Positions 1 to 64,000 of a DNA stretch of 64,000 nt are shown here, piece by piece. Both the position numbers and the translations under genes were made by a program. Each line of letters starts with the position of its first letter. Positions within the stretch are counted from its first letter, which is position 1. The notes beneath the pieces were generated by a model. That model was given only the letters and a program-made list of their open reading frames with translations. It searched no databases and had not been told where the DNA came from. This stretch comes from Pichia kudriavzevii (Eukaryota > Ascomycota > Pichiomycetes > Pichiales > Pichiaceae). The stretch covers positions 248,001-312,000 of the forward strand of contig NC_042507.1 of assembly GCF_003054445.1 (NCBI RefSeq), written 5' to 3'.

Positions 1-1519
1 CACCGAGAGTTCTCGTTATGTTTGAAACTAGCTTCAAAAATGCTTCTGGTTTATCATTGACAACTGCTTCATTACTCCTGATTAACTTTAGGATTTTCTC
101 ATTGATATTCTCAGCACTCCCAACAAATAAAGCATAAGGATCATCGTTACAGGCCATACTTACATCACTTAATCTTCTTCCATTGGTAGTTTCTGCCATA
201 TTTTTAGAGTTTAATAAATTATAGTAAGCACCATCAGGTGAGCTTAATTCAAAAATGAATGATAAAGTTTCACATAGCCTCAGCAAGACATTTTTATTTT
301 TTTCAATATCTAATAAAATCATAATATCATTAAAGCACTTCTTCAACGCTAGTGGTAATCTTTGAGGGAAATTCTCAATCACACAAGACAATACATTTAA
401 AGCTTCCAGCCTCACTTTCCAGGAGCAATTATCATCATCGGCATCCTCATCGTCCTCATAATCACTATAGCTATCACCATCTTCATCTTCAAAGTCATTG
501 TAATCTTTAATATCATCAGCCAAAGCATTACTTTCTTCGTCATCTTCACTGTTATCGCCATAAGGATCATACTTGATCAACACCTCACAGATATCAAGAC
601 AATCGCCGGTCAGAAAATAAGTATTATCACTCTTACAATTTTTAAATAGGCTCAAAGCAGCTGTTAAGGCTTCAACCCTTAGGTTATCCTTTTCCTGTTG
701 GTTCTCGTAATCTTGATCTAAGTCTCCTAATTCATTTACCTTTAAACAACTACTGATAATTTCCCACAGTTGTAATGCAAAAGGCTCAAAACTAAGTGAG
801 TTGCTTGCAAACGATACAGAAATAACAGATAATAGCTTTGATTGGCCTTCATAGAAATTTTTATAAGAATTGGTTAACTGTGTAATATTTTTAAGAAAGT
901 TTTCAATTATCTCAATGCTCTCAATATTTTTAGAAAGTGAGCCATATGCACTTATACTTTTTTTTGAGATAATTGCATCTGCAGTGAATATGACTTCTGT
1001 CAGAAACCCCAAGGTTTGGAATATTTGTGTTTGATTGAAATATTTACCTGAATATTCAATTAAATCTGTTAAAATCTCAATATAATCAATTTCCAGTTTG
1101 AACTTCTCCCTATCACTAAATATCTCAGGCAAGACAATGTTAATGATTCCCACGTGCACTTCTTCTATTAAGGGCAAGTTTTCCAGAATATTGTGTAACG
1201 CCATTGTATAAATTGTAGAAGTAATCGAAACTTTCTTAGGTTTCTTATTGATTAGAGTTCTAACAACGGGTAAAATATCAACTTTCAATCTATACGGTAA
1301 GGATTCAAAGCATTTCAAAGATTGTGTTCTAACCTCAGGGAACTCATCATTCAATCTTGTTAACAATATCCTTGCATATTCATCTACTTCGTAACTTGCG
1401 ATATGGTTGATTGTATTTGACATTTCCTTTTCAAGATCGTTCAAAGCCATGAATCGAAGATCCGGATCAGTGTCCTTAGTCATGACCAATAGGTCGTTTA
1501 TGCATTTTCTTGATGCCAT
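1..1519 (-). CDS. CAND1/TIP120 homologue, N-terminal part (runs off left edge)
   Basis: About 506 N-terminal residues of a HEAT-repeat protein. It starts MASRKCINDLLVMTKDTDPD, and the following RFMALNDLEKEM and PEVRTQSLKCFESL stretches resemble the first HEAT repeats of CAND1. An acidic loop of D, E and S residues (about 425-555) leads directly into SWKVRLEALNVLS, as the CAND1 acidic loop leads into its SWKVRRAA motif. CAND1 binds unneddylated cullin-RBX1 and exchanges F-box substrate receptors of SCF ubiquitin ligases. Saccharomyces has only the distant Lag2, so a recognisable CAND1 is informative about lineage. The start is the first ATG (1517-1519 on the minus strand) and the frame stays open to the window edge. 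The C-terminal half is outside the window. Confidence 0.8.
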   Translation of the reverse strand, partial: MASRKCINDLLVMTKDTDPDLRFMALNDLEKEMSNTINHIASYEVDEYARILLTRLNDEFPEVRTQSLKCFESLPYRLKVDILPVVRTLINKKPKKVSITSTIYTMALHNILENLPLIEEVHVGIINIVLPEIFSDREKFKLEIDYIEILTDLIEYSGKYFNQTQIFQTLGFLTEVIFTADAIISKKSISAYGSLSKNIESIEIIENFLKNITQLTNSYKNFYEGQSKLLSVISVSFASNSLSFEPFALQLWEIISSCLKVNELGDLDQDYENQQEKDNLRVEALTAALSLFKNCKSDNTYFLTGDCLDICEVLIKYDPYGDNSEDDEESNALADDIKDYNDFEDEDGDSYSDYEDDEDADDDNCSWKVRLEALNVLSCVIENFPQRLPLALKKCFNDIMILLDIEKNKNVLLRLCETLSFIFELSSPDGAYYNLLNSKNMAETTNGRRLSDVSMACNDDPYALFVGSAENINEKILKLIRSNEAVVNDKPEAFLKLVSNITRTLG

Positions 1520-1862
1520 TGGAGGTCAACGATTTTGGTTCCTTACGGGGTATTGACTCCGCCTGTACTGCTCCAAAAGAAGCATGCAGTGGGCGATTTT
1601 GGCAAACAAGCTGTTTCGCTCTATTTTATCAGATTTGATATAGGCCGGACTACGATTAATTGAAAATATTGCCGTAAATTTCTGATGCAGAAGGGTTCCC
1701 AGAAAGCGAGTATTCTAAAACTATAGTGGGTGAATTTATAAAACAACATTAATTAGATTGGGAGATAGAAAGCAGTATATAAGAATAATAAAGACGGAGA
1801 AATGTTTATATAACGATTTATTTGGGTTAGGAAAAAAAAAGTATATAGATATTGCAAAAAAA
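1520..1862. other. Intergenic region between CAND1 and HAA1
   Basis: 343 bp between two minus-strand genes. It must hold the CAND1 promoter and the HAA1 3' end. AT-rich sequence with an A9 run near 1832 lies just after the HAA1 stop. I see no RNA gene, repeat or further ORF. Confidence 0.5.
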
Positions 1863-3992
1863 TCAGAAATCGTTTTGTAATAAAGACTCAATTAAATGAT
1901 CTTCGTATTGGAAAGTCTGCGGAGCGTTTTGTTGAGTAGGCAAGGTACTTGTATTTGGTATCGAACCTATTATAGACAAATCCAAATGTTCATTCGTGAG
2001 GTTACCATTGGTCATATCATCCTGCATTTCATGTTTTATTTGTTGGGCATGATTCTTTATCTGTTGAGCATTCTGAGACAGTCGTTTAGCATTGATAGAA
2101 TGTGAATCAGTGTATGTTTTAGTTGTATATATGTCATCCATCAATGTAGTATTGGTTTTTGCATTAGCTAATTTTTCCCCAGTAAATCCACCTTGTATAC
2201 CATCTTCGGCAGTTAAGAGTTGGGGCACATCCGCAAATGAAGCTGCTAGCGAGTCAGTGGATGAGTTGTATGAATTGGTTGGAGAGAGCGCCAAAAATGA
2301 GGACGAGCGATGAGCATGAGAGGATTGATAAGGATGAAAATGCGAGTTGCTCGTATGTCCATGAGAACCATTATGGTGAGGTTGATGGTGATGATTATGG
2401 TGATGATTATGATGATTCGTTAATGAATTAGTGGAATAATTGGAATGCAAGGATTGGTAAGAGGTACTCGAAGTCAAAGAAGAACCAGTTGTATTTCTTA
2501 ACATCTTAGTTGGTATTTGGTTAACTTTATTAGTTTGGTTTGGGTTAGCTTGTTGGGTCATATTACCGCCATTTATAACTGAGTAAGTAGATGTATTCAA
2601 AGAGTTTGATTGTTTAGAGTTCAAATTTTGGACATTTGATTGTGATAAATCATTATCTGTATTCAAGGGTCCAATCAATGGGAACAATGGGAAAAGAGAA
2701 TCAGGTTCATTAACTTTTGAAGGTTGGTTATTCTGATTTTGGTATACTTTTGAAGTAGGAACGTTATTTTCAAATATATCCAATAATCCGTTACCAGGAG
2801 TTGCCGGTGTGAAATCATAAAAGGAGTTTGTTCTATTATTCCCCCCATTGGAAGAATCTGTGCTTTGGTTAGTATTTAATTGCACAACGTTAGGCTCACC
2901 ATTGGAAATTTGACCCGGACTGATACTATTGGGGCTAATAATGTTATCCAATTGGGGTTGATCTGTCAAGGTGTTGAGGAAATTACGGAAATGAACATTC
3001 ATTTTATTGAGGGGCCCCATATATTCATCAACAGGGATTGATATTTCACCCAACCCCCTCTGCAATGTTGGCGAAGTTGGCGATTGATAATCTGAATTCT
3101 GATTATTAGGAGTTGACTTTGATGATCTAAAATTTTGTAGGGGGTCCAAACCAATCTGTCTTGAAAATCTATTATTGATGGTATTGACGTTATTATTTGT
3201 ATTATTATTGGTATTAGAATTAGCATTAACATTATTTGGAGTCGGGTTATTGTTACTATTGTTCATATAAGAGTTATCAGATAATAAGGAATATAACGAT
3301 TCAGAATTCCCCATTGGAGGCGACGACATATCCCATTGTTGCATCAAAGAATTTCTTGTATCTGGGTCAATATATTCATTATCGAATTTCAAATCGGTGC
3401 TAGTCGGAGAGATGATTCCATTACTTGCATCATCATTTGACATTGAATAAATATTTGTAATATTATTATTTTGAGATGAAAAATTGGGCAGACTAGTATC
3501 AACGTTAAGCAGCATTTCTGATTCCTCGATTTTGATGGGACTCGACTTTGTTTCCCTTGCAGTAGGTGTATTGGTTTGGATGGTTGTGGTTAGAGGTTTA
3601 TCTTCGACATCAATGTTAGGACTTTCAACAATAGATTTTTTACTTGACTTTCGTTTGGCCTTTGTCGTGGCTCCTAATTCCTTTTCCTTTTCCTTGTCCT
3701 TTTCATCCTTCTTTTTGCTTTTCTTGCCCTTGTTACAACAGGTACACTGACCATCGAGATGACAAGGACAGTCTTTATCGTGGATGACTTTAGAACCAAT
3801 CTTCTTTGTGCATTTACATTTCACATGGGAGTTTCTGATCTTCCTTTGCTGTTTGCAGAAGTCACACTGGGTGGAAGGCCTACCCTTGGGTTTGATCATC
3901 ATTAGAGGCTGGTCTGTATGTGTACAAGTAGTTACCCTGTGGCCTCTGATGCACCTCTCACAGGCATACTTGACGCCATTAATGAGAACCAT
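1863..3992 (-). CDS. HAA1: HAA1-like copper-fist transcription factor
   Basis: 709 residues. Residues 1-40 are a complete copper-fist DNA-binding domain: C11, C14, C23 and H25 bind the structural zinc, RGHR lies between them, and KGRPS (36-40) is the minor-groove contact. Cys-rich CKC, CPCH and CTCC motifs follow at about 58-87. The fist is nearly identical to Saccharomyces Haa1, and the length (Haa1 is 694 residues) and an internal ISIPVDEYM segment, like Haa1 VSVPLEEYI, favour HAA1 over the shorter Ace1/Cup2. Haa1 is the main activator of weak-acid (acetate, lactate) tolerance genes. The rest is Asn/Ser-rich, with a histidine-rich run at about residues 523-560 that is unusual. Single exon, canonical ATG. 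Confidence 0.85.
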   Translation of the reverse strand: MVLINGVKYACERCIRGHRVTTCTHTDQPLMMIKPKGRPSTQCDFCKQQRKIRNSHVKCKCTKKIGSKVIHDKDCPCHLDGQCTCCNKGKKSKKKDEKDKEKEKELGATTKAKRKSSKKSIVESPNIDVEDKPLTTTIQTNTPTARETKSSPIKIEESEMLLNVDTSLPNFSSQNNNITNIYSMSNDDASNGIISPTSTDLKFDNEYIDPDTRNSLMQQWDMSSPPMGNSESLYSLLSDNSYMNNSNNNPTPNNVNANSNTNNNTNNNVNTINNRFSRQIGLDPLQNFRSSKSTPNNQNSDYQSPTSPTLQRGLGEISIPVDEYMGPLNKMNVHFRNFLNTLTDQPQLDNIISPNSISPGQISNGEPNVVQLNTNQSTDSSNGGNNRTNSFYDFTPATPGNGLLDIFENNVPTSKVYQNQNNQPSKVNEPDSLFPLFPLIGPLNTDNDLSQSNVQNLNSKQSNSLNTSTYSVINGGNMTQQANPNQTNKVNQIPTKMLRNTTGSSLTSSTSYQSLHSNYSTNSLTNHHNHHHNHHHQPHHNGSHGHTSNSHFHPYQSSHAHRSSSFLALSPTNSYNSSTDSLAASFADVPQLLTAEDGIQGGFTGEKLANAKTNTTLMDDIYTTKTYTDSHSINAKRLSQNAQQIKNHAQQIKHEMQDDMTNGNLTNEHLDLSIIGSIPNTSTLPTQQNAPQTFQYEDHLIESLLQNDF

Positions 3993-4980
3993 GCTGACTA
4001 ATCTCTGTGGTCAATGGGGAAAGTTATACACAGATGGTGTGATGCACTCTAGTATTGCAGAGTCTGATATAAGACGATGAAATGGTATACTGATATCAGC
4101 AATATTGAGAGGAAGGGGTGGGGTCGAGTGGGGCAGAGGGTTAGCGTCTTGTCGACAATGAGGGATTTCAGCGTGGAAATGTGTAGCGTGCTCCTCCAGT
4201 ACTAATGGTGGTAGTTGTGGTGATGATAAGAAGGGGTGCAGCCGTGTTTTGGGTTTGTAGGGTTATGTTTGTCTCTGTGTGCGTTGAGAACCTCTCTATG
4301 CGATGTGAAGTTGATCACAACGAGGGAGTCTGCCATACGTTGTTGGACGAACCCTATTTGTATTTCTTTGAGTTGGCCACGAGTGGAATGCATCCAGCCG
4401 TGTGAACCGTTTCCCACGATATATGAACAATTTCTATATCCATGGACTATTTTTTCCCAAAACTGGAAGTTTCTATTTGTTATTTTTTTTCCCATTTTTT
4501 TTTTTCTCCATTTATCCCTCCCTCAAATTTACTTATGCATTAGAAGTGATTCCACATTCCATATTCTACAGAACTTTTTCTTTTTTTTTTTTTTTTTTCT
4601 AGTCCCCAATGTCGAGAAAATAGTTCCAGGAACAAGTTGTAATTATCGGACATTTGCATAAATCCGCGACGGCGACGACGTCGGCAACCGAAAATGAGAA
4701 AAATGACGAGAAAAGACGAGAAAAGGCGAGAAAAGGCGAGAAAAGCTCGGAGATATTAGGGAGGTGTTAGTGAAGGCTCAGCATTAGAGGGAGAGGAGGG
4801 CTTTCACCCCCCCGGGGATTGTTGATTTCTTGATTATTAATGGCAGGGCCGTATTGTTTGTGTTTGTAAAGGCATTGAAGAAGTTGTACTAGTGTACGAA
4901 GAAGAAACAGTGATAGGCGGTTCTATCTGGTAACGTTCACTGAAACTTGACAGTCATACATAGGTTTGGGTAGCTGAGGA
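3993..4980. promoter_or_regulatory. Divergent promoter region HAA1 / GT8 glycosyltransferase
   Basis: 988 bp between divergently transcribed genes. It holds a long pyrimidine tract (about 4485-4600, with T-runs), a GC-rich palindromic patch with GACGTC (about 4665-4690), a tandem 10-bp repeat with A-tracts (4701-4750) and a C7 run at 4807-4813. The short ORFs here are T-run or low-complexity artefacts. No RNA gene is recognised. Confidence 0.6.
4701..4750. repeat. 10-bp tandem repeat with phased A-tracts
   Basis: Five consecutive 10-bp units of the form AAAAGRCGAG (4701, 4711, 4721, 4731, 4741), the first and last imperfect. A3-A4 tracts recur once per helical turn. This geometry is known to bend DNA. 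It lies about 230 bp upstream of the GT8 start and 710 bp upstream of HAA1. Confidence 0.8.
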
Positions 4981-5886
4981 ATGACTATTGTAGATGGGGA
5001 GAACCATCCCCGTGTTTGGGCAACACTTATAACAGGAGCCAACTATCTACCTGGGGTGTTGACGCTAAACTACTCTCTTGTGAGGGCAAGGTCCAAGTAT
5101 CCGTTGGTTGCATTATACACCGACAAGTTAGACAGAAAATCACTTGAGGCGTTACACAAGGACAAGATTGCCACATTGAAAATAGAAGCTTTAGAACCCT
5201 GCATTGGGGAACTGCACTTGCAAATTGACTCCAGATTTATAGATACGTGGACAAAGTTATACGTTTTCAAGTCATACCAGTTTAAGAGAATTGTGCATTT
5301 GGATTCAGATATGTTGGTGTTACAGAATATGGATGAATTGATGGAGATGGAAATGGGGGATTTCAAATTCGCATCAACACATGCATGTCTATGCAATCCA
5401 TATAGGTTTAAACACTATCCGCCTAGTTGGAATAAGCAGGCCTGCGTCTATACATACCATGACAAACACATGGCGTCCCGCTTTGATATTCCAAAACACA
5501 TGGGACCAAGCTCTCACCTTGGATTGTCAAAATTAAATTCGGGAATTCTCGTTGTAGAACCATCGGTAGAGACATTTGACATGATACTCGATGCCTTACA
5601 GGATAAGGAAAAGACTTGCAATTATAAATTCCCGGACCAAGATTTATTAGCAGATGTTTTCTATAAGAAATGGCTTTCAATATCGTACATTTACAACTGT
5701 TTGAAAACTTTTAAAAATTGCCATTCATCTCTATGGGACTTGTCACAAATAAAAAACATCCATTATATTCTCTCTCCCAAACCTTGGGATGTTGACCGAA
5801 ATTATTTAGATGACTCAGGGACTTTTGAAATGTGGTGGAATATGAACGACGAACGTTTACGCATGTCCAATAGTCCCTGTTCTTGA
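4981..5886 (+). CDS. GT8 family glycosyltransferase (glycogenin/galactinol-synthase-like)
   Basis: 301 residues. The N-terminus WATLITGANYLPGVLTLNYS is the typical opening of glycogenin-type GT8 enzymes. FIDTWTKLYVFK (87-98), HLDSDMLVL with the metal-binding DxD (D108, D110), and LNSGILVVEPS are the other family hallmarks. The fungal subfamily with the CLCNPYRFKHYPPSW segment is usually annotated as galactinol-synthase-like. It should transfer a sugar from a UDP-sugar, but the acceptor cannot be read from sequence. The protein is much shorter than Glg1/Glg2 and lacks their C-terminal glycogen-synthase-binding tail, so I do not call it glycogenin. There is no signal peptide or membrane segment. 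Its last 30 bp overlap the end of the gene on the other strand. Confidence 0.75.
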   Translation: MTIVDGENHPRVWATLITGANYLPGVLTLNYSLVRARSKYPLVALYTDKLDRKSLEALHKDKIATLKIEALEPCIGELHLQIDSRFIDTWTKLYVFKSYQFKRIVHLDSDMLVLQNMDELMEMEMGDFKFASTHACLCNPYRFKHYPPSWNKQACVYTYHDKHMASRFDIPKHMGPSSHLGLSKLNSGILVVEPSVETFDMILDALQDKEKTCNYKFPDQDLLADVFYKKWLSISYIYNCLKTFKNCHSSLWDLSQIKNIHYILSPKPWDVDRNYLDDSGTFEMWWNMNDERLRMSNSPCS

Positions 5887-7245
5887 TCTCACTTGCTCCA
5901 CAAGAGGGTCCACTCCTTTCTCAAACGGCAGCTGTTGCTGTTGTGTATTAAGTAAAGTCTCGTTTTCATTATTTCCCTCATTTTCTTCATCACAATCGTT
6001 TACATCTTCTAATGTGTAGTCTATGTTCATCTTAACCCCCTCGGCTATATCGATCCCATCGTCCTCCTCAATTAAAGATATCGACTTTCGATGTGACTGA
6101 TAATGTTGATTCTGCTGAACAATATTGACGTTGCTATTGGTTGGTATGATCCCACTAAAGGAAATAGATGAAGCTCTACTTTGTGGAATAATGTTTGTCT
6201 CGTTAATGCTCGGCCTACTAATATATGCCAAGGTGCTTGACCTGGGAGGTGGCCTGATATTTACAGGTGCATGTGATAATGGTATATGAGTTATGATGTG
6301 TTCGCTGTTTAGGTTGGGATTGAACTTATAGTAGAAAAATTGGTATGTTATTACAAAATTCAAACTCATTTGAAAGAAGGCTGCAAATATAAACAACAAG
6401 CCTACATTTTCAGTCCCAAATAGTAAATAACTTATCTTTGTGATATCGCCGCCTAGCCATGATAATAATAATATAATCTTGAAGTTTTCAACATTTTGAA
6501 CTCTTTGGAATAGTAGAATTTGTGGTAGTGGCAAGGATGACTCAACTAAAAATGAGATGGATCCAAAGCAAATTCCTAAATACTCATTCCCATTGAATGT
6601 GATTTGGATGATACCTGCACAAACTACGAATCCAAGTAAAAACTTCCAAAACGTTATTGGTTCCTTCCATTGCCAGTAATTAAAGGGCCTAATGTAATGA
6701 TAATCAAATAAACTTACAACATCTCTCAAGAGCTTAAATGCTGCACTAACTGTAAGTACTCCATTGATGTAAGCAAGTCGAAATAATGCGACAAAAATTC
6801 CTACTATTATATTCTGTATATTGTAGTTATTGTATTGATCCCCAATCTCATACTTCTCAAACGTGTTATCAATTTGTTCCTTGTTCAATTCCAATACTTT
6901 GTTATAAAATGAATCCCAGTGACCATCGTATTTTTCAAAATGAACCGCATCCTCACTTCTATACTTCAACGCAGTCCTGAGTAGTATAGTTTGTATGAAA
7001 ACCATTACAAAACATTGCCGGAGTAACGTAACCTCAAACGGATCATTGAAATAGTAGAAAATCCTCAATATCGAGGAAACAAGCATCGTCCCACATATAT
7101 CTATGGAGAACCCTTGAGATGATTGTCTTTTCCTTATACTCAAAACCGTAGACCCATATGATAACAATGGAGTAAAGGAAATAATGAAGTTGGCAATAGT
7201 GGATACATAGGGGACATATTCAGGTGAGATAACAAGGTAGCCCAT
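5857..7245 (-). CDS. ANY1: PQ-loop membrane protein, ANY1/CFS1-like
   Basis: 462 residues from the ATG at 7243-7245. An upstream in-frame stretch to 7431 begins at a TTG codon and has a basic, low-complexity translation, so I left it out. The N-terminus MGYLVISPEYVPYVSTIANF and the following PLLSYGSTVLSIRKRQSSQGFS form a PQ-loop repeat with a hydrophobic helix on each side. A second PQ-type unit (SSLPLPQILLFQRVQN) lies at about 270. Seven or so hydrophobic segments are visible. The pattern fits yeast Any1, a Golgi/endosome protein that opposes the phosphatidylethanolamine flippase Drs2/Neo1 pathway. The C-terminal tail of about 120 residues is polar and acidic. It converges on the GT8 gene with a 30-bp coding overlap. 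Confidence 0.65.
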   Translation of the reverse strand: MGYLVISPEYVPYVSTIANFIISFTPLLSYGSTVLSIRKRQSSQGFSIDICGTMLVSSILRIFYYFNDPFEVTLLRQCFVMVFIQTILLRTALKYRSEDAVHFEKYDGHWDSFYNKVLELNKEQIDNTFEKYEIGDQYNNYNIQNIIVGIFVALFRLAYINGVLTVSAAFKLLRDVVSLFDYHYIRPFNYWQWKEPITFWKFLLGFVVCAGIIQITFNGNEYLGICFGSISFLVESSLPLPQILLFQRVQNVENFKIILLLSWLGGDITKISYLLFGTENVGLLFIFAAFFQMSLNFVITYQFFYYKFNPNLNSEHIITHIPLSHAPVNIRPPPRSSTLAYISRPSINETNIIPQSRASSISFSGIIPTNSNVNIVQQNQHYQSHRKSISLIEEDDGIDIAEGVKMNIDYTLEDVNDCDEENEGNNENETLLNTQQQQLPFEKGVDPLVEQVRSRTGTIGHA

Positions 7246-7659
7246 GTTTTCTGAAATATATTTGATATAGGTATGTCTCCCTCTTTTTTTTCTCTTTTTC
7301 TTTCTTTGTTTTTGTCTCGGTCTCTGATATTCAATTAGATATTGAGTCAATCCAAGAGAATGGCCGATATATATTAAGACAGAAAGATTCTTCACTTTAT
7401 TACCGGGAAAACCAAGAGCAAAATTATCCAAAATATGTCAGTACAACTCGAAAAAGAAAACACATAATTATGATCTCGTTCTTCGTTTCCGCGTTCAAGA
7501 AAATATAAGCCTTTCATTAGCGTTTGAAGATCGTTGGTGTTCTACATACCTCGTGATTTCCTCTTTAGGAAATTTATTTTGAGATATACCTTAAAATTTC
7601 ATGTTTACGCTTTAAATGGTGGTATGGATGTGTTTATTTTTATCTTATTTTGGTAACCA
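7246..7659. promoter_or_regulatory. Divergent promoter region ANY1 / CCE1
   Basis: 414 bp between divergent starts. The first part (7260-7320) is rich in T and C and could be the ANY1 5' leader. No RNA gene or repeat was seen. Confidence 0.45.
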
Positions 7660-8664
7660 ATGACAGGCCTCAAAGACTTAATCTTACAGGAGGGGTTAAA
7701 GAAAGATTTTTTGGTAAGGATAATGAGGAAGTTGGGGTATTATCATAGTGGATTGACAAAGGGTGAATTGATAGACACCTTAGTGAAGAAGATCGAGGAA
7801 AATGACAATGCAAATGGAGATTTAGTATCACTGGACATGGGATTGAAAAATATGTCGCTCGCCCGGTTTTCAAATGAGCAGGGGAAAAAACCCACATTGA
7901 TTCAATGGTTTAAAAGAGATCTTGAATCGGGTGTGAAAGTATCCTTTCACCCATTAAAATATTCCCATATATCTAAGGAATTCATAACCACATTTTTAAT
8001 AAAGCAGGGTTGTCAAACTCTAGTTTTTGAAAGACAGCGATACAGAACTGGGGGGTCTTCCAATGTTCTAGAGTCTACTTTAAAAACTAATACTATAGAG
8101 GCCATGTTATGTATGGGCGTCTCAATGCATAATCTGTATCACCCATCTAAAGAAATACAAATACATTCGGTATCACCTGGGATGATGGTCGATTATTGGC
8201 AGTCGGAATTTTCGACGATGCTAAAACAAGAGCAAAAAAAGAGTAAGGAGTTTAGGGTTAGTTTAACACTGCAGATGCTGAGAGATTCATTGTCAAAGAA
8301 CAAGTTACTTCCTCCAGAAATTCAATTGGCAAGTCCCATTATGCATCATAGATTCGAATTGTCAGATACAATTCTAGATAATCTATCGACTGGATTAAAG
8401 GATGACAATATCAAGAAGGAGTGGGACCATATTTGGAAATTTAAATCTCTTAGTAGGAAACTATGGGAACTTGTATACTTTATTAACCGTTTCAACATTT
8501 CGCCATATACTGTGCCATTGGATAAATATTGGTGGGGTAGCGTTAAAGGTGATGATCTAGCAGACTCTTTACTGCATGGTCTTGCATATTCCGAGTACAT
8601 AAAAGCAAGAGAAGATTTCAGAAAAAACGTTAAAGAACATGGTCAAATCAATAGTTATAGGTAA
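7660..8664 (+). CDS. CCE1: Mitochondrial cruciform-cutting endonuclease (Holliday junction resolvase) CCE1
   Basis: 334 residues. An N-terminal SAP-like helix-turn-helix (about 14-45, GYYHSGLTKGELIDTLVKK) precedes an RNase H-like core. The core opens with SLDMGLKNMSLARF, where D59 is the expected first metal ligand (Cce1/Ydc2 have SIDMGI/IRN at this point). The segment FERQRYRTGGSSNVLESTLK matches the conserved IERQRYR..G...VLE block of Cce1/Ydc2. Cce1 resolves four-way junctions in mitochondrial DNA and affects its segregation. The length is close to Saccharomyces Cce1 (353). A cleavable presequence is not obvious. The start is the first ATG. Confidence 0.85.
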   Translation: MTGLKDLILQEGLKKDFLVRIMRKLGYYHSGLTKGELIDTLVKKIEENDNANGDLVSLDMGLKNMSLARFSNEQGKKPTLIQWFKRDLESGVKVSFHPLKYSHISKEFITTFLIKQGCQTLVFERQRYRTGGSSNVLESTLKTNTIEAMLCMGVSMHNLYHPSKEIQIHSVSPGMMVDYWQSEFSTMLKQEQKKSKEFRVSLTLQMLRDSLSKNKLLPPEIQLASPIMHHRFELSDTILDNLSTGLKDDNIKKEWDHIWKFKSLSRKLWELVYFINRFNISPYTVPLDKYWWGSVKGDDLADSLLHGLAYSEYIKAREDFRKNVKEHGQINSYR

Positions 8665-8892
8665 TAACACATTTAGCCCCGGTAATAACTATAAGTAGTT
8701 TATAAAGAAGTGAATACAAAAAAAAAAATTATAGAATAGATTATTAGAGGGAATGAAATGACGTGGAAACAGAAAAAAAAGAAAAAACAAACAAGGGAAA
8801 AGTTTTGAAAGGGAAAACGTTAAGGTATATTAGACTGTTCTTTTATTTTCAAGTTTGGGAATTGCTTAAATACCGAGAGGAAAAGGTAGAGA

Positions 8893-10290
8893 TTAATTTA
8901 CAGTAGTTGTATCTTGTTTTAAGGAGACAAATGGTAAACCCTTTGATCTTAAATCATTAGCATATTTTATCAAATCATGGAATCTTTGCTTCTTTAATTC
9001 TAGCGTTTTCACTCTGAGGTCCTTCATATGATCATCCCAGTAGGATGCAACAAAGCCTTCATCAGCTGTGCTCTGGACCAATTCATACATTTCATTGCAG
9101 TATTCGGCATCTTTTAAGTTGCCCATAATGTGAAAGCTGGAACCTTCACCACGTTCAGCAACTTCTCTTGCATAGTCTGCATTCATCTCTTCAGTTGATG
9201 GAAGCTGCAGTCTACCCGATAGAATTCTAGCCACATATTGACCTTGGGCTTCGGCAAATGGGAATGGAATAATTGACTTTGGAATACCCGCCAATACAAG
9301 CGATGGATCTGGAATGTAGAACAGCTGCTTGTAGAGATGCTTCAAGTTGGAACCGTCAGTAATGACAGCGTTTGGACCAGACATGTAGGATTTCAAAAAT
9401 GGGATTTCATATAGGTAACCAGTACAGAATAGGATTTTATCAATATTTGAAATGACCTTACCAGATGCTGTTACAACAGACCTATTATTTTCAAAATCGT
9501 ACTTAACAATACGATCGACTTGTTCGGTTTGGTCTTCGACAATTCCCTTAAACATTGGTTCAGTTGCACATGACATTGTGATACTTTTGGCAACGGTTAA
9601 CAACTGAGTAGAAATATCAATACCAGAGGCGGAATTACCGATTATCAGCACCTTTTGATCCTTATAGTTATCGACATCATTATAATACTTGGCGTGAGAG
9701 ACAGAGGTTGGGTCATTCTTAAACCAGTTTAAGAGTCCTTCGGTTTTTGGAACAAACGGAGTATCAAAATGGCCATGGGCAAGGATAACTTTATCGTATA
9801 CTAAAGAGTCGGAATTGTCCTTTAGCTTGATTTCCCAAGTATTGTTATTTTGGTTTTTCAGCAAAGATGAAACTTTAGAGTTGAATTTGAAATTAACAAA
9901 GTCAGGTACTGTTTTCTGGTACTCCACCAAATAGTTTAAAACTTCAGTTCTATTTGGGAATGTGTTTGAGTTTTCAGGTAATGGATAATCCTTGTATCTC
10001 ATCATCTGTTTGACAATGTTGGTTTCAGTATACTTGTACATTGGAGATAGATGGGGGTCATTATCTGTAACTTTCAAAGCTCTAGGATTAGTCTTTGATT
10101 CAGATAAGGAAAAAGTCACGTTGGACTTATCACCGGTATGGTTCCACAAACCACCTGCTTGTGGACGTCTCTCAAAGACATCGATGGTTTTGAATATTTC
10201 CTTGGCGTTTGGTTCAGCTGCAATAGCCTTGGCAAATCCTAAACCTATAGGACCCGCACCAATGATGGCAATTCTTGGAACAGCACTCAT
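8893..10290 (-). CDS. Flavin-containing monooxygenase (FMO1-like)
   Basis: 465 residues. The FAD-binding motif IIGAGPIGLG lies at 9-18 and the NADPH-binding motif LIIGNSASGID at about 217-227. Between them is LAHGHFDTPFVP, an FMO-type FxGxxxH-like signature with L in place of F. FERRPQAGGLWNHTG near residue 40 is the usual FMO/BVMO flavin-contact segment. Yeast Fmo1 (432 residues) oxidises thiols such as glutathione and cysteine and helps keep the ER oxidising. The substrate here could differ, because the family is broad. No membrane anchor is seen. Divergent with CFD1 across 770 bp. Start at the first ATG. Confidence 0.8.
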   Translation of the reverse strand: MSAVPRIAIIGAGPIGLGFAKAIAAEPNAKEIFKTIDVFERRPQAGGLWNHTGDKSNVTFSLSESKTNPRALKVTDNDPHLSPMYKYTETNIVKQMMRYKDYPLPENSNTFPNRTEVLNYLVEYQKTVPDFVNFKFNSKVSSLLKNQNNNTWEIKLKDNSDSLVYDKVILAHGHFDTPFVPKTEGLLNWFKNDPTSVSHAKYYNDVDNYKDQKVLIIGNSASGIDISTQLLTVAKSITMSCATEPMFKGIVEDQTEQVDRIVKYDFENNRSVVTASGKVISNIDKILFCTGYLYEIPFLKSYMSGPNAVITDGSNLKHLYKQLFYIPDPSLVLAGIPKSIIPFPFAEAQGQYVARILSGRLQLPSTEEMNADYAREVAERGEGSSFHIMGNLKDAEYCNEMYELVQSTADEGFVASYWDDHMKDLRVKTLELKKQRFHDLIKYANDLRSKGLPFVSLKQDTTTVN

Positions 10291-11060
10291 TTGAATTTGA
10301 TTTATTGATGACTTGAAACTGCAAATTCTTAAATCCGCTTTTATTAGTAATGGAATCTGGAGGAGTGGGGAAAATGGAAACTCTCTACAGAAATGGAACC
10401 AAGTAAATCAGCAACTAATATTTAGAGGGGAGAACAGCTATCTAATAAATGGAAGTGACTACAAGCTGGAAAAGCAGATGAAGAAATCAGACGACAAGTA
10501 AAATTAAATAAGGAACAAGCATAAATCAACAAACAGGGAAACTGATGTACATTCATGGAGTTTAAGATTTTTCAAACCTTTGCTGTCGTTCCACTAGAAC
10601 TTGTATTCCCATTCTTCGACAAGCAATGAGATCCTAATAATAAGAAAAAGATGCAAAAGCATGAATTGAACATATTACAATGTACCTCCGCAAAACCTTT
10701 TACTTGTTTAGGAAATTGCACAGCGCGCACGTGACTTTGCGCAATCTTTATATGAAAAAAAAAAAATACTGCTCATTCTTATTAACGTCTATGTTTTTCT
10801 ATTCTTCACTTTAACGTTCGGTTGTATTTCCACTTTTTTCTCCATTTTCAGCGTGAGCATGAATTTGCAAAAAAAAAAAAAAACAAAAAAAAAACCCACC
10901 TTATTTTTTGATTTTTCCATTATTTTCCAGTTTTTGGACTGTTTCCTAATCAAACGAGGCAAAATTTCCCTATTGAGTATTTAGACTCCCATTTATCTTA
11001 TATTGAGATTTTCCATTTAGAATCAACTACTTAAAACAAGCACAAGGCACACCATAGTCC
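10291..11060. promoter_or_regulatory. Divergent promoter region FMO / CFD1
   Basis: 770 bp. A CACGTG E-box (10728-10733, Cbf1-type) lies in a GC-rich patch within otherwise AT-rich DNA, followed by several poly(A) and poly(T) runs (10756, 10870-10895) of the kind that exclude nucleosomes. A 62-codon frame at 10313-10501 has no recognisable features and I do not call it. Confidence 0.5.
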
Positions 11061-11909
11061 ATGAATACACTAGAGGAGAAACCACGTTCATTGAAGGGTG
11101 TCAAACACATCATTCTCGTTCTATCGGGAAAAGGAGGTGTTGGAAAATCGTCTGTCACGACACAATTATCTCTCACGTTGGCTAATGAGGGCTATAAGGT
11201 TGGTGTTCTGGACATTGACCTAACAGGACCTTCGTTACCGCGTATGTTTGGCATAGAGAATAGCAAGATCCACCAGGCAGAAAATGGATGGGTTCCTGTA
11301 CATATGCCTGTTAGTTCAGAGCCAGGGTGTGCCAATATGAAGTTGATGTCCTTGGGGTTCTTGCTTACTAATCGAGGCGACTCGATTGTATGGAGAGGCC
11401 CCAAGAAGACAGGGATGATACGCCAGTTTTTCAAGGATGTCATTTGGGGGGAATTGGATTATTTGATCATCGATACCCCGCCAGGTACTTCGGACGAACA
11501 TATTGCAATAGCTGAGGAATTGAACAAATGTCCCGAGTTAATCGATGGTGCAGTCATTGTGACTACACCTCAGTTGGTTTCTGTTAACGATGTTAGAAAA
11601 GAAATCAACTTCTGTGAAAAGGCTGCATTCAAGATCTTGGGTGTCATTGAAAACATGTCTGGATTTATTTGCCCCCATTGTGCCGAATGCACCAATATTT
11701 TTTCTAAAGGAGGAGGCGAAAAACTAGCAAAGGAATTGAACTTGGAGTTTTTAGGTGCCATTCCTATAGACCCTACCTTTGTCGATATGATTGAAAACCA
11801 AGGGACGCTAAAGAAGGAGAAAAATGAAACCCTATGTGAATTGTATGCACATTCAAAAATGTCTCCGCTATTCAAATCTGTTGTGGAACAGATTACAGAA
11901 AGTGATTAA
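11061..11909 (+). CDS. CFD1: Cytosolic Fe-S cluster assembly ATPase CFD1
   Basis: 282 residues. The MRP/Nbp35 P-loop NTPase has the deviant Walker A SGKGGVGKSS (about 22-31), VLDIDLTGPSLPRMFG, WRGPKKTGMIRQF, and Walker B-like IIDTPPGTSDEH. A C-terminal ICPHCAEC holds the CxxC that bridges the labile 4Fe-4S cluster with Nbp35. It lacks the N-terminal four-Cys ferredoxin-like motif of Nbp35, which fixes it as Cfd1 (293 residues in Saccharomyces). It acts in the cytosol as a scaffold heterotetramer at the start of the CIA pathway. The Leu of VLDID is encoded by CTG, so this genome does not read CTG as Ser. Start at the first ATG. Confidence 0.93.
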   Translation: MNTLEEKPRSLKGVKHIILVLSGKGGVGKSSVTTQLSLTLANEGYKVGVLDIDLTGPSLPRMFGIENSKIHQAENGWVPVHMPVSSEPGCANMKLMSLGFLLTNRGDSIVWRGPKKTGMIRQFFKDVIWGELDYLIIDTPPGTSDEHIAIAEELNKCPELIDGAVIVTTPQLVSVNDVRKEINFCEKAAFKILGVIENMSGFICPHCAECTNIFSKGGGEKLAKELNLEFLGAIPIDPTFVDMIENQGTLKKEKNETLCELYAHSKMSPLFKSVVEQITESD

Positions 11910-12014
11910 TTACACCACTGCAAACTTATTGGCTTGCGTGTTTTCAAATGTTATAATTATATTTGTATATGTTCAATTCTACAAACTAGCCGTTCCTAGG
12001 TATGAGTGTTTTCA

Positions 12015-13055
12015 TCAATCAACATGGACGATCTTCTTTAATTCGTCAACTAATGCATCCACACTCTCATCACTTGGATTACAGTTATCGTTACCAAGTG
12101 ATGAAGTACCATAACCAGGTTTTGTAGTAATCACCTCATCCGTGATCGTGCATGCAGGTAATGGGTCTCTTCGGCCAATCATAAACAGTATCGGATTACT
12201 GACATCCTTAGAAATCATGTTTCCTCTTAAATTGCATATAGACGTGTTTGTCGATGATGAATTTATGGTAATAGAGTTTCGTGCTTGCTCAATCTTTTTC
12301 GTAATAAGCTCTTTCTCTATTTCTTGATATTGCTCCAGTTTTTCAGTGGGTATCTTAGATCTTGGAGACGCAAAATCACTTTTAACCTGCGATTTCTTTG
12401 GTGTAGATTTCTGCGAAGGAGAGATGGATTTTATAGATGTTTTTGTTGTAGCTTTTGTCTGTTCCCTCCTATTTTGCTTCTTTAATATTTTCATTCCGTA
12501 GTTGAAAAGATTTTCATAATGTACTTTGTTAGAACTCTTGTCATCAAACAATCTCTCTCTTTTGTTGATACTTAACTCAAGCCTTTGAAGCCTTGTAATC
12601 ATTTCATCAAGACGCCTCTTCTGCACCGCCGAATTTTCAACAAGTTCAACAAGGGTATCATCAATTTTCTTGAAAGTTTGAAACTTATTGTTTTCATCTT
12701 TATTAACTCCAAACATAGACATTCCCAAACCTAAGGATTTCTTCTTTGTTTGTTTGTCACTTGCTTGGTCCTCAAGTTCCAATATCTGAGCATCTGATAT
12801 ATCTTCACTTCGGATATTATGTACGACGTCATAAACTTCCTTTACGTTTTCCAGCTTATCTGCCAATTCATGTTCAACGCTGACTAAGGACGTCAGTTGT
12901 TCTGTCAAGTCTTTGTTATACAAATCAATTGTCTTGATTACGGAATCATTTAGACGTTGAAGATCATCATGTCCACTTTCTGAATTTGAAAGAATGTGAG
13001 AAAGTCCAAAACTCCTCTCCGGGGGTAACTTGGTTTTTGGGAAAGCCTTTGGCAT
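12015..13055 (-). CDS. Unidentified coiled-coil protein
   Basis: 346 residues, not recognised. Residues about 30-105 and 120-200 look like amphipathic coiled-coil helices rich in E, K, D and L (for example LVSVEHELADKLENVKEV and RRLDEMITRLQRLELSIN). A basic Ser/Thr/Lys-rich linker (about 205-240, with SPSQKSTPKK and SPRSK) has several possible CDK-type SP/TP sites. The C-terminus is acidic. No enzyme motif or membrane segment is visible. The gene ends about 100 bp from the CFD1 stop (convergent) and diverges from EIS1. The composition would suit a scaffold or adaptor, but no function can be claimed. It starts at the first ATG after the stop. Confidence 0.7.
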   Translation of the reverse strand: MPKAFPKTKLPPERSFGLSHILSNSESGHDDLQRLNDSVIKTIDLYNKDLTEQLTSLVSVEHELADKLENVKEVYDVVHNIRSEDISDAQILELEDQASDKQTKKKSLGLGMSMFGVNKDENNKFQTFKKIDDTLVELVENSAVQKRRLDEMITRLQRLELSINKRERLFDDKSSNKVHYENLFNYGMKILKKQNRREQTKATTKTSIKSISPSQKSTPKKSQVKSDFASPRSKIPTEKLEQYQEIEKELITKKIEQARNSITINSSSTNTSICNLRGNMISKDVSNPILFMIGRRDPLPACTITDEVITTKPGYGTSSLGNDNCNPSDESVDALVDELKKIVHVD

Positions 13056-13324
13056 CCTGCACCATTAAACTATAAAGCAATATATATGTACCTATGGAAA
13101 CCTCTTTTTTTAGTTTGCCATATGTAATTAAGGGATCACCTTGTTGATATGTGAAGTCCTGATTAGGAAATACCCAATTTCCCTTTTTGGTCGCGCTGTT
13201 GCGTTTTCTTCTATCAGTGAATGGAAGTGGGGGTTAGGAGAGGGCTGGATACTTCTACTACTATGATCTTCTTTGTTAACCTCAATAAAAGGCAAAGAGT
13301 TGTTTATCTGGAACTGACAAGAAC

Positions 13325-16300
13325 ATGTCTGATCATAACCAAACTCAATTGCATAAGACCGCCACTATTTCGTCCAAGGAATGGGTTTCACCTTTTAGGG
13401 CCAGCGGTGGGAAAAATGTAAAGGCAGAAAAACTGGCTACTTTGGAAACTGCTGAGGATGAAAGCAGGAAGATTCCTAACAAAGGTGAAACTGTTGATGC
13501 TGGTGTTGCTACACAGAAAGAACTACAAAAGGATGAAGAGGCTGAATCCGAGGAAGCCCTTGAAACTGAAGAGCCATTAATCAAAACTGAAGAAAGTGAC
13601 ATTGATGATGATGCTGAAGACGAGGAACCCCTAGAAAACCAAGAAGCAGCTGCAATTGAGAAGGAGCAGAACGAAGAAGAAGAAGAGGAAGCTTTCAAGC
13701 CAGCTACAGATTCCGAAGATGCTAGCCAGGTTGCAGAGGAAGTCGTTCTTCCAAATGCAAGAGACGCAAAAGTGAGTGAGCCAGCTGCAACTGAAGAGAG
13801 CAAAGCTCCTGCTAAGGAAGTCAAGCCAGCTCTCCAGGAAATACCTCAAAATATCAAAAAGAAACCAAAAATGTTGGGAAGATACAAGGAGAATTTTAAC
13901 ATTGCAAGTCAAGTTATGAACAAAAACCACATTGAATATCTCGATCGCCGTATTGATTTAGGTGCAGGCTTAGTACTGACCGAACAGCAAATCTATGATT
14001 TGGCAAAAAAGAAGCTTGAGCCACTGATGAAGCAGATCGACAACAGGGTTGCTGAAAATAATGCAAGAGATGCAGAAAAGGCTGCTAAAATTGAGGAAGG
14101 TATTAGAAAGAAAGATGAAGCTGTTGTTGCTCAAAGCCTCGCTTCCTATAAATCTATCATTGAAAACAAGAAGAAAGAAGTTCAAGCTGAACATGATAAT
14201 AAGTTTAAAGAATTGGAAGACAAAGCTGCTAAATCAAAAGAAGATTATGAAAAATATCTTGAAGATGAGAAAGACGGTATTGTTAAAGATGACGAAGACT
14301 CGAAAAAAGCGGAAGAAAAGGCAGTTGATGATCATCTTGAAAACAAGAAAAAGCTTCTAACTGACTATTTTGAAACCAAGGAAAACAAGGCCAAGGAATT
14401 AGAAGAAGTTAAAACCAAGCAAACGGAAGAGTCAAATTTGATTGAGAAATTCGATAAAGACACTTCTGATTTGAGAGAAAATTATCCTAACTTACAATCA
14501 AAACTTGAAGCTAAGAAAGCAGAATTGGAAGAATTGATCAAAAAGTCTGAAGCTCTTGTTAAAGAAAAACACGAGAAGCACGAAAGCCACCGGAAAGCTG
14601 TTTACAGAAAGAAAGTTGCTGACAGATCTTTCAACATTATCAATTCAACATACAGCAAAGCTGCTGCCAATGTGGCTCTATTAGGTACTCAAATTGGTTT
14701 ACTTGAAAACAGGTTTAATGCACACTCAACCAAGATTGAGCACTTGAATACTGCTGGAAAGGAAAGACTGGTAAACAAGAAGGCTGATGCATCCAAAGCA
14801 GCTGATACTTGGGACCAACATCTTTCTCAGGTTCGTCTAGAAGAAGCTCAGAAGCAAGAACAAATCAGAATAGCAGCAGAGGAAGAAAGAAAGAGAATTG
14901 AACTGGAAAAGAAAGAGGAAGAAGAAAGACTTGCAAAAGAGAAAGAGGAGGAAGAAGCGAGATTAGCCAAGGAAAAGGAAGAGGAAGAGGCGAGACTAGC
15001 TAAGGAGAAAGAGGAAGAAGAAGCTAGATTAGCTAAAGAGAAGGAAGAAGCTCGGTTATTAGCTGAAAAGAAGAAGAAAGAGGAGGAAGAAGAAGCTGCC
15101 AGAGTCGCAGAAGAAGTCCAGAGACTCAAGAGACTGAATTCTTTGAAGGAAGAGAAAATTGCTTTACAAAAGAAGTTGGAAGAACAAAAGAAAGCCGAAC
15201 TAGCAGCAGGCTCGAAGAAGGAAAAATCATCTAACGTCGGTACAGCAGCTATTGCAGCTGGTGGGGCAGCTTTAGGTGCTACTGGTGCTGCAATTGGCGC
15301 TACTATTGGTGGAGTCTCTTCGGGTGCAGGTAATGCAGTTGCCGGTGTTACTTCAAATTTACCAACGATGGGAAAGACGCTTGATCCATTCAAGAATTTC
15401 TCTACAGATGCATCAGAAACTTCATATCAAGATGAATTGAAGAATTCAACTGCAAACACTTCATCTGCTATGGAAAAATCTCTCAATCCGTTTTATACTG
15501 GCGACTTCAATGATAAGGATGATTTACCTTCTACTATCCACGAGGAGGAGCACTCTCAACATACTTCGGAATTACCGAAGGGTGAAAAGAAAGATGTTGA
15601 TGGAAATGTGGAAGAAGTTGTCCAAGAAAGTAAACCTGAAGGAGATTCAAAAACAGTTGATAATGAGGTAGAGATTCCAACTACTTCTTCCACAGCAGCA
15701 GCACCTGTTGCAAACAGGAGAAGGTCGATGGTTGAAGAGGCTTTAGCGCATAAAACGCCGGAGGAATTGGCAAAGATTAATGTTCCCCTAGAGCAGCAAG
15801 TCAAGTTGTCTCCTAAAAAGACTTCTGTGAAGGAGCCAGCAAGTCCAGCGCCAAGATCAAGGTCTGGCTCATTCTTCAAAAGAAGAAACTCTCTTTCCCG
15901 AACCAACTCTATCAAGGCGGACAACTCCAAACAAACCCAGTCACGTTCTAGAAGAAATTCAACTGCAAGCAGTTCATCCAAATCAGCTACACCAGTCTCT
16001 GCACCCGTTACAAAGAGCCCTGTCAAGGCCAAGTCGCCTACTGCAAGCTCAACACCAATTGAGAAATCCACTGATAAGTTCCCTGAGTCATCAACCGATG
16101 CGAATGCAACAGTGAGAAGTTTAGCACCGTCGGGCCTATCGACTGCCGAAGTATCTGAAGCCAAGGCGGTCAGAATCAACACTGACCATGAAACCCCAAA
16201 GAAGCTAACTAGCAAGGAAGAGAATGACGAAGAAGATGACGTTGACTCAGACTTGGAACCAGCTTCTGTCAATCCTGTTTTCACAGAGAAAATAGGCGGT

Positions 16301-16447
16301 CCTGAAGTTCCTGCATCTACCACGGCTACGAGCGGTGCTCCAGCCAAAATAGAAGAGGACAGTGATGCATATACACTGGAAACAGTAGACAGTGCCGAGT
16401 TCAAGGCCAACAGGGACGATCCAAACTATATGGTTCTCAAGACCTAG
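13325..16447 (+). CDS. EIS1: Eisosome protein EIS1-like
   Basis: 1040 residues, highly charged. A conserved block with YLDRRIDLGAGLVLTEQQIY (about 200-220) followed by LEPLMKQIDNRVAENNARDAEKAA matches the Eis1 segment with NMGGGLFLSPEDI and its following coiled coil. Acidic residues dominate 40-140. A very long helical region (about 240-620) includes a tandem 11-residue EEEARLAKEKE repeat. Gly/Ala-rich (about 640-670) and Ser/Pro-rich basic tracts follow. Eis1 is a peripheral component of eisosomes, the plasma-membrane furrows built by Pil1/Lsp1. It is longer than the Saccharomyces protein (843), mainly by its repeats and C-terminal tail. The start is the ATG at 13325. A 284-codon frame antisense to its C-terminus is a shadow. 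Confidence 0.7.
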   Translation: MSDHNQTQLHKTATISSKEWVSPFRASGGKNVKAEKLATLETAEDESRKIPNKGETVDAGVATQKELQKDEEAESEEALETEEPLIKTEESDIDDDAEDEEPLENQEAAAIEKEQNEEEEEEAFKPATDSEDASQVAEEVVLPNARDAKVSEPAATEESKAPAKEVKPALQEIPQNIKKKPKMLGRYKENFNIASQVMNKNHIEYLDRRIDLGAGLVLTEQQIYDLAKKKLEPLMKQIDNRVAENNARDAEKAAKIEEGIRKKDEAVVAQSLASYKSIIENKKKEVQAEHDNKFKELEDKAAKSKEDYEKYLEDEKDGIVKDDEDSKKAEEKAVDDHLENKKKLLTDYFETKENKAKELEEVKTKQTEESNLIEKFDKDTSDLRENYPNLQSKLEAKKAELEELIKKSEALVKEKHEKHESHRKAVYRKKVADRSFNIINSTYSKAAANVALLGTQIGLLENRFNAHSTKIEHLNTAGKERLVNKKADASKAADTWDQHLSQVRLEEAQKQEQIRIAAEEERKRIELEKKEEEERLAKEKEEEEARLAKEKEEEEARLAKEKEEEEARLAKEKEEARLLAEKKKKEEEEEAARVAEEVQRLKRLNSLKEEKIALQKKLEEQKKAELAAGSKKEKSSNVGTAAIAAGGAALGATGAAIGATIGGVSSGAGNAVAGVTSNLPTMGKTLDPFKNFSTDASETSYQDELKNSTANTSSAMEKSLNPFYTGDFNDKDDLPSTIHEEEHSQHTSELPKGEKKDVDGNVEEVVQESKPEGDSKTVDNEVEIPTTSSTAAAPVANRRRSMVEEALAHKTPEELAKINVPLEQQVKLSPKKTSVKEPASPAPRSRSGSFFKRRNSLSRTNSIKADNSKQTQSRSRRNSTASSSSKSATPVSAPVTKSPVKAKSPTASSTPIEKSTDKFPESSTDANATVRSLAPSGLSTAEVSEAKAVRINTDHETPKKLTSKEENDEEDDVDSDLEPASVNPVFTEKIGGPEVPASTTATSGAPAKIEEDSDAYTLETVDSAEFKANRDDPNYMVLKT
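14920..15060 (+). repeat. Tandem 33-bp coding repeat in EIS1
   Basis: About four copies of an 11-residue unit EEEARLAKEKE (first copy EEERLAKEKEE) around residues 533-578. The copies differ at synonymous sites (AGA, CGA, GCA, GCC, GCT codons vary), so they are not very recent. Alternating runs of E and K/R favour a stable single helix or hendecad coiled coil. Confidence 0.85.
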
Positions 16448-16771
16448 GTGAATTCCTACTGCAGTGAGGTGAGAGTTACGTTTACTTCTTTTTTTTTGTA
16501 CCCCTCTATTCTATTCTTTTTATTATCATTATTATTTTGAGTACTTTATTGTTCAATCGTTTATTATGTTATATAGTAATATCCTTTGTACCACTAGGTA
16601 TGATTTAATTTTTTCTTGATCATGCAAGACGTATAGTTGAGAGAAATATCAGTTCACAGGCGAGAATTGGAACCACCATGAAAGTTTTACCAAGCTAAAG
16701 AATAGACGATCCTTTGTTTGGTGACCCTCCCCCCCTCTTTCCCTCCGATTCTTGCACTACAATACAAATAG
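16448..16771. other. Intergenic region EIS1 to YEA4-like
   Basis: 324 bp between two plus-strand genes. T-rich sequence directly after the EIS1 stop (16490-16600) fits a yeast 3' processing region. A C-rich tract (16727-16745) precedes the next start. Nothing else is seen. Confidence 0.4.
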
Positions 16772-17716
16772 ATGATTTTGGCGAGTTCAATTCCAGCATA
16801 TATTGGGTTTATGATAACCGGGTGTTGTTTCAATGTGTTTACATTTGAGAAACTCCTGGAAATTGACAACAAGACCACCAACCTCATTACCTTTGCCCAG
16901 AATATTTTCATTTTCCTGGCAATCTCATTGTATTTGGCATATACCCACTATTGGGACAACCGCAAGGCCAGATTGAGCATAACCTCTTGGAACGTTGCTG
17001 TTCCGATATTGCTGCAAACCCTCGGAGCCAATGTTAACAACTTTGTATTTCAATACAACCTTTCCATGCCGACGCACATCATCATTCGTTCATCTGGAAC
17101 TGTGACCACCCTGTTGCTAGGATGGGTCTTTTTCAACAAAAAGTATACATTGAGACAGATAATTGGCTCGACATTGATTGCAGTGGGGACAGTATTGTTT
17201 ACGTTGAATGCTGGCCAACAGTTGGAATCTTCTTCTCGGAGCAGCATTATGGGTGTGTGTCTCTTGCTAGGGACGACTATTATGAACTCTGGACTATCTT
17301 TATACAAGGAGAGCATTTATACGCGGGACGGAAGCAAGATGGATTGGAAGGGTGCCTTATACTACAATACCGTCTATGGGTTGCTCTTTTACATTCCGCT
17401 CGTTGGAACAATCAAACAGGAGCTTTTGTCTCTATGGAGGAGCAACCAGTCCTTTGGCGAGCTGTTGGGATGGAACCTGGTAACTCAGATGTCATGTATA
17501 CTAGGTGTCAACCTGCTAGTCTTCAAGGTGAGTGCCTTGAGCTTCACCATCATTCTGTTGATACGCAGATTTCTTTCACTGTTTCTCAGCATGTATATAT
17601 TTGAAACCCCCGTGGGGCAGTGGGGTATATTTGGCATTGGCCTGGTAATTCTTGGGTCGTTGACGTATTCGTTAAACAACAACAGGCCTGTATCTGTTGT
17701 GAAGAAAGACCAGTGA
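16772..17716 (+). CDS. UDP-N-acetylglucosamine/nucleotide-sugar transporter, YEA4-like (SLC35B family)
   Basis: 314 residues with about eight to ten hydrophobic segments. NNFVFQYNLSMPTHIIIRSS followed by GWVFFNKKYTLRQIIGS matches the SLC35B4/Yea4 core, in which the segment after TM4 reads NYVFKF...P.HIIIRG and RKKYTLKQ. Yea4 imports UDP-GlcNAc into the ER lumen, where it supports chitin synthesis. The Saccharomyces protein has 342 residues. The translation starts inside a hydrophobic segment (SSIPAYIGFMITGCCFNVF), as is usual for the first helix of this family. The ER-retention tail is not clear; the C-terminus ends in VVKKDQ, a KKxx-like dilysine signal. Start at the first ATG. Confidence 0.78.
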   Translation: MILASSIPAYIGFMITGCCFNVFTFEKLLEIDNKTTNLITFAQNIFIFLAISLYLAYTHYWDNRKARLSITSWNVAVPILLQTLGANVNNFVFQYNLSMPTHIIIRSSGTVTTLLLGWVFFNKKYTLRQIIGSTLIAVGTVLFTLNAGQQLESSSRSSIMGVCLLLGTTIMNSGLSLYKESIYTRDGSKMDWKGALYYNTVYGLLFYIPLVGTIKQELLSLWRSNQSFGELLGWNLVTQMSCILGVNLLVFKVSALSFTIILLIRRFLSLFLSMYIFETPVGQWGIFGIGLVILGSLTYSLNNNRPVSVVKKDQ

Positions 17717-18079
17717 GGATGACGTCAAGAGATTAAAACAAGAAGGTAATTGCTACGCAGATTGTGTCCCTATGCAAGGGCCTGAATTAACCCACTGAAA
17801 TGAACTATATATATATATATATATAAATAAGTACATATGTACGTACTCTATATATGACCGAAGAACCAGGCAAATAAGAACAAAAACAAGAATGAGACAG
17901 GTAAGTACAACAATAAGGACAATAAAGAGACGAATCCTATTTTGATTCGCACCGTGAAATTTGGGACACCATAAAAAAAAAAAAGAAAAAAAACCAGAAG
18001 AACAAAACGGTGTGATAAGTTTCAACAACTTTTACGCTGTCAAATTATTAAGTTGTCTACCGAGAGAACAATCGAGGGG
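17717..18079. other. Intergenic region YEA4-like to COX5-like
   Basis: 363 bp. It contains a (TA)n tract (17805-17825), the palindromic GTACATATGTAC (17831-17842), and two poly(A) runs (about 17973-17992). An ATG followed by GTAAGT at 17892-17906 was weighed as a first exon and not accepted, because no TACTAAC follows. Confidence 0.45.
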
Positions 18080-18619
18080 ATGACAATGTTGGCCAGATTG
18101 TTTATTAGAAGCGTTAGAGAGAGAGGTGTATGGGCATTAGAGAGGGCATGCGGGGGACCTATTTTCCGTACGCGGTCGAGTGTTACGTCTCAAATGTGTG
18201 GATGTAAGGCACAGCAGGTGGGGGTGGCTATGACCAGGAGGGAGTACAGTGCCAGTGGCGGCGGGGAAACGGTTAGCGATGACCACGAGGAGGAGTACTA
18301 TGTTGATGTGAGCAACATTGAGAGCCGGTGGGCTGGTCTTGGGTTTGATGCGCAACAGGACATCATTAGTTATCTCAATGTTAAGCAGGAGTTTGGATGG
18401 GAGTATCTAAGCAAGGACGAGAAGCGGGCCATTTACTACATAGCCTACGGTAAATGGGGTCCACGAGATCCGGCGGTGATGAGCAGTGCCGAGTTTGTGT
18501 TCAAGCTCATGACGAACATGCTCTTGTTCAGTGTGCTTGGGTTTTCGCTATTAAACTATGCCATTGACCAGGAGAAGATTGCCGAGTTCAATGGGGCTGA
18601 AGAGTCCACCAGTGAATGA
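18080..18619 (+). CDS. Cytochrome c oxidase subunit IV family (COX5-like), short C-terminus
   Basis: 179 residues from the ATG at 18080 (a second ATG follows two codons later). The frame is open further upstream but only from a TTG codon. The basic N-terminus MTMLARLFIRSVRERG looks like a mitochondrial presequence. ESRWAGLGFDAQQDIISYLN and DEKRAIYYIAYGKWGPRDP match yeast Cox5 (LQSRWENMPSTEQQDIVSKL and EKQAVWYISYGEWGPRRP), and a single membrane helix follows (TNMLLFSVLGFSLLNYAI). Cox5 ends with about 30 further intermembrane-space residues including a NPWGGY-type motif. Here the protein stops about 15 residues after the helix with an acidic tail. It is therefore either the main Cox5 in a reduced form or a diverged paralogue. 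Confidence 0.7.
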   Translation: MTMLARLFIRSVRERGVWALERACGGPIFRTRSSVTSQMCGCKAQQVGVAMTRREYSASGGGETVSDDHEEEYYVDVSNIESRWAGLGFDAQQDIISYLNVKQEFGWEYLSKDEKRAIYYIAYGKWGPRDPAVMSSAEFVFKLMTNMLLFSVLGFSLLNYAIDQEKIAEFNGAEESTSE

Positions 18620-18775
18620 GGGTGTTTATGACCGAAATGGAAGACCCCAGCGCAGTTGCTTGTAAATAGATCTCCCGTACATACATAGAGACATTTGTAA
18701 ATAGGTAAACAAGCAAATAAACTCTATAGTGTATTGTGCTATGCGGTACTATTATATACTGGATAAAGGTAAAAC

Positions 18776-18899
18776 CAATAATATATTGTGATAAAGGTTA
18801 ATACTATACTATGATAAAGGTCAATACTATACTATGATACACGACAATACTATACTATGATACACGACAATACTATACTATGATAAAGGTCAATACTAA
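18776..18899. repeat. 23-bp minisatellite, about five copies
   Basis: Unit CAATACTATACTATGATAAA plus GGT (or CACGA in place of AAGGT). Copies start at 18776 (degenerate), 18799, 18822, 18845 and 18868, with a partial sixth at 18891. Two unit types alternate in the order A, A, B, B, A by their last six bases. Confidence 0.88.
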
Positions 18900-19580
18900 T
18901 ATCCACTATACTAATATTAACATTAATATAATATTCTAGTAAAATATCACAATTTACCAATAAAGAGGTCAATTTACACTACTTTGGTCCAGCGAGTTTG
19001 CGCCCTGTCGCGACTCGCGACAATTTCCCCCTGCAAGGAATCACGTGACACGCAGCTTTTCAAGGGGGAGGGAGAAAACGAGTGTTTGGCCTCTTTCGCC
19101 CTTCGACGCGTCGCGAGCGCGTTGGTGTCCGATGCAGCGGTCTCGGCTGTTCTATAAATAAAACAAATGGGAAATTTATTAAAGCGGCTGCATTGGTGGG
19201 AAAAACGTCAGCAAAATGGAGGTTACGCTGGGAGTAGACGGGAAGAGAAGGGGAAGAGAAGGTGAAGAGTAGGGGGTAGAAAAAAAAAAAATGGACAGAA
19301 ACTCTTCCCGTGTGAGGTGATGTTTATAATAGCAATATACACATTGTAGTACAAGAGAAGCTTGCATACTAGCTATCCGGTGTACATCCCTTCGTTTACA
19401 AGAGTTGCACTTACTACATTTTGACTTTTTTCTAGGACAAGTATCATTGACAAGAGGAACCTAGAACGGCCCGACCTAGTGAGATCAAGAGAAACTGTAC
19501 AAAGGCAAGACAGAAGGCCAAGGGAAAAATTAAGCTTGTACATATTGGTACAGACTATACACCACACTATACTATATTAT

Positions 19581-19640
19581 AGGACAGGACAATACAATAC
19601 AAGACAATACAGTATAATACAATACAATACACGACAAGAA
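19581..19640. repeat. AATAC-rich short repeat in KRE6 5' region
   Basis: Repeated AATAC pentamers separated by AAGAC, AGT and similar (for example CAATACAATAC twice). It lies 60-120 bp upstream of the KRE6 start and shares words (CAATAC, ACGACAA) with the 23-bp minisatellite 700 bp upstream. Confidence 0.7.
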
Positions 19641-19700
19641 GACAAGAGAAGTAACTCCCCGTTAACTCTATATTAGCTTAAGAAACATCACTTTTGAAAT

Positions 19701-21842
19701 ATGCCTCCTAGAAATTTAACGACAATTAGTCCGCATATTGGCAATTCTGATCCAAGTTCTGTCTCAAGCGATGACAATTCCAACTTCAATGAGGAAAACC
19801 CCTTTAATCATGAAATCTCAACGTCAGATTTCCATGATCCATATACTAATCATAGCTATGATGACTCGTCTCTATCAAACAACAACTCCCAATCCAATCT
19901 TAATCCTAATGTCCCCGTCTTGAATCCAAAGGAATCTCTCTCAAGCTCCCCTGAAATCAAGCAACATGCTCTCGGATACAACTCTTCCTTTAGAGACTCT
20001 ACCTCGTCATCGCTATTGAACCCATTTGCATCAACTAACCGGTTGAGCACATTAGCAAACGAAAATAAAGCCAATGAATATGATAGATATCCAAAGAACC
20101 TGTCCAATTCAAGAATTAATTCAATGCATTCACTCAACACTAAACAACAACAACAACTTCACCAATACGCTCGTTCACCTAATACAGACTCAGATATAGA
20201 TTCCAATGAAAGCGGAAGCTCAAATCCATTTATGATTGATACGGACTTCTCACCCTTTGGAGGCTATCCTGCCTCATCCTTCCCTTTGTTGATTGACGAG
20301 AAGGAAGATGATGACTACCTGCATAATCCAGATCCAATTGAAGATGCAGAATATGAGAAACATAGAATGTGGTATGATTTCAAGGCAATGGATACAAAAT
20401 CAGGGTTTGCTTTAGGAGGCGTGCTGTTTTTCGTTTTTGGTGGATTGGCCCTTTTCGTTATTTTACCGGCGTTAACCTATACAGATGCAGCCCATCATCA
20501 TGATAAAATCAGTTCGGGTAAAATGTTGGCGTCTCTTGTAGGTTCTAATGCAGAATCAAAAAATGGTGGTATTGTTCTACTAACACAATATGTGTATCCT
20601 ACTTTGTCGGCAATTAGAACCTCTCTAGTCGACCCAGATACACCAAAGGATGCATATACTAGAAAAAGTCGTACCGGTGATGAATGGCAGTTGGTTTTCT
20701 CTGATGAATTTGCTGCTGAAGGTCGTACCTTCTATGATGGTGATGATCAATTCTGGTATGCTCCGGATTTCCATTATGATGCAACCAAAGATTTGGAATG
20801 GTATGATCCAGATGCTGTCACCACTGCTAATGGTTCTCTTGTTTTAAGAATGGATGCATTTAGAAACCATAATTTGAATTATAGATCAGGAATGTTGCAT
20901 TCTTGGAATAGGCTGTGTTTCACTCAAGGTGTTATGGAGGTCTCTGCTAAATTACCAAATTACGGTAATATCACAGGTCTATGGCCAGGTATGTGGTCAA
21001 TGGGTAACTTAGGTCGTCCCGGATATATGGCTACCACCGACGGTGTTTGGCCTTACTCTTATGAATCATGTGACGCGGGTATTACTCCTAACCAGTCATC
21101 TCCTGATGGTATTAACTATTTGCCAGGTCAACGGTTGAACGTTTGTACTTGTAAAGGTGAAGACCATCCAAACCCAGGTGTTGGTAGAGGTGCTCCTGAA
21201 ATTGATATTCTTGAAGGTGAAGTCGACACTAATATTAGAGTCGGTGTTGCATCTCAATCCATGCAAATTGCTCCTATGGATATTTGGTATATGCCGGATT
21301 ACAACTGGGTTGAGGTTTACAATGCTTCCATTACTAGTATGAACACCTATGCTGGTGGTCCATTCCAACAGGCAGTCTCTGCTGTTTCCACCTTAAATAC
21401 TGATTGGTATGCCCTGGGTGAGGGAGAGAGGTATTTCCAAAAGTATTCCTTTGAATTCCTGAATGATGATGATACAGGATATTGTACTTGGTATGTTGGT
21501 GACAATCCAACTTTCACTGTACATGCAAATGCTTTGGCACCAAATGGTAATATTGGATGGCGTAGAATCTCAAAGGAACCAATGTCAATGATTCTGAATT
21601 TTGGTATCTCACAGAACTGGGCGTACATTGATTTCCCATCAATTGTTTTCCCATCTTACTTTGAAATTGATTCGGTGAGAATTTACCAACCAAAGGATCA
21701 AATCAGCGTTACCTGTGACCCACATGACTATCCAACTTATGACTATATTGAAAAACATCCATTGGCTTACAAAAACTGGAACAAAACCAGTTGGACCGCT
21801 GCTGGTTATTCCGTACCTAAGAATTCTTTGGTTGGCTGCTGA
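19701..21842 (+). CDS. KRE6: Beta-1,6-glucan synthesis protein KRE6/SKN1 (GH16 family)
   Basis: 713 residues, type II membrane protein. The cytosolic N-terminus (1-230) is Ser/Asn-rich and disordered. One membrane helix lies at about 233-255 (LGGVLFFVFGGLALFVILPA). The luminal GH16 domain runs from about 325 to 690, with DEFAAEGRTFYDGDDQFWYA, GLWPGMWSMGNLG, and the catalytic EIDILEGE at about 500. The C-terminal GYSVPKNSLVGC is typical of Kre6/Skn1. Both proteins act in the ER/Golgi and at the plasma membrane and are needed for cell-wall beta-1,6-glucan. I cannot separate KRE6 from its paralogue SKN1 by sequence alone; length (Kre6 720, Skn1 771) slightly favours KRE6. First ATG used. Confidence 0.9.
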   Translation: MPPRNLTTISPHIGNSDPSSVSSDDNSNFNEENPFNHEISTSDFHDPYTNHSYDDSSLSNNNSQSNLNPNVPVLNPKESLSSSPEIKQHALGYNSSFRDSTSSSLLNPFASTNRLSTLANENKANEYDRYPKNLSNSRINSMHSLNTKQQQQLHQYARSPNTDSDIDSNESGSSNPFMIDTDFSPFGGYPASSFPLLIDEKEDDDYLHNPDPIEDAEYEKHRMWYDFKAMDTKSGFALGGVLFFVFGGLALFVILPALTYTDAAHHHDKISSGKMLASLVGSNAESKNGGIVLLTQYVYPTLSAIRTSLVDPDTPKDAYTRKSRTGDEWQLVFSDEFAAEGRTFYDGDDQFWYAPDFHYDATKDLEWYDPDAVTTANGSLVLRMDAFRNHNLNYRSGMLHSWNRLCFTQGVMEVSAKLPNYGNITGLWPGMWSMGNLGRPGYMATTDGVWPYSYESCDAGITPNQSSPDGINYLPGQRLNVCTCKGEDHPNPGVGRGAPEIDILEGEVDTNIRVGVASQSMQIAPMDIWYMPDYNWVEVYNASITSMNTYAGGPFQQAVSAVSTLNTDWYALGEGERYFQKYSFEFLNDDDTGYCTWYVGDNPTFTVHANALAPNGNIGWRRISKEPMSMILNFGISQNWAYIDFPSIVFPSYFEIDSVRIYQPKDQISVTCDPHDYPTYDYIEKHPLAYKNWNKTSWTAAGYSVPKNSLVGC

Positions 21843-22272
21843 GCTAAGCATGCATGGAGTTAGTGGCAGATGCCATCCCGTGTTTTGTCTTAAATAAACC
21901 ACTATAACATTCTTGTGGTTCAAGTTCAAGTTCAAGTTTAAGTTTCTTTTTATATCCTTTATCTTTAGCTCTTTGTACATTTTTTCCTCCTTTCTTTTCA
22001 TATTATAAACTTATATACTATATAGCGTTGTTTGTTAGCTATTGCTTGCTTGGTTAGTTGAAGATGTGCCATCTATGTTAATTTAGTTTCAAAATGACAA
22101 CTCGTCTTCTTTTTTTACGTTATGTGTTGAGCCTCCATACAAGCTCCGGACTTCAGAAATTTGCCTATAAATATGTGCCTCTAATTCTCAGACACATTTG
22201 TCAGGCCCTATTCCTAGGGTCTTTCTTTCTTTTAAACAAAAATTATTCTCATTACTCAACCAAACATTAGAG
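21843..22272. other. Intergenic region KRE6 to YMR090W-like
   Basis: 430 bp between two plus-strand genes. The short repeat CAAGTT (three tandem hexamers within 21919-21938) and T-rich DNA follow the KRE6 stop. A TATA-like TATAAATATG lies at 22166-22175, about 100 bp before the next start. No other gene is seen. Confidence 0.45.
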
Positions 22273-22968
22273 ATGACGTTAAGACTTGCTGTGATTGGTG
22301 CCAACGGTAAGGTTGCAACTAAATTAATGAAAAGATTAGCCCAACTCAAGAATGAGTTTGATACCGTCGCCTTTATCCGGAATGAGGCTCAAGCTCCAAA
22401 GTTCACTAAGCTGGGCATCAAGTACTCTACGGAGATTGATCTTACAAACACACCAGTAGAAGGGATTACAGAGGCGTTGAGAGGGTTCGACGCAATTGTT
22501 TTCAGTGCAGGAGCTGGTGGGAAAGGTTTGGATCTAACATTTTCAGTTGATCTCGATGGCGCCATCAAGGTTAAGGAATCGATAGAGAACAACAACTCCA
22601 ACCAGAGACTTATTTTGGTCAGCGCCATCAAGGCAAAGGATAGAAGCTATTGGTGGGACACAGATCTAAGATCCTATTATATCGCTAAAAAGTATGCCGA
22701 CCAAATCATTGAAAGCTCAGACATCAATTATACAATTCTTCAACCTGGCTATTTACTGGATACTGATGCCACAGGGAAAATTGCAGACCCTAAGAAAGTT
22801 AACAATTATGCAGACACAGTGAAGGGTCAGCATGAGAAAATATCCATCCCTAGAGACGATGTTGCGTTGACAATCATTGAGTCTCTGAGAAACAAAAATA
22901 CCAATAGGAAGGTCATTCCCTTGATCAGCGGAGATATTCCAATATCAGAGGCATTAAAGAATTTATAA
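22273..22968 (+). CDS. Atypical short-chain dehydrogenase, YMR090W-like
   Basis: 231 residues from the ATG at 22273. An upstream in-frame extension begins at TTG and contains no ATG, so it is excluded. The N-terminal dinucleotide-binding motif is VIGANGKVATK. VFSAGAGGKGLDLTFSVDLD, RLILVSAIKAKDR, SYYIAKKYADQ (the YxxxK pair) and YTILQPGYL match Saccharomyces Ymr090w (227 residues) along its whole length. The family (SDR_a5-type, NAD(P)-binding) has no firmly assigned substrate; the yeast protein is cytosolic and nonessential. It converges on the URN1-like gene with only 56 bp between stops. Confidence 0.85.
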   Translation: MTLRLAVIGANGKVATKLMKRLAQLKNEFDTVAFIRNEAQAPKFTKLGIKYSTEIDLTNTPVEGITEALRGFDAIVFSAGAGGKGLDLTFSVDLDGAIKVKESIENNNSNQRLILVSAIKAKDRSYWWDTDLRSYYIAKKYADQIIESSDINYTILQPGYLLDTDATGKIADPKKVNNYADTVKGQHEKISIPRDDVALTIIESLRNKNTNRKVIPLISGDIPISEALKNL

Positions 22969-23024
22969 TACTCTCTGTCATGGAGAATTGAGGTAAATAA
23001 AACACACATCCAATTTATAGTCTC

Positions 23025-23912
23025 CTAACTAAATACCGTTCCTTTTAGCTCGTTGATCTCGTCCTCCGGTAGAAAATATATTTCCCACAAATCTAGCTTC
23101 TTTGTCTTTATGAGTTCCAGGACTTGGTCAAACGTCTTGTTCTTGTATTTGCCAAGTTCACCCGCCAGAGCTTTTGACTTTTCAGCGACAGGTAACTTGT
23201 AAAACTGAACCCATTTATTGTATATTTGTTGCCTGACATTCTGGGAGGTGCATCCACACAGATGATCGTATCTCTGATCATTATCGACCTTGCTCTTTCT
23301 CTTGATTTGCCTGTTAAAATCCGTGTAAAATTTGGGGAACTTGAACTCATTCAGTGATTTCAGAAAAGAAACAAATTGAAGTTCAGGAGTGTCATACTCG
23401 ATAAAATTGCTGACTTTATTTGTTATTTCAGCTTCGCCTTGGACTCGACAGTACTCATCCCATAAATCCCGCCGTTGGCTGTCGTCAAGATTATTACATT
23501 GGTTGATGATGTATTCTTCGTCTTCCACAATTTCCTCAACGTCAAGGTCATACGATGCAAAGGGATCTACTTGGTGTTTCTCCAACAATCTGATGAAATT
23601 CACCGCCATTAATTGGCTTGAATCAGACGCATTGTTGATTAACTTGGTTATCTTTGGATACTTTGTCAGATACTCGGCTTCCAGGGGATCAGAAGCGTCA
23701 ATATGTGTTTCTCCATCATCAAAATCCTCAAGGTCATCAAGGTCGGATAGGGCAAGACAACACTCTTCCTCGTTGCTGTGTTCGGACAAATCGTCATTCT
23801 CAAGATCACTGACATTTAACTGCTGCTTGTCACTTGATTCCATTCTGGATTCCGTTTTAGCTCCTGAATGTTTATCATCTAGTTTCCGCCTCTTTGACTG
23901 TGCTTCCTCCAT
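23025..23912 (-). CDS. FF-domain protein, URN1-like
   Basis: 295 residues. The first 90 are polar and very acidic (LENDDLSEHSNEEE, LSDLDDLEDFDDGE). An FF-type domain follows at about 100-155: FIRLLEKHQVDPFASYDLDV then DSQRRDLWDEYC resembles Urn1 FFELFDRYKLDKFSTWSL and RESLFEEWC. The C-terminal part (FNRQIKRKSKV ... YNKWVQFYKLPVAEKSK) also parallels Urn1. Urn1 copurifies with pre-mRNA splicing factors. Saccharomyces Urn1 has an N-terminal WW domain (465 residues in all) that is missing here, so either the WW domain was never part of this lineage's protein or the match is to the FF module only. Confidence 0.55.
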   Translation of the reverse strand: MEEAQSKRRKLDDKHSGAKTESRMESSDKQQLNVSDLENDDLSEHSNEEECCLALSDLDDLEDFDDGETHIDASDPLEAEYLTKYPKITKLINNASDSSQLMAVNFIRLLEKHQVDPFASYDLDVEEIVEDEEYIINQCNNLDDSQRRDLWDEYCRVQGEAEITNKVSNFIEYDTPELQFVSFLKSLNEFKFPKFYTDFNRQIKRKSKVDNDQRYDHLCGCTSQNVRQQIYNKWVQFYKLPVAEKSKALAGELGKYKNKTFDQVLELIKTKKLDLWEIYFLPEDEINELKGTVFS

Positions 23913-24185
23913 GATGTTCTACTTCCTCGCCAAGTGGCAGGCAACCGTATATACTTCAAAAGATTCAGTTGATCTTCACAGTTAAATCTATTATTGGAAA
24001 TGTAGAAAAAAAAAATCTGCAGCATGTCTGTACTAGACATACCGTGCGATAGTTGCAGCTCATATGGATTGCAAGAACTCTATACTATATACACGTTAGA
24101 GATTTAGAGAAGAGGATAGGAGAGATGGAGTACGAGGGGGGGGAAGGATTACATCTACAAGGGAATGTTATAAGGAATGCTCCAA

Positions 24186-25742
24186 TCAGTTGACCCATTG
24201 GATGTATTCAGAATCAACTGGACTTGGCTGGGTCTTTCTATTCAAGACCATCTTAACCTTAGCATCAACACCGGCTTTATTATCGTACTTCATTTGGAAG
24301 TAATCTAGGGTCTCCTTGAATGTAACCATAACTTCTTCGTCCTTTGACTCCTCGGTCCCCTTCACATAAGCCTCAATTTCTGCTTGAGTTGGTAGACCCA
24401 TATGGTGGGGGTACTGGTTAAAATTGGAGACGCGTTCACCCAATTCATTGAAGTTTCCAATTTTCAATGAATTTAGCAATTCGATTTCATTTTCTAGCTG
24501 ATCCTTTGCCTCAACCTCATTTGCAGAGGAAGGCACCTTAGGATTGTAAACATCTAGTGAGATCAACTCGGATACAGTTTCCGTGGAGACATCATCAATG
24601 GTCTTATAAACTGTCGAAGTAATTGGAGTCTTATTCTTTTCAATCAACTTGTTATTAATAAAAGAATTAAAATCATTATCCCTATAGTTGGTCATCAATT
24701 TACCAGCCAATTTCAACTCTCTTGATAATGCCTCTTGAATGGAAGCATCCTTATTCTTCAATAACAATTTGAAATTCAATTCCAATGAGAGGGGAGATTT
24801 AGATCTTAATTTTTGGATTGTTTCAAGTGCAAATGAGGAACCATCATCTTCTAATGCCTTGATGATATCTTTAACAGATTTTTGTGTATTTGGATCAAAA
24901 CATCTTTCAATAGTATTTAATTCTTTTAAAGAATATTTAAATTGATGATTCTTTGGAATTTGAATAGAAAATTCTTCAATTAAACTATTAACAATTGGGA
25001 ATAATGCTTCACTGTTGTTTCTATTAAAGATTGTATTTTTTCTTCTATCGGTGGCCAAAACAGGTAATTCCAATGCAGACAATCTCTCAGTTAATTCGGT
25101 GAATCTATTTAATGGAACATAATGAGTACCAAATCCAGCTAACAAGGTATCAAACCCAATCAATTCATCACCCGTCAGAGAGAGGTAATAACCCAAATTG
25201 GCATCCAATTTAGGTAACCAGAACGATGTCCCTACATCATTAAAGAATCCAATTGAAGTTTCTGGCATTGCAAATCTTGTTGTTTCAGTAACAACTCTAA
25301 AGGGACCATGAACTGATAATCCTACACCTCCTCCCATAACTATACCATTGACAAGAGAAACTATTGGTTTGCCGTAAATGGATAAAAGGTAGTTCAAATT
25401 GTACTCTGATTTAAAAAAATCAAGGGATTTTTTTGAATGATTATCTAAATTGAATTTGGCACATTGGACAACATCACCACCAGAACAAAAGGCCCGTTCA
25501 GTGGATGACTTAATTAGAATCAAGTTAGCCGATTTCGATTTCGAGAACTCAACCAATCTAGGAATGATTGCATCACACATTTCTGTGTTTAGTGCATTCA
25601 ATTTGTCAGGTCTATTTAGCGTGACTGTTCTTGCATTACCGTGAACATGAAACTCAACCAAGTTTTTCGAAGTTGCAGTAGCCATGTTTCTCAGCAATGA
25701 GAGACGTTGCCTGTTCAGGGAAAGCTTTGTATATGAGAGCAT
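24186..25742 (-). CDS. EHD3: Mitochondrial 3-hydroxyisobutyryl-CoA hydrolase EHD3
   Basis: 518 residues. The N-terminus MLSYTKLSLNRQRLSLLRNM is a basic mitochondrial presequence. The crotonase-fold core shows VTLNRPDKLNALN, ERAFCSGGDVVQ, the oxyanion-hole segment IVMGGGVGLSVHG and RFAMPETSIGFFNDVG. GFGTHYVP is typical of 3-hydroxyisobutyryl-CoA hydrolases (valine catabolism). Saccharomyces Ehd3 has 500 residues and is also found as a subunit of the mitochondrial small ribosomal subunit. The C-terminal segment (ANEVEAKDQ and FNQYPHHMGLPTQAEIEAYV) is that of the fungal family. Divergent with DES1. First ATG used. Confidence 0.9.
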   Translation of the reverse strand: MLSYTKLSLNRQRLSLLRNMATATSKNLVEFHVHGNARTVTLNRPDKLNALNTEMCDAIIPRLVEFSKSKSANLILIKSSTERAFCSGGDVVQCAKFNLDNHSKKSLDFFKSEYNLNYLLSIYGKPIVSLVNGIVMGGGVGLSVHGPFRVVTETTRFAMPETSIGFFNDVGTSFWLPKLDANLGYYLSLTGDELIGFDTLLAGFGTHYVPLNRFTELTERLSALELPVLATDRRKNTIFNRNNSEALFPIVNSLIEEFSIQIPKNHQFKYSLKELNTIERCFDPNTQKSVKDIIKALEDDGSSFALETIQKLRSKSPLSLELNFKLLLKNKDASIQEALSRELKLAGKLMTNYRDNDFNSFINNKLIEKNKTPITSTVYKTIDDVSTETVSELISLDVYNPKVPSSANEVEAKDQLENEIELLNSLKIGNFNELGERVSNFNQYPHHMGLPTQAEIEAYVKGTEESKDEEVMVTFKETLDYFQMKYDNKAGVDAKVKMVLNRKTQPSPVDSEYIQWVN

Positions 25743-26770
25743 CTTGAAATGGATCTAAAGGGACTTGTTTAAGAAAAAAAAAGCTATTGTAAGATCTTCA
25801 CCAATCTCTTTTATATGTAAAATGAAAAAAAAAAAGGGCTCTAAATGAAGGCTCAGTAGATTTGCGGAGATTGTAAAATGGGGCAATTCAAATGTTGCTG
25901 TCTATGTGGAGTATCTGAGAGAGAATAAACACAGGGTGGGGGAGGGGGAAAAAAAAGAGAAATGGAATGAAATGGCTCTTGGACGTTTATATATGTATAT
26001 GTGCAAGTCTAAGTAGAAGTGGTAGTCTATGTATATGAGTATAGGTCTATATGTCTATAAGAGTATGACTAGATGGCTATACTTGTATGAACGTGTCCCA
26101 GGGTGTGGTATTGAGGGAGTGTAGTTAGGAGACTGTGTATTGGAGGAATGTAACACTACCAAGTTCAAATGAGACACTCGACACTCCGATTGGAAAATAT
26201 AGTTGATTTTCCCCTTTTCCACATTTAACACTTCACTATTGAAAATTGGGAAATACTGGAATTTTTGAATTTTCCCAAATTTCTCAGATTGCCGTTTACA
26301 GTTTTCTAAAGTGGCAAATGTATAAAACGAGACACAACAAAAGGGGAAATAATGTGATGCGGAACAACAAAGGTGGAAGAGGTAAATATATGAGGGGGAG
26401 GATCTAGGCCGGGTAACCAGAAGATATGGTAAAAACGGTGAAACTGTCGCGAGAAGACGCTTAAATGGGGGGGGGAAGGGGGGAAAGAGTGTCGAAAAAA
26501 ACAAAAAAAAAAAAAATCACTCTCCCATGCCTATTATTTTATTTTATTTTATATTATTTGATTCTACGACGCGTCGGAAAAGCACGTTTATTTTTTTGTG
26601 TGTGTGTTTTTATACGAGCAACGAGTAGCGAGGGAAAATAATGGTGTTATCATTGTGAAAAGAGAGTTTTGACAGCAAGTGCGTGCAAAGAGTGGAAATA
26701 ATGAATGGTGAAAATGATATTTAAAGACTCAAATTCAGGTACACTGAGGTGTATAGAGTTATATTGAACT

Positions 26771-26960
26771 TGATTTCAGCTGATTTGATTTTATTTGATT
26801 TTATTTGATTTTATTTGATTTTATTTGATTTTATTTGATTTTATTTGATTTTATTTGATTTTATTTGAGTTGCTTTGAGTTGCTTTGATTTGATTTGATT
26901 TGATTTCATTTGATTTGAGTTGCTTTGATTTGATTTCATTTGATTTCATTTGAGTTGCTT
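26771..26960. repeat. 10-bp-period tandem repeat with phased T-tracts in DES1 promoter
   Basis: Nineteen consecutive 10-bp blocks in one register. Seven are perfect TTATTTGATT (26791-26860), one is TTATTTGAGT, and the rest are variants such as TGATTTGATT, TGATTTCATT and TGCTTTGAGT. T-runs of three or four recur every 10 bp without a slip across about 190 bp. The array ends 11 bp before the TATAAATA box. Confidence 0.92.
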
Positions 26961-26971
26961 CTCGTTGCAGT

Positions 26972-26979
26972 TATAAATA
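26972..26979 (+). promoter_or_regulatory. TATA box of DES1
   Basis: TATAAATA lies 50 bp upstream of the DES1 ATG, so the transcript should have a very short leader if transcription starts at the usual distance. Confidence 0.6.
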
Positions 26980-27028
26980 CGTTGTCCAAGTCATACCACG
27001 AGAGGAAATTGAAACCTAGTTATTGAGA

Positions 27029-28051
27029 ATGGCATCTCGACACGAATTCTTTTGGACAAACGAAAAGGACCCCCATGTCTATAGGAGAAAGGCCATTTTG
27101 AAGAAATACCCACAAGTGACCAAACTTACCGGTCCTGAGCCACTCACAAAATGGATCAGTTTGGCCGTTGTTCTCTTACAATTCACTATTGCTTATCTTC
27201 TACGCAACACTTCTCCTTTATCGTGGAAATTTCTACTCATTGCTTGGGGGGTTGGCGGATTTGCTAGTCAAAACTGCTTTTTATGCATCCACGAATTATC
27301 CCACAATTTGGGATTCAGGAAACCCTTGTATAATAGGCTATTCTCAATAATATCCAACTTACCTATCGGAATTCCTTATTCGGCATCGTTCCAACCATAC
27401 CACCAGCTCCATCACAAATTCTTGGGTGACGAAGTTTACGATACTGACTTGCCGACCCGCTTAGAAGCCCTTCTCCTATCGAGCGTCTTGGGTAAGGCCT
27501 TCTTCACTACTTTCCAGATCTTCTTCTACGCGTTCAGACCTATGTTTGTCACCCAAATCGAATTCACCGCAATCCATTTGCTTAATGTCGTTGTACAGTT
27601 CGTGGTTGATTACTACATTGTCAAATATTGGGGGTGGAACTCCCTAATGTACTTTCTGCTCTCCTCCTTCTTTGCAGGCTCCTTGCATCCAACCGCTGGC
27701 CATTTTGTAGCAGAACACTACATCTTCGACCCACCGGCTCAATTCAAGGAATTTGAATCTCCTCCCCCAATGGAAACCCATTCTTACTATGGCCCATTGA
27801 ACATGCTAACCTGGAACGTTGGTTATCATAATGAACACCACGATTTCCCCTACGTTGCATGGTCCAAACTCCCTGTCTTGCGGGAAACAGCGCCCGAATT
27901 CTATAACCAAGTTCCAGAGATTAAAAGTTGGTGCTGGATCATTGTGGATTTCATATTCAACCATGACGTGACCATGTACAACCGTGTCAAGAGACATACA
28001 GCTGGACCTAGGGCAAGGAGGTCGGTTGACTACAATGACAACTCCAAATAA
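27029..28051 (+). CDS. DES1: Sphingolipid delta-4 desaturase DES1
   Basis: 340 residues from the ATG at 27029; two codons upstream is only a TTG. The N-terminus HEFFWTNEKDPHVYRRKAIL and KLTGPEPLTKW are the DES1-specific lipid-desaturase N-terminal motif. The three histidine boxes are intact: HELSH (88-92), HQLHH (125-129) and HNEHH (267-271). Four or so membrane helices are visible. The enzyme introduces the 4,5-trans double bond into the sphingoid base of dihydroceramide in the ER, the first committed step to fungal glucosylceramide. Saccharomyces lacks it, while Pichia, Komagataella and Candida have it. The promoter is unusual (10-bp-phased repeat). A GATA microsatellite follows the stop. 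Confidence 0.95.
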   Translation: MASRHEFFWTNEKDPHVYRRKAILKKYPQVTKLTGPEPLTKWISLAVVLLQFTIAYLLRNTSPLSWKFLLIAWGVGGFASQNCFLCIHELSHNLGFRKPLYNRLFSIISNLPIGIPYSASFQPYHQLHHKFLGDEVYDTDLPTRLEALLLSSVLGKAFFTTFQIFFYAFRPMFVTQIEFTAIHLLNVVVQFVVDYYIVKYWGWNSLMYFLLSSFFAGSLHPTAGHFVAEHYIFDPPAQFKEFESPPPMETHSYYGPLNMLTWNVGYHNEHHDFPYVAWSKLPVLRETAPEFYNQVPEIKSWCWIIVDFIFNHDVTMYNRVKRHTAGPRARRSVDYNDNSK

Positions 28052-28369
28052 CCTTCAGTTTAGAGCTTCCGCATATACACATGCACATACAGAGAGAGAG
28101 ATAGATAGATAAATAGATAGATAGATAAATAGATGGATATATAAATAGATGGATGTATAAATTATAACTCTTTGTATCAAACTGTTTTGGATTTTGCAGA
28201 GCCTCCATTGGAAATTCACCGTAGGCGCTCACCACTCCAGTTGTCTCTGTATGGAAACTTACATGCACACATGCAAACACAGACACGTAGACATCGACAC
28301 CAGCACACATGATTGCTCCTCTGCAGTCTAGTGCCAGCAATATATAGACCAAGGACTGCCAATAAGGTA
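28052..28369. other. Intergenic region DES1 to dynein-LIC-like, with microsatellite
   Basis: 318 bp between plus-strand genes. A GATA/GATAAATA microsatellite covers about 28091-28155. The remainder holds CA-rich words (ACACATGCAAACACAGACAC, 28266-28285). No gene is seen. Confidence 0.5.
28091..28155. repeat. GATA-type microsatellite
   Basis: AGAGAGAG followed by imperfect GATA/AATA tetranucleotides ending in two GATGGATRTATAAA copies. Probably part of the DES1 3' UTR. Confidence 0.85.
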
Positions 28370-29215
28370 ATGCCGGCGAAAAATACCCTGGATTATTTGG
28401 AGAGAGTCCTTGATCCCGTTGCCAAACGTACAAGGGGAAGACACAGTATCCTTCTCCTCAATCCGTCACTGGCACAGTACAGGGACACCATTGCAGGACT
28501 GTACCGGCATCTCGAATACGATCCTCCAACAGAGATCCTTACGGCCATACCACAGAGGGACGTGCTCAACTACACGTGTATCAAGCCAACGGCAGAGTCT
28601 GCGTCTGCAATTGGCCCTGTGGAGATCTACACCATCTGCCAGGACAACTACACCAACCTGAGACTGCTGAACCCGCTGAGGACGTGTTCTGCAGATATAA
28701 CTGTGGTCGTCTTTATTGATATCGAGCGGAACAGACTCATGGAGACAGTCAATGGCCACAACTACATCGAACGGTCCGACCAGAATAGCCTTGCCGTTTT
28801 CAAGGAGACCTGCATCAGACCAATTCTTGAAGAGACAACAACCATTCTCAATGACACTAGTTTAAAGTTCAAGTCTTGCATTGTCTGTGTCACAAACGCC
28901 TCTCTGCTATTGTACAACTCTCTCACAACGTCCCCAGTAGACTACATCCAGCAGTTTCTGCGCACTAAACTACTCCACCACACAACAGAAACAGGAACGT
29001 TTGACTACCTCGTCTACTTCCGCAATTCCATATCCACTACACCCACTACACCCACTCAGTCCACCACCAGCCATCCCCAATCTCTATTCTTCAACCTCCT
29101 CTGTGGCCAGCAAATAGACGATTCCTTCAACATCCAAGAGTCGAGCCTCCATCCAGATATTTTCATTTGTGCTGCAAAGGACTCAAGTTCTCGCATTGCC
29201 CTTCTCGCTGAATAG
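28370..29215 (+). CDS. Putative dynein light intermediate chain-like protein (no P-loop)
   Basis: 281 residues from the ATG at 28370. The segment order follows the G-domain of dynein light intermediate chains. HSILLLNPSLAQYRDTIAGL occupies the place of the P-loop strand but lacks the GK(S/T). LNYTCIKPTAE and VEIYTICQDNYTNLRLLNPL resemble the LEYTYLDV and LNVYTLDG strands. ADITVVVFIDIERN resembles LVVIVLDWSRPW. VDYIQQFLRTKLLHHTTETG then FDYLVYF resembles DFIQQFLRTLCLKYGASLIYT. Fungal chains are known to have weak or absent nucleotide binding. A function as the yeast Dyn3 counterpart, linking to the dynein heavy chain, is inference; I rate the family call as moderate. GC and codon use are somewhat higher than in neighbours. 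Confidence 0.45.
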   Translation: MPAKNTLDYLERVLDPVAKRTRGRHSILLLNPSLAQYRDTIAGLYRHLEYDPPTEILTAIPQRDVLNYTCIKPTAESASAIGPVEIYTICQDNYTNLRLLNPLRTCSADITVVVFIDIERNRLMETVNGHNYIERSDQNSLAVFKETCIRPILEETTTILNDTSLKFKSCIVCVTNASLLLYNSLTTSPVDYIQQFLRTKLLHHTTETGTFDYLVYFRNSISTTPTTPTQSTTSHPQSLFFNLLCGQQIDDSFNIQESSLHPDIFICAAKDSSSRIALLAE

Positions 29216-29442
29216 GGGGAAAATAGAGAATGAGGAGAAAATGTCCACAGAGAGCAGGAGAGTATTTGTTTGCACCTTGACGTATCGGCTCTTGTTGACG
29301 GTAATCTTTGCTAAAAAGCCAGAGTTGCTGTACTTCTAAGAAACACACCACCTGATCAGGGAGAACCTACCCAGTTTAAAGTTTGAAATTTTTTTTTCTT
29401 CTCCCCAGGTTGCATTTTTCCAAGTTTATTTCTTCTTCCCCT

Positions 29443-31641
29443 ATGAGTCAGTCGCAAGTACTAAAAGAAGTTGAAGATGACAATGCCATGCACCATCGTG
29501 TCGCTAGGTTGAGTATCACCGTTGACGACGACTCCTACAAGGAACACCAGAAGTTTCTAACATCTCTGAAATCTCAATCGGAAAACCAGGAATCTTCAGC
29601 ATTTTCAGGAGATGAGGAAACACCTTACAATGTACCAGTGGCCACTACTAATGAGAGATTCCCCAAATCTTCCAAGAAGAGGAAAAACGAAAAGAGGAAA
29701 CAACGTAAGCTACAAAAGAAGCTTGAAAGACAACAACAGATTGAAAATGGTACGGCGTTACTGAGGGAAATGATTGATAACTCAAATCAGAATACTTCTG
29801 CCATTGATGATGATGATGATGATGGAGGAGATGGAAATGGAAATGATAATGGAAATAGAGACAACATCCCGCTTCATTTGTTGGCGAAAGAGAGAGGTTC
29901 CAAAAGAAGACGGTCTTCTGCTGCTCTGAATGTTGGAATGATTGTTAGGAAGAAAAAGTTCTTAAATGACAAGCCCAAGCTAACAGTTTTGGGCGATAGA
30001 AATAAAAAGGCCTCTATTTCTTCAATAAGGGATCTCCTGTTGTATTCGTTGACAGACATGGATTTGGTCCCAAGATGGTGCAACTTGACTAATAGGAGAT
30101 CTGTTGACAAGTTTGTCATTGTTTTCCTGCGTGGATTGACCAACAAAGAGTTTGGCATGCCGGATTTGAAGAAAGAGGTTGATCCTCTACTAATATCAAA
30201 ATATAATTTAAATGGGAACTTGGATAGCTTTGGTAAACATTTCAAGGAGGTTATACCAATGATTGCACCAGGTTCGAAAAAATGTATCTATTCAACTTAT
30301 TCTTCGCTAGTCTCTTATACTCTCTCAAATAAACAAAAGGCTGCAATTCAAAAAGAAAATGAAAACAGGAAAATTGTATTGCCTGATTTATACTTAACGT
30401 TGGAAGAGCTGTTGTTCAATAATTATCCCATCCATAAAGATGTTCCGGGTGCAACTACAGAAATGATCGATAAAACCAGTGATTATAAAAGTACAGTCAA
30501 TTTCCACCATGATGGCTCAAGAACATTTGCACTAGATTGTGAAATGTGCCTGTCTGTGAATGGTAGAGTTCTAACCAGAGTTTCACTATGTGATTTCGAT
30601 AATAATGTCATTGTCGATAAATTAATTAAACCTGATGAGCCTATTATTGACTATTTAACTCAATATTCCGGTATAACCGAAGAAATGTTAGAAGGGGTGG
30701 AAACAACAGTCGAAGACATACAGGAAGAGCTTCTGTCTATTATCTCAAGCAACGATACACTTATTGGGCATTCACTTGAGTCAGATTTATCGGTTTTGAA
30801 AATTAAGCATCCCTTTATCGTCGATACCTCAGTTTGTTATGACCATCCAAGAGGCCCACCTTCCAAAGCTTCATTAAAGATGTTAATGTCGACCCACTTA
30901 GACACGGCAATCCAGAAGAGTTTCTCTGGCCATGATTCGGTGGAAGACTGTATCAGTTGTATGGAGCTAGTCAAACTTAAGATCGCCAAGGGTTATTTGT
31001 ATGGTAAATCGTATAATATGGAGTCCCTATTCAAAAGAATTGCACAAAACAACAAGCTTGTCAAGACCGCAGAGGGGGAAAAAATCCCGAAAAAGTCATT
31101 AGTTGTGGGTTATTCACCAGTCAAAAACTTTGGACATCACGAAACCCAAGTTCAATGCAATTCGGATGATGAAATCGTGGATAAGTTTGTCGAGTTACAA
31201 CCAGACAATGACCTGATCATCCTTAAAATGAGAGAACTGGAATGGTTCAAAAATTTTTCCCAGAATAATATAGTGGAAGGTTTGAAGTTACCCGATGATG
31301 TGAACGAAATGTACCGAAAAGTGAATGATAGAATGGAGAAAATATACGACAATTTGGCACCAAATTCCATACTTGTGGTTTGTTCGGAGAATGGTGATAC
31401 GAGGGAGATGTTGAGGTTGCAGAGTCAAACCAAAGTTATCAAATTCAAGGTTGAGAAAGATACCGAGGAAAAACCAGTACATGTAAAAGATGAAAAGTTT
31501 ACTGAAGATACTTGGGAACAGCTGGGGAAAGCATTAGATGAAGCACGAGATACGCTCTTTTTGTGTACATTGAAACCATCAGATTTCAAACCCAGTGCAA
31601 GTACCGAACCTGAGTCACTTTCAACTATTATCGGAAATTAG
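29443..31641 (+). CDS. RNH70: RNA 3'-5' exonuclease REX1/RNH70
   Basis: 732 residues from the ATG at 29443; the frame is open 20 codons upstream but only from TTG. The N-terminal 150 residues are basic and acidic low-complexity (KKRKNEKRKQRKLQKK, then DDDDDDGGDGN), suiting nucleolar targeting. The DEDDh exonuclease domain lies at about 360-520: ALDCEMCL (D, E), GHSLESDLSVL (D), and GHDSVEDCISC (H, D). RSVDKFVIVFLRGLTNKEFG and DHPRGPPSKASLKML are typical of Rex1/Rnh70 as opposed to Rex3/Rex4. Rex1 trims the 3' ends of 5S rRNA and some tRNAs. The protein is longer than in Saccharomyces (553), with an extra C-terminal region after the domain. Confidence 0.88.
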   Translation: MSQSQVLKEVEDDNAMHHRVARLSITVDDDSYKEHQKFLTSLKSQSENQESSAFSGDEETPYNVPVATTNERFPKSSKKRKNEKRKQRKLQKKLERQQQIENGTALLREMIDNSNQNTSAIDDDDDDGGDGNGNDNGNRDNIPLHLLAKERGSKRRRSSAALNVGMIVRKKKFLNDKPKLTVLGDRNKKASISSIRDLLLYSLTDMDLVPRWCNLTNRRSVDKFVIVFLRGLTNKEFGMPDLKKEVDPLLISKYNLNGNLDSFGKHFKEVIPMIAPGSKKCIYSTYSSLVSYTLSNKQKAAIQKENENRKIVLPDLYLTLEELLFNNYPIHKDVPGATTEMIDKTSDYKSTVNFHHDGSRTFALDCEMCLSVNGRVLTRVSLCDFDNNVIVDKLIKPDEPIIDYLTQYSGITEEMLEGVETTVEDIQEELLSIISSNDTLIGHSLESDLSVLKIKHPFIVDTSVCYDHPRGPPSKASLKMLMSTHLDTAIQKSFSGHDSVEDCISCMELVKLKIAKGYLYGKSYNMESLFKRIAQNNKLVKTAEGEKIPKKSLVVGYSPVKNFGHHETQVQCNSDDEIVDKFVELQPDNDLIILKMRELEWFKNFSQNNIVEGLKLPDDVNEMYRKVNDRMEKIYDNLAPNSILVVCSENGDTREMLRLQSQTKVIKFKVEKDTEEKPVHVKDEKFTEDTWEQLGKALDEARDTLFLCTLKPSDFKPSASTEPESLSTIIGN

Positions 31642-31716
31642 AATATATAGGCCATGACATACTTGTATAAGGGACTAGAACCCATCTTAGAAAGAGCATT
31701 TAGTAACCTGTGTTTA

Positions 31717-31722
31717 ACGCGT
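31717..31722. promoter_or_regulatory. MCB-type ACGCGT upstream of CDC7
   Basis: A single ACGCGT, 148 bp upstream of the CDC7 ATG and followed at once by a T11 run. MBF binds this hexamer in yeasts and drives G1/S genes. Function here is inferred. Confidence 0.4.
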
Positions 31723-31869
31723 AAGGTTTTTTTTTTTTTGTGGATTTTATTTGTTACTAGTTCACTACACTATTACCCTGAGATTTCCCGACTATTCAAA
31801 ACACACATGTTGGTATAGCAACATCATCCAATAACAACTTATTTTGGTCTGTCTCTTAAAGGATCTTCT

Positions 31870-33504
31870 ATGGTGTTTGTTGCAATGGACAGAGAATCCA
31901 GGGTGACAGAGCTGGTTTGTCAGTCAAAAGAAGCAGAAGAAGCAGCAGGTGTAGAAACAGGGTACGAGGAACTGATCCAAGAAGGACACAAGGTTATTGA
32001 CAATGCACCCGTTCCAGGAGATGGCGAGCTAATAATTAAAGAAGAACATACATGTGATAACAAAGAAAGGCTACGTAGGCATAGGAAAGCCGACAAACTA
32101 GAGCATGCTTTGAACCAATCAATATTAGAACAGGCAAGAAATGAGAAATCTAGACAAGATGGTGATGTATCTGAAAGGAAGAGGAGGAGGAACTCTGCAA
32201 GTAAAAGCGAAGCTACAGATATGCGAGAAGATCGGCCCTATTCACAAGTCAATGGTATGAGTACAATTTCCCGAGGTTCTGACGAATATACCACAGAAGA
32301 GCTAAAAATGGTGCTAGGGTCCAACTATACTGTTTCCCCTGCGATTAAACAAGAGATATACGATTTGAATTGCTCGTTCCCGAATCTGGACCAGAGCTAT
32401 AGGATATTTAATAAGATTGGTGAAGGTACATTTTCAACTGTTTATTTGGGTCAAAAGGTTGGCGATAGTCTGAGCAATGAGAAACCCAGAGACACTTCCC
32501 TAGTTGCATTGAAGAGGATTTATGTAACTTCATCACCTCAAAGAATTTACAACGAATTGAACTTGTTGTATTCTCTACGGGGGAGCCAGAATGTTGCTCC
32601 GCTATTGGACGTTTTGCGGTTTGAAGATCAGGTTATAGCAGTTTTGCCATTTTACCAACACTCTGACTTCCGTGACTTTTACAGGGATTTACCACTCTAT
32701 GGTATTAAAACGTACATGCATGAGCTGTTACTTGCACTTAATTTTATTCATGAAAGAGGCGTCATTCATAGAGACATTAAGCCTACCAATTTCTTGTACA
32801 ATCCGTTTACAAGACGGGGCGTTTTAGTCGACTTTGGTCTAGCAGAAACACAAAGCGAATGTATCTCTAGTAAATGCCCTTGCTATACTCGAAGTGAGTT
32901 TAAGAATGTTTACCGGCAGCTTGAAGTAGAAAACAATAGTCAGTTTCCGAAAAACGGATATTTAAAAGATGACCAAAGGCCCGGTAGACGTGCAAATCGT
33001 GCTGGTACGAGAGGTTTCAGAGCACCTGAAGTTTTGCTGAAGTGTAACAACCAAACAAAGAGTATCGATATTTGGTCGGCAGGTGTTATGCTACTTACGT
33101 TATTATCAAGGAGATTCCCCTTTTTCAATTCCACAGACGATGTTGATGCACTTATGGAGATCACTGCAATATTTGGGGTGGAGGAGATGAAAAAATGTGC
33201 AGCCATCCACGGTTTAGGCTTTGAATGTAATTACCCAAGGTTCAAGGATAGGATTAAGCTTGAAACACTTGTTGCTAATGCCGTGTTAATGGATTGTAAA
33301 GAGGGCGACACATTTGCGGATGATTCTCCTGCATGGGAATTGTTATGTGCCGTAGATAAAAAAGGTACTGTTTCGGAGTCTTCGCTAGGGCAGGAGTACC
33401 GGGATGCATTTGAAGTGCTGAATGAATGTATGGTGCTTGATCCGTTGGATCGTCCATCTGCATCAGAATTGTTAACATACCCTTTCTTCTCTGATGTTGT
33501 TTAG
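31870..33504 (+). CDS. CDC7: Cell division cycle kinase CDC7 (DDK catalytic subunit)
   Basis: 544 residues. The kinase domain fills residues about 178-544: glycine loop IGEGTFSTVY, VALKRI lysine, HRDIKPTNFLY catalytic loop, LVDFGLAETQ, and GTRGFRAPEVLLK. Between DFG and APE is the long kinase insert typical of Cdc7, with a CxC-type cluster (SSKCPCYTRSEF). A long non-catalytic N-terminus (1-177) is polar. Cdc7 binds Dbf4 and phosphorylates Mcm2-7 to fire replication origins. Saccharomyces Cdc7 has 507 residues with a shorter N-terminus. The first ATG is used; a second, six codons on (MDRESR), is also possible. Confidence 0.93.
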   Translation: MVFVAMDRESRVTELVCQSKEAEEAAGVETGYEELIQEGHKVIDNAPVPGDGELIIKEEHTCDNKERLRRHRKADKLEHALNQSILEQARNEKSRQDGDVSERKRRRNSASKSEATDMREDRPYSQVNGMSTISRGSDEYTTEELKMVLGSNYTVSPAIKQEIYDLNCSFPNLDQSYRIFNKIGEGTFSTVYLGQKVGDSLSNEKPRDTSLVALKRIYVTSSPQRIYNELNLLYSLRGSQNVAPLLDVLRFEDQVIAVLPFYQHSDFRDFYRDLPLYGIKTYMHELLLALNFIHERGVIHRDIKPTNFLYNPFTRRGVLVDFGLAETQSECISSKCPCYTRSEFKNVYRQLEVENNSQFPKNGYLKDDQRPGRRANRAGTRGFRAPEVLLKCNNQTKSIDIWSAGVMLLTLLSRRFPFFNSTDDVDALMEITAIFGVEEMKKCAAIHGLGFECNYPRFKDRIKLETLVANAVLMDCKEGDTFADDSPAWELLCAVDKKGTVSESSLGQEYRDAFEVLNECMVLDPLDRPSASELLTYPFFSDVV

Positions 33505-33695
33505 GCCTACATCAGTGCCTTTTTTTATTTTATTTTGCTAAATTATAATTTCTGATGTAATATATATATATATATATCATTAACAGAACGTAGGGTCTCC
33601 TTGAATTAATAGACGGCTTGATAGGGATAGTAAATAAGATTATAAAAATACAATTACATTAAGCTGGCGTAAAATGACTAAAAAGGTAGTATGAA

Positions 33696-34856
33696 CTATT
33701 GATTCTTTTTAAGCACAGGGTTATTGTAAGCCTTTTGTCTGATACTTTCATCAATTTTCGCAAACTTGCGTTCAACCATCTCCTTTAATTGAACACAGGG
33801 AACCAAAGGACCATTTTTTCTATACCTCTTCAATTCTTTGTAGGCATTTTCGTAGGGCATTTTCGCCAATTCTGTGGCTAAGAACTTACGTTCCTTCATT
33901 AGCAGCTCTTTAGTAAGCTTAAATGGAACTTCAACATTGGGGTCAATTGGTGATTTATAATCATAACCTTCTCCCCTCTGTAAATCAATAAAACACTCCT
34001 TGACGTATTCCAGCTTGCCAGCATTAAAGATGCCAATGATTGTGCCATGTTCTTGAATCAACGAGCTTCTATAACCGTCTTGAACATCTGCCTTACCTCC
34101 CTTTTTAACACCAGTCCAACCAATTTCAATCAACTCATCCTTAGTAACAGCCAACGCTGGTTTTCTAAAGGAATATGGATTGAATAGACCTGACCAAACA
34201 AAAAAATACAACATTGTGCACTTAATTAGGTGGAAGGAGAAGTAGATCCACTGTTCAATAACGTCGACTGGTGCATAAATACCATCATGAAAATGCTGAG
34301 CAATATCGGGCTTGTCAAGAAATTCTTTGATAAAATAGCAAATAACGTCAGTCAATCTATATGTTGGACTCAAACCTTTGATAGGAGCAATATGCTCTGG
34401 TAGATCAACAAATAACCATGCTAAAAAAAAGGAAATAACTGAAAAATGCAAGAAATAACGTCTCTCAAAAGTTGGAACAATCAATTGCCCTGGTAGACAG
34501 TGTTGAGAGATTTTGTCATTCAAATTTGAGATTCTCGTTAAATACTTCTGTTTGTGTGCATACGTGTCGAATACAACTGTGCCTGTTCTACTCAAATAGC
34601 CTGGGTGAGTTGAGACGGAAAAACCTGTTGGGTCTTTACTGTAAAAAATTGATGGAGAGAAAACCATTGGAAGTTTGAAAATCTTGAAAAGATCCTTAAA
34701 TGTGGTTTGGTCATTGACTTGGAAACAAAAATCATATTCCGCTGAATGGTTCATACGCATATAGATATCATAGGTTTTCGGATTCAACTCTAGCACCTGC
34801 TCAGTGAGAGTCTCCTCATTAAACTGGACCTTCCTTTTCACAACACCTGTAGACAT
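33696..34856 (-). CDS. GSF2: ER membrane protein GSF2
   Basis: 386 residues from the ATG at 34854-34856; seven further upstream codons start at TTG. DIYMRMNHSAEYDFCFQVND, SIFYSKDPTGFSVSTHPGYL and LPGQLIVPTFERR match Saccharomyces Gsf2 (403 residues), for example SIFHEKEP and SIHPGYLTEGG. Two membrane segments are seen (about 143-161 and 219-238). Gsf2 is an ER chaperone-like factor that helps hexose transporters such as Hxt1 leave the ER, and its mutants lose part of glucose repression. There is no dilysine tail (it ends NPVLKKNQ, with KK at -4 and -3, which may act as one). A sugar-transporter-like gene lies 2.4 kb away. Confidence 0.87.
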   Translation of the reverse strand: MSTGVVKRKVQFNEETLTEQVLELNPKTYDIYMRMNHSAEYDFCFQVNDQTTFKDLFKIFKLPMVFSPSIFYSKDPTGFSVSTHPGYLSRTGTVVFDTYAHKQKYLTRISNLNDKISQHCLPGQLIVPTFERRYFLHFSVISFFLAWLFVDLPEHIAPIKGLSPTYRLTDVICYFIKEFLDKPDIAQHFHDGIYAPVDVIEQWIYFSFHLIKCTMLYFFVWSGLFNPYSFRKPALAVTKDELIEIGWTGVKKGGKADVQDGYRSSLIQEHGTIIGIFNAGKLEYVKECFIDLQRGEGYDYKSPIDPNVEVPFKLTKELLMKERKFLATELAKMPYENAYKELKRYRKNGPLVPCVQLKEMVERKFAKIDESIRQKAYNNPVLKKNQ

Positions 34857-35290
34857 TCCCTTTTGCCTAATGATCAAGATATTTCCAGAAGCAAATCAGC
34901 ACCACAAAGAAACAAGTTGCAGATGGAAATAGAAAAATTGCCTTCCTGGGATATTTATACATGGGCTGTTTGATATACAACCTCTGGGAAAGAATTTGGA
35001 GATTTTCCGGAAATGGAAACCCCGCCTCACGCCAGTTTCCAAATTTTCCATTTTTTTTTCCTATTGATAGAATAATGTTACTATTATTTTTTTCTGGGGT
35101 ATGTTTTTGTGGGACCGGAAATAGAAGGAAAAAAAAAAAATCAACGTCTTACGGCCACGGGTTACAGCTACGTGTTTCGAAGTTTCTGACGGAGCAAAAA
35201 TTGGAAATTTGGAGGCCCAAATTGATTAATTTAACTCTTTTCTATAAGTCGATGGTCCGTAGACAATATACAAATACAAAAAGGTTAGAA
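34857..35290. other. Intergenic region GSF2 to RPL30
   Basis: 434 bp between two minus-strand genes. It carries the GSF2 promoter and RPL30 3' region, with A12 and T-rich runs (35050-35140). No gene is recognised. Confidence 0.4.
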
Positions 35291-35911
35291 TTAGTTTTGT
35301 CCAATAGATAAGATATCAGAGTCACCAGCGTCTAAGATGGATAAGACACCAACTCTGAACAACTTACCACAAGCAGTACCTAATTCGTTGTTACCACCTT
35401 GGAAGTAGTAGACAGCAGTCTTGGATAACATAGCATAGTATTCCAATTCAGACTTTCTCAAGACTGGGGTGTTAGCTGCAATGATGATCATCTTAGCCTT
35501 ACCTTGTCTGATGGACTTGATGGTGGACTTGTAACCTAGTGTATACTTACCAGACTTGATAGCTAAAGCTAACTTAGCGTTCATTAAGTCGGAATTCTTC
35601 TTAGTCTTTGGTGCCTATAACAGATAAGTTTACCGTATTGCATCGTCACAACACTCAAAAATGTTAGTATACACAGTAAAACAGTAAGGTGCATTCAAAA
35701 TATACAATCAAGGCTACCGCAGATAACTGTCCATAGAGTGCTAATATAGGGAAACAACTGTAACATATTCACGATCGGTCATCTCTATAACAGAAAGAGT
35801 GCTTCTTTCAGTATCCAAACGTGTGTCCCTTTCAAGCAACAAATAGGATGCAGTTATCTGCAGTTAGTATAGTTAGAATGCTGGAAATTAAAATAAAAGT
35901 ATACTGACCAT
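35291..35911 (-). CDS. RPL30: 60S ribosomal protein eL30 (RPL30), one intron
   Basis: Exon 1 is just the start codon (35909-35911). Exon 2 is 35291-35614. The intron is 35615-35908 (294 nt). The spliced product has 108 residues: M, then [20 protein letters not shown], then a body nearly identical to yeast Rpl30 ([40 protein letters not shown]). The donor is the non-canonical GTCAGT, as in Saccharomyces RPL30. The branch site TACTAAC is complementary to 35663-35669 and the acceptor is TTATAG. In Saccharomyces, excess L30 binds a kink-turn at the 5' end of its own pre-mRNA and blocks splicing; the same motif is visible here. It is divergent with RPL24, as in Saccharomyces. Confidence 0.95.
35615..35908 (-). 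other. RPL30 intron with a second internal branch site and acceptor
   Basis: GTCAGT donor, TACTAAC (complement of 35663-35669), acceptor TTATAG. A second TACTAAC (complement of 35863-35869) is followed by an internal CTGTTATAG (complement of 35785-35793) identical to the true acceptor context (complement of 35615-35623). Confidence 0.85.
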
Positions 35912-35937
35912 CTCTGTAATTAGTTTATACTCCGGTC
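35906..35937 (-). promoter_or_regulatory. Kink-turn for L30 autoregulation across RPL30 start codon and donor
   Basis: Read on the minus strand. GACC (35934-35937) pairs with GGTC (35906-35909); GTA and TAC close an inner stem; GGA lies opposite AGAGAT as the asymmetric internal loop with the G-A pairs of a kink-turn. The ATG and the first bases of the intron form one strand. The sequence blocks GACCGGAGT and CAGAGATGGTC are those of the Saccharomyces L30 binding site as I remember it. Confidence 0.85.
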
Positions 35938-36415
35938 GTGGATGTTAAAGAAAGAAATCTAAAAGAGATGCACGTAGCCACTCGTTTCCATTCTTACTTC
36001 TTGGAGAGGATCTTGTCTTTTATTTATGGAAACTTCCAAATTATTTTCTTGTTTTTTTTTTTTTTTCAAGCAAAAACTAACGTGCGGTGGGAGGGGGTTC
36101 CCGAAACGGAAGGTCTGCGTCTGTAACCCGCACACCGCACACAGAAAATTCTCTTTCCCCTATTTTTCATTGCTCTGCGAGTTTTCGCCCAAGTGCGACT
36201 TTTCACTTCGAGGGCGTTTCCCAGTTGGGAGATGCTCCCCCCCCGTACGTTGGTGGAGGAGGTGGTGGATTGTGGAATGTGGAATGTGGATGGATACTGT
36301 TACTGTTGATGGAAGTTACTCCAATATAGGTGAAAAATGGGGGATTTTAGTCATGTTCAACGTACCTTTATTCTTCTGATCGAATAATACAACCAAGTAT
36401 CCTCACATCAATAAA
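35912..36415. promoter_or_regulatory. Bidirectional ribosomal-protein promoter RPL30 / RPL24
   Basis: 504 bp. ACCCGCACA (36126-36134) matches the Rap1 core ACCCRYACA, and GCACACCGCACACAG follows. T-runs (36050-36065) sit between the Rap1-like site and RPL30. A C8 run (36236-36243) and GGTGGAGGAGGTGGTGG lie nearer RPL24. Rap1/Fhl1 control of such pairs is known in Saccharomyces; use of Rap1 here is inference, since other clades use Tbf1 or Cbf1. Confidence 0.5.
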
Positions 36416-36880
36416 ATGAAGGTCGAAGTTGACTCCTTTTCCGGTGCAAAGATTTACCCAGGTAGAGGTACCCTTTTCGTTAGAGGTGACTCCAAGATTT
36501 TCAGATTCCAATCTTCTAAATCTGCATCTTTATTCCACCAAAGAAAGAACCCAAGAAGAATTGCATGGACTGTTTTATTCAGAAAGCAACACAAGAAGGG
36601 TATTACTGAAGAAGTTGCAAAGAAGAGATCCAGAAAGACCGTCAAGCACCAAAGAGCAATTGTCGGTGCTTCTTTAGACTTGATCAAGGAAAGAAGATCT
36701 TTAAAGCCAGAACAAAGAAAGGCAAAGAGAACCGAAGCTCTTGCAGCTGCAAAGGAAAAGAAGAAGGCTGACAAGGAAAAGAGAAAGGCAGAAAAGGCTA
36801 AGTTAGTTGCTTCTGGTGCAAAGATCTCTAAGCAACAAGCTAAGGGTGCTTTCCAAAAGGTTCAAGCTACCTCCCGTTAA
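36416..36880 (+). CDS. RPL24: 60S ribosomal protein eL24 (RPL24)
   Basis: 154 residues, the same length class as yeast Rpl24 (155). MKVEVDSFSGAKIYPGRGTL, RGDSKIFRFQSSKS and RRIAWTVLFRKQHKKG are diagnostic of the eL24 N-terminal zinc-less domain. A long basic helix follows (about 65-130). No intron is needed. Codons are strongly biased (AGA, TTG, GGT, AAG), as expected for a highly expressed gene. It bridges to the small subunit in the mature ribosome. Confidence 0.97.
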   Translation: MKVEVDSFSGAKIYPGRGTLFVRGDSKIFRFQSSKSASLFHQRKNPRRIAWTVLFRKQHKKGITEEVAKKRSRKTVKHQRAIVGASLDLIKERRSLKPEQRKAKRTEALAAAKEKKKADKEKRKAEKAKLVASGAKISKQQAKGAFQKVQATSR

Positions 36881-37227
36881 ATTAATTTAAGGTTATTATA
36901 ATATATCTTTAACTCCTTTTTAATTTAGTTATAAACATCAAAACTTTTCAAAAAAAAAACAACAACAACAACAAAACTGACAAGGTTACAAAATCAACAA
37001 ATAGAAGCTTATTGGGATTACAACTGGAAATGTTTTTGATTCCCAATGTAAAAGCTGATCGTGGAAGAAAAAAGGATAAGTGATGAATCTTTTGCTCAAA
37101 CAAGTCCGATTTTGTCTTTGTAGTTTTGATACGACATAATGGCGCTTCGTTTTTTTTTTCATTTCTTGTAAATTACAAATATTTGTGATTTCTGTAGAAT
37201 GGATTTACATGTGAAGGGTTTACTCAT
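36881..37227. other. Intergenic region between RPL24 and transporter 3' ends
   Basis: 347 bp between convergent genes. An A9 run and CAACAACAACAACAA follow the RPL24 stop (36951-36973), and T11 lies at 37151-37161. No gene is seen. Confidence 0.4.
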
Positions 37228-38916
37228 TTATCTGCACAATCTTCGATAAAGGCGGCCCTTTTCTTGATAATGGAAATCTAGTACTGTAGTTGTAGTATTT
37301 CTAGTTTCCGGAACAAAAAAATAAACAAATACCCCACCGCAAACTGTAGCAAAAGCAAAACCTCCTCCGACTCCCAACCCGATATATTTTGTCAAGGTAG
37401 GGATGATAAGTGAAATCATAAAGTTGAATATCCATGCACATGAGCCACATATGGACATTGCCTTGACCTTTATGGTGGACGGGTACATTTCGGAGATTAC
37501 AACTGATGCTATTGGGCCCCAAGTGATACTAAAGACTGCAATAAAGGCGCACGATATTAGTATCAATGGCACCGTTACATCAAATTTATTTTTCAGTATT
37601 GCTCCAGCAATTGTAAAACACACCATCAATGAACTCAAGGAAATAGAACCAAACAAGAGGAGGTGTCTCCTTGGAAATTTCGAGATTGTATAAACCGACA
37701 AACTCGAAAAAAATAAATTAATGACACCTAGCATTACAGGAATTTGATAGGGACTCTTCACCTGGATGCCTTTGAAGATGGTTAAGCCATAGAAAAAGAA
37801 AAAATTAATACCAGTAAATTGCTGAAACCCATAAATCAAAATGCCGATGATTGTCCTGAAAAGGTATTTGGGCTCACCTCTTATAATTGATCTGGCCCTT
37901 TTACCATTCATCTCAATGTTGGATCGATTAACTGCTTGAATATCGTACAATTTTACTGTATTATCAATCACTTTTTCATCATTTATGTTCAAATAGTTCA
38001 ACCTACTCAACGCTTTTTTCACTTTTTCAACATTGTTTTCTTTCCTTGCTAACCATTGTGGTGACTCGGGTACCAACCAAATGGATGCTGCAGCTAATAA
38101 CGAAAGAAATCCACCTTGGCATAAAGGATACAGAAATTGGGCATTATTGTCTGAATTAAATCTAGTGGCAGAAAAATACATAGTAACTGATCCAATTACG
38201 ATTCCAATAGTAGTAAACAATTGGTTGAAACAAGTCAAAACACCTCTATATTTTACTGGCGTAATTTCACTAATGTACATTGGACATGCGACTGTTGAAA
38301 TACCAACTGCCAAGCCATTAAGCAATCGACTAACAATAACCACATGATACGTAGGTGCTATCAATGCTAATATGATCCCTAACATGTAGACCAGCATTGC
38401 TAATGAGAGAGTAAATCTCATTCCAATTAGAGGTATAGTCTGATTGGAGACAAAACCACTAACAAACCCTCCCAAACATGCAATACTGACCAAACACCCC
38501 TTTGTTATCGGCTTAAAAACTTTATCTCCATTTGCTGTTGAGTGGTCACCGAATTTTCTAACAAATGCAGGTATATCCACAATTCCACCAACTGTTCCAA
38601 TATCGTATCCGTAAACTAAACCGCCAAGGGAAACCAATAATGTGTAGCAGAGTAGAGGAAAAATTGACAGGATAACATCATCACTTGTATGGCAGAGAAT
38701 TATTGTGCTACCAGTACTTTTCAGATTAAGATGAGGACTTGACCCAGCAAGGGAATTACAGAAAAACTCGGGGGAGATATCATGTCTGTTTTCAGCAAGT
38801 GCTTGTTCGATATCCAGATCTATGGACTTGTGGTGGTCCGCTACTGATTTTTCGCAAGTTTGATTATTTACAGGTTCTGTTGATGCTTGTGATAAGGAAT
38901 TACATTTTCCCATCAT
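37228..38916 (-). CDS. Diverged sugar-porter family (hexose-transporter-like) MFS protein
   Basis: 562 residues from the ATG at 38914-38916 (another ATG directly follows; the longer frame starts at GTG). Twelve membrane segments. Family motifs present: GLVYGYDIGTVGG in TM1, the NGLAVGIS...P.YISEITPVKYRG stretch, FNQLFTTIGIVIG, VPESPQWLARK, FQQFTGINFFFFY in TM7, and FVPETRN. The loop motifs are eroded: the expected D-R-x-G-R between TM2 and TM3 reads NQTIPLIGMRFT, and that between TM8 and TM9 reads ISKFPRRHLL without its D and G. TM10 lacks the usual Trp. There is no long C-terminal tail, so it is not a Snf3/Rgt2-type sensor by length. Substrate unknown. Confidence 0.75.
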   Translation of the reverse strand: MMGKCNSLSQASTEPVNNQTCEKSVADHHKSIDLDIEQALAENRHDISPEFFCNSLAGSSPHLNLKSTGSTIILCHTSDDVILSIFPLLCYTLLVSLGGLVYGYDIGTVGGIVDIPAFVRKFGDHSTANGDKVFKPITKGCLVSIACLGGFVSGFVSNQTIPLIGMRFTLSLAMLVYMLGIILALIAPTYHVVIVSRLLNGLAVGISTVACPMYISEITPVKYRGVLTCFNQLFTTIGIVIGSVTMYFSATRFNSDNNAQFLYPLCQGGFLSLLAAASIWLVPESPQWLARKENNVEKVKKALSRLNYLNINDEKVIDNTVKLYDIQAVNRSNIEMNGKRARSIIRGEPKYLFRTIIGILIYGFQQFTGINFFFFYGLTIFKGIQVKSPYQIPVMLGVINLFFSSLSVYTISKFPRRHLLLFGSISLSSLMVCFTIAGAILKNKFDVTVPLILISCAFIAVFSITWGPIASVVISEMYPSTIKVKAMSICGSCAWIFNFMISLIIPTLTKYIGLGVGGGFAFATVCGGVFVYFFVPETRNTTTTVLDFHYQEKGRLYRRLCR

Positions 38917-40066
38917 TGTTGCAAAGATATAGCTACTTTGTTTGCTCTTGATAGTTAGCAAAGCCAACGGTCTGCTGCGCCAATCAAACACGACCTTTAA
39001 CTAAAAGACAAACAACAGACTGTTCCACAAGCAAGGGCAAGAATCGTCTTGCAAATATGATACATCATAATCAAAACCAGCACTAGTCGATCCCCCTTTT
39101 TTTTAAAAAAAAAGAAAATTTGATTCTACTCTTCAGTGGGTACAGTGATACAGATATGTGCCTCTCCCCACAGACAAACGGATAAACATCCATGTATCCG
39201 CACATATGTCACCTTTTATACTTTGCACAAACAAGTATATCTCTTATTGTATAGCCATTGATACTGTTACTAACTGTCGAGGTCTTAAATAGGCAATCTC
39301 ATAAACCAACCATCTTGTCAGCATTTAACGGTTCTTCCTGTGGGCTGGTTTTTGGGAGGGAAGAATCGCCCAATTAGGTAGCGCCGCATGCAAACGTTTT
39401 TAAGTTGGGGGCTCGGCTCGTTTTCTTGCAAGTCACTCATTAGTTTGATTTTCTTGATAGATTGGATGTGTGGTTCTTATTTCTCCTCAGAGTACAGGTT
39501 GGGGTTGGTATTATGAGATTATTAGTACGATACCAGTCAGTTTCCCCCAATGACATACATAGAAACATCTAAATTGACTTCTATTTGGCTACTTAAACAC
39601 TCCTACCTCATTTCTCCTATCCTTCCGAAAGAACAAGAACAAAGATTCAGATTGAGGGCTGTATGATTTCCTAAAAGGGTAATTATTGAAACCCAGCCAT
39701 CAGAGGGTCAGTTGGGTATATGCCTTTTTTTCTCTACCACAATGCTTGCTAAGTACTGGTTTGGTATATATTAATCAATTTACCAAGGCATATATAAAAT
39801 AGACATGGTGCCCCGACTTATCGTTTGAATGTCTTTAAGGCTAGACATATTTAAAATTAACTCTTCTTTTCACAACCACAAGTTCCTCCATTCATTCTAA
39901 GTTCATTTTATTTCCACATAGATTAGCATACACAAACATCATAGCTTGTTGCTTCTCTCTTTCACACTTTTCCAACTAATTACTTTCCTTTAAGGCCAAC
40001 TCCTTACACTCATTTCTGATCACAAGAAAATTCCAACTAAAGACACTCATTCAACTTCGAAATAAA
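38917..40066. promoter_or_regulatory. Divergent promoter region transporter / GH17 glucanase
   Basis: 1150 bp. TATATAAAA (39791-39799) is a good TATA box about 270 bp upstream of the GH17 start, followed by a pyrimidine- and CA-rich leader. GC-rich words (TAGCGCCGCATGC, 39379-39391) and A/T runs (39100-39120) lie nearer the transporter. No RNA gene was recognised. Confidence 0.5.
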
Positions 40067-42079
40067 ATGAACTTTCAAATCTCTTTGATATTTTTCACAT
40101 TTTTACAAGTGATACTGGCAGCCCCATTGCCCTACTATGTCACAGTCACAGCCCCAGATACTTATGTCACCACCATTATTCCTGTCGCAGAAGTCATTAT
40201 CAGCGATGGCCAAACTACAACAATCCAATTAACTACTCTTGTTACGCAGACTAGCCCTGCAGCTGATCCTACTACACTTGCCACAGAGACCAATCTTCCA
40301 GCAGACCCAACCACCGAGAACACAGAGACTACTCCTGAAACCACAGTTGATTCTGTAACCCCTGCTACTTCTGAAACTACATCTACTCCAGCGTTAACCA
40401 CATCGGACTGTACCTCAACTTCAATTAGTGTTGATTCTAATGGCGTTGCACATGTTTGGGTCACTCTTGATAAGACAGTTTTAGTTGGTACTGATGGTGT
40501 ACCTTTTGACACACAAACTGAGCAATTGCCTCAGGCAACTGAAACACCAGTAAGTACTTCTTCTACACAAACAAGTGTCGATTTAGTTGGCAATAATAAT
40601 GTTGCAGCTGCTACTTTATCAACCGACACTACTAGCTCCTTTACTTCTGCAACTACAGGTTCTACTTCCCCAACCACACAATCTACACCAAACACAACCA
40701 ATACCTCTTCTGAAGATTCTACTTCGGCAATTTCTACCACTTTGGCAACGGAGACAACCAGCTCCTCATCGGCACAAGATTCTTCTAGTGAGACCAGCTT
40801 GTCAATGAATACTGATGCGGCAGGTAAGGACAAACCATTTGTTACCACATGGGCTAATGGTGAAGTATTTTACTCCTCTTTACCATTCAGTCTTGTTCCT
40901 TCAGAGGAAGTTGCTCCTAATGTTGCCCTTACCACCACAACTTTGACCAATATTAATGACGCACCTACCACTACAGCGCTGTTGAGTCTAGTTTCGAGTA
41001 GTGATAAACTGTTACTGCCTACTTTAACTGTCGGTTTACCAAAGGATAAAAACGTGAACACTAACATGGCAGATCCGGCAACTGTTTCTGTTACCAACAC
41101 AAAGCAAGTTACTACACCGGTCATAGTAACGACCTCTTCAACTTCTTCTACTACACCAACTGCAGATTCTACTTCTTCTTCCAGCCCAGATGACGTTCTT
41201 CAAGATGAGCAAACTTCTACAAGCGCTGCCTCGAGCTCGGCATCCTCAGACTCCGGCCTTTTGACAAAGGCTCCCTACTCAATTGTCTATTCCCCATACA
41301 ACAACGATAATTCATGTAAGAGCTACACCACCGTATACACTGATCTCAAATTGATTGCATCCAAGGGAATTAAGGAGATTAGAATCTATGGTAACGATTG
41401 TAATTATCTGACTACAGTTTTGAATGTTGCAAATAAGTTGGGTTTGAAAGTTAATCAAGGTTTCTGGATTTCTCAAGATGGTGCAAATTCCATTGACGAT
41501 GCAGTTGATAACTTCATCACCTACATTTCCTCCGGTGCAGCAGAATACAGTTGGGATTTATTCTCTTATATCACAGTTGGAAATGAAGCGATTATCTCTA
41601 ACTATTGTTCAGTTGATGACTTAATTAATAAAATCTCAGAAGTTAAGGGCAAGTTAAATGCTGCAGGTTATTCTGGTAAAATTACTACTTCCGAGCCACC
41701 TGTCAGTTTTGAAAACAACCCACAGTTATGTACCGACTCTGAAATTGATTTTGTTGGTATAAATCCACATTCCTACTTTGATGTTTATTCCTCTGCAGAT
41801 AATTCTGGTGTTTTTGTTGCCGGTCAAATTGAGATTGTAAAACAATATTGTGGTGATAAAGATATCGTTGTTACTGAAACTGGTTACCCAAGTGCTGGTA
41901 ATGTGAACGGTGATAATGTCCCTAGTGTTGAAAACCAAAGAATTGCGGTTCAGAGTATTTTGGACGTTGTTGGTACTGATGTTACTATCTTATCTACATA
42001 CGATGATTACTGGAAACAACCAGGTCCATACAATATTGAGCAACATTTTGGTATAATCCAACTTCTCCCATCAGTTTGA
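40067..42079 (+). CDS. Secreted cell-wall glucanase, GH17 family (SCW4/SCW10-like)
   Basis: 670 residues. A signal peptide (1-19, ends [10 protein letters not shown]) leads into a Ser/Thr-rich spacer (about 55-395), likely O-mannosylated. The C-terminal GH17 barrel starts [20 protein letters not shown] (about 405). It has the acid/base Glu in YITVGNEAI (about 504) and the nucleophile Glu in [11 protein letters not shown] (about 602). Yeast Scw4, Scw10 and Scw11 share this layout and act as glucanase or transglucosidase on wall beta-1,3-glucan. The spacer is longer than in Scw4/Scw10. There is no GPI signal: the protein ends shortly after the barrel. First ATG, after a TATA box and long leader. 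Confidence 0.88.
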
Positions 42080-42353
42080 TAAATATCGATCCACAGCCAA
42101 CAGTTATGCCACAACCACTACAACTATTACAGTAACAACAACTCAGAACCACTTTTCTACTCATTTCTACCTCTGCTTTTTTTAAACAACAATCATATTG
42201 TTTTATTTTATTTTGTTGTTTTTTTAGAAGTTTCACAGTTTCAACTTCGAAATCATTTCCAATTTCATGCTCGTTTATAAAACTATATAATATAGTGATT
42301 ATACTTTAAGATTTAGTAAAGTTTCAAAAGTAGTGTACATTTCCAGGAGATTG

Positions 42354-43451
42354 TCAAAACTCCACTATTTTATTAGGGAAAAACTCGTCAATTAGTTCGA
42401 GATAATATGGTTTTAATTCCTCGATATCGTATCTGATATCCGACTTTGAGTACAAATCATAGGGATTGAACGCCTGCACACATTCCAACAGCTCCTTATC
42501 CTTTTCATCCATTAGGTATTTGTAGGCTCCTTCGGAATGCCACGGATAGAAAGAATGGTACCGTATCATGGCCAACCCCTCTGGGGGCAATGTCGTTTGC
42601 TCCTTTGCTAAATGGTACATATACTCATCGTGTCCCCAGCTTAACATCACGTTATCAAGCCCGCAATGTGGCGTATAGATTCCGTATTTTGTCCGATATA
42701 AAGGATTCTTAGAATCTGGATTGTCCCTGAAATATTCATGGTAGATGATCTTCTTCGAAAACTTGCATCCAACTGGGAAAGTGTCCCCAACAACATCCCA
42801 CTGGCCCTGTGAGTCGTAGAAATAAAGAAGTTTCCCCAAGTCATGGATTAATCCCACCAACTGAAACCATCTTGGTTTCCCGTCTTTTCGAATGGCCTCT
42901 GCAGTTTGCAAGGAATGGTCAATTTGCGACAGCTCTGTGTCCGGATCAGACTCGTCCAGGAGTTTGTTGAGTTTCATCAACGCCTCCCAGACAGTCATAC
43001 GGTCCCTTATCTTTGACTTGAAGTTGATTCGTGCCTGGATGTTGTAAGCAACGGTTTGTTTTTGATGCTGCTCCTTGTAGAAAAGCTTCACTCGGTCAAA
43101 CGCTAGCTCGTATTGTCTGTACTGTCTTGACTCCGACGCCTTGATGATCTGTGTATGCGTGTTATCCTTCCAATCAGCGGGGGACGGCGTCTCATTATCA
43201 GACGTGTTGCTAGACTCTGCCTTCTTCTCTTCAGAGTCGAGAATCTTGATTCTCTCTTGCATTTGAAACTTATTCTCCTCCAGACGCCGGAGCTTGCTCT
43301 TCAAGAGGTTCAACTCTTGGATATCATCATCGATCTTATCTAGCAACTTGGCCTTGTCCAGATTCTGGTACTTCTTGTCGTTGACTACCTCCACTTTCCT
43401 CACTTTCCTGCCATCACCAGGCCTTCCTGTTCTGTCCGTTTGGTGTTCCAT
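42354..43451 (-). CDS. Myo-inositol oxygenase (MIOX) with N-terminal coiled coil
   Basis: 365 residues from the ATG at 43449-43451; the longer frame starts at TTG inside a poly(A) run. The catalytic domain (about 100-365) keeps all di-iron ligands of the family: SQIDHSLQTAEAIR (His), LIHDLGKLL (His, Asp, and the substrate-binding Lys), WGHDEYMYHL (His), IRYHSFYPWH (His) and FNPYDLYSKS (Asp). PHCGLDNVMLSWGHDEY is near-identical to animal MIOX. The enzyme cleaves myo-inositol with O2 to D-glucuronate. Residues 10-90 form a charged coiled coil (IQELNLLKSKLRRLEENKFQ) that is absent from the 285-residue animal enzymes. Saccharomyces has no MIOX. Confidence 0.93.
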   Translation of the reverse strand: MEHQTDRTGRPGDGRKVRKVEVVNDKKYQNLDKAKLLDKIDDDIQELNLLKSKLRRLEENKFQMQERIKILDSEEKKAESSNTSDNETPSPADWKDNTHTQIIKASESRQYRQYELAFDRVKLFYKEQHQKQTVAYNIQARINFKSKIRDRMTVWEALMKLNKLLDESDPDTELSQIDHSLQTAEAIRKDGKPRWFQLVGLIHDLGKLLYFYDSQGQWDVVGDTFPVGCKFSKKIIYHEYFRDNPDSKNPLYRTKYGIYTPHCGLDNVMLSWGHDEYMYHLAKEQTTLPPEGLAMIRYHSFYPWHSEGAYKYLMDEKDKELLECVQAFNPYDLYSKSDIRYDIEELKPYYLELIDEFFPNKIVEF

Positions 43452-43953
43452 CTTTGTCAAAGCTGAAAAAAAAAAAAAAAACAAGGTAAAGACGCGTGTC
43501 TCTGTCTCTTCCTCTCCCCCTATAATTGGGGGTTTCTAGTAATACTGTCTTCAAAGGTTAACCTAAAGATAGAAAAATAAAACAAACATACAATCCTTAA
43601 ACTTTACCAAAACGGAAACAAAATTCCAAAATACATGGAACCGTATGGAAAAAAAAAATGCAGTTACTCGCTGCTCACATTTTTCCGTTTTACCAGGCCA
43701 TTTGCACATGCGCAATAGGGAAGGGCGAGTTTGTGAGAAAAAAAAAAAAAAAAAAAAGATGCGGAAATGGGAACTTGACTTAATTAATTTTTTTTTTATA
43801 ATCAGTGTATGTTTTGATGAATTCAACCTTGTCTTTTCCTTAGATTGACAAGCTAGTCTAGTAAGCAATTGATTCTAAAGAACAAGAACTGTTGCCTTAT
43901 TTTTCTTCTTTTTGTTTTTTTTTTAATAGTGTTGACGAAATTGTCACTAAACA
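43452..43953. promoter_or_regulatory. Divergent promoter region MIOX / CDS1
   Basis: 502 bp. An A14 run lies just upstream of the MIOX ATG (43466-43480), ACGCGT at 43492-43497, an A20 run at 43738-43757, and T-runs at 43790 and 43915. These poly(A:T) blocks probably keep the promoter free of nucleosomes. No further gene is supported. Confidence 0.5.
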
Positions 43954-45279
43954 ATGGCATCCAAAAACACAGGGAAAACCGTCAAGGGCGGGGAAAAAGG
44001 GAAAACGAAGCAGGGTTCAGTGGAGAAGTCCAGTGATGCAGGAGAGAAGCAAAGCAATACACGCCATGACGTTGTTGTCAACGAAAGAGAGAAAAAGAAG
44101 CAGACTTTCATTGTTCGTACGATTTGGACGTTGATTATGGTGTCTTCCTTTCTAGCTATCCTAGCAGCCGGCCAATTTTGGACCATTATTGGGGTGCTAC
44201 TGTTACAGATTGGAGTTTTCAGGGAATGTATTAATATCACCACACAGAGGGCCAAGATTGAAGAGCTACGTTATACGAACGAACTCAACTGGTGGTTTCT
44301 CATCACGACCATTTTTTATTTGGACGGTAGAAACCTCATTAAGAACTACTTGACCAATTTTGTTGTCTCCGATTATACGAGCGTCATTGCAATCAAGTTG
44401 GTGTTGCATCATAAATTCATTTGCTATATTATGTATGTTATTGGTTTTGTGGGCTTTGTGGCGTCTCTTAGGAAGGGCTCTTTGAAATTCCAATTTGCGC
44501 AGCTTTGTGTCACCCACATGACTCTACTCTTAATCATCTTACAAGGCCACTGTATTATTAACAACATCCTCCATGGAATGTTTTGGTTTGTGGTTCCAGC
44601 CGGTTTGGTCATCATCAATGACATCTTTGCCTACTTATGCGGTATTACGTTTGGTAAGACCCAATTGATTTCAATCTCTCCTAAAAAAACAGTTGAAGGC
44701 TTTGTAGGTGCTTGGATTTGTACTACAATTTCCTCATTTGCATTGGTTTATGCATTCTCAAGCATGAATTATTTCATTTGTCCAGTGAGTGATAATTTCT
44801 ATTCTAATATTTTTTCTCACATTGAATGTGATCCGAACTCTGTCTTTATTCCACAGGTTTACAGGTTACCTACCTTCCTGATTGATATTTTGCACAAAGA
44901 ATACATCCAAGTCAAACCAGTCTACTTCCATAGCATGGTCATTGCTACCTTTGCCTCTTTGATTGCTCCATTTGGTGGATTTTTCGCTTCCGGATTGAAG
45001 AGAGCCTTTAAAATCAAAGATTTTGGGGACACAATTCCAGGCCATGGCGGTATCACAGATCGAATGGATTGTCAATTTTTGATGGGATCATTCTCATACC
45101 TATATTATGAAACATTTATCTCTAGCCATTATCTCACTTTGGGAAAGATCCTTCAAACAGTTATCATCAATTTGGAACCTGCAGAAATCATCCTTTTGAT
45201 AAAGAGCCTAATGTCTTATTTGTTTAAGAGCGGAATTGTTGATGAAACTACCTACACCAAGGTGGTAAATGCATTCTAA
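43954..45279 (+). CDS. CDS1: Phosphatidate cytidylyltransferase (CDP-diacylglycerol synthase) CDS1
   Basis: 441 residues (Saccharomyces Cds1 has 457). A basic cytosolic N-terminus (1-50) precedes about eight membrane segments. The C-terminal signature is intact: ASGLKRAFKIKDFGDTIPGH followed by GGITDRMDCQFLMG, which holds the conserved Asp pair for Mg-CTP. KTQLISISPKKTVEGFVGAW is the other family block. The ER/mitochondria-associated enzyme makes CDP-DAG from phosphatidate and CTP, the precursor of PI, PS and cardiolipin. First ATG. Divergent with MIOX, so inositol breakdown and CDP-DAG for PI synthesis share a promoter region; I draw no regulatory claim from that. Confidence 0.95.
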   Translation: MASKNTGKTVKGGEKGKTKQGSVEKSSDAGEKQSNTRHDVVVNEREKKKQTFIVRTIWTLIMVSSFLAILAAGQFWTIIGVLLLQIGVFRECINITTQRAKIEELRYTNELNWWFLITTIFYLDGRNLIKNYLTNFVVSDYTSVIAIKLVLHHKFICYIMYVIGFVGFVASLRKGSLKFQFAQLCVTHMTLLLIILQGHCIINNILHGMFWFVVPAGLVIINDIFAYLCGITFGKTQLISISPKKTVEGFVGAWICTTISSFALVYAFSSMNYFICPVSDNFYSNIFSHIECDPNSVFIPQVYRLPTFLIDILHKEYIQVKPVYFHSMVIATFASLIAPFGGFFASGLKRAFKIKDFGDTIPGHGGITDRMDCQFLMGSFSYLYYETFISSHYLTLGKILQTVIINLEPAEIILLIKSLMSYLFKSGIVDETTYTKVVNAF

Positions 45280-45598
45280 TTAATATAATGTGGAATTCAC
45301 ACAGTCTAGGCTCAGTTTTGTAATGGCCAACTTCCTAACCCATATTATAAACTTGTATACATACAGAACTCCCTCTCTTATCATTCTTCCCATCCTTCTA
45401 TTTAATCTATATCACATTTTGTACATTTAAGAAACACAATCATTGCATTCGGCAGAAGAAACTGAAGTGTCTGATTACATATACAGGAGAGAAAAAAATA
45501 CCGGCGTCAAAATGGGTGTGGGTACAGGTGTGTAAAATATAGGTGGATTGTTCCTCTCCCCCAAGTTCTTTTTAAATTTGAAGAAGTCAGGTCAGAGA
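45280..45598. other. Intergenic region CDS1 to JNM1
   Basis: 319 bp between plus-strand genes. Ordinary AT-rich DNA; no gene, RNA or repeat is recognised. Confidence 0.4.
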
Positions 45599-46636
45599 AT
45601 GTCAGACTTTTACTCAGAGATAGTTCCTGTTTCAGCCGAAGAAGAAGAGGTATATGAATCAATTCCCCCAAACCACAACAGAAAAGTAACTAGAAGGGAA
45701 GAAAATGAGGATGAGGACATTGTTATTGAAGAGATCAACCATTCGAAATTGCAATCATTGAATGAGGAGTTTGAATCCAAGGTACGTGACAAGTTATTAT
45801 ACTCAAATAGGCTGAACGGGAATGAAAATAAGGAACTGATAAAGAAAAACAGGTTGTTAAGGTTCAAGTTTCTGGAGAACGAACTGCGGGCATTGATGGT
45901 CGAGCTCAAAGAGGAGAACCAAGAAGACGAAAAACCATTATTAGATAAAGTAAACAAAATGGTGGGCGACATTTCGTCTTTTAAATTAGAGCAGGACTTG
46001 GACTCTTTTGTCAATTATTGGGATGAAAGGCTAAAGAACGTATGCATCCCTAATTCTAAAGACAAAAAAGTTGATATCTTTTCCAAAACCCAAGTATCTG
46101 ATACTAGCGATGTAGAGTTAGAATCCAGAATTGCAAAGTTGGAGAGAATATTAGAGTCTAGGAAAACTGATGTATCTCTACCTGATGCAATATCTGATTT
46201 GGAAATGAAAATTGAAGCATTTTTAACAAACAAGCAAAATTTGCAGAATTTTGAAGAAGAAATAGGTACTCTCATTAATAACTGCGAAGAGTATATGAAT
46301 AAATCAAAAACAATCCATGACAAGTCTGAGATTGTCCCACTGACAGATAGGAAACTATGTTTTCTATACGAAAAGCTTAAAAGATTACCCGAATTCTCAC
46401 AAATGTCTATGGAACTTGTCTCTCGATTGAAGTCCTTGAATCACATAATTCTGGAGTCAACCGGTACTATTGAGTTTATGAAAAACTTAGAAAATGACTT
46501 TACTAGTATTGAGTCTAAACTTTCTGCGTGGGAGGAGAAGCTGGATAGTCTAGAAGACCAGCTTGCTCTTGATCGTGATATTTTTAACATTTCCGTGCTA
46601 AAATTAAGTGGTTCAAACGAGCTACACAAAGAATAA
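45599..46636 (+). CDS. JNM1: Dynamitin (dynactin p50 subunit), JNM1-like
   Basis: 345 residues from the ATG at 45599 (the upstream extension starts at TTG). The N-terminal MSDFYSEIVPVSAEEEEVYE resembles the YS..P.VYE motif of dynamitin. Almost all of the rest is coiled coil. The C-terminal part (LKRLPEFSQMSMELVSRLKS, LNHIILESTGTIEFMKNLEN, KLSAWEEKLDSLEDQL) lines up with yeast Jnm1 (LPLLAERMKSLNKMNNRVIE ... VWLKALNELDKKFDEQE), which has 373 residues. Jnm1 builds the dynactin shoulder and is needed for dynein-driven spindle positioning. Coiled-coil composition alone could mislead, so I keep moderate confidence. It converges on RBG2 with 31 bp between the stops. Confidence 0.68.
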   Translation: MSDFYSEIVPVSAEEEEVYESIPPNHNRKVTRREENEDEDIVIEEINHSKLQSLNEEFESKVRDKLLYSNRLNGNENKELIKKNRLLRFKFLENELRALMVELKEENQEDEKPLLDKVNKMVGDISSFKLEQDLDSFVNYWDERLKNVCIPNSKDKKVDIFSKTQVSDTSDVELESRIAKLERILESRKTDVSLPDAISDLEMKIEAFLTNKQNLQNFEEEIGTLINNCEEYMNKSKTIHDKSEIVPLTDRKLCFLYEKLKRLPEFSQMSMELVSRLKSLNHIILESTGTIEFMKNLENDFTSIESKLSAWEEKLDSLEDQLALDRDIFNISVLKLSGSNELHKE

Positions 46637-46667
46637 TCTAAAAAACTCACTAAATTGCGAGATACGT

Positions 46668-47783
46668 TCATTTGGTGAAGATAGACACCACGTCTTGGTC
46701 ATGAACTTTGTGGTTCAATCCACATTTCTGTGGTGCGTTTCCAAACTTGGACGAGGACCCCCATACTAATGCATATTTAAACTGGTCCTTAAAATCCCTG
46801 TGAATGGAATTACATACATCTTCAATAGTGGAGTCGTGCCTGACAACCATAGGCCCCTTGAAATCAGGCGGGGAGCCTCTTCTTTTGGTGTATAATCTGA
46901 GTAAGTCTAATCTATACCAGATTTCATCAACCACATCTTGAATTCCCAAATCCAACTCGCATGACATGACCACTGTATTTGGCTCTCTTGCTATCCTGTC
47001 GACTTCCTCAAGTGAGACCGAATCAATTTTGTTATAAACATATAGACATGGAGTGTATACTATATGCTGCTCATTGATGACATCAATCAAGTCATCAACA
47101 GTAACGTTTTCATCCCTAATCATAACATCTGCATTGTGTATCTTATAATCTTTCAGAATAGATGCAACCATTTTTTCATCTATATACTTTGGCGGTGTTA
47201 ATGTGTTCATCTTGATACCACCTGTCTTTTTCAGTTTGATGCTCATATTTGGTTTCTCTTTGTTTAAACGAATTCCAATGGCTTCAAGCTCTCTCTCTAA
47301 ATGTTGACGCTGCTGGTGGGATTTTGTGGCATCAAGGATAATGATGATTAGGTCGGCGGTTTTTGCTGTGGCAACAACCTGTCTACCCCTACCTCTACCT
47401 TCACTAGCTCCCCTAATAATACCCGGCAAATCAACAATTTGAATTTCAGCTCCTTCGAATTCTAACACACCAGGAACTGACGTTAGAGTTGTGAATTCGT
47501 AGGCAGCAGCTTCTGATTTGGTTTTGGTGACTTTGGATAGAAAAGAGGATTTACCAACAGAGGGATATCCAATTAAACATACACGTGCATCACCACTTTT
47601 CTGCACTTCAAACCCCTGTCCCTTGTTTGAACCTCCACTTCCTGGCTCTGGCTCAAGCAACATTCTTCTGTATTTGGCTAGTTTTCCCTTCAAAAGACCT
47701 AGATGATACTCAGTAGCCTTGTTCTTCTGAGTACGAGCCATCTCATCTTGGATTTCTTTAATCTTCCCAACAATGTCAACCAT
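46668..47783 (-). CDS. RBG2: DRG2-type translational GTPase RBG2
   Basis: 371 residues (Saccharomyces Rbg2 368) from the ATG at 47781-47783; 15 more codons upstream start at TTG. An N-terminal helix [20 protein letters not shown] precedes the G domain: G1 [11 protein letters not shown]3 [13 protein letters not shown]4 NKID, G5-like MSCELDLG. An S5D2L-type insertion follows G3, and a C-terminal TGS domain ends [19 protein letters not shown] and the [13 protein letters not shown] segment place it with DRG2/Rbg2 rather than DRG1/Rbg1. Rbg2 partners Gir2 and works with the Gcn1 pathway on ribosomes under stress. Confidence 0.95.
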
Positions 47784-48031
47784 CTTATCTCCACTATGCT
47801 CACTTGACTGTTTATTTAACTTCTGCAAATATATTACTTCAAAAATAGATCTTCAACTTTCTCTACAACAGTTTCTATCTCAGTAATCTTCAAAAACTCA
47901 ACACATCAAAAAAAAAAAAAAAGCTAGAAAAAAAAAACACAGTGCGATTTCTAGTAGCTATTTCAATTACTAAAGTTTAGCCAGCTACATGTACTCCGTA
48001 CACAAACTTTACACACTACAGTCACCCAGCT

Positions 48032-49330
48032 CTATATTTTTAGTTCTTCCATTTTTTTGTTAAGTGTCGTTAGCTTATTAGACACGTTTTGCATGTAGTT
48101 TTCGTCTGAAAGGTACAGCCGTAGCCTCTCATCTTTTACTTCCAACAGTGGAGTCTGGTCATTTGCTTGTAAGGTACAAAGACGTATCAAATACTCTAAC
48201 AGTGCTAGCGGTGATCCACTTCCTGTATTTTTTTGAGGTTTTGTCGTTTCTATTGCTTTAGATTCCACCACTTTGATTTGATTATTTCCGCCAGCATCAT
48301 TTTCATCGTCGTCTTCTTCCTCCCCATCTTCATCCTCATCAGAGCTAGTGTTATCGGGAGTTTCATAGTCACCGAACGCAATCCATTCAACTCCAGTCTC
48401 AGATTGACTTTCTTCTGCCGAAACTACATCTTCTCTTTCTTGGCTCTCAATCAAGTCATCTCTCATTTTGAAAACCAAAACAGGAGTAGATTTATCTTCT
48501 AATTTCAATAACCGCCCTGAAGCACTGAAAAATAACTTTGCTATCTGTCTAATATCATATGTAATAGAGCCTGGCGACTCTTCGGTATCGTGGTATCTTT
48601 CATCATCAAAATCTTCTTCAACCTCCAATTCGTAGTAGTACTCCATCTCTGGATGGTGTTTTCTGAATATTTGAAACTTGCAACGTGCATATTTCTCTCT
48701 CCAAGTAATATGGCTCTCGGTATTCGGGTTATAATAGATATTGTAAAAGGTCAAAGAGAACTGGGGACCAACGGGACTCCTTTTGCCCTCCGCCATGCCT
48801 TTCAGTTCATCATTGGATTTATTCACAAGTACAGTAGCATTCAATAACCTTCCAGGAGAGACATAGTCTTGGAAATTGCTAACTGATGAAGCCCCATATG
48901 TGGTGAGAACCAAGTTTAACACCGGCACAATTTTGTCGATCTTTTCGACTAACTCATCAATCATCTTCTCGATTAATTTTATAGTCTCAGAACTCAATTG
49001 TTTATTAGGGTTACCAGAAGTGAATCGTGTTATGTCCTTGGTAAATTCATCAATGTCTTCTTTTAAATAATCAGCGAGTCTTAAAACGCTGTCCAAGTTA
49101 GAATTTCCTCTTGCTGCCATCAGTTGAATAACCCCAATCGAATAGGTAACTGTTTCAATTTTATTCTGAAGCATTTCTCGTTTCCTATCTAACTTCTTCC
49201 GTTCATTATGAGGAACCTTATCCATCAAGGTGCCAACCGATTTAATCACATAGCTCGATGCAACTTGAACACTGGACCTAACTGCAAAGGTGACCAATGT
49301 ACTACCCGCCTTGGATAACAATTGATCCAT
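48032..49330 (-). CDS. YRB30: Ran-binding protein YRB30
   Basis: 432 residues from the ATG at 49328-49330, chosen because MDQLLSKAGSTLVTFAVRSS aligns with the start of Saccharomyces Yrb30 (MDEILAKAGS). Another in-frame ATG at 49409-49411 would add 27 residues. NSNLDSVLRLADYLKEDIDE, PGRLLNATVLVNKSNDE, GPQFSLTFYNIYYNPNTESH and EDFDDERYHDTEE follow the yeast protein (440 residues) closely, as does the acidic tract (DEDEDGEEEDDDENDAG) before the C-terminal LLEYLIRLCTLQANDQ. Yrb30 binds Ran/Gsp1-GTP, inhibits RNA1-stimulated GTP hydrolysis and shuttles between nucleus and cytosol. Confidence 0.9.
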   Translation of the reverse strand: MDQLLSKAGSTLVTFAVRSSVQVASSYVIKSVGTLMDKVPHNERKKLDRKREMLQNKIETVTYSIGVIQLMAARGNSNLDSVLRLADYLKEDIDEFTKDITRFTSGNPNKQLSSETIKLIEKMIDELVEKIDKIVPVLNLVLTTYGASSVSNFQDYVSPGRLLNATVLVNKSNDELKGMAEGKRSPVGPQFSLTFYNIYYNPNTESHITWREKYARCKFQIFRKHHPEMEYYYELEVEEDFDDERYHDTEESPGSITYDIRQIAKLFFSASGRLLKLEDKSTPVLVFKMRDDLIESQEREDVVSAEESQSETGVEWIAFGDYETPDNTSSDEDEDGEEEDDDENDAGGNNQIKVVESKAIETTKPQKNTGSGSPLALLEYLIRLCTLQANDQTPLLEVKDERLRLYLSDENYMQNVSNKLTTLNKKMEELKI

Positions 49331-49411
49331 CACTAAGTTTGCCTTGTTTGCTGTACTTATAGGATATGACAATTGCCCAGTGTGTGGCAACACTGTAAGA
49401 GACTTGTGCAT

Positions 49412-50568
49412 TATAAACACGCGTTTGACAGATCTGGAAAGCAACACTTTAAAAAAAAAAACGGCTGTTACCTTTTACGCAATCCTATTAACAAAGCTGC
49501 ACGGTGCAGTCATATTCTTTTTTTGCTTGGCATTGTAAACAGGTATTAATACTCCTCCCTCTGATGTAATTGTGTATTGAATGCAAAGAGTCAAGGATAA
49601 ACCTGGATTAAATGAGGTCAAATCAAAAAGATCATTCTCTGCAAGCATCTAGTGGGCGATAAAGAACTCTGCACACAAATGTCTACATCAGTGTATTGGT
49701 AAGGGAGCTGACCTCCGTACAGATGAGTTGCCCGGTTGCTTAAGCAACAGTGATACCTTGATTGATGGTGCAGTTAATAGCTAGACTATAATATATTACC
49801 CTTTTAAATTGATATGGATTTGTATGAATAGGAAGACAAAGTGGTACGATGGAGTTACTCCTTTACAGATATTTTGAGGTATGGACTTTTCTTTCATTAT
49901 TAGCTTTTTATATGCCCATAATTTCAGAATTACCCTCAAATACAATCTCAAACTTATCCTTTTAGATAGTATTGTCTTCAATTTGAAAGTTCTGTTACAG
50001 AATTTCTCATTTTGTCACTCCTAAAGACACACCGCAGATCACTAGTGTTATACAATGTTATAGGGTTTCGATATGAGGTTCAAAAAGCTCCTTTTTTTGC
50101 AGAATCCTCTAATGTTTCTGCAAAACCCAGTTAATTTGTTGATTAGTTGTGTGTTATGTCAATGATGTTGAGAAAAGTAGTGTTACATGTGCCTCTTTAT
50201 TTCTTTTTGCTCACTTAGTGATAATAATGATGTTTACTCTTTTATCCTCTGATATGAACAAGTTTAACTTACAAATTTCTTTGAAGTTATTTTTGTCTCT
50301 ATATGAATAACCCAGAGTTTTATAACAACACATTAGTCTTATAATTGTCGAAACAAAACCCAACCATACTTCATCTTCAACAAATCCCAACATCGACGCT
50401 GGAATTAAATTATAAAAAAATGGGGTATACTCACTACTAATGCAGCTAGTGGCAATAGTAAAGACATTCAAAGTCGTTCTACCAAATACAAATATATGGC
50501 ACTTTACTTAATTCGGCAGAAAGTCTAAAACTTATATTAAAATTATACTTCTCATCTACGAAAGCTAA
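49412..50568. other. Intergenic region YRB30 to DEG1
   Basis: 1157 bp between minus-strand genes. It begins with ACGCGT (49419-49424) and an A10 run. The rest is AT-rich with no repeat, tRNA or recognised RNA. Two short minus-strand frames (61 codons at 49796-49981, 86 codons at 50211-50471) have no features and are not called. The length is unusual for this window, so an unannotated noncoding RNA is possible. Confidence 0.4.
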
Positions 50569-51918
50569 TTATATGTTTGTGTGTGGCCTCTTCTTCGACT
50601 CCAGCTTTTTACCTCTCCATTTGGAGTTAATTTGCTCTGCTGTCTCCAACTTAGGCCTATATTCATACATGATATATTTTTTCATTGCCTGACCTAGTCC
50701 ATCGCCAAGATTAATATGTATCTTTTGAGAGTCATCCTTGTATTTCATATTGCAAAATGATCGCATAAAGTCAGAAATGATAGCCTTAATCTTGTAATCA
50801 TTCCAAAGGCCATTAACTGATGCATTGACATTGAAATTTCTCATTGGGCCACTGGTCCATTTCACATTATCTGTAAACCCACAGTCATAGAGAACCAATG
50901 GAATATCGTGGGCCATTTTATATGTTGGACGAGATGGATTGAGAGAAATATCAAGGAGCTCTTTGACTATTTCTGGAGCTTCCAAACCTTGACCAACTGT
51001 CAATAGCACGGCAACCATGCATCTAACTTGGTGCCAGAGAAACGCCGTGCCTTTTAAATTGAATACGTACATGTTCTTTTCACCTTCTATTGGATCAATC
51101 TGTGATACTAAAATAGACCTTTTGAAGTTTGTAATCTGCTTGGAAGCATCAATTTTACAAAAATTCCGAAAGTCATTTTCACCTAAATAGTAGGAGGCGG
51201 CTGTATTCATTGCATCTATGTCAAGTCCGTCGCCATTGAAAATATACTTATAATGTCTGAACGTACAACTGAATCTTGCATCAAAATCCTTCGGTGGTCT
51301 CAAGCAAGCACTGTGAACTCTGATATCATCAGGTAAGGCCTGATTGATGGATTTGATATAATCTATTTCTTTTTCATCATTTTTCGGATCTTTCAACTCC
51401 TCTTCTGTCAATTTGGATCGAACAGTAAGGGAAATCACTTGGTTCATTGCGCTCACGCCTCTGTCGGTTCTCCCACATCTACTAAAATCACATTCTTCCT
51501 GATTGATAGAACCAATGAGTTTGATTCGAAATAATGCCTCCATTATTTTCTCTTCAACTGTTGGTAATTCAGTCCTCTCTCCCTGCAGTGCAAGACCCTG
51601 ATAATTCCATCCTAAATATGAAAAACGTAAAGCAATCTTCCTCTTCGTGTACTTGGAAAAATCGAAAGTTTTCTGCTTTTTAGTTTTCGGTAAGTTTTCT
51701 ACAACCTTTTCATCGACCGTGTCACTCTGCTCGAGTTTACTGTTGCGTCCTTCTAGTTCATAGATTTTTGATAATAATTGTTTTCTAGACCAATTGGAGT
51801 AATCATTGCTTTGTGTTTCCATCTTGCCAGCTGTCATGCTTTGAAATCTTGCAAAAATCCTAATAGACTGTCCTGATAATCGGATCTTTGGAATTAACAT
51901 CAAGCATCTGTTTAACAT
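50569..51918 (-). CDS. DEG1: tRNA pseudouridine(38/39) synthase DEG1 (PUS3)
   Basis: 449 residues (yeast Deg1 442). The TruA-type core has KRKIALRFSYLGWNYQGLALQ, then SRCGRTDRGVSAMNQV with the catalytic Asp of GRTDRGVSA, RFSCTFRHYKYIF, and GTAFLWHQVRCMVAVLLTVG. The KTKKQKTFDFSKY linker before the core is typical of Pus3. The enzyme forms pseudouridine at positions 38 and 39 of the anticodon arm. A basic C-terminal tail (WRGKKLESKKRPH) ends the protein. The N-terminal 30 residues are basic and could target mitochondria in part. First ATG. Confidence 0.93.
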   Translation of the reverse strand: MLNRCLMLIPKIRLSGQSIRIFARFQSMTAGKMETQSNDYSNWSRKQLLSKIYELEGRNSKLEQSDTVDEKVVENLPKTKKQKTFDFSKYTKRKIALRFSYLGWNYQGLALQGERTELPTVEEKIMEALFRIKLIGSINQEECDFSRCGRTDRGVSAMNQVISLTVRSKLTEEELKDPKNDEKEIDYIKSINQALPDDIRVHSACLRPPKDFDARFSCTFRHYKYIFNGDGLDIDAMNTAASYYLGENDFRNFCKIDASKQITNFKRSILVSQIDPIEGEKNMYVFNLKGTAFLWHQVRCMVAVLLTVGQGLEAPEIVKELLDISLNPSRPTYKMAHDIPLVLYDCGFTDNVKWTSGPMRNFNVNASVNGLWNDYKIKAIISDFMRSFCNMKYKDDSQKIHINLGDGLGQAMKKYIMYEYRPKLETAEQINSKWRGKKLESKKRPHTNI

Positions 51919-53268
51919 GCAGTTTCATATGTACTTTCTGAATTGGATTTTGTTACCAGTGAAAGTCGTGAAGACCGAAAAAAAAAACTTCAATATCATT
52001 TCGCTACTTAAACTAAAACCGTTGAAATTAACCCGTAAAACGCAAGATTCACCAAAAACGTTGAAGTACCTTAAAATGCAAATGTAGGTGATTGGTAGTT
52101 ATCCTACTGCATGGCATCATAGTTCGGTTATTTTTGCTAAATTTGGAATGGTTTTTTTCATGGAGACTGAACGTATGCTAGAATCACTTATTTGTTTGGC
52201 CCAAACGTTGTGTTTAGTATACTGAATATAACTTAGGAGGAGGCTCAATGAAGATTCAGTGAGCTAATGCTATGCCTATCATTGACGCTGCTAGTTCCAT
52301 TAATCTTGCATCTTTAAATATATCCGTTGTCATCCCCTCGGAGCTTAGTGAACATAAAAAGCTCTCAGCCTTGATCGAAACAAGGATCAAAGTTTCTATT
52401 GTAGCTTGTGTATCGTGTTTTCTGTCCTTTCATACTTAACATTACATTTTTTGAACAACAGTCGTCACTGAATAAACAAAGAAATAATTAGGAATAAATA
52501 TCACATTTTGCTGCTTGGTACAAGTATCTTTTAGGAAAGATTGTCAGATTGGTGATTGTACGTGATGTGGCCACCAGGTTCTACAGCAAATTCCTCCAAC
52601 AAATGAGGAGTCTTTGAGATATAAAAATTACCCCTCACTATGGGAATGGACAATTATAACGATAGTAGACTTTATAGGAAATACCTTGGCAACAGCACCA
52701 AAACAAGCACAAATAAACCATAATGGGACTAATCATTATATACCGCGTGTTTAGGAATAAATCAAATGTAGGCTACACTTTCCTTCTCAACCACTTGCCC
52801 CCAATAAAAAACTAAAAGGTACATGGCATCATTACATCGTATAGCTAAAAACGGTTCAGCTCATTTTTCTTAGTTCGTGATGCTCGGAACTTTTCCTGGT
52901 TCCAGCCCTGCTTTCTTCAGAAACAAGATCAAAAGGACAAGTTAAAGATAAGAAGTCTTCCGCAAGTCAATTGTATCAAAGAAAACCAATAGAAAAATAG
53001 TGGACTATCAGTTCCTACGAGCAATAACGATAGCAATAATAGCAACACATCTCTTCTTTAAAAAGTGCAGTTTTACGCACAGCTAACTTTGTCAGCAACA
53101 TGAAAAGAATTCTTTGATAAAATTTCGTTGCAAGAGTTTTTTTTTTTTTCCTTAGCACATTTTTAACATTTTTCTATCAACGTTTTCAATTTCTTGATGT
53201 TCCGGATTAAACTATAATTGAACATTTTGTTACAGAAGCTGAATACTAAGCTAGAAGCACATATCTCA
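51919..53268. promoter_or_regulatory. Long divergent intergenic region DEG1 / SPB4
   Basis: 1350 bp, the longest gene-free stretch in the window. Features: A10 at 51980, several AATAAATATC-type AT words, and T13 at 53138-53150 upstream of SPB4. I looked for tRNA B-boxes and for U-snRNA, RNase P and C/D-box signatures by eye and recognised none. An unlisted noncoding RNA cannot be excluded. Confidence 0.45.
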
Positions 53269-55107
53269 ATGAAGCCAGAAGCAACTTCTGTGTCATGGGA
53301 AAGTCTATCGTATAAAATCCAGCCATGGATACATGATGCGATGATCTCATTAGGTTTTACATCAATGACACCGGTCCAAGCATCAACAATTCCACTTTTA
53401 TCTCAACACAAGGACGTTGTAGTTGAAGCGGTTACCGGTTCAGGAAAAACTCTAGCATATATTATACCAGTTTTGGAGAAAATCACCAAACTTTTAGAGG
53501 AAAATGAATTGAAGAAGGGACATTTCGGTGCTCTGATAGTAGCGCCAACTAGAGAATTAGCAGACCAAATAGATACTGTCATGAATTCGATTCTTGAACT
53601 TCAACCAGAGAATGTGAAAAATATAAAATCACAGAGATTAGTTGGATCCATTCAAAGTGTAAGGGAAGATTTGAGCACCTTTTTGTTGGAAAAGCCACAG
53701 ATTCTAATTGGTACACCTGGTAGAGTCATTGATTTCTTATCAAACAATTCAGTCAAGACTTCAAAATGCGAGATATTGATTCTGGATGAGGCCGACAAAC
53801 TTTTGGATATTGGATTTATCAATGACACTCAATCAATTGTTCGGTTTTTACCAAGTCAACGAAGAACCGGTTTGTTTTCGGCAACAATATCTGGTGCAGG
53901 TAACGAAATTTTTAAAACGGGTATGACAAACCCTGTAAAAGTGACTGTCAAATCTTCGTCGCTCGCCGCTGCAGCCGCTCCACAGAGCTTGAATCTCTCA
54001 TATATGGTTGTTAAACCATCACTGAAGTTGAAAATCCTGTTTAATATGATACTTAAATTTCGATTTAAAAAAGCAATTGTTTACTTCCCAACCAATTTTG
54101 CAGTTACTCATTTTTATTCAATATTTACACATCTCTTGGAAAAGTCCGAACATGTCCAAGGTGAGTTAGATATCGTCATATCTTCTTTACATGGTAAATT
54201 AGATGCAAAGCCACGTATGAAAACATTAAGCAAATTTGCTGAAGGATATGCGACAAAATCTGTGCTATTTACAACAGACGTTGCAGCAAGAGGATTGGAT
54301 ATTCCTGATGTTGATTTAGTTATCCAATTAGATCCCCCAACTGAACCTGATGTTTTTTTGCACAGATGTGGTAGAACAGGAAGAGCAAATAGGATTGGTA
54401 ATGCAATTACCATGTTAAGCGAAGGTAGAGAAGAGGAATACGTTAACTTTTTGGATATTAAAAACATCCAGCTTAGAAAACAGGATGTGCCCAGTGTTTC
54501 CGATAAAGAGAGTGAATGGTATAATCAGGAGTTTAAGAGTTGGTTGTTAGTTGATAGAATACGGTATGATCACTCTGTAAGGTGCTACGTTGCATATGTT
54601 CGATACTATTCCAAGCATGTTGCATCTTCTATTTTCCGCCTTTCTGAGCTAGACTATTATAGCTTGGCTAAATTACATGGCCTAACGAGATTTCCGAAAA
54701 TGCCGGAGAATAAGTACATCAAGAGTTTCCCTGAAGACGGTTGGATAGACGATTCTATAGATTTTGACCATTATCAGTACAAAGACACGGCTAAAGAAGA
54801 GGCACGACTACAAGAACTCAAAACAGAACGGAGAAAGAAGGAAAGAAAAGAAAAAGCTTTGTTGAAGAAAGAGCTGAAAGAAAAAAACTCTGCTTGGAGT
54901 AAAAAAGTGGAGAGCAAAGAAACAAAATTGGAAAGAAGAGAGAAGATGGCAAAGAGAAGGGAAGCTGTTGAAGCTGAAATCAAAAGACAAAGAGAACAAG
55001 AAGATTCTGATGAATCAGAAGTTGAAGTTGATTGGAAAGACCTGGTTCGTGCAAATAAGAAAAAGAAGGCTAAGGTCCAAAGCAATGGCTTTTTTGATGA
55101 TTTATAA
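53269..55107 (+). CDS. SPB4: DEAD-box RNA helicase SPB4
   Basis: 612 residues from the ATG at 53269 (yeast Spb4 606); the upstream extension starts at TTG. Motifs in order: TPVQASTIPLL (Q), AVTGSGKTLAY (I), APTRELADQ (Ia), GTPGRVIDF (Ib), LDEADKLLD (II), FSATISG (III), TTDVAARGLDIPDVD (V) and HRCGRTGRAN (VI). SWESLSYKIQPWIHDAM before the Q motif and the C-terminal SWLLVDRIRYDHSVRCYVAY are specific for Spb4. The Lys/Glu-rich tail is also typical. Spb4 acts in the nucleolus on 66S pre-ribosomes during 60S assembly. Confidence 0.94.
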   Translation: MKPEATSVSWESLSYKIQPWIHDAMISLGFTSMTPVQASTIPLLSQHKDVVVEAVTGSGKTLAYIIPVLEKITKLLEENELKKGHFGALIVAPTRELADQIDTVMNSILELQPENVKNIKSQRLVGSIQSVREDLSTFLLEKPQILIGTPGRVIDFLSNNSVKTSKCEILILDEADKLLDIGFINDTQSIVRFLPSQRRTGLFSATISGAGNEIFKTGMTNPVKVTVKSSSLAAAAAPQSLNLSYMVVKPSLKLKILFNMILKFRFKKAIVYFPTNFAVTHFYSIFTHLLEKSEHVQGELDIVISSLHGKLDAKPRMKTLSKFAEGYATKSVLFTTDVAARGLDIPDVDLVIQLDPPTEPDVFLHRCGRTGRANRIGNAITMLSEGREEEYVNFLDIKNIQLRKQDVPSVSDKESEWYNQEFKSWLLVDRIRYDHSVRCYVAYVRYYSKHVASSIFRLSELDYYSLAKLHGLTRFPKMPENKYIKSFPEDGWIDDSIDFDHYQYKDTAKEEARLQELKTERRKKERKEKALLKKELKEKNSAWSKKVESKETKLERREKMAKRREAVEAEIKRQREQEDSDESEVEVDWKDLVRANKKKKAKVQSNGFFDDL

Positions 55108-55181
55108 ACTGTATCTATAGAAAATTATCTAAATGTAGATTTAAAACGGTCAAAAAAGAAGAACAAAAAAGAAGCTCAATA

Positions 55182-56339
55182 TCATACATTCAAAACATCT
55201 TCCAGTGTAAGGTTTTTATCCACTTTTAATGCTTCCTTCCAAAACTTAGATAAATGACGAGAGCCGGAATCACAGGCAATAATGACTATCCTAGAACCAG
55301 GGGCTGCATTTTTAGCCACTTTGACTGCCGCAACAGCATTAATGCTGCTGCTTGAACCTACAAACAATCCGTCATTTGAGCTTAAAAATCTAGCCATGCG
55401 AACTGCTTGCTCATCAGTAACCCTAATGGCATCATCGACACAGTGTTCACCCTGAAGAAAATTATGAGTAATTCTGTTCAAACCAACACCCTCAATTATT
55501 GTATCAACTTGATGTCTACGTCTAGTACCTTCCTTTTCCACAGTGTCGTACATCACGCCATATTTTACTCGGTTGAACATACCTGAGCCCTGTGGATCAG
55601 CTAAAAATATTTTGACTTTCCTGCTGACAGACTTCAGGAACTTGGAACATCCAGCAATAGTTCCTCCAGTTCCAGAGCCCGTAATGAAATAATCAATGTT
55701 GTGATCCATTTGCTCCCAAATTTCGGGCCCCGTAGTGTTATAATGAACTCTCCAATTGTTATCGTTTTCAAACTGATCAGCAAAAACCCCATTTGCTTGT
55801 GTGGATTTATCATTTCTGAGTGCTAGTGCTCCTTTCCTAGCTGCATTGACATACTGGTTTGGATCAACAATCGATGCAGGCTTTACTTTCTCAATCTCTG
55901 CACCATAACTATCCAAAAGCTGAAGTTTTTCTAAAGAGGTGTCATCGGGCAAACAGATGTGGGCAGTGTAGCCAAGAGAATTGCATAACATTGCAAATGA
56001 AATTCCTGTTGAACCAGAAGTGCCTTCAAACAATACATCTCCTCTTCCAGGCACTAACTCTCCAATTTCTTCAAAGTGCCTGATGACAGACAATGCAACT
56101 CTATCTTTGGCCGAGCCTCCAGGATTTGCAAGTTCTAACTTGGCATAAATCTCACAGCCGGTTGCCTCAGACAAAGATTTGATTCTAACCATTGGTGTAT
56201 TTCCTATCAAGTCAGCAACATTTTCACGCTTTCTGGGGACATCTTTCGCAGCCCCATTCAAAGACTTGATGATTTTGTAAGTAAGTATAGAAGCACTGAC
56301 TGATACTATAACTGAGTATACAAAGGCCTTGCCTGACAT
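55182..56339 (-). CDS. MCY1: Mitochondrial-outer-membrane cysteine-synthase-like protein MCY1
   Basis: 385 residues (Saccharomyces Mcy1/Ygr012w 393). An N-terminal hydrophobic segment (6-24, YSVIVSVSASILTYKIIKSL) serves as a signal anchor. The fold-type II PLP core follows: LIGNTPMVRI, LANPGGSAKDRVA with the PLP lysine, FEGTSGSTGISFA, FITGSGTGGTIAG and FVGSSSSINAVAA. These resemble cysteine synthase and CBS. Yeast Mcy1 is on the mitochondrial outer membrane but is not the main route to cysteine. Active-site residues look intact, so some O-acetylserine or related activity is possible, which is inference. Divergent from the membrane orphan by 174 bp. Confidence 0.88.
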   Translation of the reverse strand: MSGKAFVYSVIVSVSASILTYKIIKSLNGAAKDVPRKRENVADLIGNTPMVRIKSLSEATGCEIYAKLELANPGGSAKDRVALSVIRHFEEIGELVPGRGDVLFEGTSGSTGISFAMLCNSLGYTAHICLPDDTSLEKLQLLDSYGAEIEKVKPASIVDPNQYVNAARKGALALRNDKSTQANGVFADQFENDNNWRVHYNTTGPEIWEQMDHNIDYFITGSGTGGTIAGCSKFLKSVSRKVKIFLADPQGSGMFNRVKYGVMYDTVEKEGTRRRHQVDTIIEGVGLNRITHNFLQGEHCVDDAIRVTDEQAVRMARFLSSNDGLFVGSSSSINAVAAVKVAKNAAPGSRIVIIACDSGSRHLSKFWKEALKVDKNLTLEDVLNV

Positions 56340-56513
56340 GTTATTATGCTTGATAGGTAAATTTTATTCAACAAATTATTTATAAGAATAATTCCGTACT
56401 GAACGAAAATCCATCAACGCATGAAAAATGCCCGATATGAGCGAAATTGAACGCCATAAACCGTTTGACCAGAATAAGAGAACAACTTGTATTGCCCTGA
56501 CAAAACGATAAAG

Positions 56514-57161
56514 ATGAATTTTGGAGATAACCTGACCAAGTTATATGAACGGGCTAGGACAAATGATGCGGTTGTTTTGTTCAATGCCTTTACAAATAAA
56601 TACATCCTTAGAACACTTAATAAAACAGAGTTTACGTCACATTTAGTACAATCAGCACCTTCTAGAATAGTTACAGTTACATTAATATACATGGGTATTT
56701 TATTAGCTGCATATGAAATTGTGCTACATACTGGTGTGTTTTTGGGGATTTGGAAGAATCCGGCTGATGAAGTGTTCAAGGAGATTCCAGTTCACTGTGC
56801 ACACGTCTATGTCAACATAAACCTGATAAAAAAGGAGGATGCAAGAAGGAAACATGATCAATCAGTAAAGCCAAAGTATCTTCTCAAGTACCCTATTGTG
56901 TACCACTTCGAATTCAGTCCTGAAGAATACGCACATGAAGAATTTGGAACAGATTTGAAGTTCTTGAAAGGCAAAGTTCAACAATGGTTTCTGACCTCAG
57001 AGGTATACCATCACAACAAGGAGGAAATCAGTGAAGAAATTACGATGGATGACTTCAAATTCTATAATAAACACCGGGAGCTATTGGTGGGAGACGACAA
57101 ATACCTTTGTGATTTGGATATCGGAACAGGAGAAACAGTTTACTGTGTCATTCATTATTAA
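56514..57161 (+). CDS. Orphan single-pass membrane protein
   Basis: 215 residues from the ATG at 56514 (the longer frame begins at TTG). I do not recognise it. One hydrophobic segment (about 54-79, IVTVTLIYMGILLAAYEIVL) divides a soluble N-terminus (NFGDNLTKLYERARTNDAVV) from a larger C-terminal domain rich in charged and aromatic residues. The last residues (LDIGTGETVYCVIHY) could be a small beta-rich domain. Nothing suggests a catalytic motif or signal peptide. It lies between MCY1 and CWC25, convergent with CWC25 (24 bp between stops). The full-length open frame and codon use like its neighbours argue that it is real. Confidence 0.7.
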   Translation: MNFGDNLTKLYERARTNDAVVLFNAFTNKYILRTLNKTEFTSHLVQSAPSRIVTVTLIYMGILLAAYEIVLHTGVFLGIWKNPADEVFKEIPVHCAHVYVNINLIKKEDARRKHDQSVKPKYLLKYPIVYHFEFSPEEYAHEEFGTDLKFLKGKVQQWFLTSEVYHHNKEEISEEITMDDFKFYNKHRELLVGDDKYLCDLDIGTGETVYCVIHY

Positions 57162-57185
57162 GTGAAAAGAAAAAAGAATCTTCCT

Positions 57186-57929
57186 TCAGTCCCTGACTCT
57201 ATAGTTGTCTCTGTAGCCATATCTAGAATTATTCTTCTTATAACGTGGATCATATTCTCGTGAGTCTCTCTCGACCGAACGGTAATTATTATGCTTGCCA
57301 CCTTTTGCTGAGTGTTCTTTATTCTTGCACCTATTATGCATCCCATGATCCTTTTCAAATCTCCCTTCACTATTCCTAGATGTCTTTTTATTCGTCTCGA
57401 TTCTTGCTCTCAAAGAGTTGGCCTTTTCCTGTCTAGCTAAATACTCCTGTCTTTTGATTTGTTGAAGTTTCATTGTGTATAACGGATCGTCCTTTGATAG
57501 TTTGGCTATTTTTTTCTTAGTACTCATCTCCCCACTTTGGTTGTCCTGATTGATATATCCCTCCCCTGTCTTCATAACTTTTTCCATCCGTGTTAGTTTT
57601 TTATCTTTTTTGGCGTTATCAACCAATGCATCGACAACCGAACGTTTCCCAAGTAGGATATCTTCATCAATTTTCTCACCATCTGTGCTGGCAGACTGTT
57701 CACTGCCGTACATCCAACTGATATTTTTGTCCTTCCTCTTTGTTAAGTCTTTTGAAGGCTCGGTTAACGATAAAAGCTCATTCTTTTCGTTAATCTCATC
57801 TAACTTGGCCTTATGAAGCTGATTTTTCCGATGTTCTCTAAGAAGTTCTTGTTCTCTTTGCCAGACTATTTCTCTGTTCTTTAGTAACTTAGGGTTCCAT
57901 GATTTCTTAAGGTTTAGATCCGATGGCAT
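57186..57929 (-). CDS. CWC25: Pre-mRNA splicing factor CWC25
   Basis: 247 residues. The N-terminal CIR/CWC25 domain starts MPSDLNLKKSWNPKLLKNRE, then VWQREQELLREHRK, close to the GDLNLKKSWHPGLLKNQ..VW signature. KNISWMYGS follows at about 70-78, also conserved. The rest is basic and low-complexity, ending in an Arg/Asp/Tyr-rich tail (YRSVERDSREYDPRYKKNNS). Cwc25 joins the spliceosome after Prp2 and promotes the first catalytic step. Saccharomyces Cwc25 is shorter (179); the extra length is the RD-rich tail. First ATG. Confidence 0.92.
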   Translation of the reverse strand: MPSDLNLKKSWNPKLLKNREIVWQREQELLREHRKNQLHKAKLDEINEKNELLSLTEPSKDLTKRKDKNISWMYGSEQSASTDGEKIDEDILLGKRSVVDALVDNAKKDKKLTRMEKVMKTGEGYINQDNQSGEMSTKKKIAKLSKDDPLYTMKLQQIKRQEYLARQEKANSLRARIETNKKTSRNSEGRFEKDHGMHNRCKNKEHSAKGGKHNNYRSVERDSREYDPRYKKNNSRYGYRDNYRVRD

Positions 57930-58403
57930 GACGGATATCAGAACAAGGCTGTCCTTGATGTTCGATGGTGACAGTGTGGGGAGAAGAAAAGTATATAGGC
58001 CATCTCATAGGCATACTCATTCTGTAGGTTCTTTTTTTTTCTCTTGTTATTCTCGGTTTTTTACCAATCAATAAAACAGAAGTTAAACTTTTCCATTTTA
58101 GCATAAATAAATGAAAATAGAATGCACAATCATCCATTGGTGTAATCATTATATTACAAATATAAATATACATACCAACAAATGAACAAGTCAATATAAA
58201 AAAGAAAAGAAAGAATTAATGAGAGGTAACAGACACCTCAAAGATAATCAGAGCGTTCTGTGTGTTTCCTCATGGTAGAATCGAACAGACAGTTTATATA
58301 ATGACATTGAAAAACAGTCTCATCATTTCAACACATCGACGCATCTACCATATGTTTAGAGTTTTGTTCCTTATAAATGACCCAAAACAAAGGGGGAAAA
58401 AAA
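57930..58403. other. Intergenic region CWC25 to SUI1
   Basis: 474 bp between minus-strand genes. AT-rich; A-rich and T-rich runs only. A GTTCGATTC resembling a tRNA T-loop on the minus strand (about 58272-58280) lacks any pairing T-stem and was rejected. Confidence 0.4.
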
Positions 58404-58947
58404 CTAAAAACCATGGATTTTGATGTTTTTCTTTTTGATACCTAGAGTTTGGACCATAAATTCCATAATCTTCAGACGTTGGTCACCTTGCAACTGGATA
58501 ACTTCACCTAGCTCGTCATCCTTGACGATGTTACCATTACAAGCAAACTCCTTCTTGATGACTTTTAAGATCTTCTTCAAATCATATTCATCAGGCAAAC
58601 CTTGAACAGTGGTTAATGTCTTTCTACCGTTTCTTTGTTGGATACGAATGTGGATGTAGTTTGTAACTTCAGTTTCATCATCACCAGTATCGGCGAAAGG
58701 ATCTATAGAACGTGTCAAAATCGTGTTAGTATGTTATTGAAGATCAATTTAATCCCTCCACACTTGTTCTATGCAAAATACGAAGCTTTTGCTCTTGCCA
58801 ATAGGAAAAAAAGAAAAAAAAATTAAAAAGAAAAAGGATCAGTCGGAACAACTGTCGGTACTTTCCCAACAATCAACCCGTCTCTCCTGACTCCCATGTC
58901 TAGATGACAAACATACCAAAAGACTTTAGGTTCTCGATATTACTCAT
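58404..58947 (-). CDS. SUI1: Translation initiation factor eIF1 (SUI1), one intron
   Basis: Exon 1 is 58917-58947 (31 nt, MSNIENLKSF plus one base). Exon 2 is 58404-58702. The intron of 214 nt (58703-58916) has GTATGT, TACTAAC (complement of 58725-58731) and TATAG. The spliced protein has 109 residues. The junction restores SF-DPFADTGDDE, exactly as in Saccharomyces Sui1 (MSIENLKSFDPFADTGDDE, 108 residues). The body has NYIHIRIQQRNGRKTLTTVQ, FACNGNIVKDDELGEVIQLQ and KKNIKIHGF. eIF1 sits on the 40S P-site region and enforces start-codon fidelity. Saccharomyces SUI1 has no intron. The gene diverges from SLA2 with about 235 bp between. Confidence 0.95.
58703..58916 (-). other. SUI1 intron
   Basis: Donor GTATGT, branch site TACTAAC, acceptor TATAG (last two bases 58704-58703). 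About 22 nt separate the branch A from the acceptor. It interrupts a codon after its first base (phase 1). Confidence 0.93.
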
Positions 58948-59182
58948 ATAAAGGTCTGCTTGCCGTAAAGAGTTATTGCCCTAGAGAATAAACTCACCCT
59001 CTTCAACAGGAAATCTTACAAAGTCGAAGAAAAAAAAAAATGGCTAAATAAGTGGCCGATTCATAGTGGCAAACCAAATGCGCGGAATTTGTTCGAGGCT
59101 GATGGCTCCAACATGAACAATCTATAAATGGATGGGTTTGTAAATGCACGCATACTATCAAGGCCGTAATTGAATACAATGG
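58948..59182. promoter_or_regulatory. Divergent promoter SUI1 / SLA2
   Basis: 235 bp. TCTATAAATGG near 59120-59130 is a TATA box for SLA2. An A12 run (59029-59040) lies in the middle. Overlapping ATGs occur at 59179 and 59183. Confidence 0.5.
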
Positions 59183-62100
59183 ATGTTTTCATCCTTGGTT
59201 TCAAGAGAAGGAGAGACAAAGAGGAGCCGCAAGACCAGCAGCAACATGTTCAGCTCGTCGAGACACGTCACAGACATCAGCACGGCGATCAAGAAGGCAT
59301 GCACCCCTGAAGACACTGCTTCCAAGCGGAAACATGTGAGGGCCTGTATAGTGTACACGTGGGATCACAAGAGTTCCAAGGATTTCTGGGAGACAATGAA
59401 GGTCGTTCCTTTGAAGAACACCGACACACAGTTGTTTAAGGCGTTGATTCTCATCCACAAGGTGCTGCAGGAGGGACACCCTTCCGCATTGGTTGGAGGA
59501 TTCAAGAACATGGAATGGATATCCAATTTGGACACCTTGAGAACTCTAGACAGACGGTTCCAGGTGCTAATTCCAGAATACGTCAATTACATCCTACAAA
59601 AGTTGAGGTTCCATCATAATCACCGCGGTTTCAATGGTACCTTTGAATATGAGGAGTATGTATCGTTGAGAACTGTATCGGATCCAAACGAGGGTTATGA
59701 CGCTATCTTAGACTTGACTTCATTGCAAGACTCTTTAGACTCGTTTGGTAGAGATATTTTTGCAACGGTTCGTAATAACAACTCCGAATGTATCATTAGT
59801 GCATTGGTGCCAATTGTTGCAGAATCATATGGTATCTATAAATTCTTAATCTCAATGCTCAGGGCAATGTACAAAATGTCGGATTCGGCAGAAATTTTGG
59901 AACCGCTGAAGTCTAAATTTGAAGACCAGCATGAACGTCTATATGACTTTTATGCAAACTGCTCCAATATTCGGTACTTGACAACATTAATAACTATTCC
60001 GAAGCTACCATTCGAGGCCCCAAACTTGATTATTCAAAATGATGAAGATGAAAACGTCAATTTACCGCCTTTGACAGAACAGAAAACTGCCGCTACGACT
60101 TTGAGGCATTCACCAACACCTTTTGAGCAAGAAAATGAGCGTCAACAACAACAAGCTCCTATTGCGACCCAACCAACAGGTATGGTTAGAAATGCATTTG
60201 TTGAACAACAGCAACTCTATGAGCAGCAACAACAACAATTGGAGCAACAACGCCAGGCAGAATTACAACAACAACAGCAACAGCAATTGGCACAACAACA
60301 ATACTGGGAGCAACAACAGAGACAACAAGCTGAAGCTCAACAGTTGGCTCAGCAGCAGTTGTTGTTGGATCAGGCTCAAAGACATGCACAGGGACGAGTT
60401 GCTGAATTGGAAAGAGACATTTTAACTTTAAAGGGGCAGTATGATAATGATCAGCTCATGCTTCAGAGCTATGATCAAAAAGTTCAGGCGCTAGAGAATG
60501 AATTGGCATCCACGACTCAAACTGCACAAGAACAGTTGGCTTCCAAGGACGAGCAATTGAACTTACTACAAGAACAAGTTGAATATTGGAAAAATAAGTA
60601 TGAATCCCTAGCCAAATTGTACTCTCAACTTAGAACTGAGCACCTAAACCTTTTGACTAAATCGAAAAAGATCCAACAGAAGGCTGCATCTGCTCAGGAA
60701 GCTATTGAAAAGCGTGAAAAACTTGAAAGGGACATGAAGGCCAAGAATATTGAATTGGCAGATTTGATCAAGGAAAGAGATAGGGCTAGATTAGAGCTTG
60801 AAAGATTCAAGAATGGCACTAAAACCGATCTGCAGACTCTTCAACTTGAAAAGGATGAACTGGAACAAAAGTTGGCTACCTTGGATAGGGCACAATCTGC
60901 TAATTTAACTGCTATTTTCAATCAACACAATAAGGAGTTGCAGGAATTGCAGAATAAATTTAAGGATGTTACCTTGAATGCACCCAGCGATGAGAAACTA
61001 AAACAACTTGAAGAGCAACTTCAAGAAAAGGATCTTGAAATTGAAATGATGCAACAAACTATGGATGAAACTATCAAAGATCTAGTAAAGACCCAAAATT
61101 CTAGAGAAGAAAAATCTGAGATGCAGAATAAACTAAATTCTACCAAAGTTCTGGGCCTTATTGATGCTATTTTAAAATCGGGTATTAATAGAATTCAGGA
61201 TGCTGTCTTTGAATTAGATTCTCCTATGCAAGCAGGTAATTTGAACTCTTCCCCGGAATATGTCTTAACTTTACTTGAGAAATCTTCTGGTTTGGTTACT
61301 GACTTTGCCTCAAGCTTTAATAACATGTTAGTAGATGGTGATAATGCCAATGAAGCTCTCGTCATTGATAGTATTACAAATTTTACAACATCAATCAGCG
61401 ATATTTTACTGAATACAAAAGGTTTGACTAGATTAACAAAGCAGGATGATTTCCAAGATGATCTAATTGATACTGCGAAGGACATTGCTGAGATTTCTGA
61501 AGTTTATTTGGAGTCCCTATATCATTCGAATCTTGTCAATAAAAGTATTGATGATCAAACTGATATTGTAATCAATGGTAATATTGATGTTCAAGAGATC
61601 CTCCAAACATTATTACAGTTAGTAGAATCCATGAAGACACCTAGCTCCAAGATTGATCTCAGCAAAGTTGACGGTGAATTGAGTGATTTGGTTGATAAAG
61701 AAATGGAACATGCATCTAGAGTTATTGAGGAAGCTTCTGTTCATTTATCATCACTTTTGAATCAACCTTTTGATGTTTCAATGTCATCAATTGACATTGA
61801 AGTTAATAAGTCGATCTTGGCAGCTGCCTCCGCAATCATTACAGCCATTAAATACTTGATTCGTGCATCTATCGAATCTCAAGAAGAGATTGTCAATAAT
61901 GGTAGAGGATCACATTCAAAAACGTCCTTTTATAAGAAAAATAATAAGTGGACCGAAGGTTTAATATCAGCGTCTAAGTCAATTGCATATTCTACAAATA
62001 CTTTGATAAGAATAGCAGACGGAGTCTTACAGAATAAGCATTCAAATGAAGAGTTGGTTGTGGCATCAAGAGAAGTTGCAGCATCCACAGCTCAGTTGGT

Positions 62101-62401
62101 TTCTGCCGCTAGAGTCAAATCCCAATTTATGTCAAAGACCCAGAACAAGCTAGAAGATGCGTCAAAGAAAGTCAACCTGGCTTGTAAACAACTAGTTGAT
62201 CAAGTCAATAAATTGATAATTGGTAAACATGAAGTCGAAGATATCGATTATAGCAAACTTTCCATCCATGAAAATAAGACTGCGGAAATGGAACAACAAG
62301 TTGAAATTTTAAAACTGGAGAACGCTCTTTCTTCAGCAAGAAAAAGATTGGGTGAAATCAGAAAGTTCAGTTATAAAGATGATGATAGCGGTGAAGAGTG
62401 A
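59183..62401 (+). CDS. SLA2: Endocytic actin-binding protein SLA2 (END4)
   Basis: 1072 residues from 59183. An ATG 63 bp on (59246) fits the family start better, since the ANTH domain begins soon after (DISTAIKKACTPEDTASKRK, then RACIVYTWDHKSS). Layout: ANTH domain (about 25-290, binds PI(4,5)P2), a Gln-rich tract (about 320-400), a long coiled coil (about 400-660), and the C-terminal I/LWEQ (THATCH) actin-binding module (about 860-1060) with FYKKNNKWTEGLISASKSIA, LVVASREVAASTAQLVSAAR and DASKKVNLACKQLVDQV. Sla2 couples clathrin coats to actin in endocytosis. SLA2 flanks MAT in many yeasts, as here. Confidence 0.95.
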   Translation: MFSSLVSREGETKRSRKTSSNMFSSSRHVTDISTAIKKACTPEDTASKRKHVRACIVYTWDHKSSKDFWETMKVVPLKNTDTQLFKALILIHKVLQEGHPSALVGGFKNMEWISNLDTLRTLDRRFQVLIPEYVNYILQKLRFHHNHRGFNGTFEYEEYVSLRTVSDPNEGYDAILDLTSLQDSLDSFGRDIFATVRNNNSECIISALVPIVAESYGIYKFLISMLRAMYKMSDSAEILEPLKSKFEDQHERLYDFYANCSNIRYLTTLITIPKLPFEAPNLIIQNDEDENVNLPPLTEQKTAATTLRHSPTPFEQENERQQQQAPIATQPTGMVRNAFVEQQQLYEQQQQQLEQQRQAELQQQQQQQLAQQQYWEQQQRQQAEAQQLAQQQLLLDQAQRHAQGRVAELERDILTLKGQYDNDQLMLQSYDQKVQALENELASTTQTAQEQLASKDEQLNLLQEQVEYWKNKYESLAKLYSQLRTEHLNLLTKSKKIQQKAASAQEAIEKREKLERDMKAKNIELADLIKERDRARLELERFKNGTKTDLQTLQLEKDELEQKLATLDRAQSANLTAIFNQHNKELQELQNKFKDVTLNAPSDEKLKQLEEQLQEKDLEIEMMQQTMDETIKDLVKTQNSREEKSEMQNKLNSTKVLGLIDAILKSGINRIQDAVFELDSPMQAGNLNSSPEYVLTLLEKSSGLVTDFASSFNNMLVDGDNANEALVIDSITNFTTSISDILLNTKGLTRLTKQDDFQDDLIDTAKDIAEISEVYLESLYHSNLVNKSIDDQTDIVINGNIDVQEILQTLLQLVESMKTPSSKIDLSKVDGELSDLVDKEMEHASRVIEEASVHLSSLLNQPFDVSMSSIDIEVNKSILAAASAIITAIKYLIRASIESQEEIVNNGRGSHSKTSFYKKNNKWTEGLISASKSIAYSTNTLIRIADGVLQNKHSNEELVVASREVAASTAQLVSAARVKSQFMSKTQNKLEDASKKVNLACKQLVDQVNKLIIGKHEVEDIDYSKLSIHENKTAEMEQQVEILKLENALSSARKRLGEIRKFSYKDDDSGEE
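60128..60370 (+). repeat. Gln-rich (CAA/CAG) coding repeat in SLA2
   Basis: Imperfect CAA/CAG-rich stretch coding for Gln runs (for example QLYEQQQQQLEQQRQ and LQQQQQQQLAQQQY). Interruptions by GAG, CTC and GCA show it is not a pure trinucleotide tract. Confidence 0.85.
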
Positions 62402-62490
62402 ATGTATATTTATGGTATATAGGTTATGATTAAATAGCGATAAAACTTATTTTATAATAGACTGCAATTGCAAAAATGGTTTTTTATGAC

Positions 62491-63300
62491 CTAAGTATCC
62501 CTTGTTTTTATTTGTCTTGCTCTTTTATTGGTAAACCAAATCCTCACTTGCGTTGGCGTCATGTTACACTTTTTAGCTATATATTCACGCTCGACACTGT
62601 TGGGGTTCTTTACTTTAGTAAATATTTGCTCAAGTTTTTCTTTAACATCTTTTGATGGACGATGTCTTCGGTTGTGCCCACTATCAGTAGTTGATGATTC
62701 AATTTCATTTGTAATAGAATTCAAATAATCATAAATTCCAAAATTTTGTGAAAATATTGGAGTATTTTGTTCAGATAGTTGTGAGCCACTTAATTCTATG
62801 GTCAATGGCTCTCCCAATATATCGGAGGTTGTAGTGATTTCTGCTTGTGTAATTTCAAAATCAGAGAGTTGGTATGGTTGTAACATTGGTATATCATTCA
62901 AGTTTTCAAGTGACAAGCTGTCATCCAAGATCCAGTGATCATCAAAAGTCAAATGTTCAGGCAGTCGGGGCGTATCAATGAGATTATTCATTAGCTTGTA
63001 TTTTTCCCAAAAAAACTCTTTATACCTTTTAAATAGGTCCTCTACCAAAGTAAGGGGTAAATCATTGTTCATAAGAATTCCCACCTCCTTCTCAAAGGAA
63101 TCTTGACAGTCATCAATTAATCTTCTTAAGTTTGAATTTTCTGTCGTGGGAATACCACTCATTGATTCTAAACGCGGTAATTCGATATTTAAAGGTTTCC
63201 TTGTCTCATTCTTATCGCAAAACTCACTAGTTAAGCTGCATATCGTTAATATTGGAAGAATAATTGTCCCTACATCTTTCCCGAGTGACATTTCATACAT
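62491..63300 (-). CDS. MATa1: MATa1 homeodomain protein
   Basis: 269 residues, with a homeodomain at the C-terminus (about 208-266). The 60-residue, non-TALE spacing is kept: 28 residues from the helix-1 Phe to the helix-3 Trp. PNSVEREYIAKKCNMTPTQV followed by RIWFTNKRARQ strongly resembles Saccharomyces a1 (LNSKEKEEVAKKCGITPLQV, RVWFINKRMRS). The alpha2 homeodomain is instead TALE type. Saccharomyces a1 has 126 residues and two introns; this frame is open throughout and has a long acidic N-terminus. In a/alpha cells a1 pairs with alpha2 to repress haploid genes. It diverges from the HMG gene and lies next to SLA2, as expected for MATa. ATGs at 63300 and 63291 are both possible starts. Confidence 0.85.
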   Translation of the reverse strand: MYEMSLGKDVGTIILPILTICSLTSEFCDKNETRKPLNIELPRLESMSGIPTTENSNLRRLIDDCQDSFEKEVGILMNNDLPLTLVEDLFKRYKEFFWEKYKLMNNLIDTPRLPEHLTFDDHWILDDSLSLENLNDIPMLQPYQLSDFEITQAEITTTSDILGEPLTIELSGSQLSEQNTPIFSQNFGIYDYLNSITNEIESSTTDSGHNRRHRPSKDVKEKLEQIFTKVKNPNSVEREYIAKKCNMTPTQVRIWFTNKRARQIKTRDT

Positions 63301-63574
63301 TTAGTTGCTTTTTCTATATAATTCAAAACTAGCCATATTTAGTTGTCAGAACATTGAAGAAAAAAAGCGTTCTTATAAATTAATACTTTCGAGCATAGAA
63401 ATGAATTTTGAAACAGGACAATGTTTCATGCTTTGTTTCAAAGTCAAAAAGGTACTTTAGATTAATTTTGTCAGAAATATTTTTTTCACTCAGTTATTAT
63501 CTATTGCATGACTTTGAAAAACAAATGTGCCCCTTGGTTGTCAACATTCTTATTTAGTAAGAACTTCAGTAGAT
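63301..63574. promoter_or_regulatory. MATa1 / MATa2 divergent promoter with inverted repeat
   Basis: 274 bp. TTTCAAAGTCA (63436-63446) is repeated inverted as TGACTTTGAAA (63509-63519). The left arm overlaps CTTTG-TTT-CAAAG (63431-63443), which contains the HMG-box consensus CTTTGTT. Two short ATG frames (63508 and 63525) precede the a2 start. Confidence 0.6.
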
Positions 63575-64000
63575 ATGGCCAAACTAACAGATTCTGGAAG
63601 TACAAGAAATCGATCTGAAAGTGTTTCACAAAACGTTGGCGCCGTAGAGTTTGTTCAAGTAGTTAAACAAGAACACGGCTACGACGAAAAAGAATATAAG
63701 AAAATACTAAGATCAGAAATAGAAAAAGAATCAAAAAAGCCTAGGAACATATTCTTAATTTATCGAAGTTTAGTTAAGCAGTATCTTATGAACTACTTAT
63801 CCATTAAGGGCTTCACAGAGATTTCAGAAGAGTCGGGTAAAGTAAGCTAATTTTATGGTTAACATGATTTGTTTTTCTTGAATCATATACTAACACTACA
63901 CAGTTGTGGAAAAGTAGAAGTTCGGAAGTTGAACATTATGTAAAGTATCTAGCGGAGCAGGAAGAAAGATTTTTTGAAAATGAGCAAACTCAACGGCTTA
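63575..64000 (+). CDS. MATa2: MATa2 HMG-box protein, partial (one intron; runs off right edge)
   Basis: Exon 1 63575-63841 (89 codons), intron 63842-63903 (62 nt: GTAAGC, TACTAAC, ACACAG), exon 2 from 63904 to the window end. The HMG box starts at about residue 58: KKPRNIFLIYRSLVKQYLMN, then after the splice LWKSRSSEVEHYVKYLAEQE. This matches the (R)PRNxFxLYR ... W ... Y..LA..E pattern of mating-type HMG proteins. Saccharomyces lost this gene; Candida, Pichia and relatives keep it as an activator of a-specific genes. The start is the first ATG in frame, but two upstream ATGs in other frames leave the true N-terminus open. Confidence 0.8.
63842..63903 (+). other. MATa2 intron
   Basis: 62 nt, phase 0, donor GTAAGC, branch site TACTAAC (63890-63896) only about 10 nt before the CAG acceptor. 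It splits the HMG box before LWKS, close to where introns are common in this family. Confidence 0.85.

Follow-up and report, generated by a model that had tools for sequence, protein, structure and literature searches.

The leader, start codon and 5' splice site of the RPL30 gene of Pichia kudriavzevii carry an L30-type kink-turn, and we consider it highly probable that L30 uses this element to control the splicing of its own transcript in this Pichia-type yeast. Splicing autoregulation is supported by a kink-turn with its full grammar in the right place, a U·G pair at position 3b·3n, a GTCAGT donor, an L30 product that keeps F85 and K32, and a single L30 gene. The element lies in a window of 64,000 nucleotides (the whole stretch of DNA that was analysed), and the features of RPL30 discussed below are on its minus strand (Table 1).

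Results

An L30-type kink-turn spans the leader, the start codon and the donor of RPL30

The preliminary description of this DNA had proposed that a kink-turn and a GTCAGT donor are joined here in the manner of the L30 site, which the sequence at positions 35937-35903 bears out. The element, GACCGGAGTATAAACTAATTACAGAGATGGTC, is found exactly where it had been placed (minus strand, 35937-35906). As RNA, it reads GACCG-GA-GUA(9-nt loop)UAC-AGAGA-UGGUC and is made of an outer stem (GACCG/UGGUC), a 2+5 internal loop (GA/AGAGA), an inner stem (GUA/UAC) and a 9-nt loop, so that it runs from the leader through the single codon of exon 1 to positions +1 to +3 of the donor. The stems and the loop are in general as first described, with one correction: a closing G·U pairs, so the outer stem has five pairs, and the internal loop then has the canonical 2+5 layout instead of the 3+6 layout that had resulted from counting this G·U in the loop.

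The kink-turn grammar of the element is complete, with an AGA bulge followed by tandem G·A and A·G pairs and then by U·G (UAC-AGA-GA-UGG versus CCG-GA-GUA). In PMC5061560, a three-base bulge with G·A and A·G is the standard kink-turn form, and U·G at 3b·3n gives the N1 form that is found in the L30e pre-mRNA of S. cerevisiae. The 3b·3n pair of the RPL30 kink-turn is also U·G, which places it in the N1 class, as in the yeast L30e pre-mRNA.

When the 10.79-Mb genome was searched with the pattern ACCGGAG-N(3-33)-AGAGATGG, a single match was obtained, at RPL30. Since the reversed control of this pattern likewise gave one match, its rarity in the genome is no evidence alone; the evidential weight lies in its place, which is the RPL30 leader with the ATG and the donor in register. 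The chance of finding the pattern at a fixed place is about 31 x 4^-15 = 3e-8 by an arithmetic that ignores composition and hindsight. Matches to the pattern in 68 stretches of viral contigs (IMG/VR) were judged to be due to chance, that collection being very large. No Rfam 15 model reached its gathering score in the 64-kb window, and the three matches near RPL30 (E 2.8-6.7) all stayed far short of theirs.

Table 1. Positions of the RPL30 element, splice signals and predicted helices in the window
Feature	Position	Strand	Basis
L30-type kink-turn	35906..35937	-	sequence; MFE of isolated element; kink-turn grammar of PMC5061560
Exon 1, coding part (ATG only)	35909..35911	-	sequence
Non-canonical 5' splice site GTCAGT; GTC within the outer stem of the kink-turn	35903..35908	-	sequence
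Donor +4..+10 AGTATAC, predicted partner of the branch site	35899..35905	-	fold
RPL30 intron, 294 nt, GTCAGT to TTATAG	35615..35908	-	predicted from sequence
Zipper extension, 5' arm GCATTC	35876..35881	-	MFE helix list
Second TACTAAC (BP1, presumed decoy), 5/7 bases mostly paired in the model	35863..35869	-	sequence, fold
14-bp zipper stem, 5' arm ACTGCAGATAACTG	35851..35864	-	sequence, fold
Exact second copy of TCTGTTATAG, presumed to be a decoy 3' splice site	35785..35794	-	sequence
14-bp zipper stem, 3' arm CAGTTATCTGCGGT	35716..35729	-	sequence, fold
Zipper extension, 3' arm GAATGC, 21 nt upstream of BP2	35691..35696	-	MFE helix list
GTATACT of the branch site, predicted partner of donor +4..+10	35666..35672	-	fold
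TACTAAC presumed to be the true branch point (BP2); its branch A lies 49 nt from the 3' splice site	35663..35669	-	sequence
True 3' splice site TCTGTTATAG	35615..35624	-	sequence
RPL30 exon 2, TAA-ended; with the ATG encodes a 108-aa L30	35291..35614	-	Pfam, PDB matches, single copy

The host gene encodes the only L30 of the genome

The gene occupies positions 35911-35291 of the minus strand and consists of an exon 1 whose coding part is the ATG alone, a 294-nt intron and an exon 2. It had been called RPL30, and its product supports this name: it matches the Pfam L7Ae/L30e family (85.8 bits) and, over nearly its full length, L30 chains among solved structures (PDB). In the alignment with the S. 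cerevisiae L30 chain, 82 of 98 residues are identical, and both K32 and F85 are present. F85 is described as an RNA-contact residue of L30 (PMC3706390).

L30 is single-copy, with one match in a whole-genome protein search (10,791,929 bases, 5 contigs); the genome has six L7Ae-family matches, of which the other five are not L30 (unrelated to the RPL30 product in tblastn). No second copy of the RPL30 leader-intron segment was found in the genome, and a protein search of prokaryote genomes, viral contigs and plasmids confirmed no stray yeast L30. RPL24 (36416-36880) is the divergent neighbour of RPL30, and the two genes are side by side in S. cerevisiae as well. Elsewhere in the genome, two L7Ae-family matches with equal scores of 97.8 bits and 161-aa open frames (G000:C2:101779 and G000:C4:171483) are apparently a duplicated pair. 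Another L7Ae-family gene (L005, on G000:C4 near 745150) has a 258-aa open frame, is RPL8-like by size and may have an exon 1 that is only an ATG, a GTAAGT donor and a 622-nt intron with a 14-bp helix (0/40 shuffles); PMC5640933 describes a motif in the introns of L7, L8 and S3 genes.

The preliminary description had also suspected a host outside the Saccharomyces family, which is plausible given that P. kudriavzevii belongs to the Pichiaceae according to PMC6053246, where the genome of P. kudriavzevii CBS573 is given as 10.8 Mb on 5 chromosomes.

The RPL30 intron has an unusual donor and two sets of splice signals

The gene model and the splice junctions given here are those that we infer from the sequence. 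A transcript that retains the intron reads MVSILLF followed by a stop, ending after seven codons, so that no L30 is made from it. Among 7 candidate introns with an exact TACTAAC, taken from the 64-kb window, 200 kb of contig C2 and four short loci of the same genome, four had a GTATGT donor, two had GTAAGT and one, that of RPL30, had GTCAGT; this list comes from the best 40 of 85 groups by a score favouring GTATGT, and some of its rows (two on L004) are maybe not introns. No donor was singled out by the hexamers found upstream of 27 TACTAAC sites, where GTCAGT occurred 3 times (1.9 expected) and the 14 most enriched hexamers did not include GTATGT. No U1 snRNA of this yeast scored over the cut-off of the Rfam yeast U1 model, and a search with a U1 5' end gave 3 matches versus 6 in the reversed control.

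The intron also contains a second TACTAAC and a second, exact copy of TCTGTTATAG, in the same order as the presumed true branch point and 3' splice site. If the second acceptor were used, the reading would be ATG-AGA-TGA. AAG sites lie closer to BP1 than the second TCTGTTATAG does, so the use of BP1 with this copy is a guess. In 20000 shuffled interiors, the TCTGTTATAG 10-mer occurred in 14, TACTAAC in 729 and both together in 0, while a repeat of at least 10 nt of any sequence was seen in 89 of 1000 shuffled introns. A near-copy of TTACAGAGATG, which is TTATAGAGATG at 35790-35780, was set aside as probably a product of chance and of the second 3' splice site; AGAGATG occurs in 383/20000 shuffled interiors.

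The intron is predicted to form a long stem and a helix between donor and branch site

Folding of the intron gave a 14-bp helix that resembles a zipper stem, with pair probabilities of 0.88-1.0 in the model and no helix of equal length in 400 dinucleotide shuffles of the intron. Zipper stems are defined in PMC12350175 by at least 6 bp, a linker of 42-85 nt to the donor and the branch point, and a helix confidence based on DMS. By sequence and fold only, the RPL30 stem has 14 bp versus this minimum of 6 bp, and its linkers to the donor and branch-point sequences sum to 84 nt, or 90 nt when the donor hexamer is counted, which is the upper edge of the 42-85 nt range (PMC12350175). With the 6-bp GCATTC/GAATGC extension, the linker would be 42 nt (48 nt), and the loops between the helices exceed the 5 bulged nucleotides of the definition. 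In this model, the second TACTAAC (35869-35863) is partly paired, and the second TCTGTTATAG (35794-35785) is in the looped-out middle, itself just partly paired. A structure that hides decoys would be a known theme, since PMC12350175 reports an enrichment of cryptic 3' splice sites in stems. Long stems are not general in this genome: four of five other candidate introns had no helix above their shuffles, and one of the five had a 14-bp helix.

The model further pairs donor positions +4 to +10 with the GUAUACU of the true branch site (probability 0.90-0.96). When the kink-turn, which uses positions +1 to +3, was imposed, this donor/branch-site clamp abutted it without a gap and both helices were kept; the clamp formed in the model without the kink-turn as well. 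A clamp as long was found in 6.2% of shuffles (p about 0.06, with donor and branch point fixed and the helix picked after looking), and we treat it as a hypothesis that is marginal against chance. GUCAGUA and UACUAAC are complementary at 6 of 7 positions in any yeast with this donor. If the clamp is true, it would let a donor-bound protein influence the branch site at a distance of 239 nt. It is then conceivable, if rather doubtful, that GUCAGU has been kept through a double use, with GUC closing the kink-turn and AGUAUAC pairing with the GUAUACU of the branch site.

These helices could be parts of a larger intron switch, which would be compatible with L30 autoregulation of splicing: the zipper stem would bring the donor close to the true branch point while hiding the decoys, and L30 would lock the donor/branch-site helix that abuts the kink-turn. 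The length and high pairing probability of the zipper stem, the rarity of the exact 3' splice site copy in shuffled interiors and the compatibility of the adjacent kink-turn and clamp all point in this direction, but the clamp length is reached in 6.2% of shuffles and its formation is indifferent to the kink-turn, exact 10-nt repeats are common enough, the total folding energy of the intron is unexceptional (z -1.5, with 11/200 shuffles as low or lower), and the repeats and helices were chosen after looking. We regard such a switch as unlikely.

The element is only partly kept in the spliced mRNA

Because exon 2 begins with GCA, three outer pairs of the kink-turn (G·U, C-G and C-G) survive splicing by inspection, together with the whole loop. 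This would suit a different reading, in which L30 acts mainly on translation of the spliced mRNA and GTCAGT has been retained passively, as a consequence of preserving the stem, and L30 translational control in yeast is cited in PMC6298567. However, splicing cuts the outer stem from five pairs to three, RNAfold did not return the kink-turn for the spliced 44-nt piece, and the donor bases belong to the complete kink-turn element, which makes a mainly translational role improbable.

The kink-turn is predicted to be weak by itself

For the isolated 32 nt, RNAfold returned exactly the kink-turn structure (-4.0 kcal/mol), and the kink-turn was the minimum free energy (MFE) structure in pieces of 52 and 81 nt too. 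It was not the MFE structure in a 131-nt piece nor in the longest pre-mRNA piece tried. Its pair probabilities were only 0.10-0.23 in pieces of 62 and 91 nt, even where it was the MFE structure, and at most 0.29 in folds ending at 35600. Imposing the kink-turn made pre-mRNA folds worse than the MFE by 3.5-5.4 kcal/mol when they ended at 35560 and by 0.0-4.6 kcal/mol, according to where the start was placed, when they ended at 35600. In these models, the kink-turn is weak by itself. For archaeal L7Ae, a weak kink-turn RNA is described as unstructured until bound (PMC6298567), and a weak kink-turn at RPL30 would likewise fit a switch that needs L30 for its stabilisation. The weak predicted fold is just as consistent with a site that is rarely formed.

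The idea that the site is a relic, kept by slow divergence without feedback in this species, draws on the failure of the kink-turn to be the predicted MFE structure in most longer folds tried, but we find it very improbable when no kink-turn position has been lost and the unusual donor is still there, while the joining loop has changed. That the motif is known from 26 fungal species (PMC5640933) also argues against a relic.

The sequence CATCTCT (35970-35964, minus strand), 26 nt upstream of the element, is perfectly complementary to AGAGATG in the kink-turn, and the two sequences pair in the MFE structure of 36010-35880. It could act as an anti-kink-turn, provided that transcription starts upstream of it.

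Discussion

If the element works as we think most probable, L30 made in excess over new ribosomes would be free to bind the kink-turn formed by the leader, the AUG and the first donor bases of its own transcript, and the RPL30 intron would then not be removed. Transcripts left with the intron would end after the seven codons of MVSILLF and would give no L30. A weaker form of the hairpin may persist in the spliced mRNA and slow its translation.

Such feedback has been described in baker's yeast, where surplus L30 blocks the splicing of its own message via a folded RNA element (PMC6298567; PMC3706390), and precedents for an L30-type element are found in PMC5755908, PMC6298567 and PMC5640933. The last of these describes a fungal 'rpl30 motif' with 47 examples from the 26 species and a conserved purine-rich internal loop, and P. 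kudriavzevii may already be among these species. No paper on the P. kudriavzevii RPL30 element was found among the matches listed for RPL30 splicing, kink-turn and Pichia or Candida RPL30, in a literature from which subscription journals are mostly absent. The element is a good further example of a known switch, not a new kind of switch: it widens the range of a textbook splicing-feedback element, which here still has its unusual donor, to a yeast that probably belongs to the Pichiaceae. The putative clamp beside the kink-turn suggests a specific structure for a step of the splicing feedback that is not yet settled.

The kink-turn of the S. cerevisiae RPL30 (old name RPL32) pre-mRNA is the counterpart of this element in what is probably a different family. 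The S. cerevisiae gene likewise has a GUCAGU donor, a one-codon exon 1 and the same letters in both loop strands, and the loop joining the stems differs. The two elements share their host gene, the U·G at 3b·3n (PMC5061560) and a splice site within the motif (PMC6298567). RPL7B is another autoregulated ribosomal-protein gene whose intron has a zipper stem (PMC12311795); there, the protein-bound structure excludes the zipper, whereas the kink-turn and the zipper of RPL30 can coexist in our model. In archaea, an L7Ae-family protein binds a weak kink-turn in its own leader (PMC6298567), but that kink-turn belongs to a prokaryotic translation switch, which occludes the ribosome binding site.
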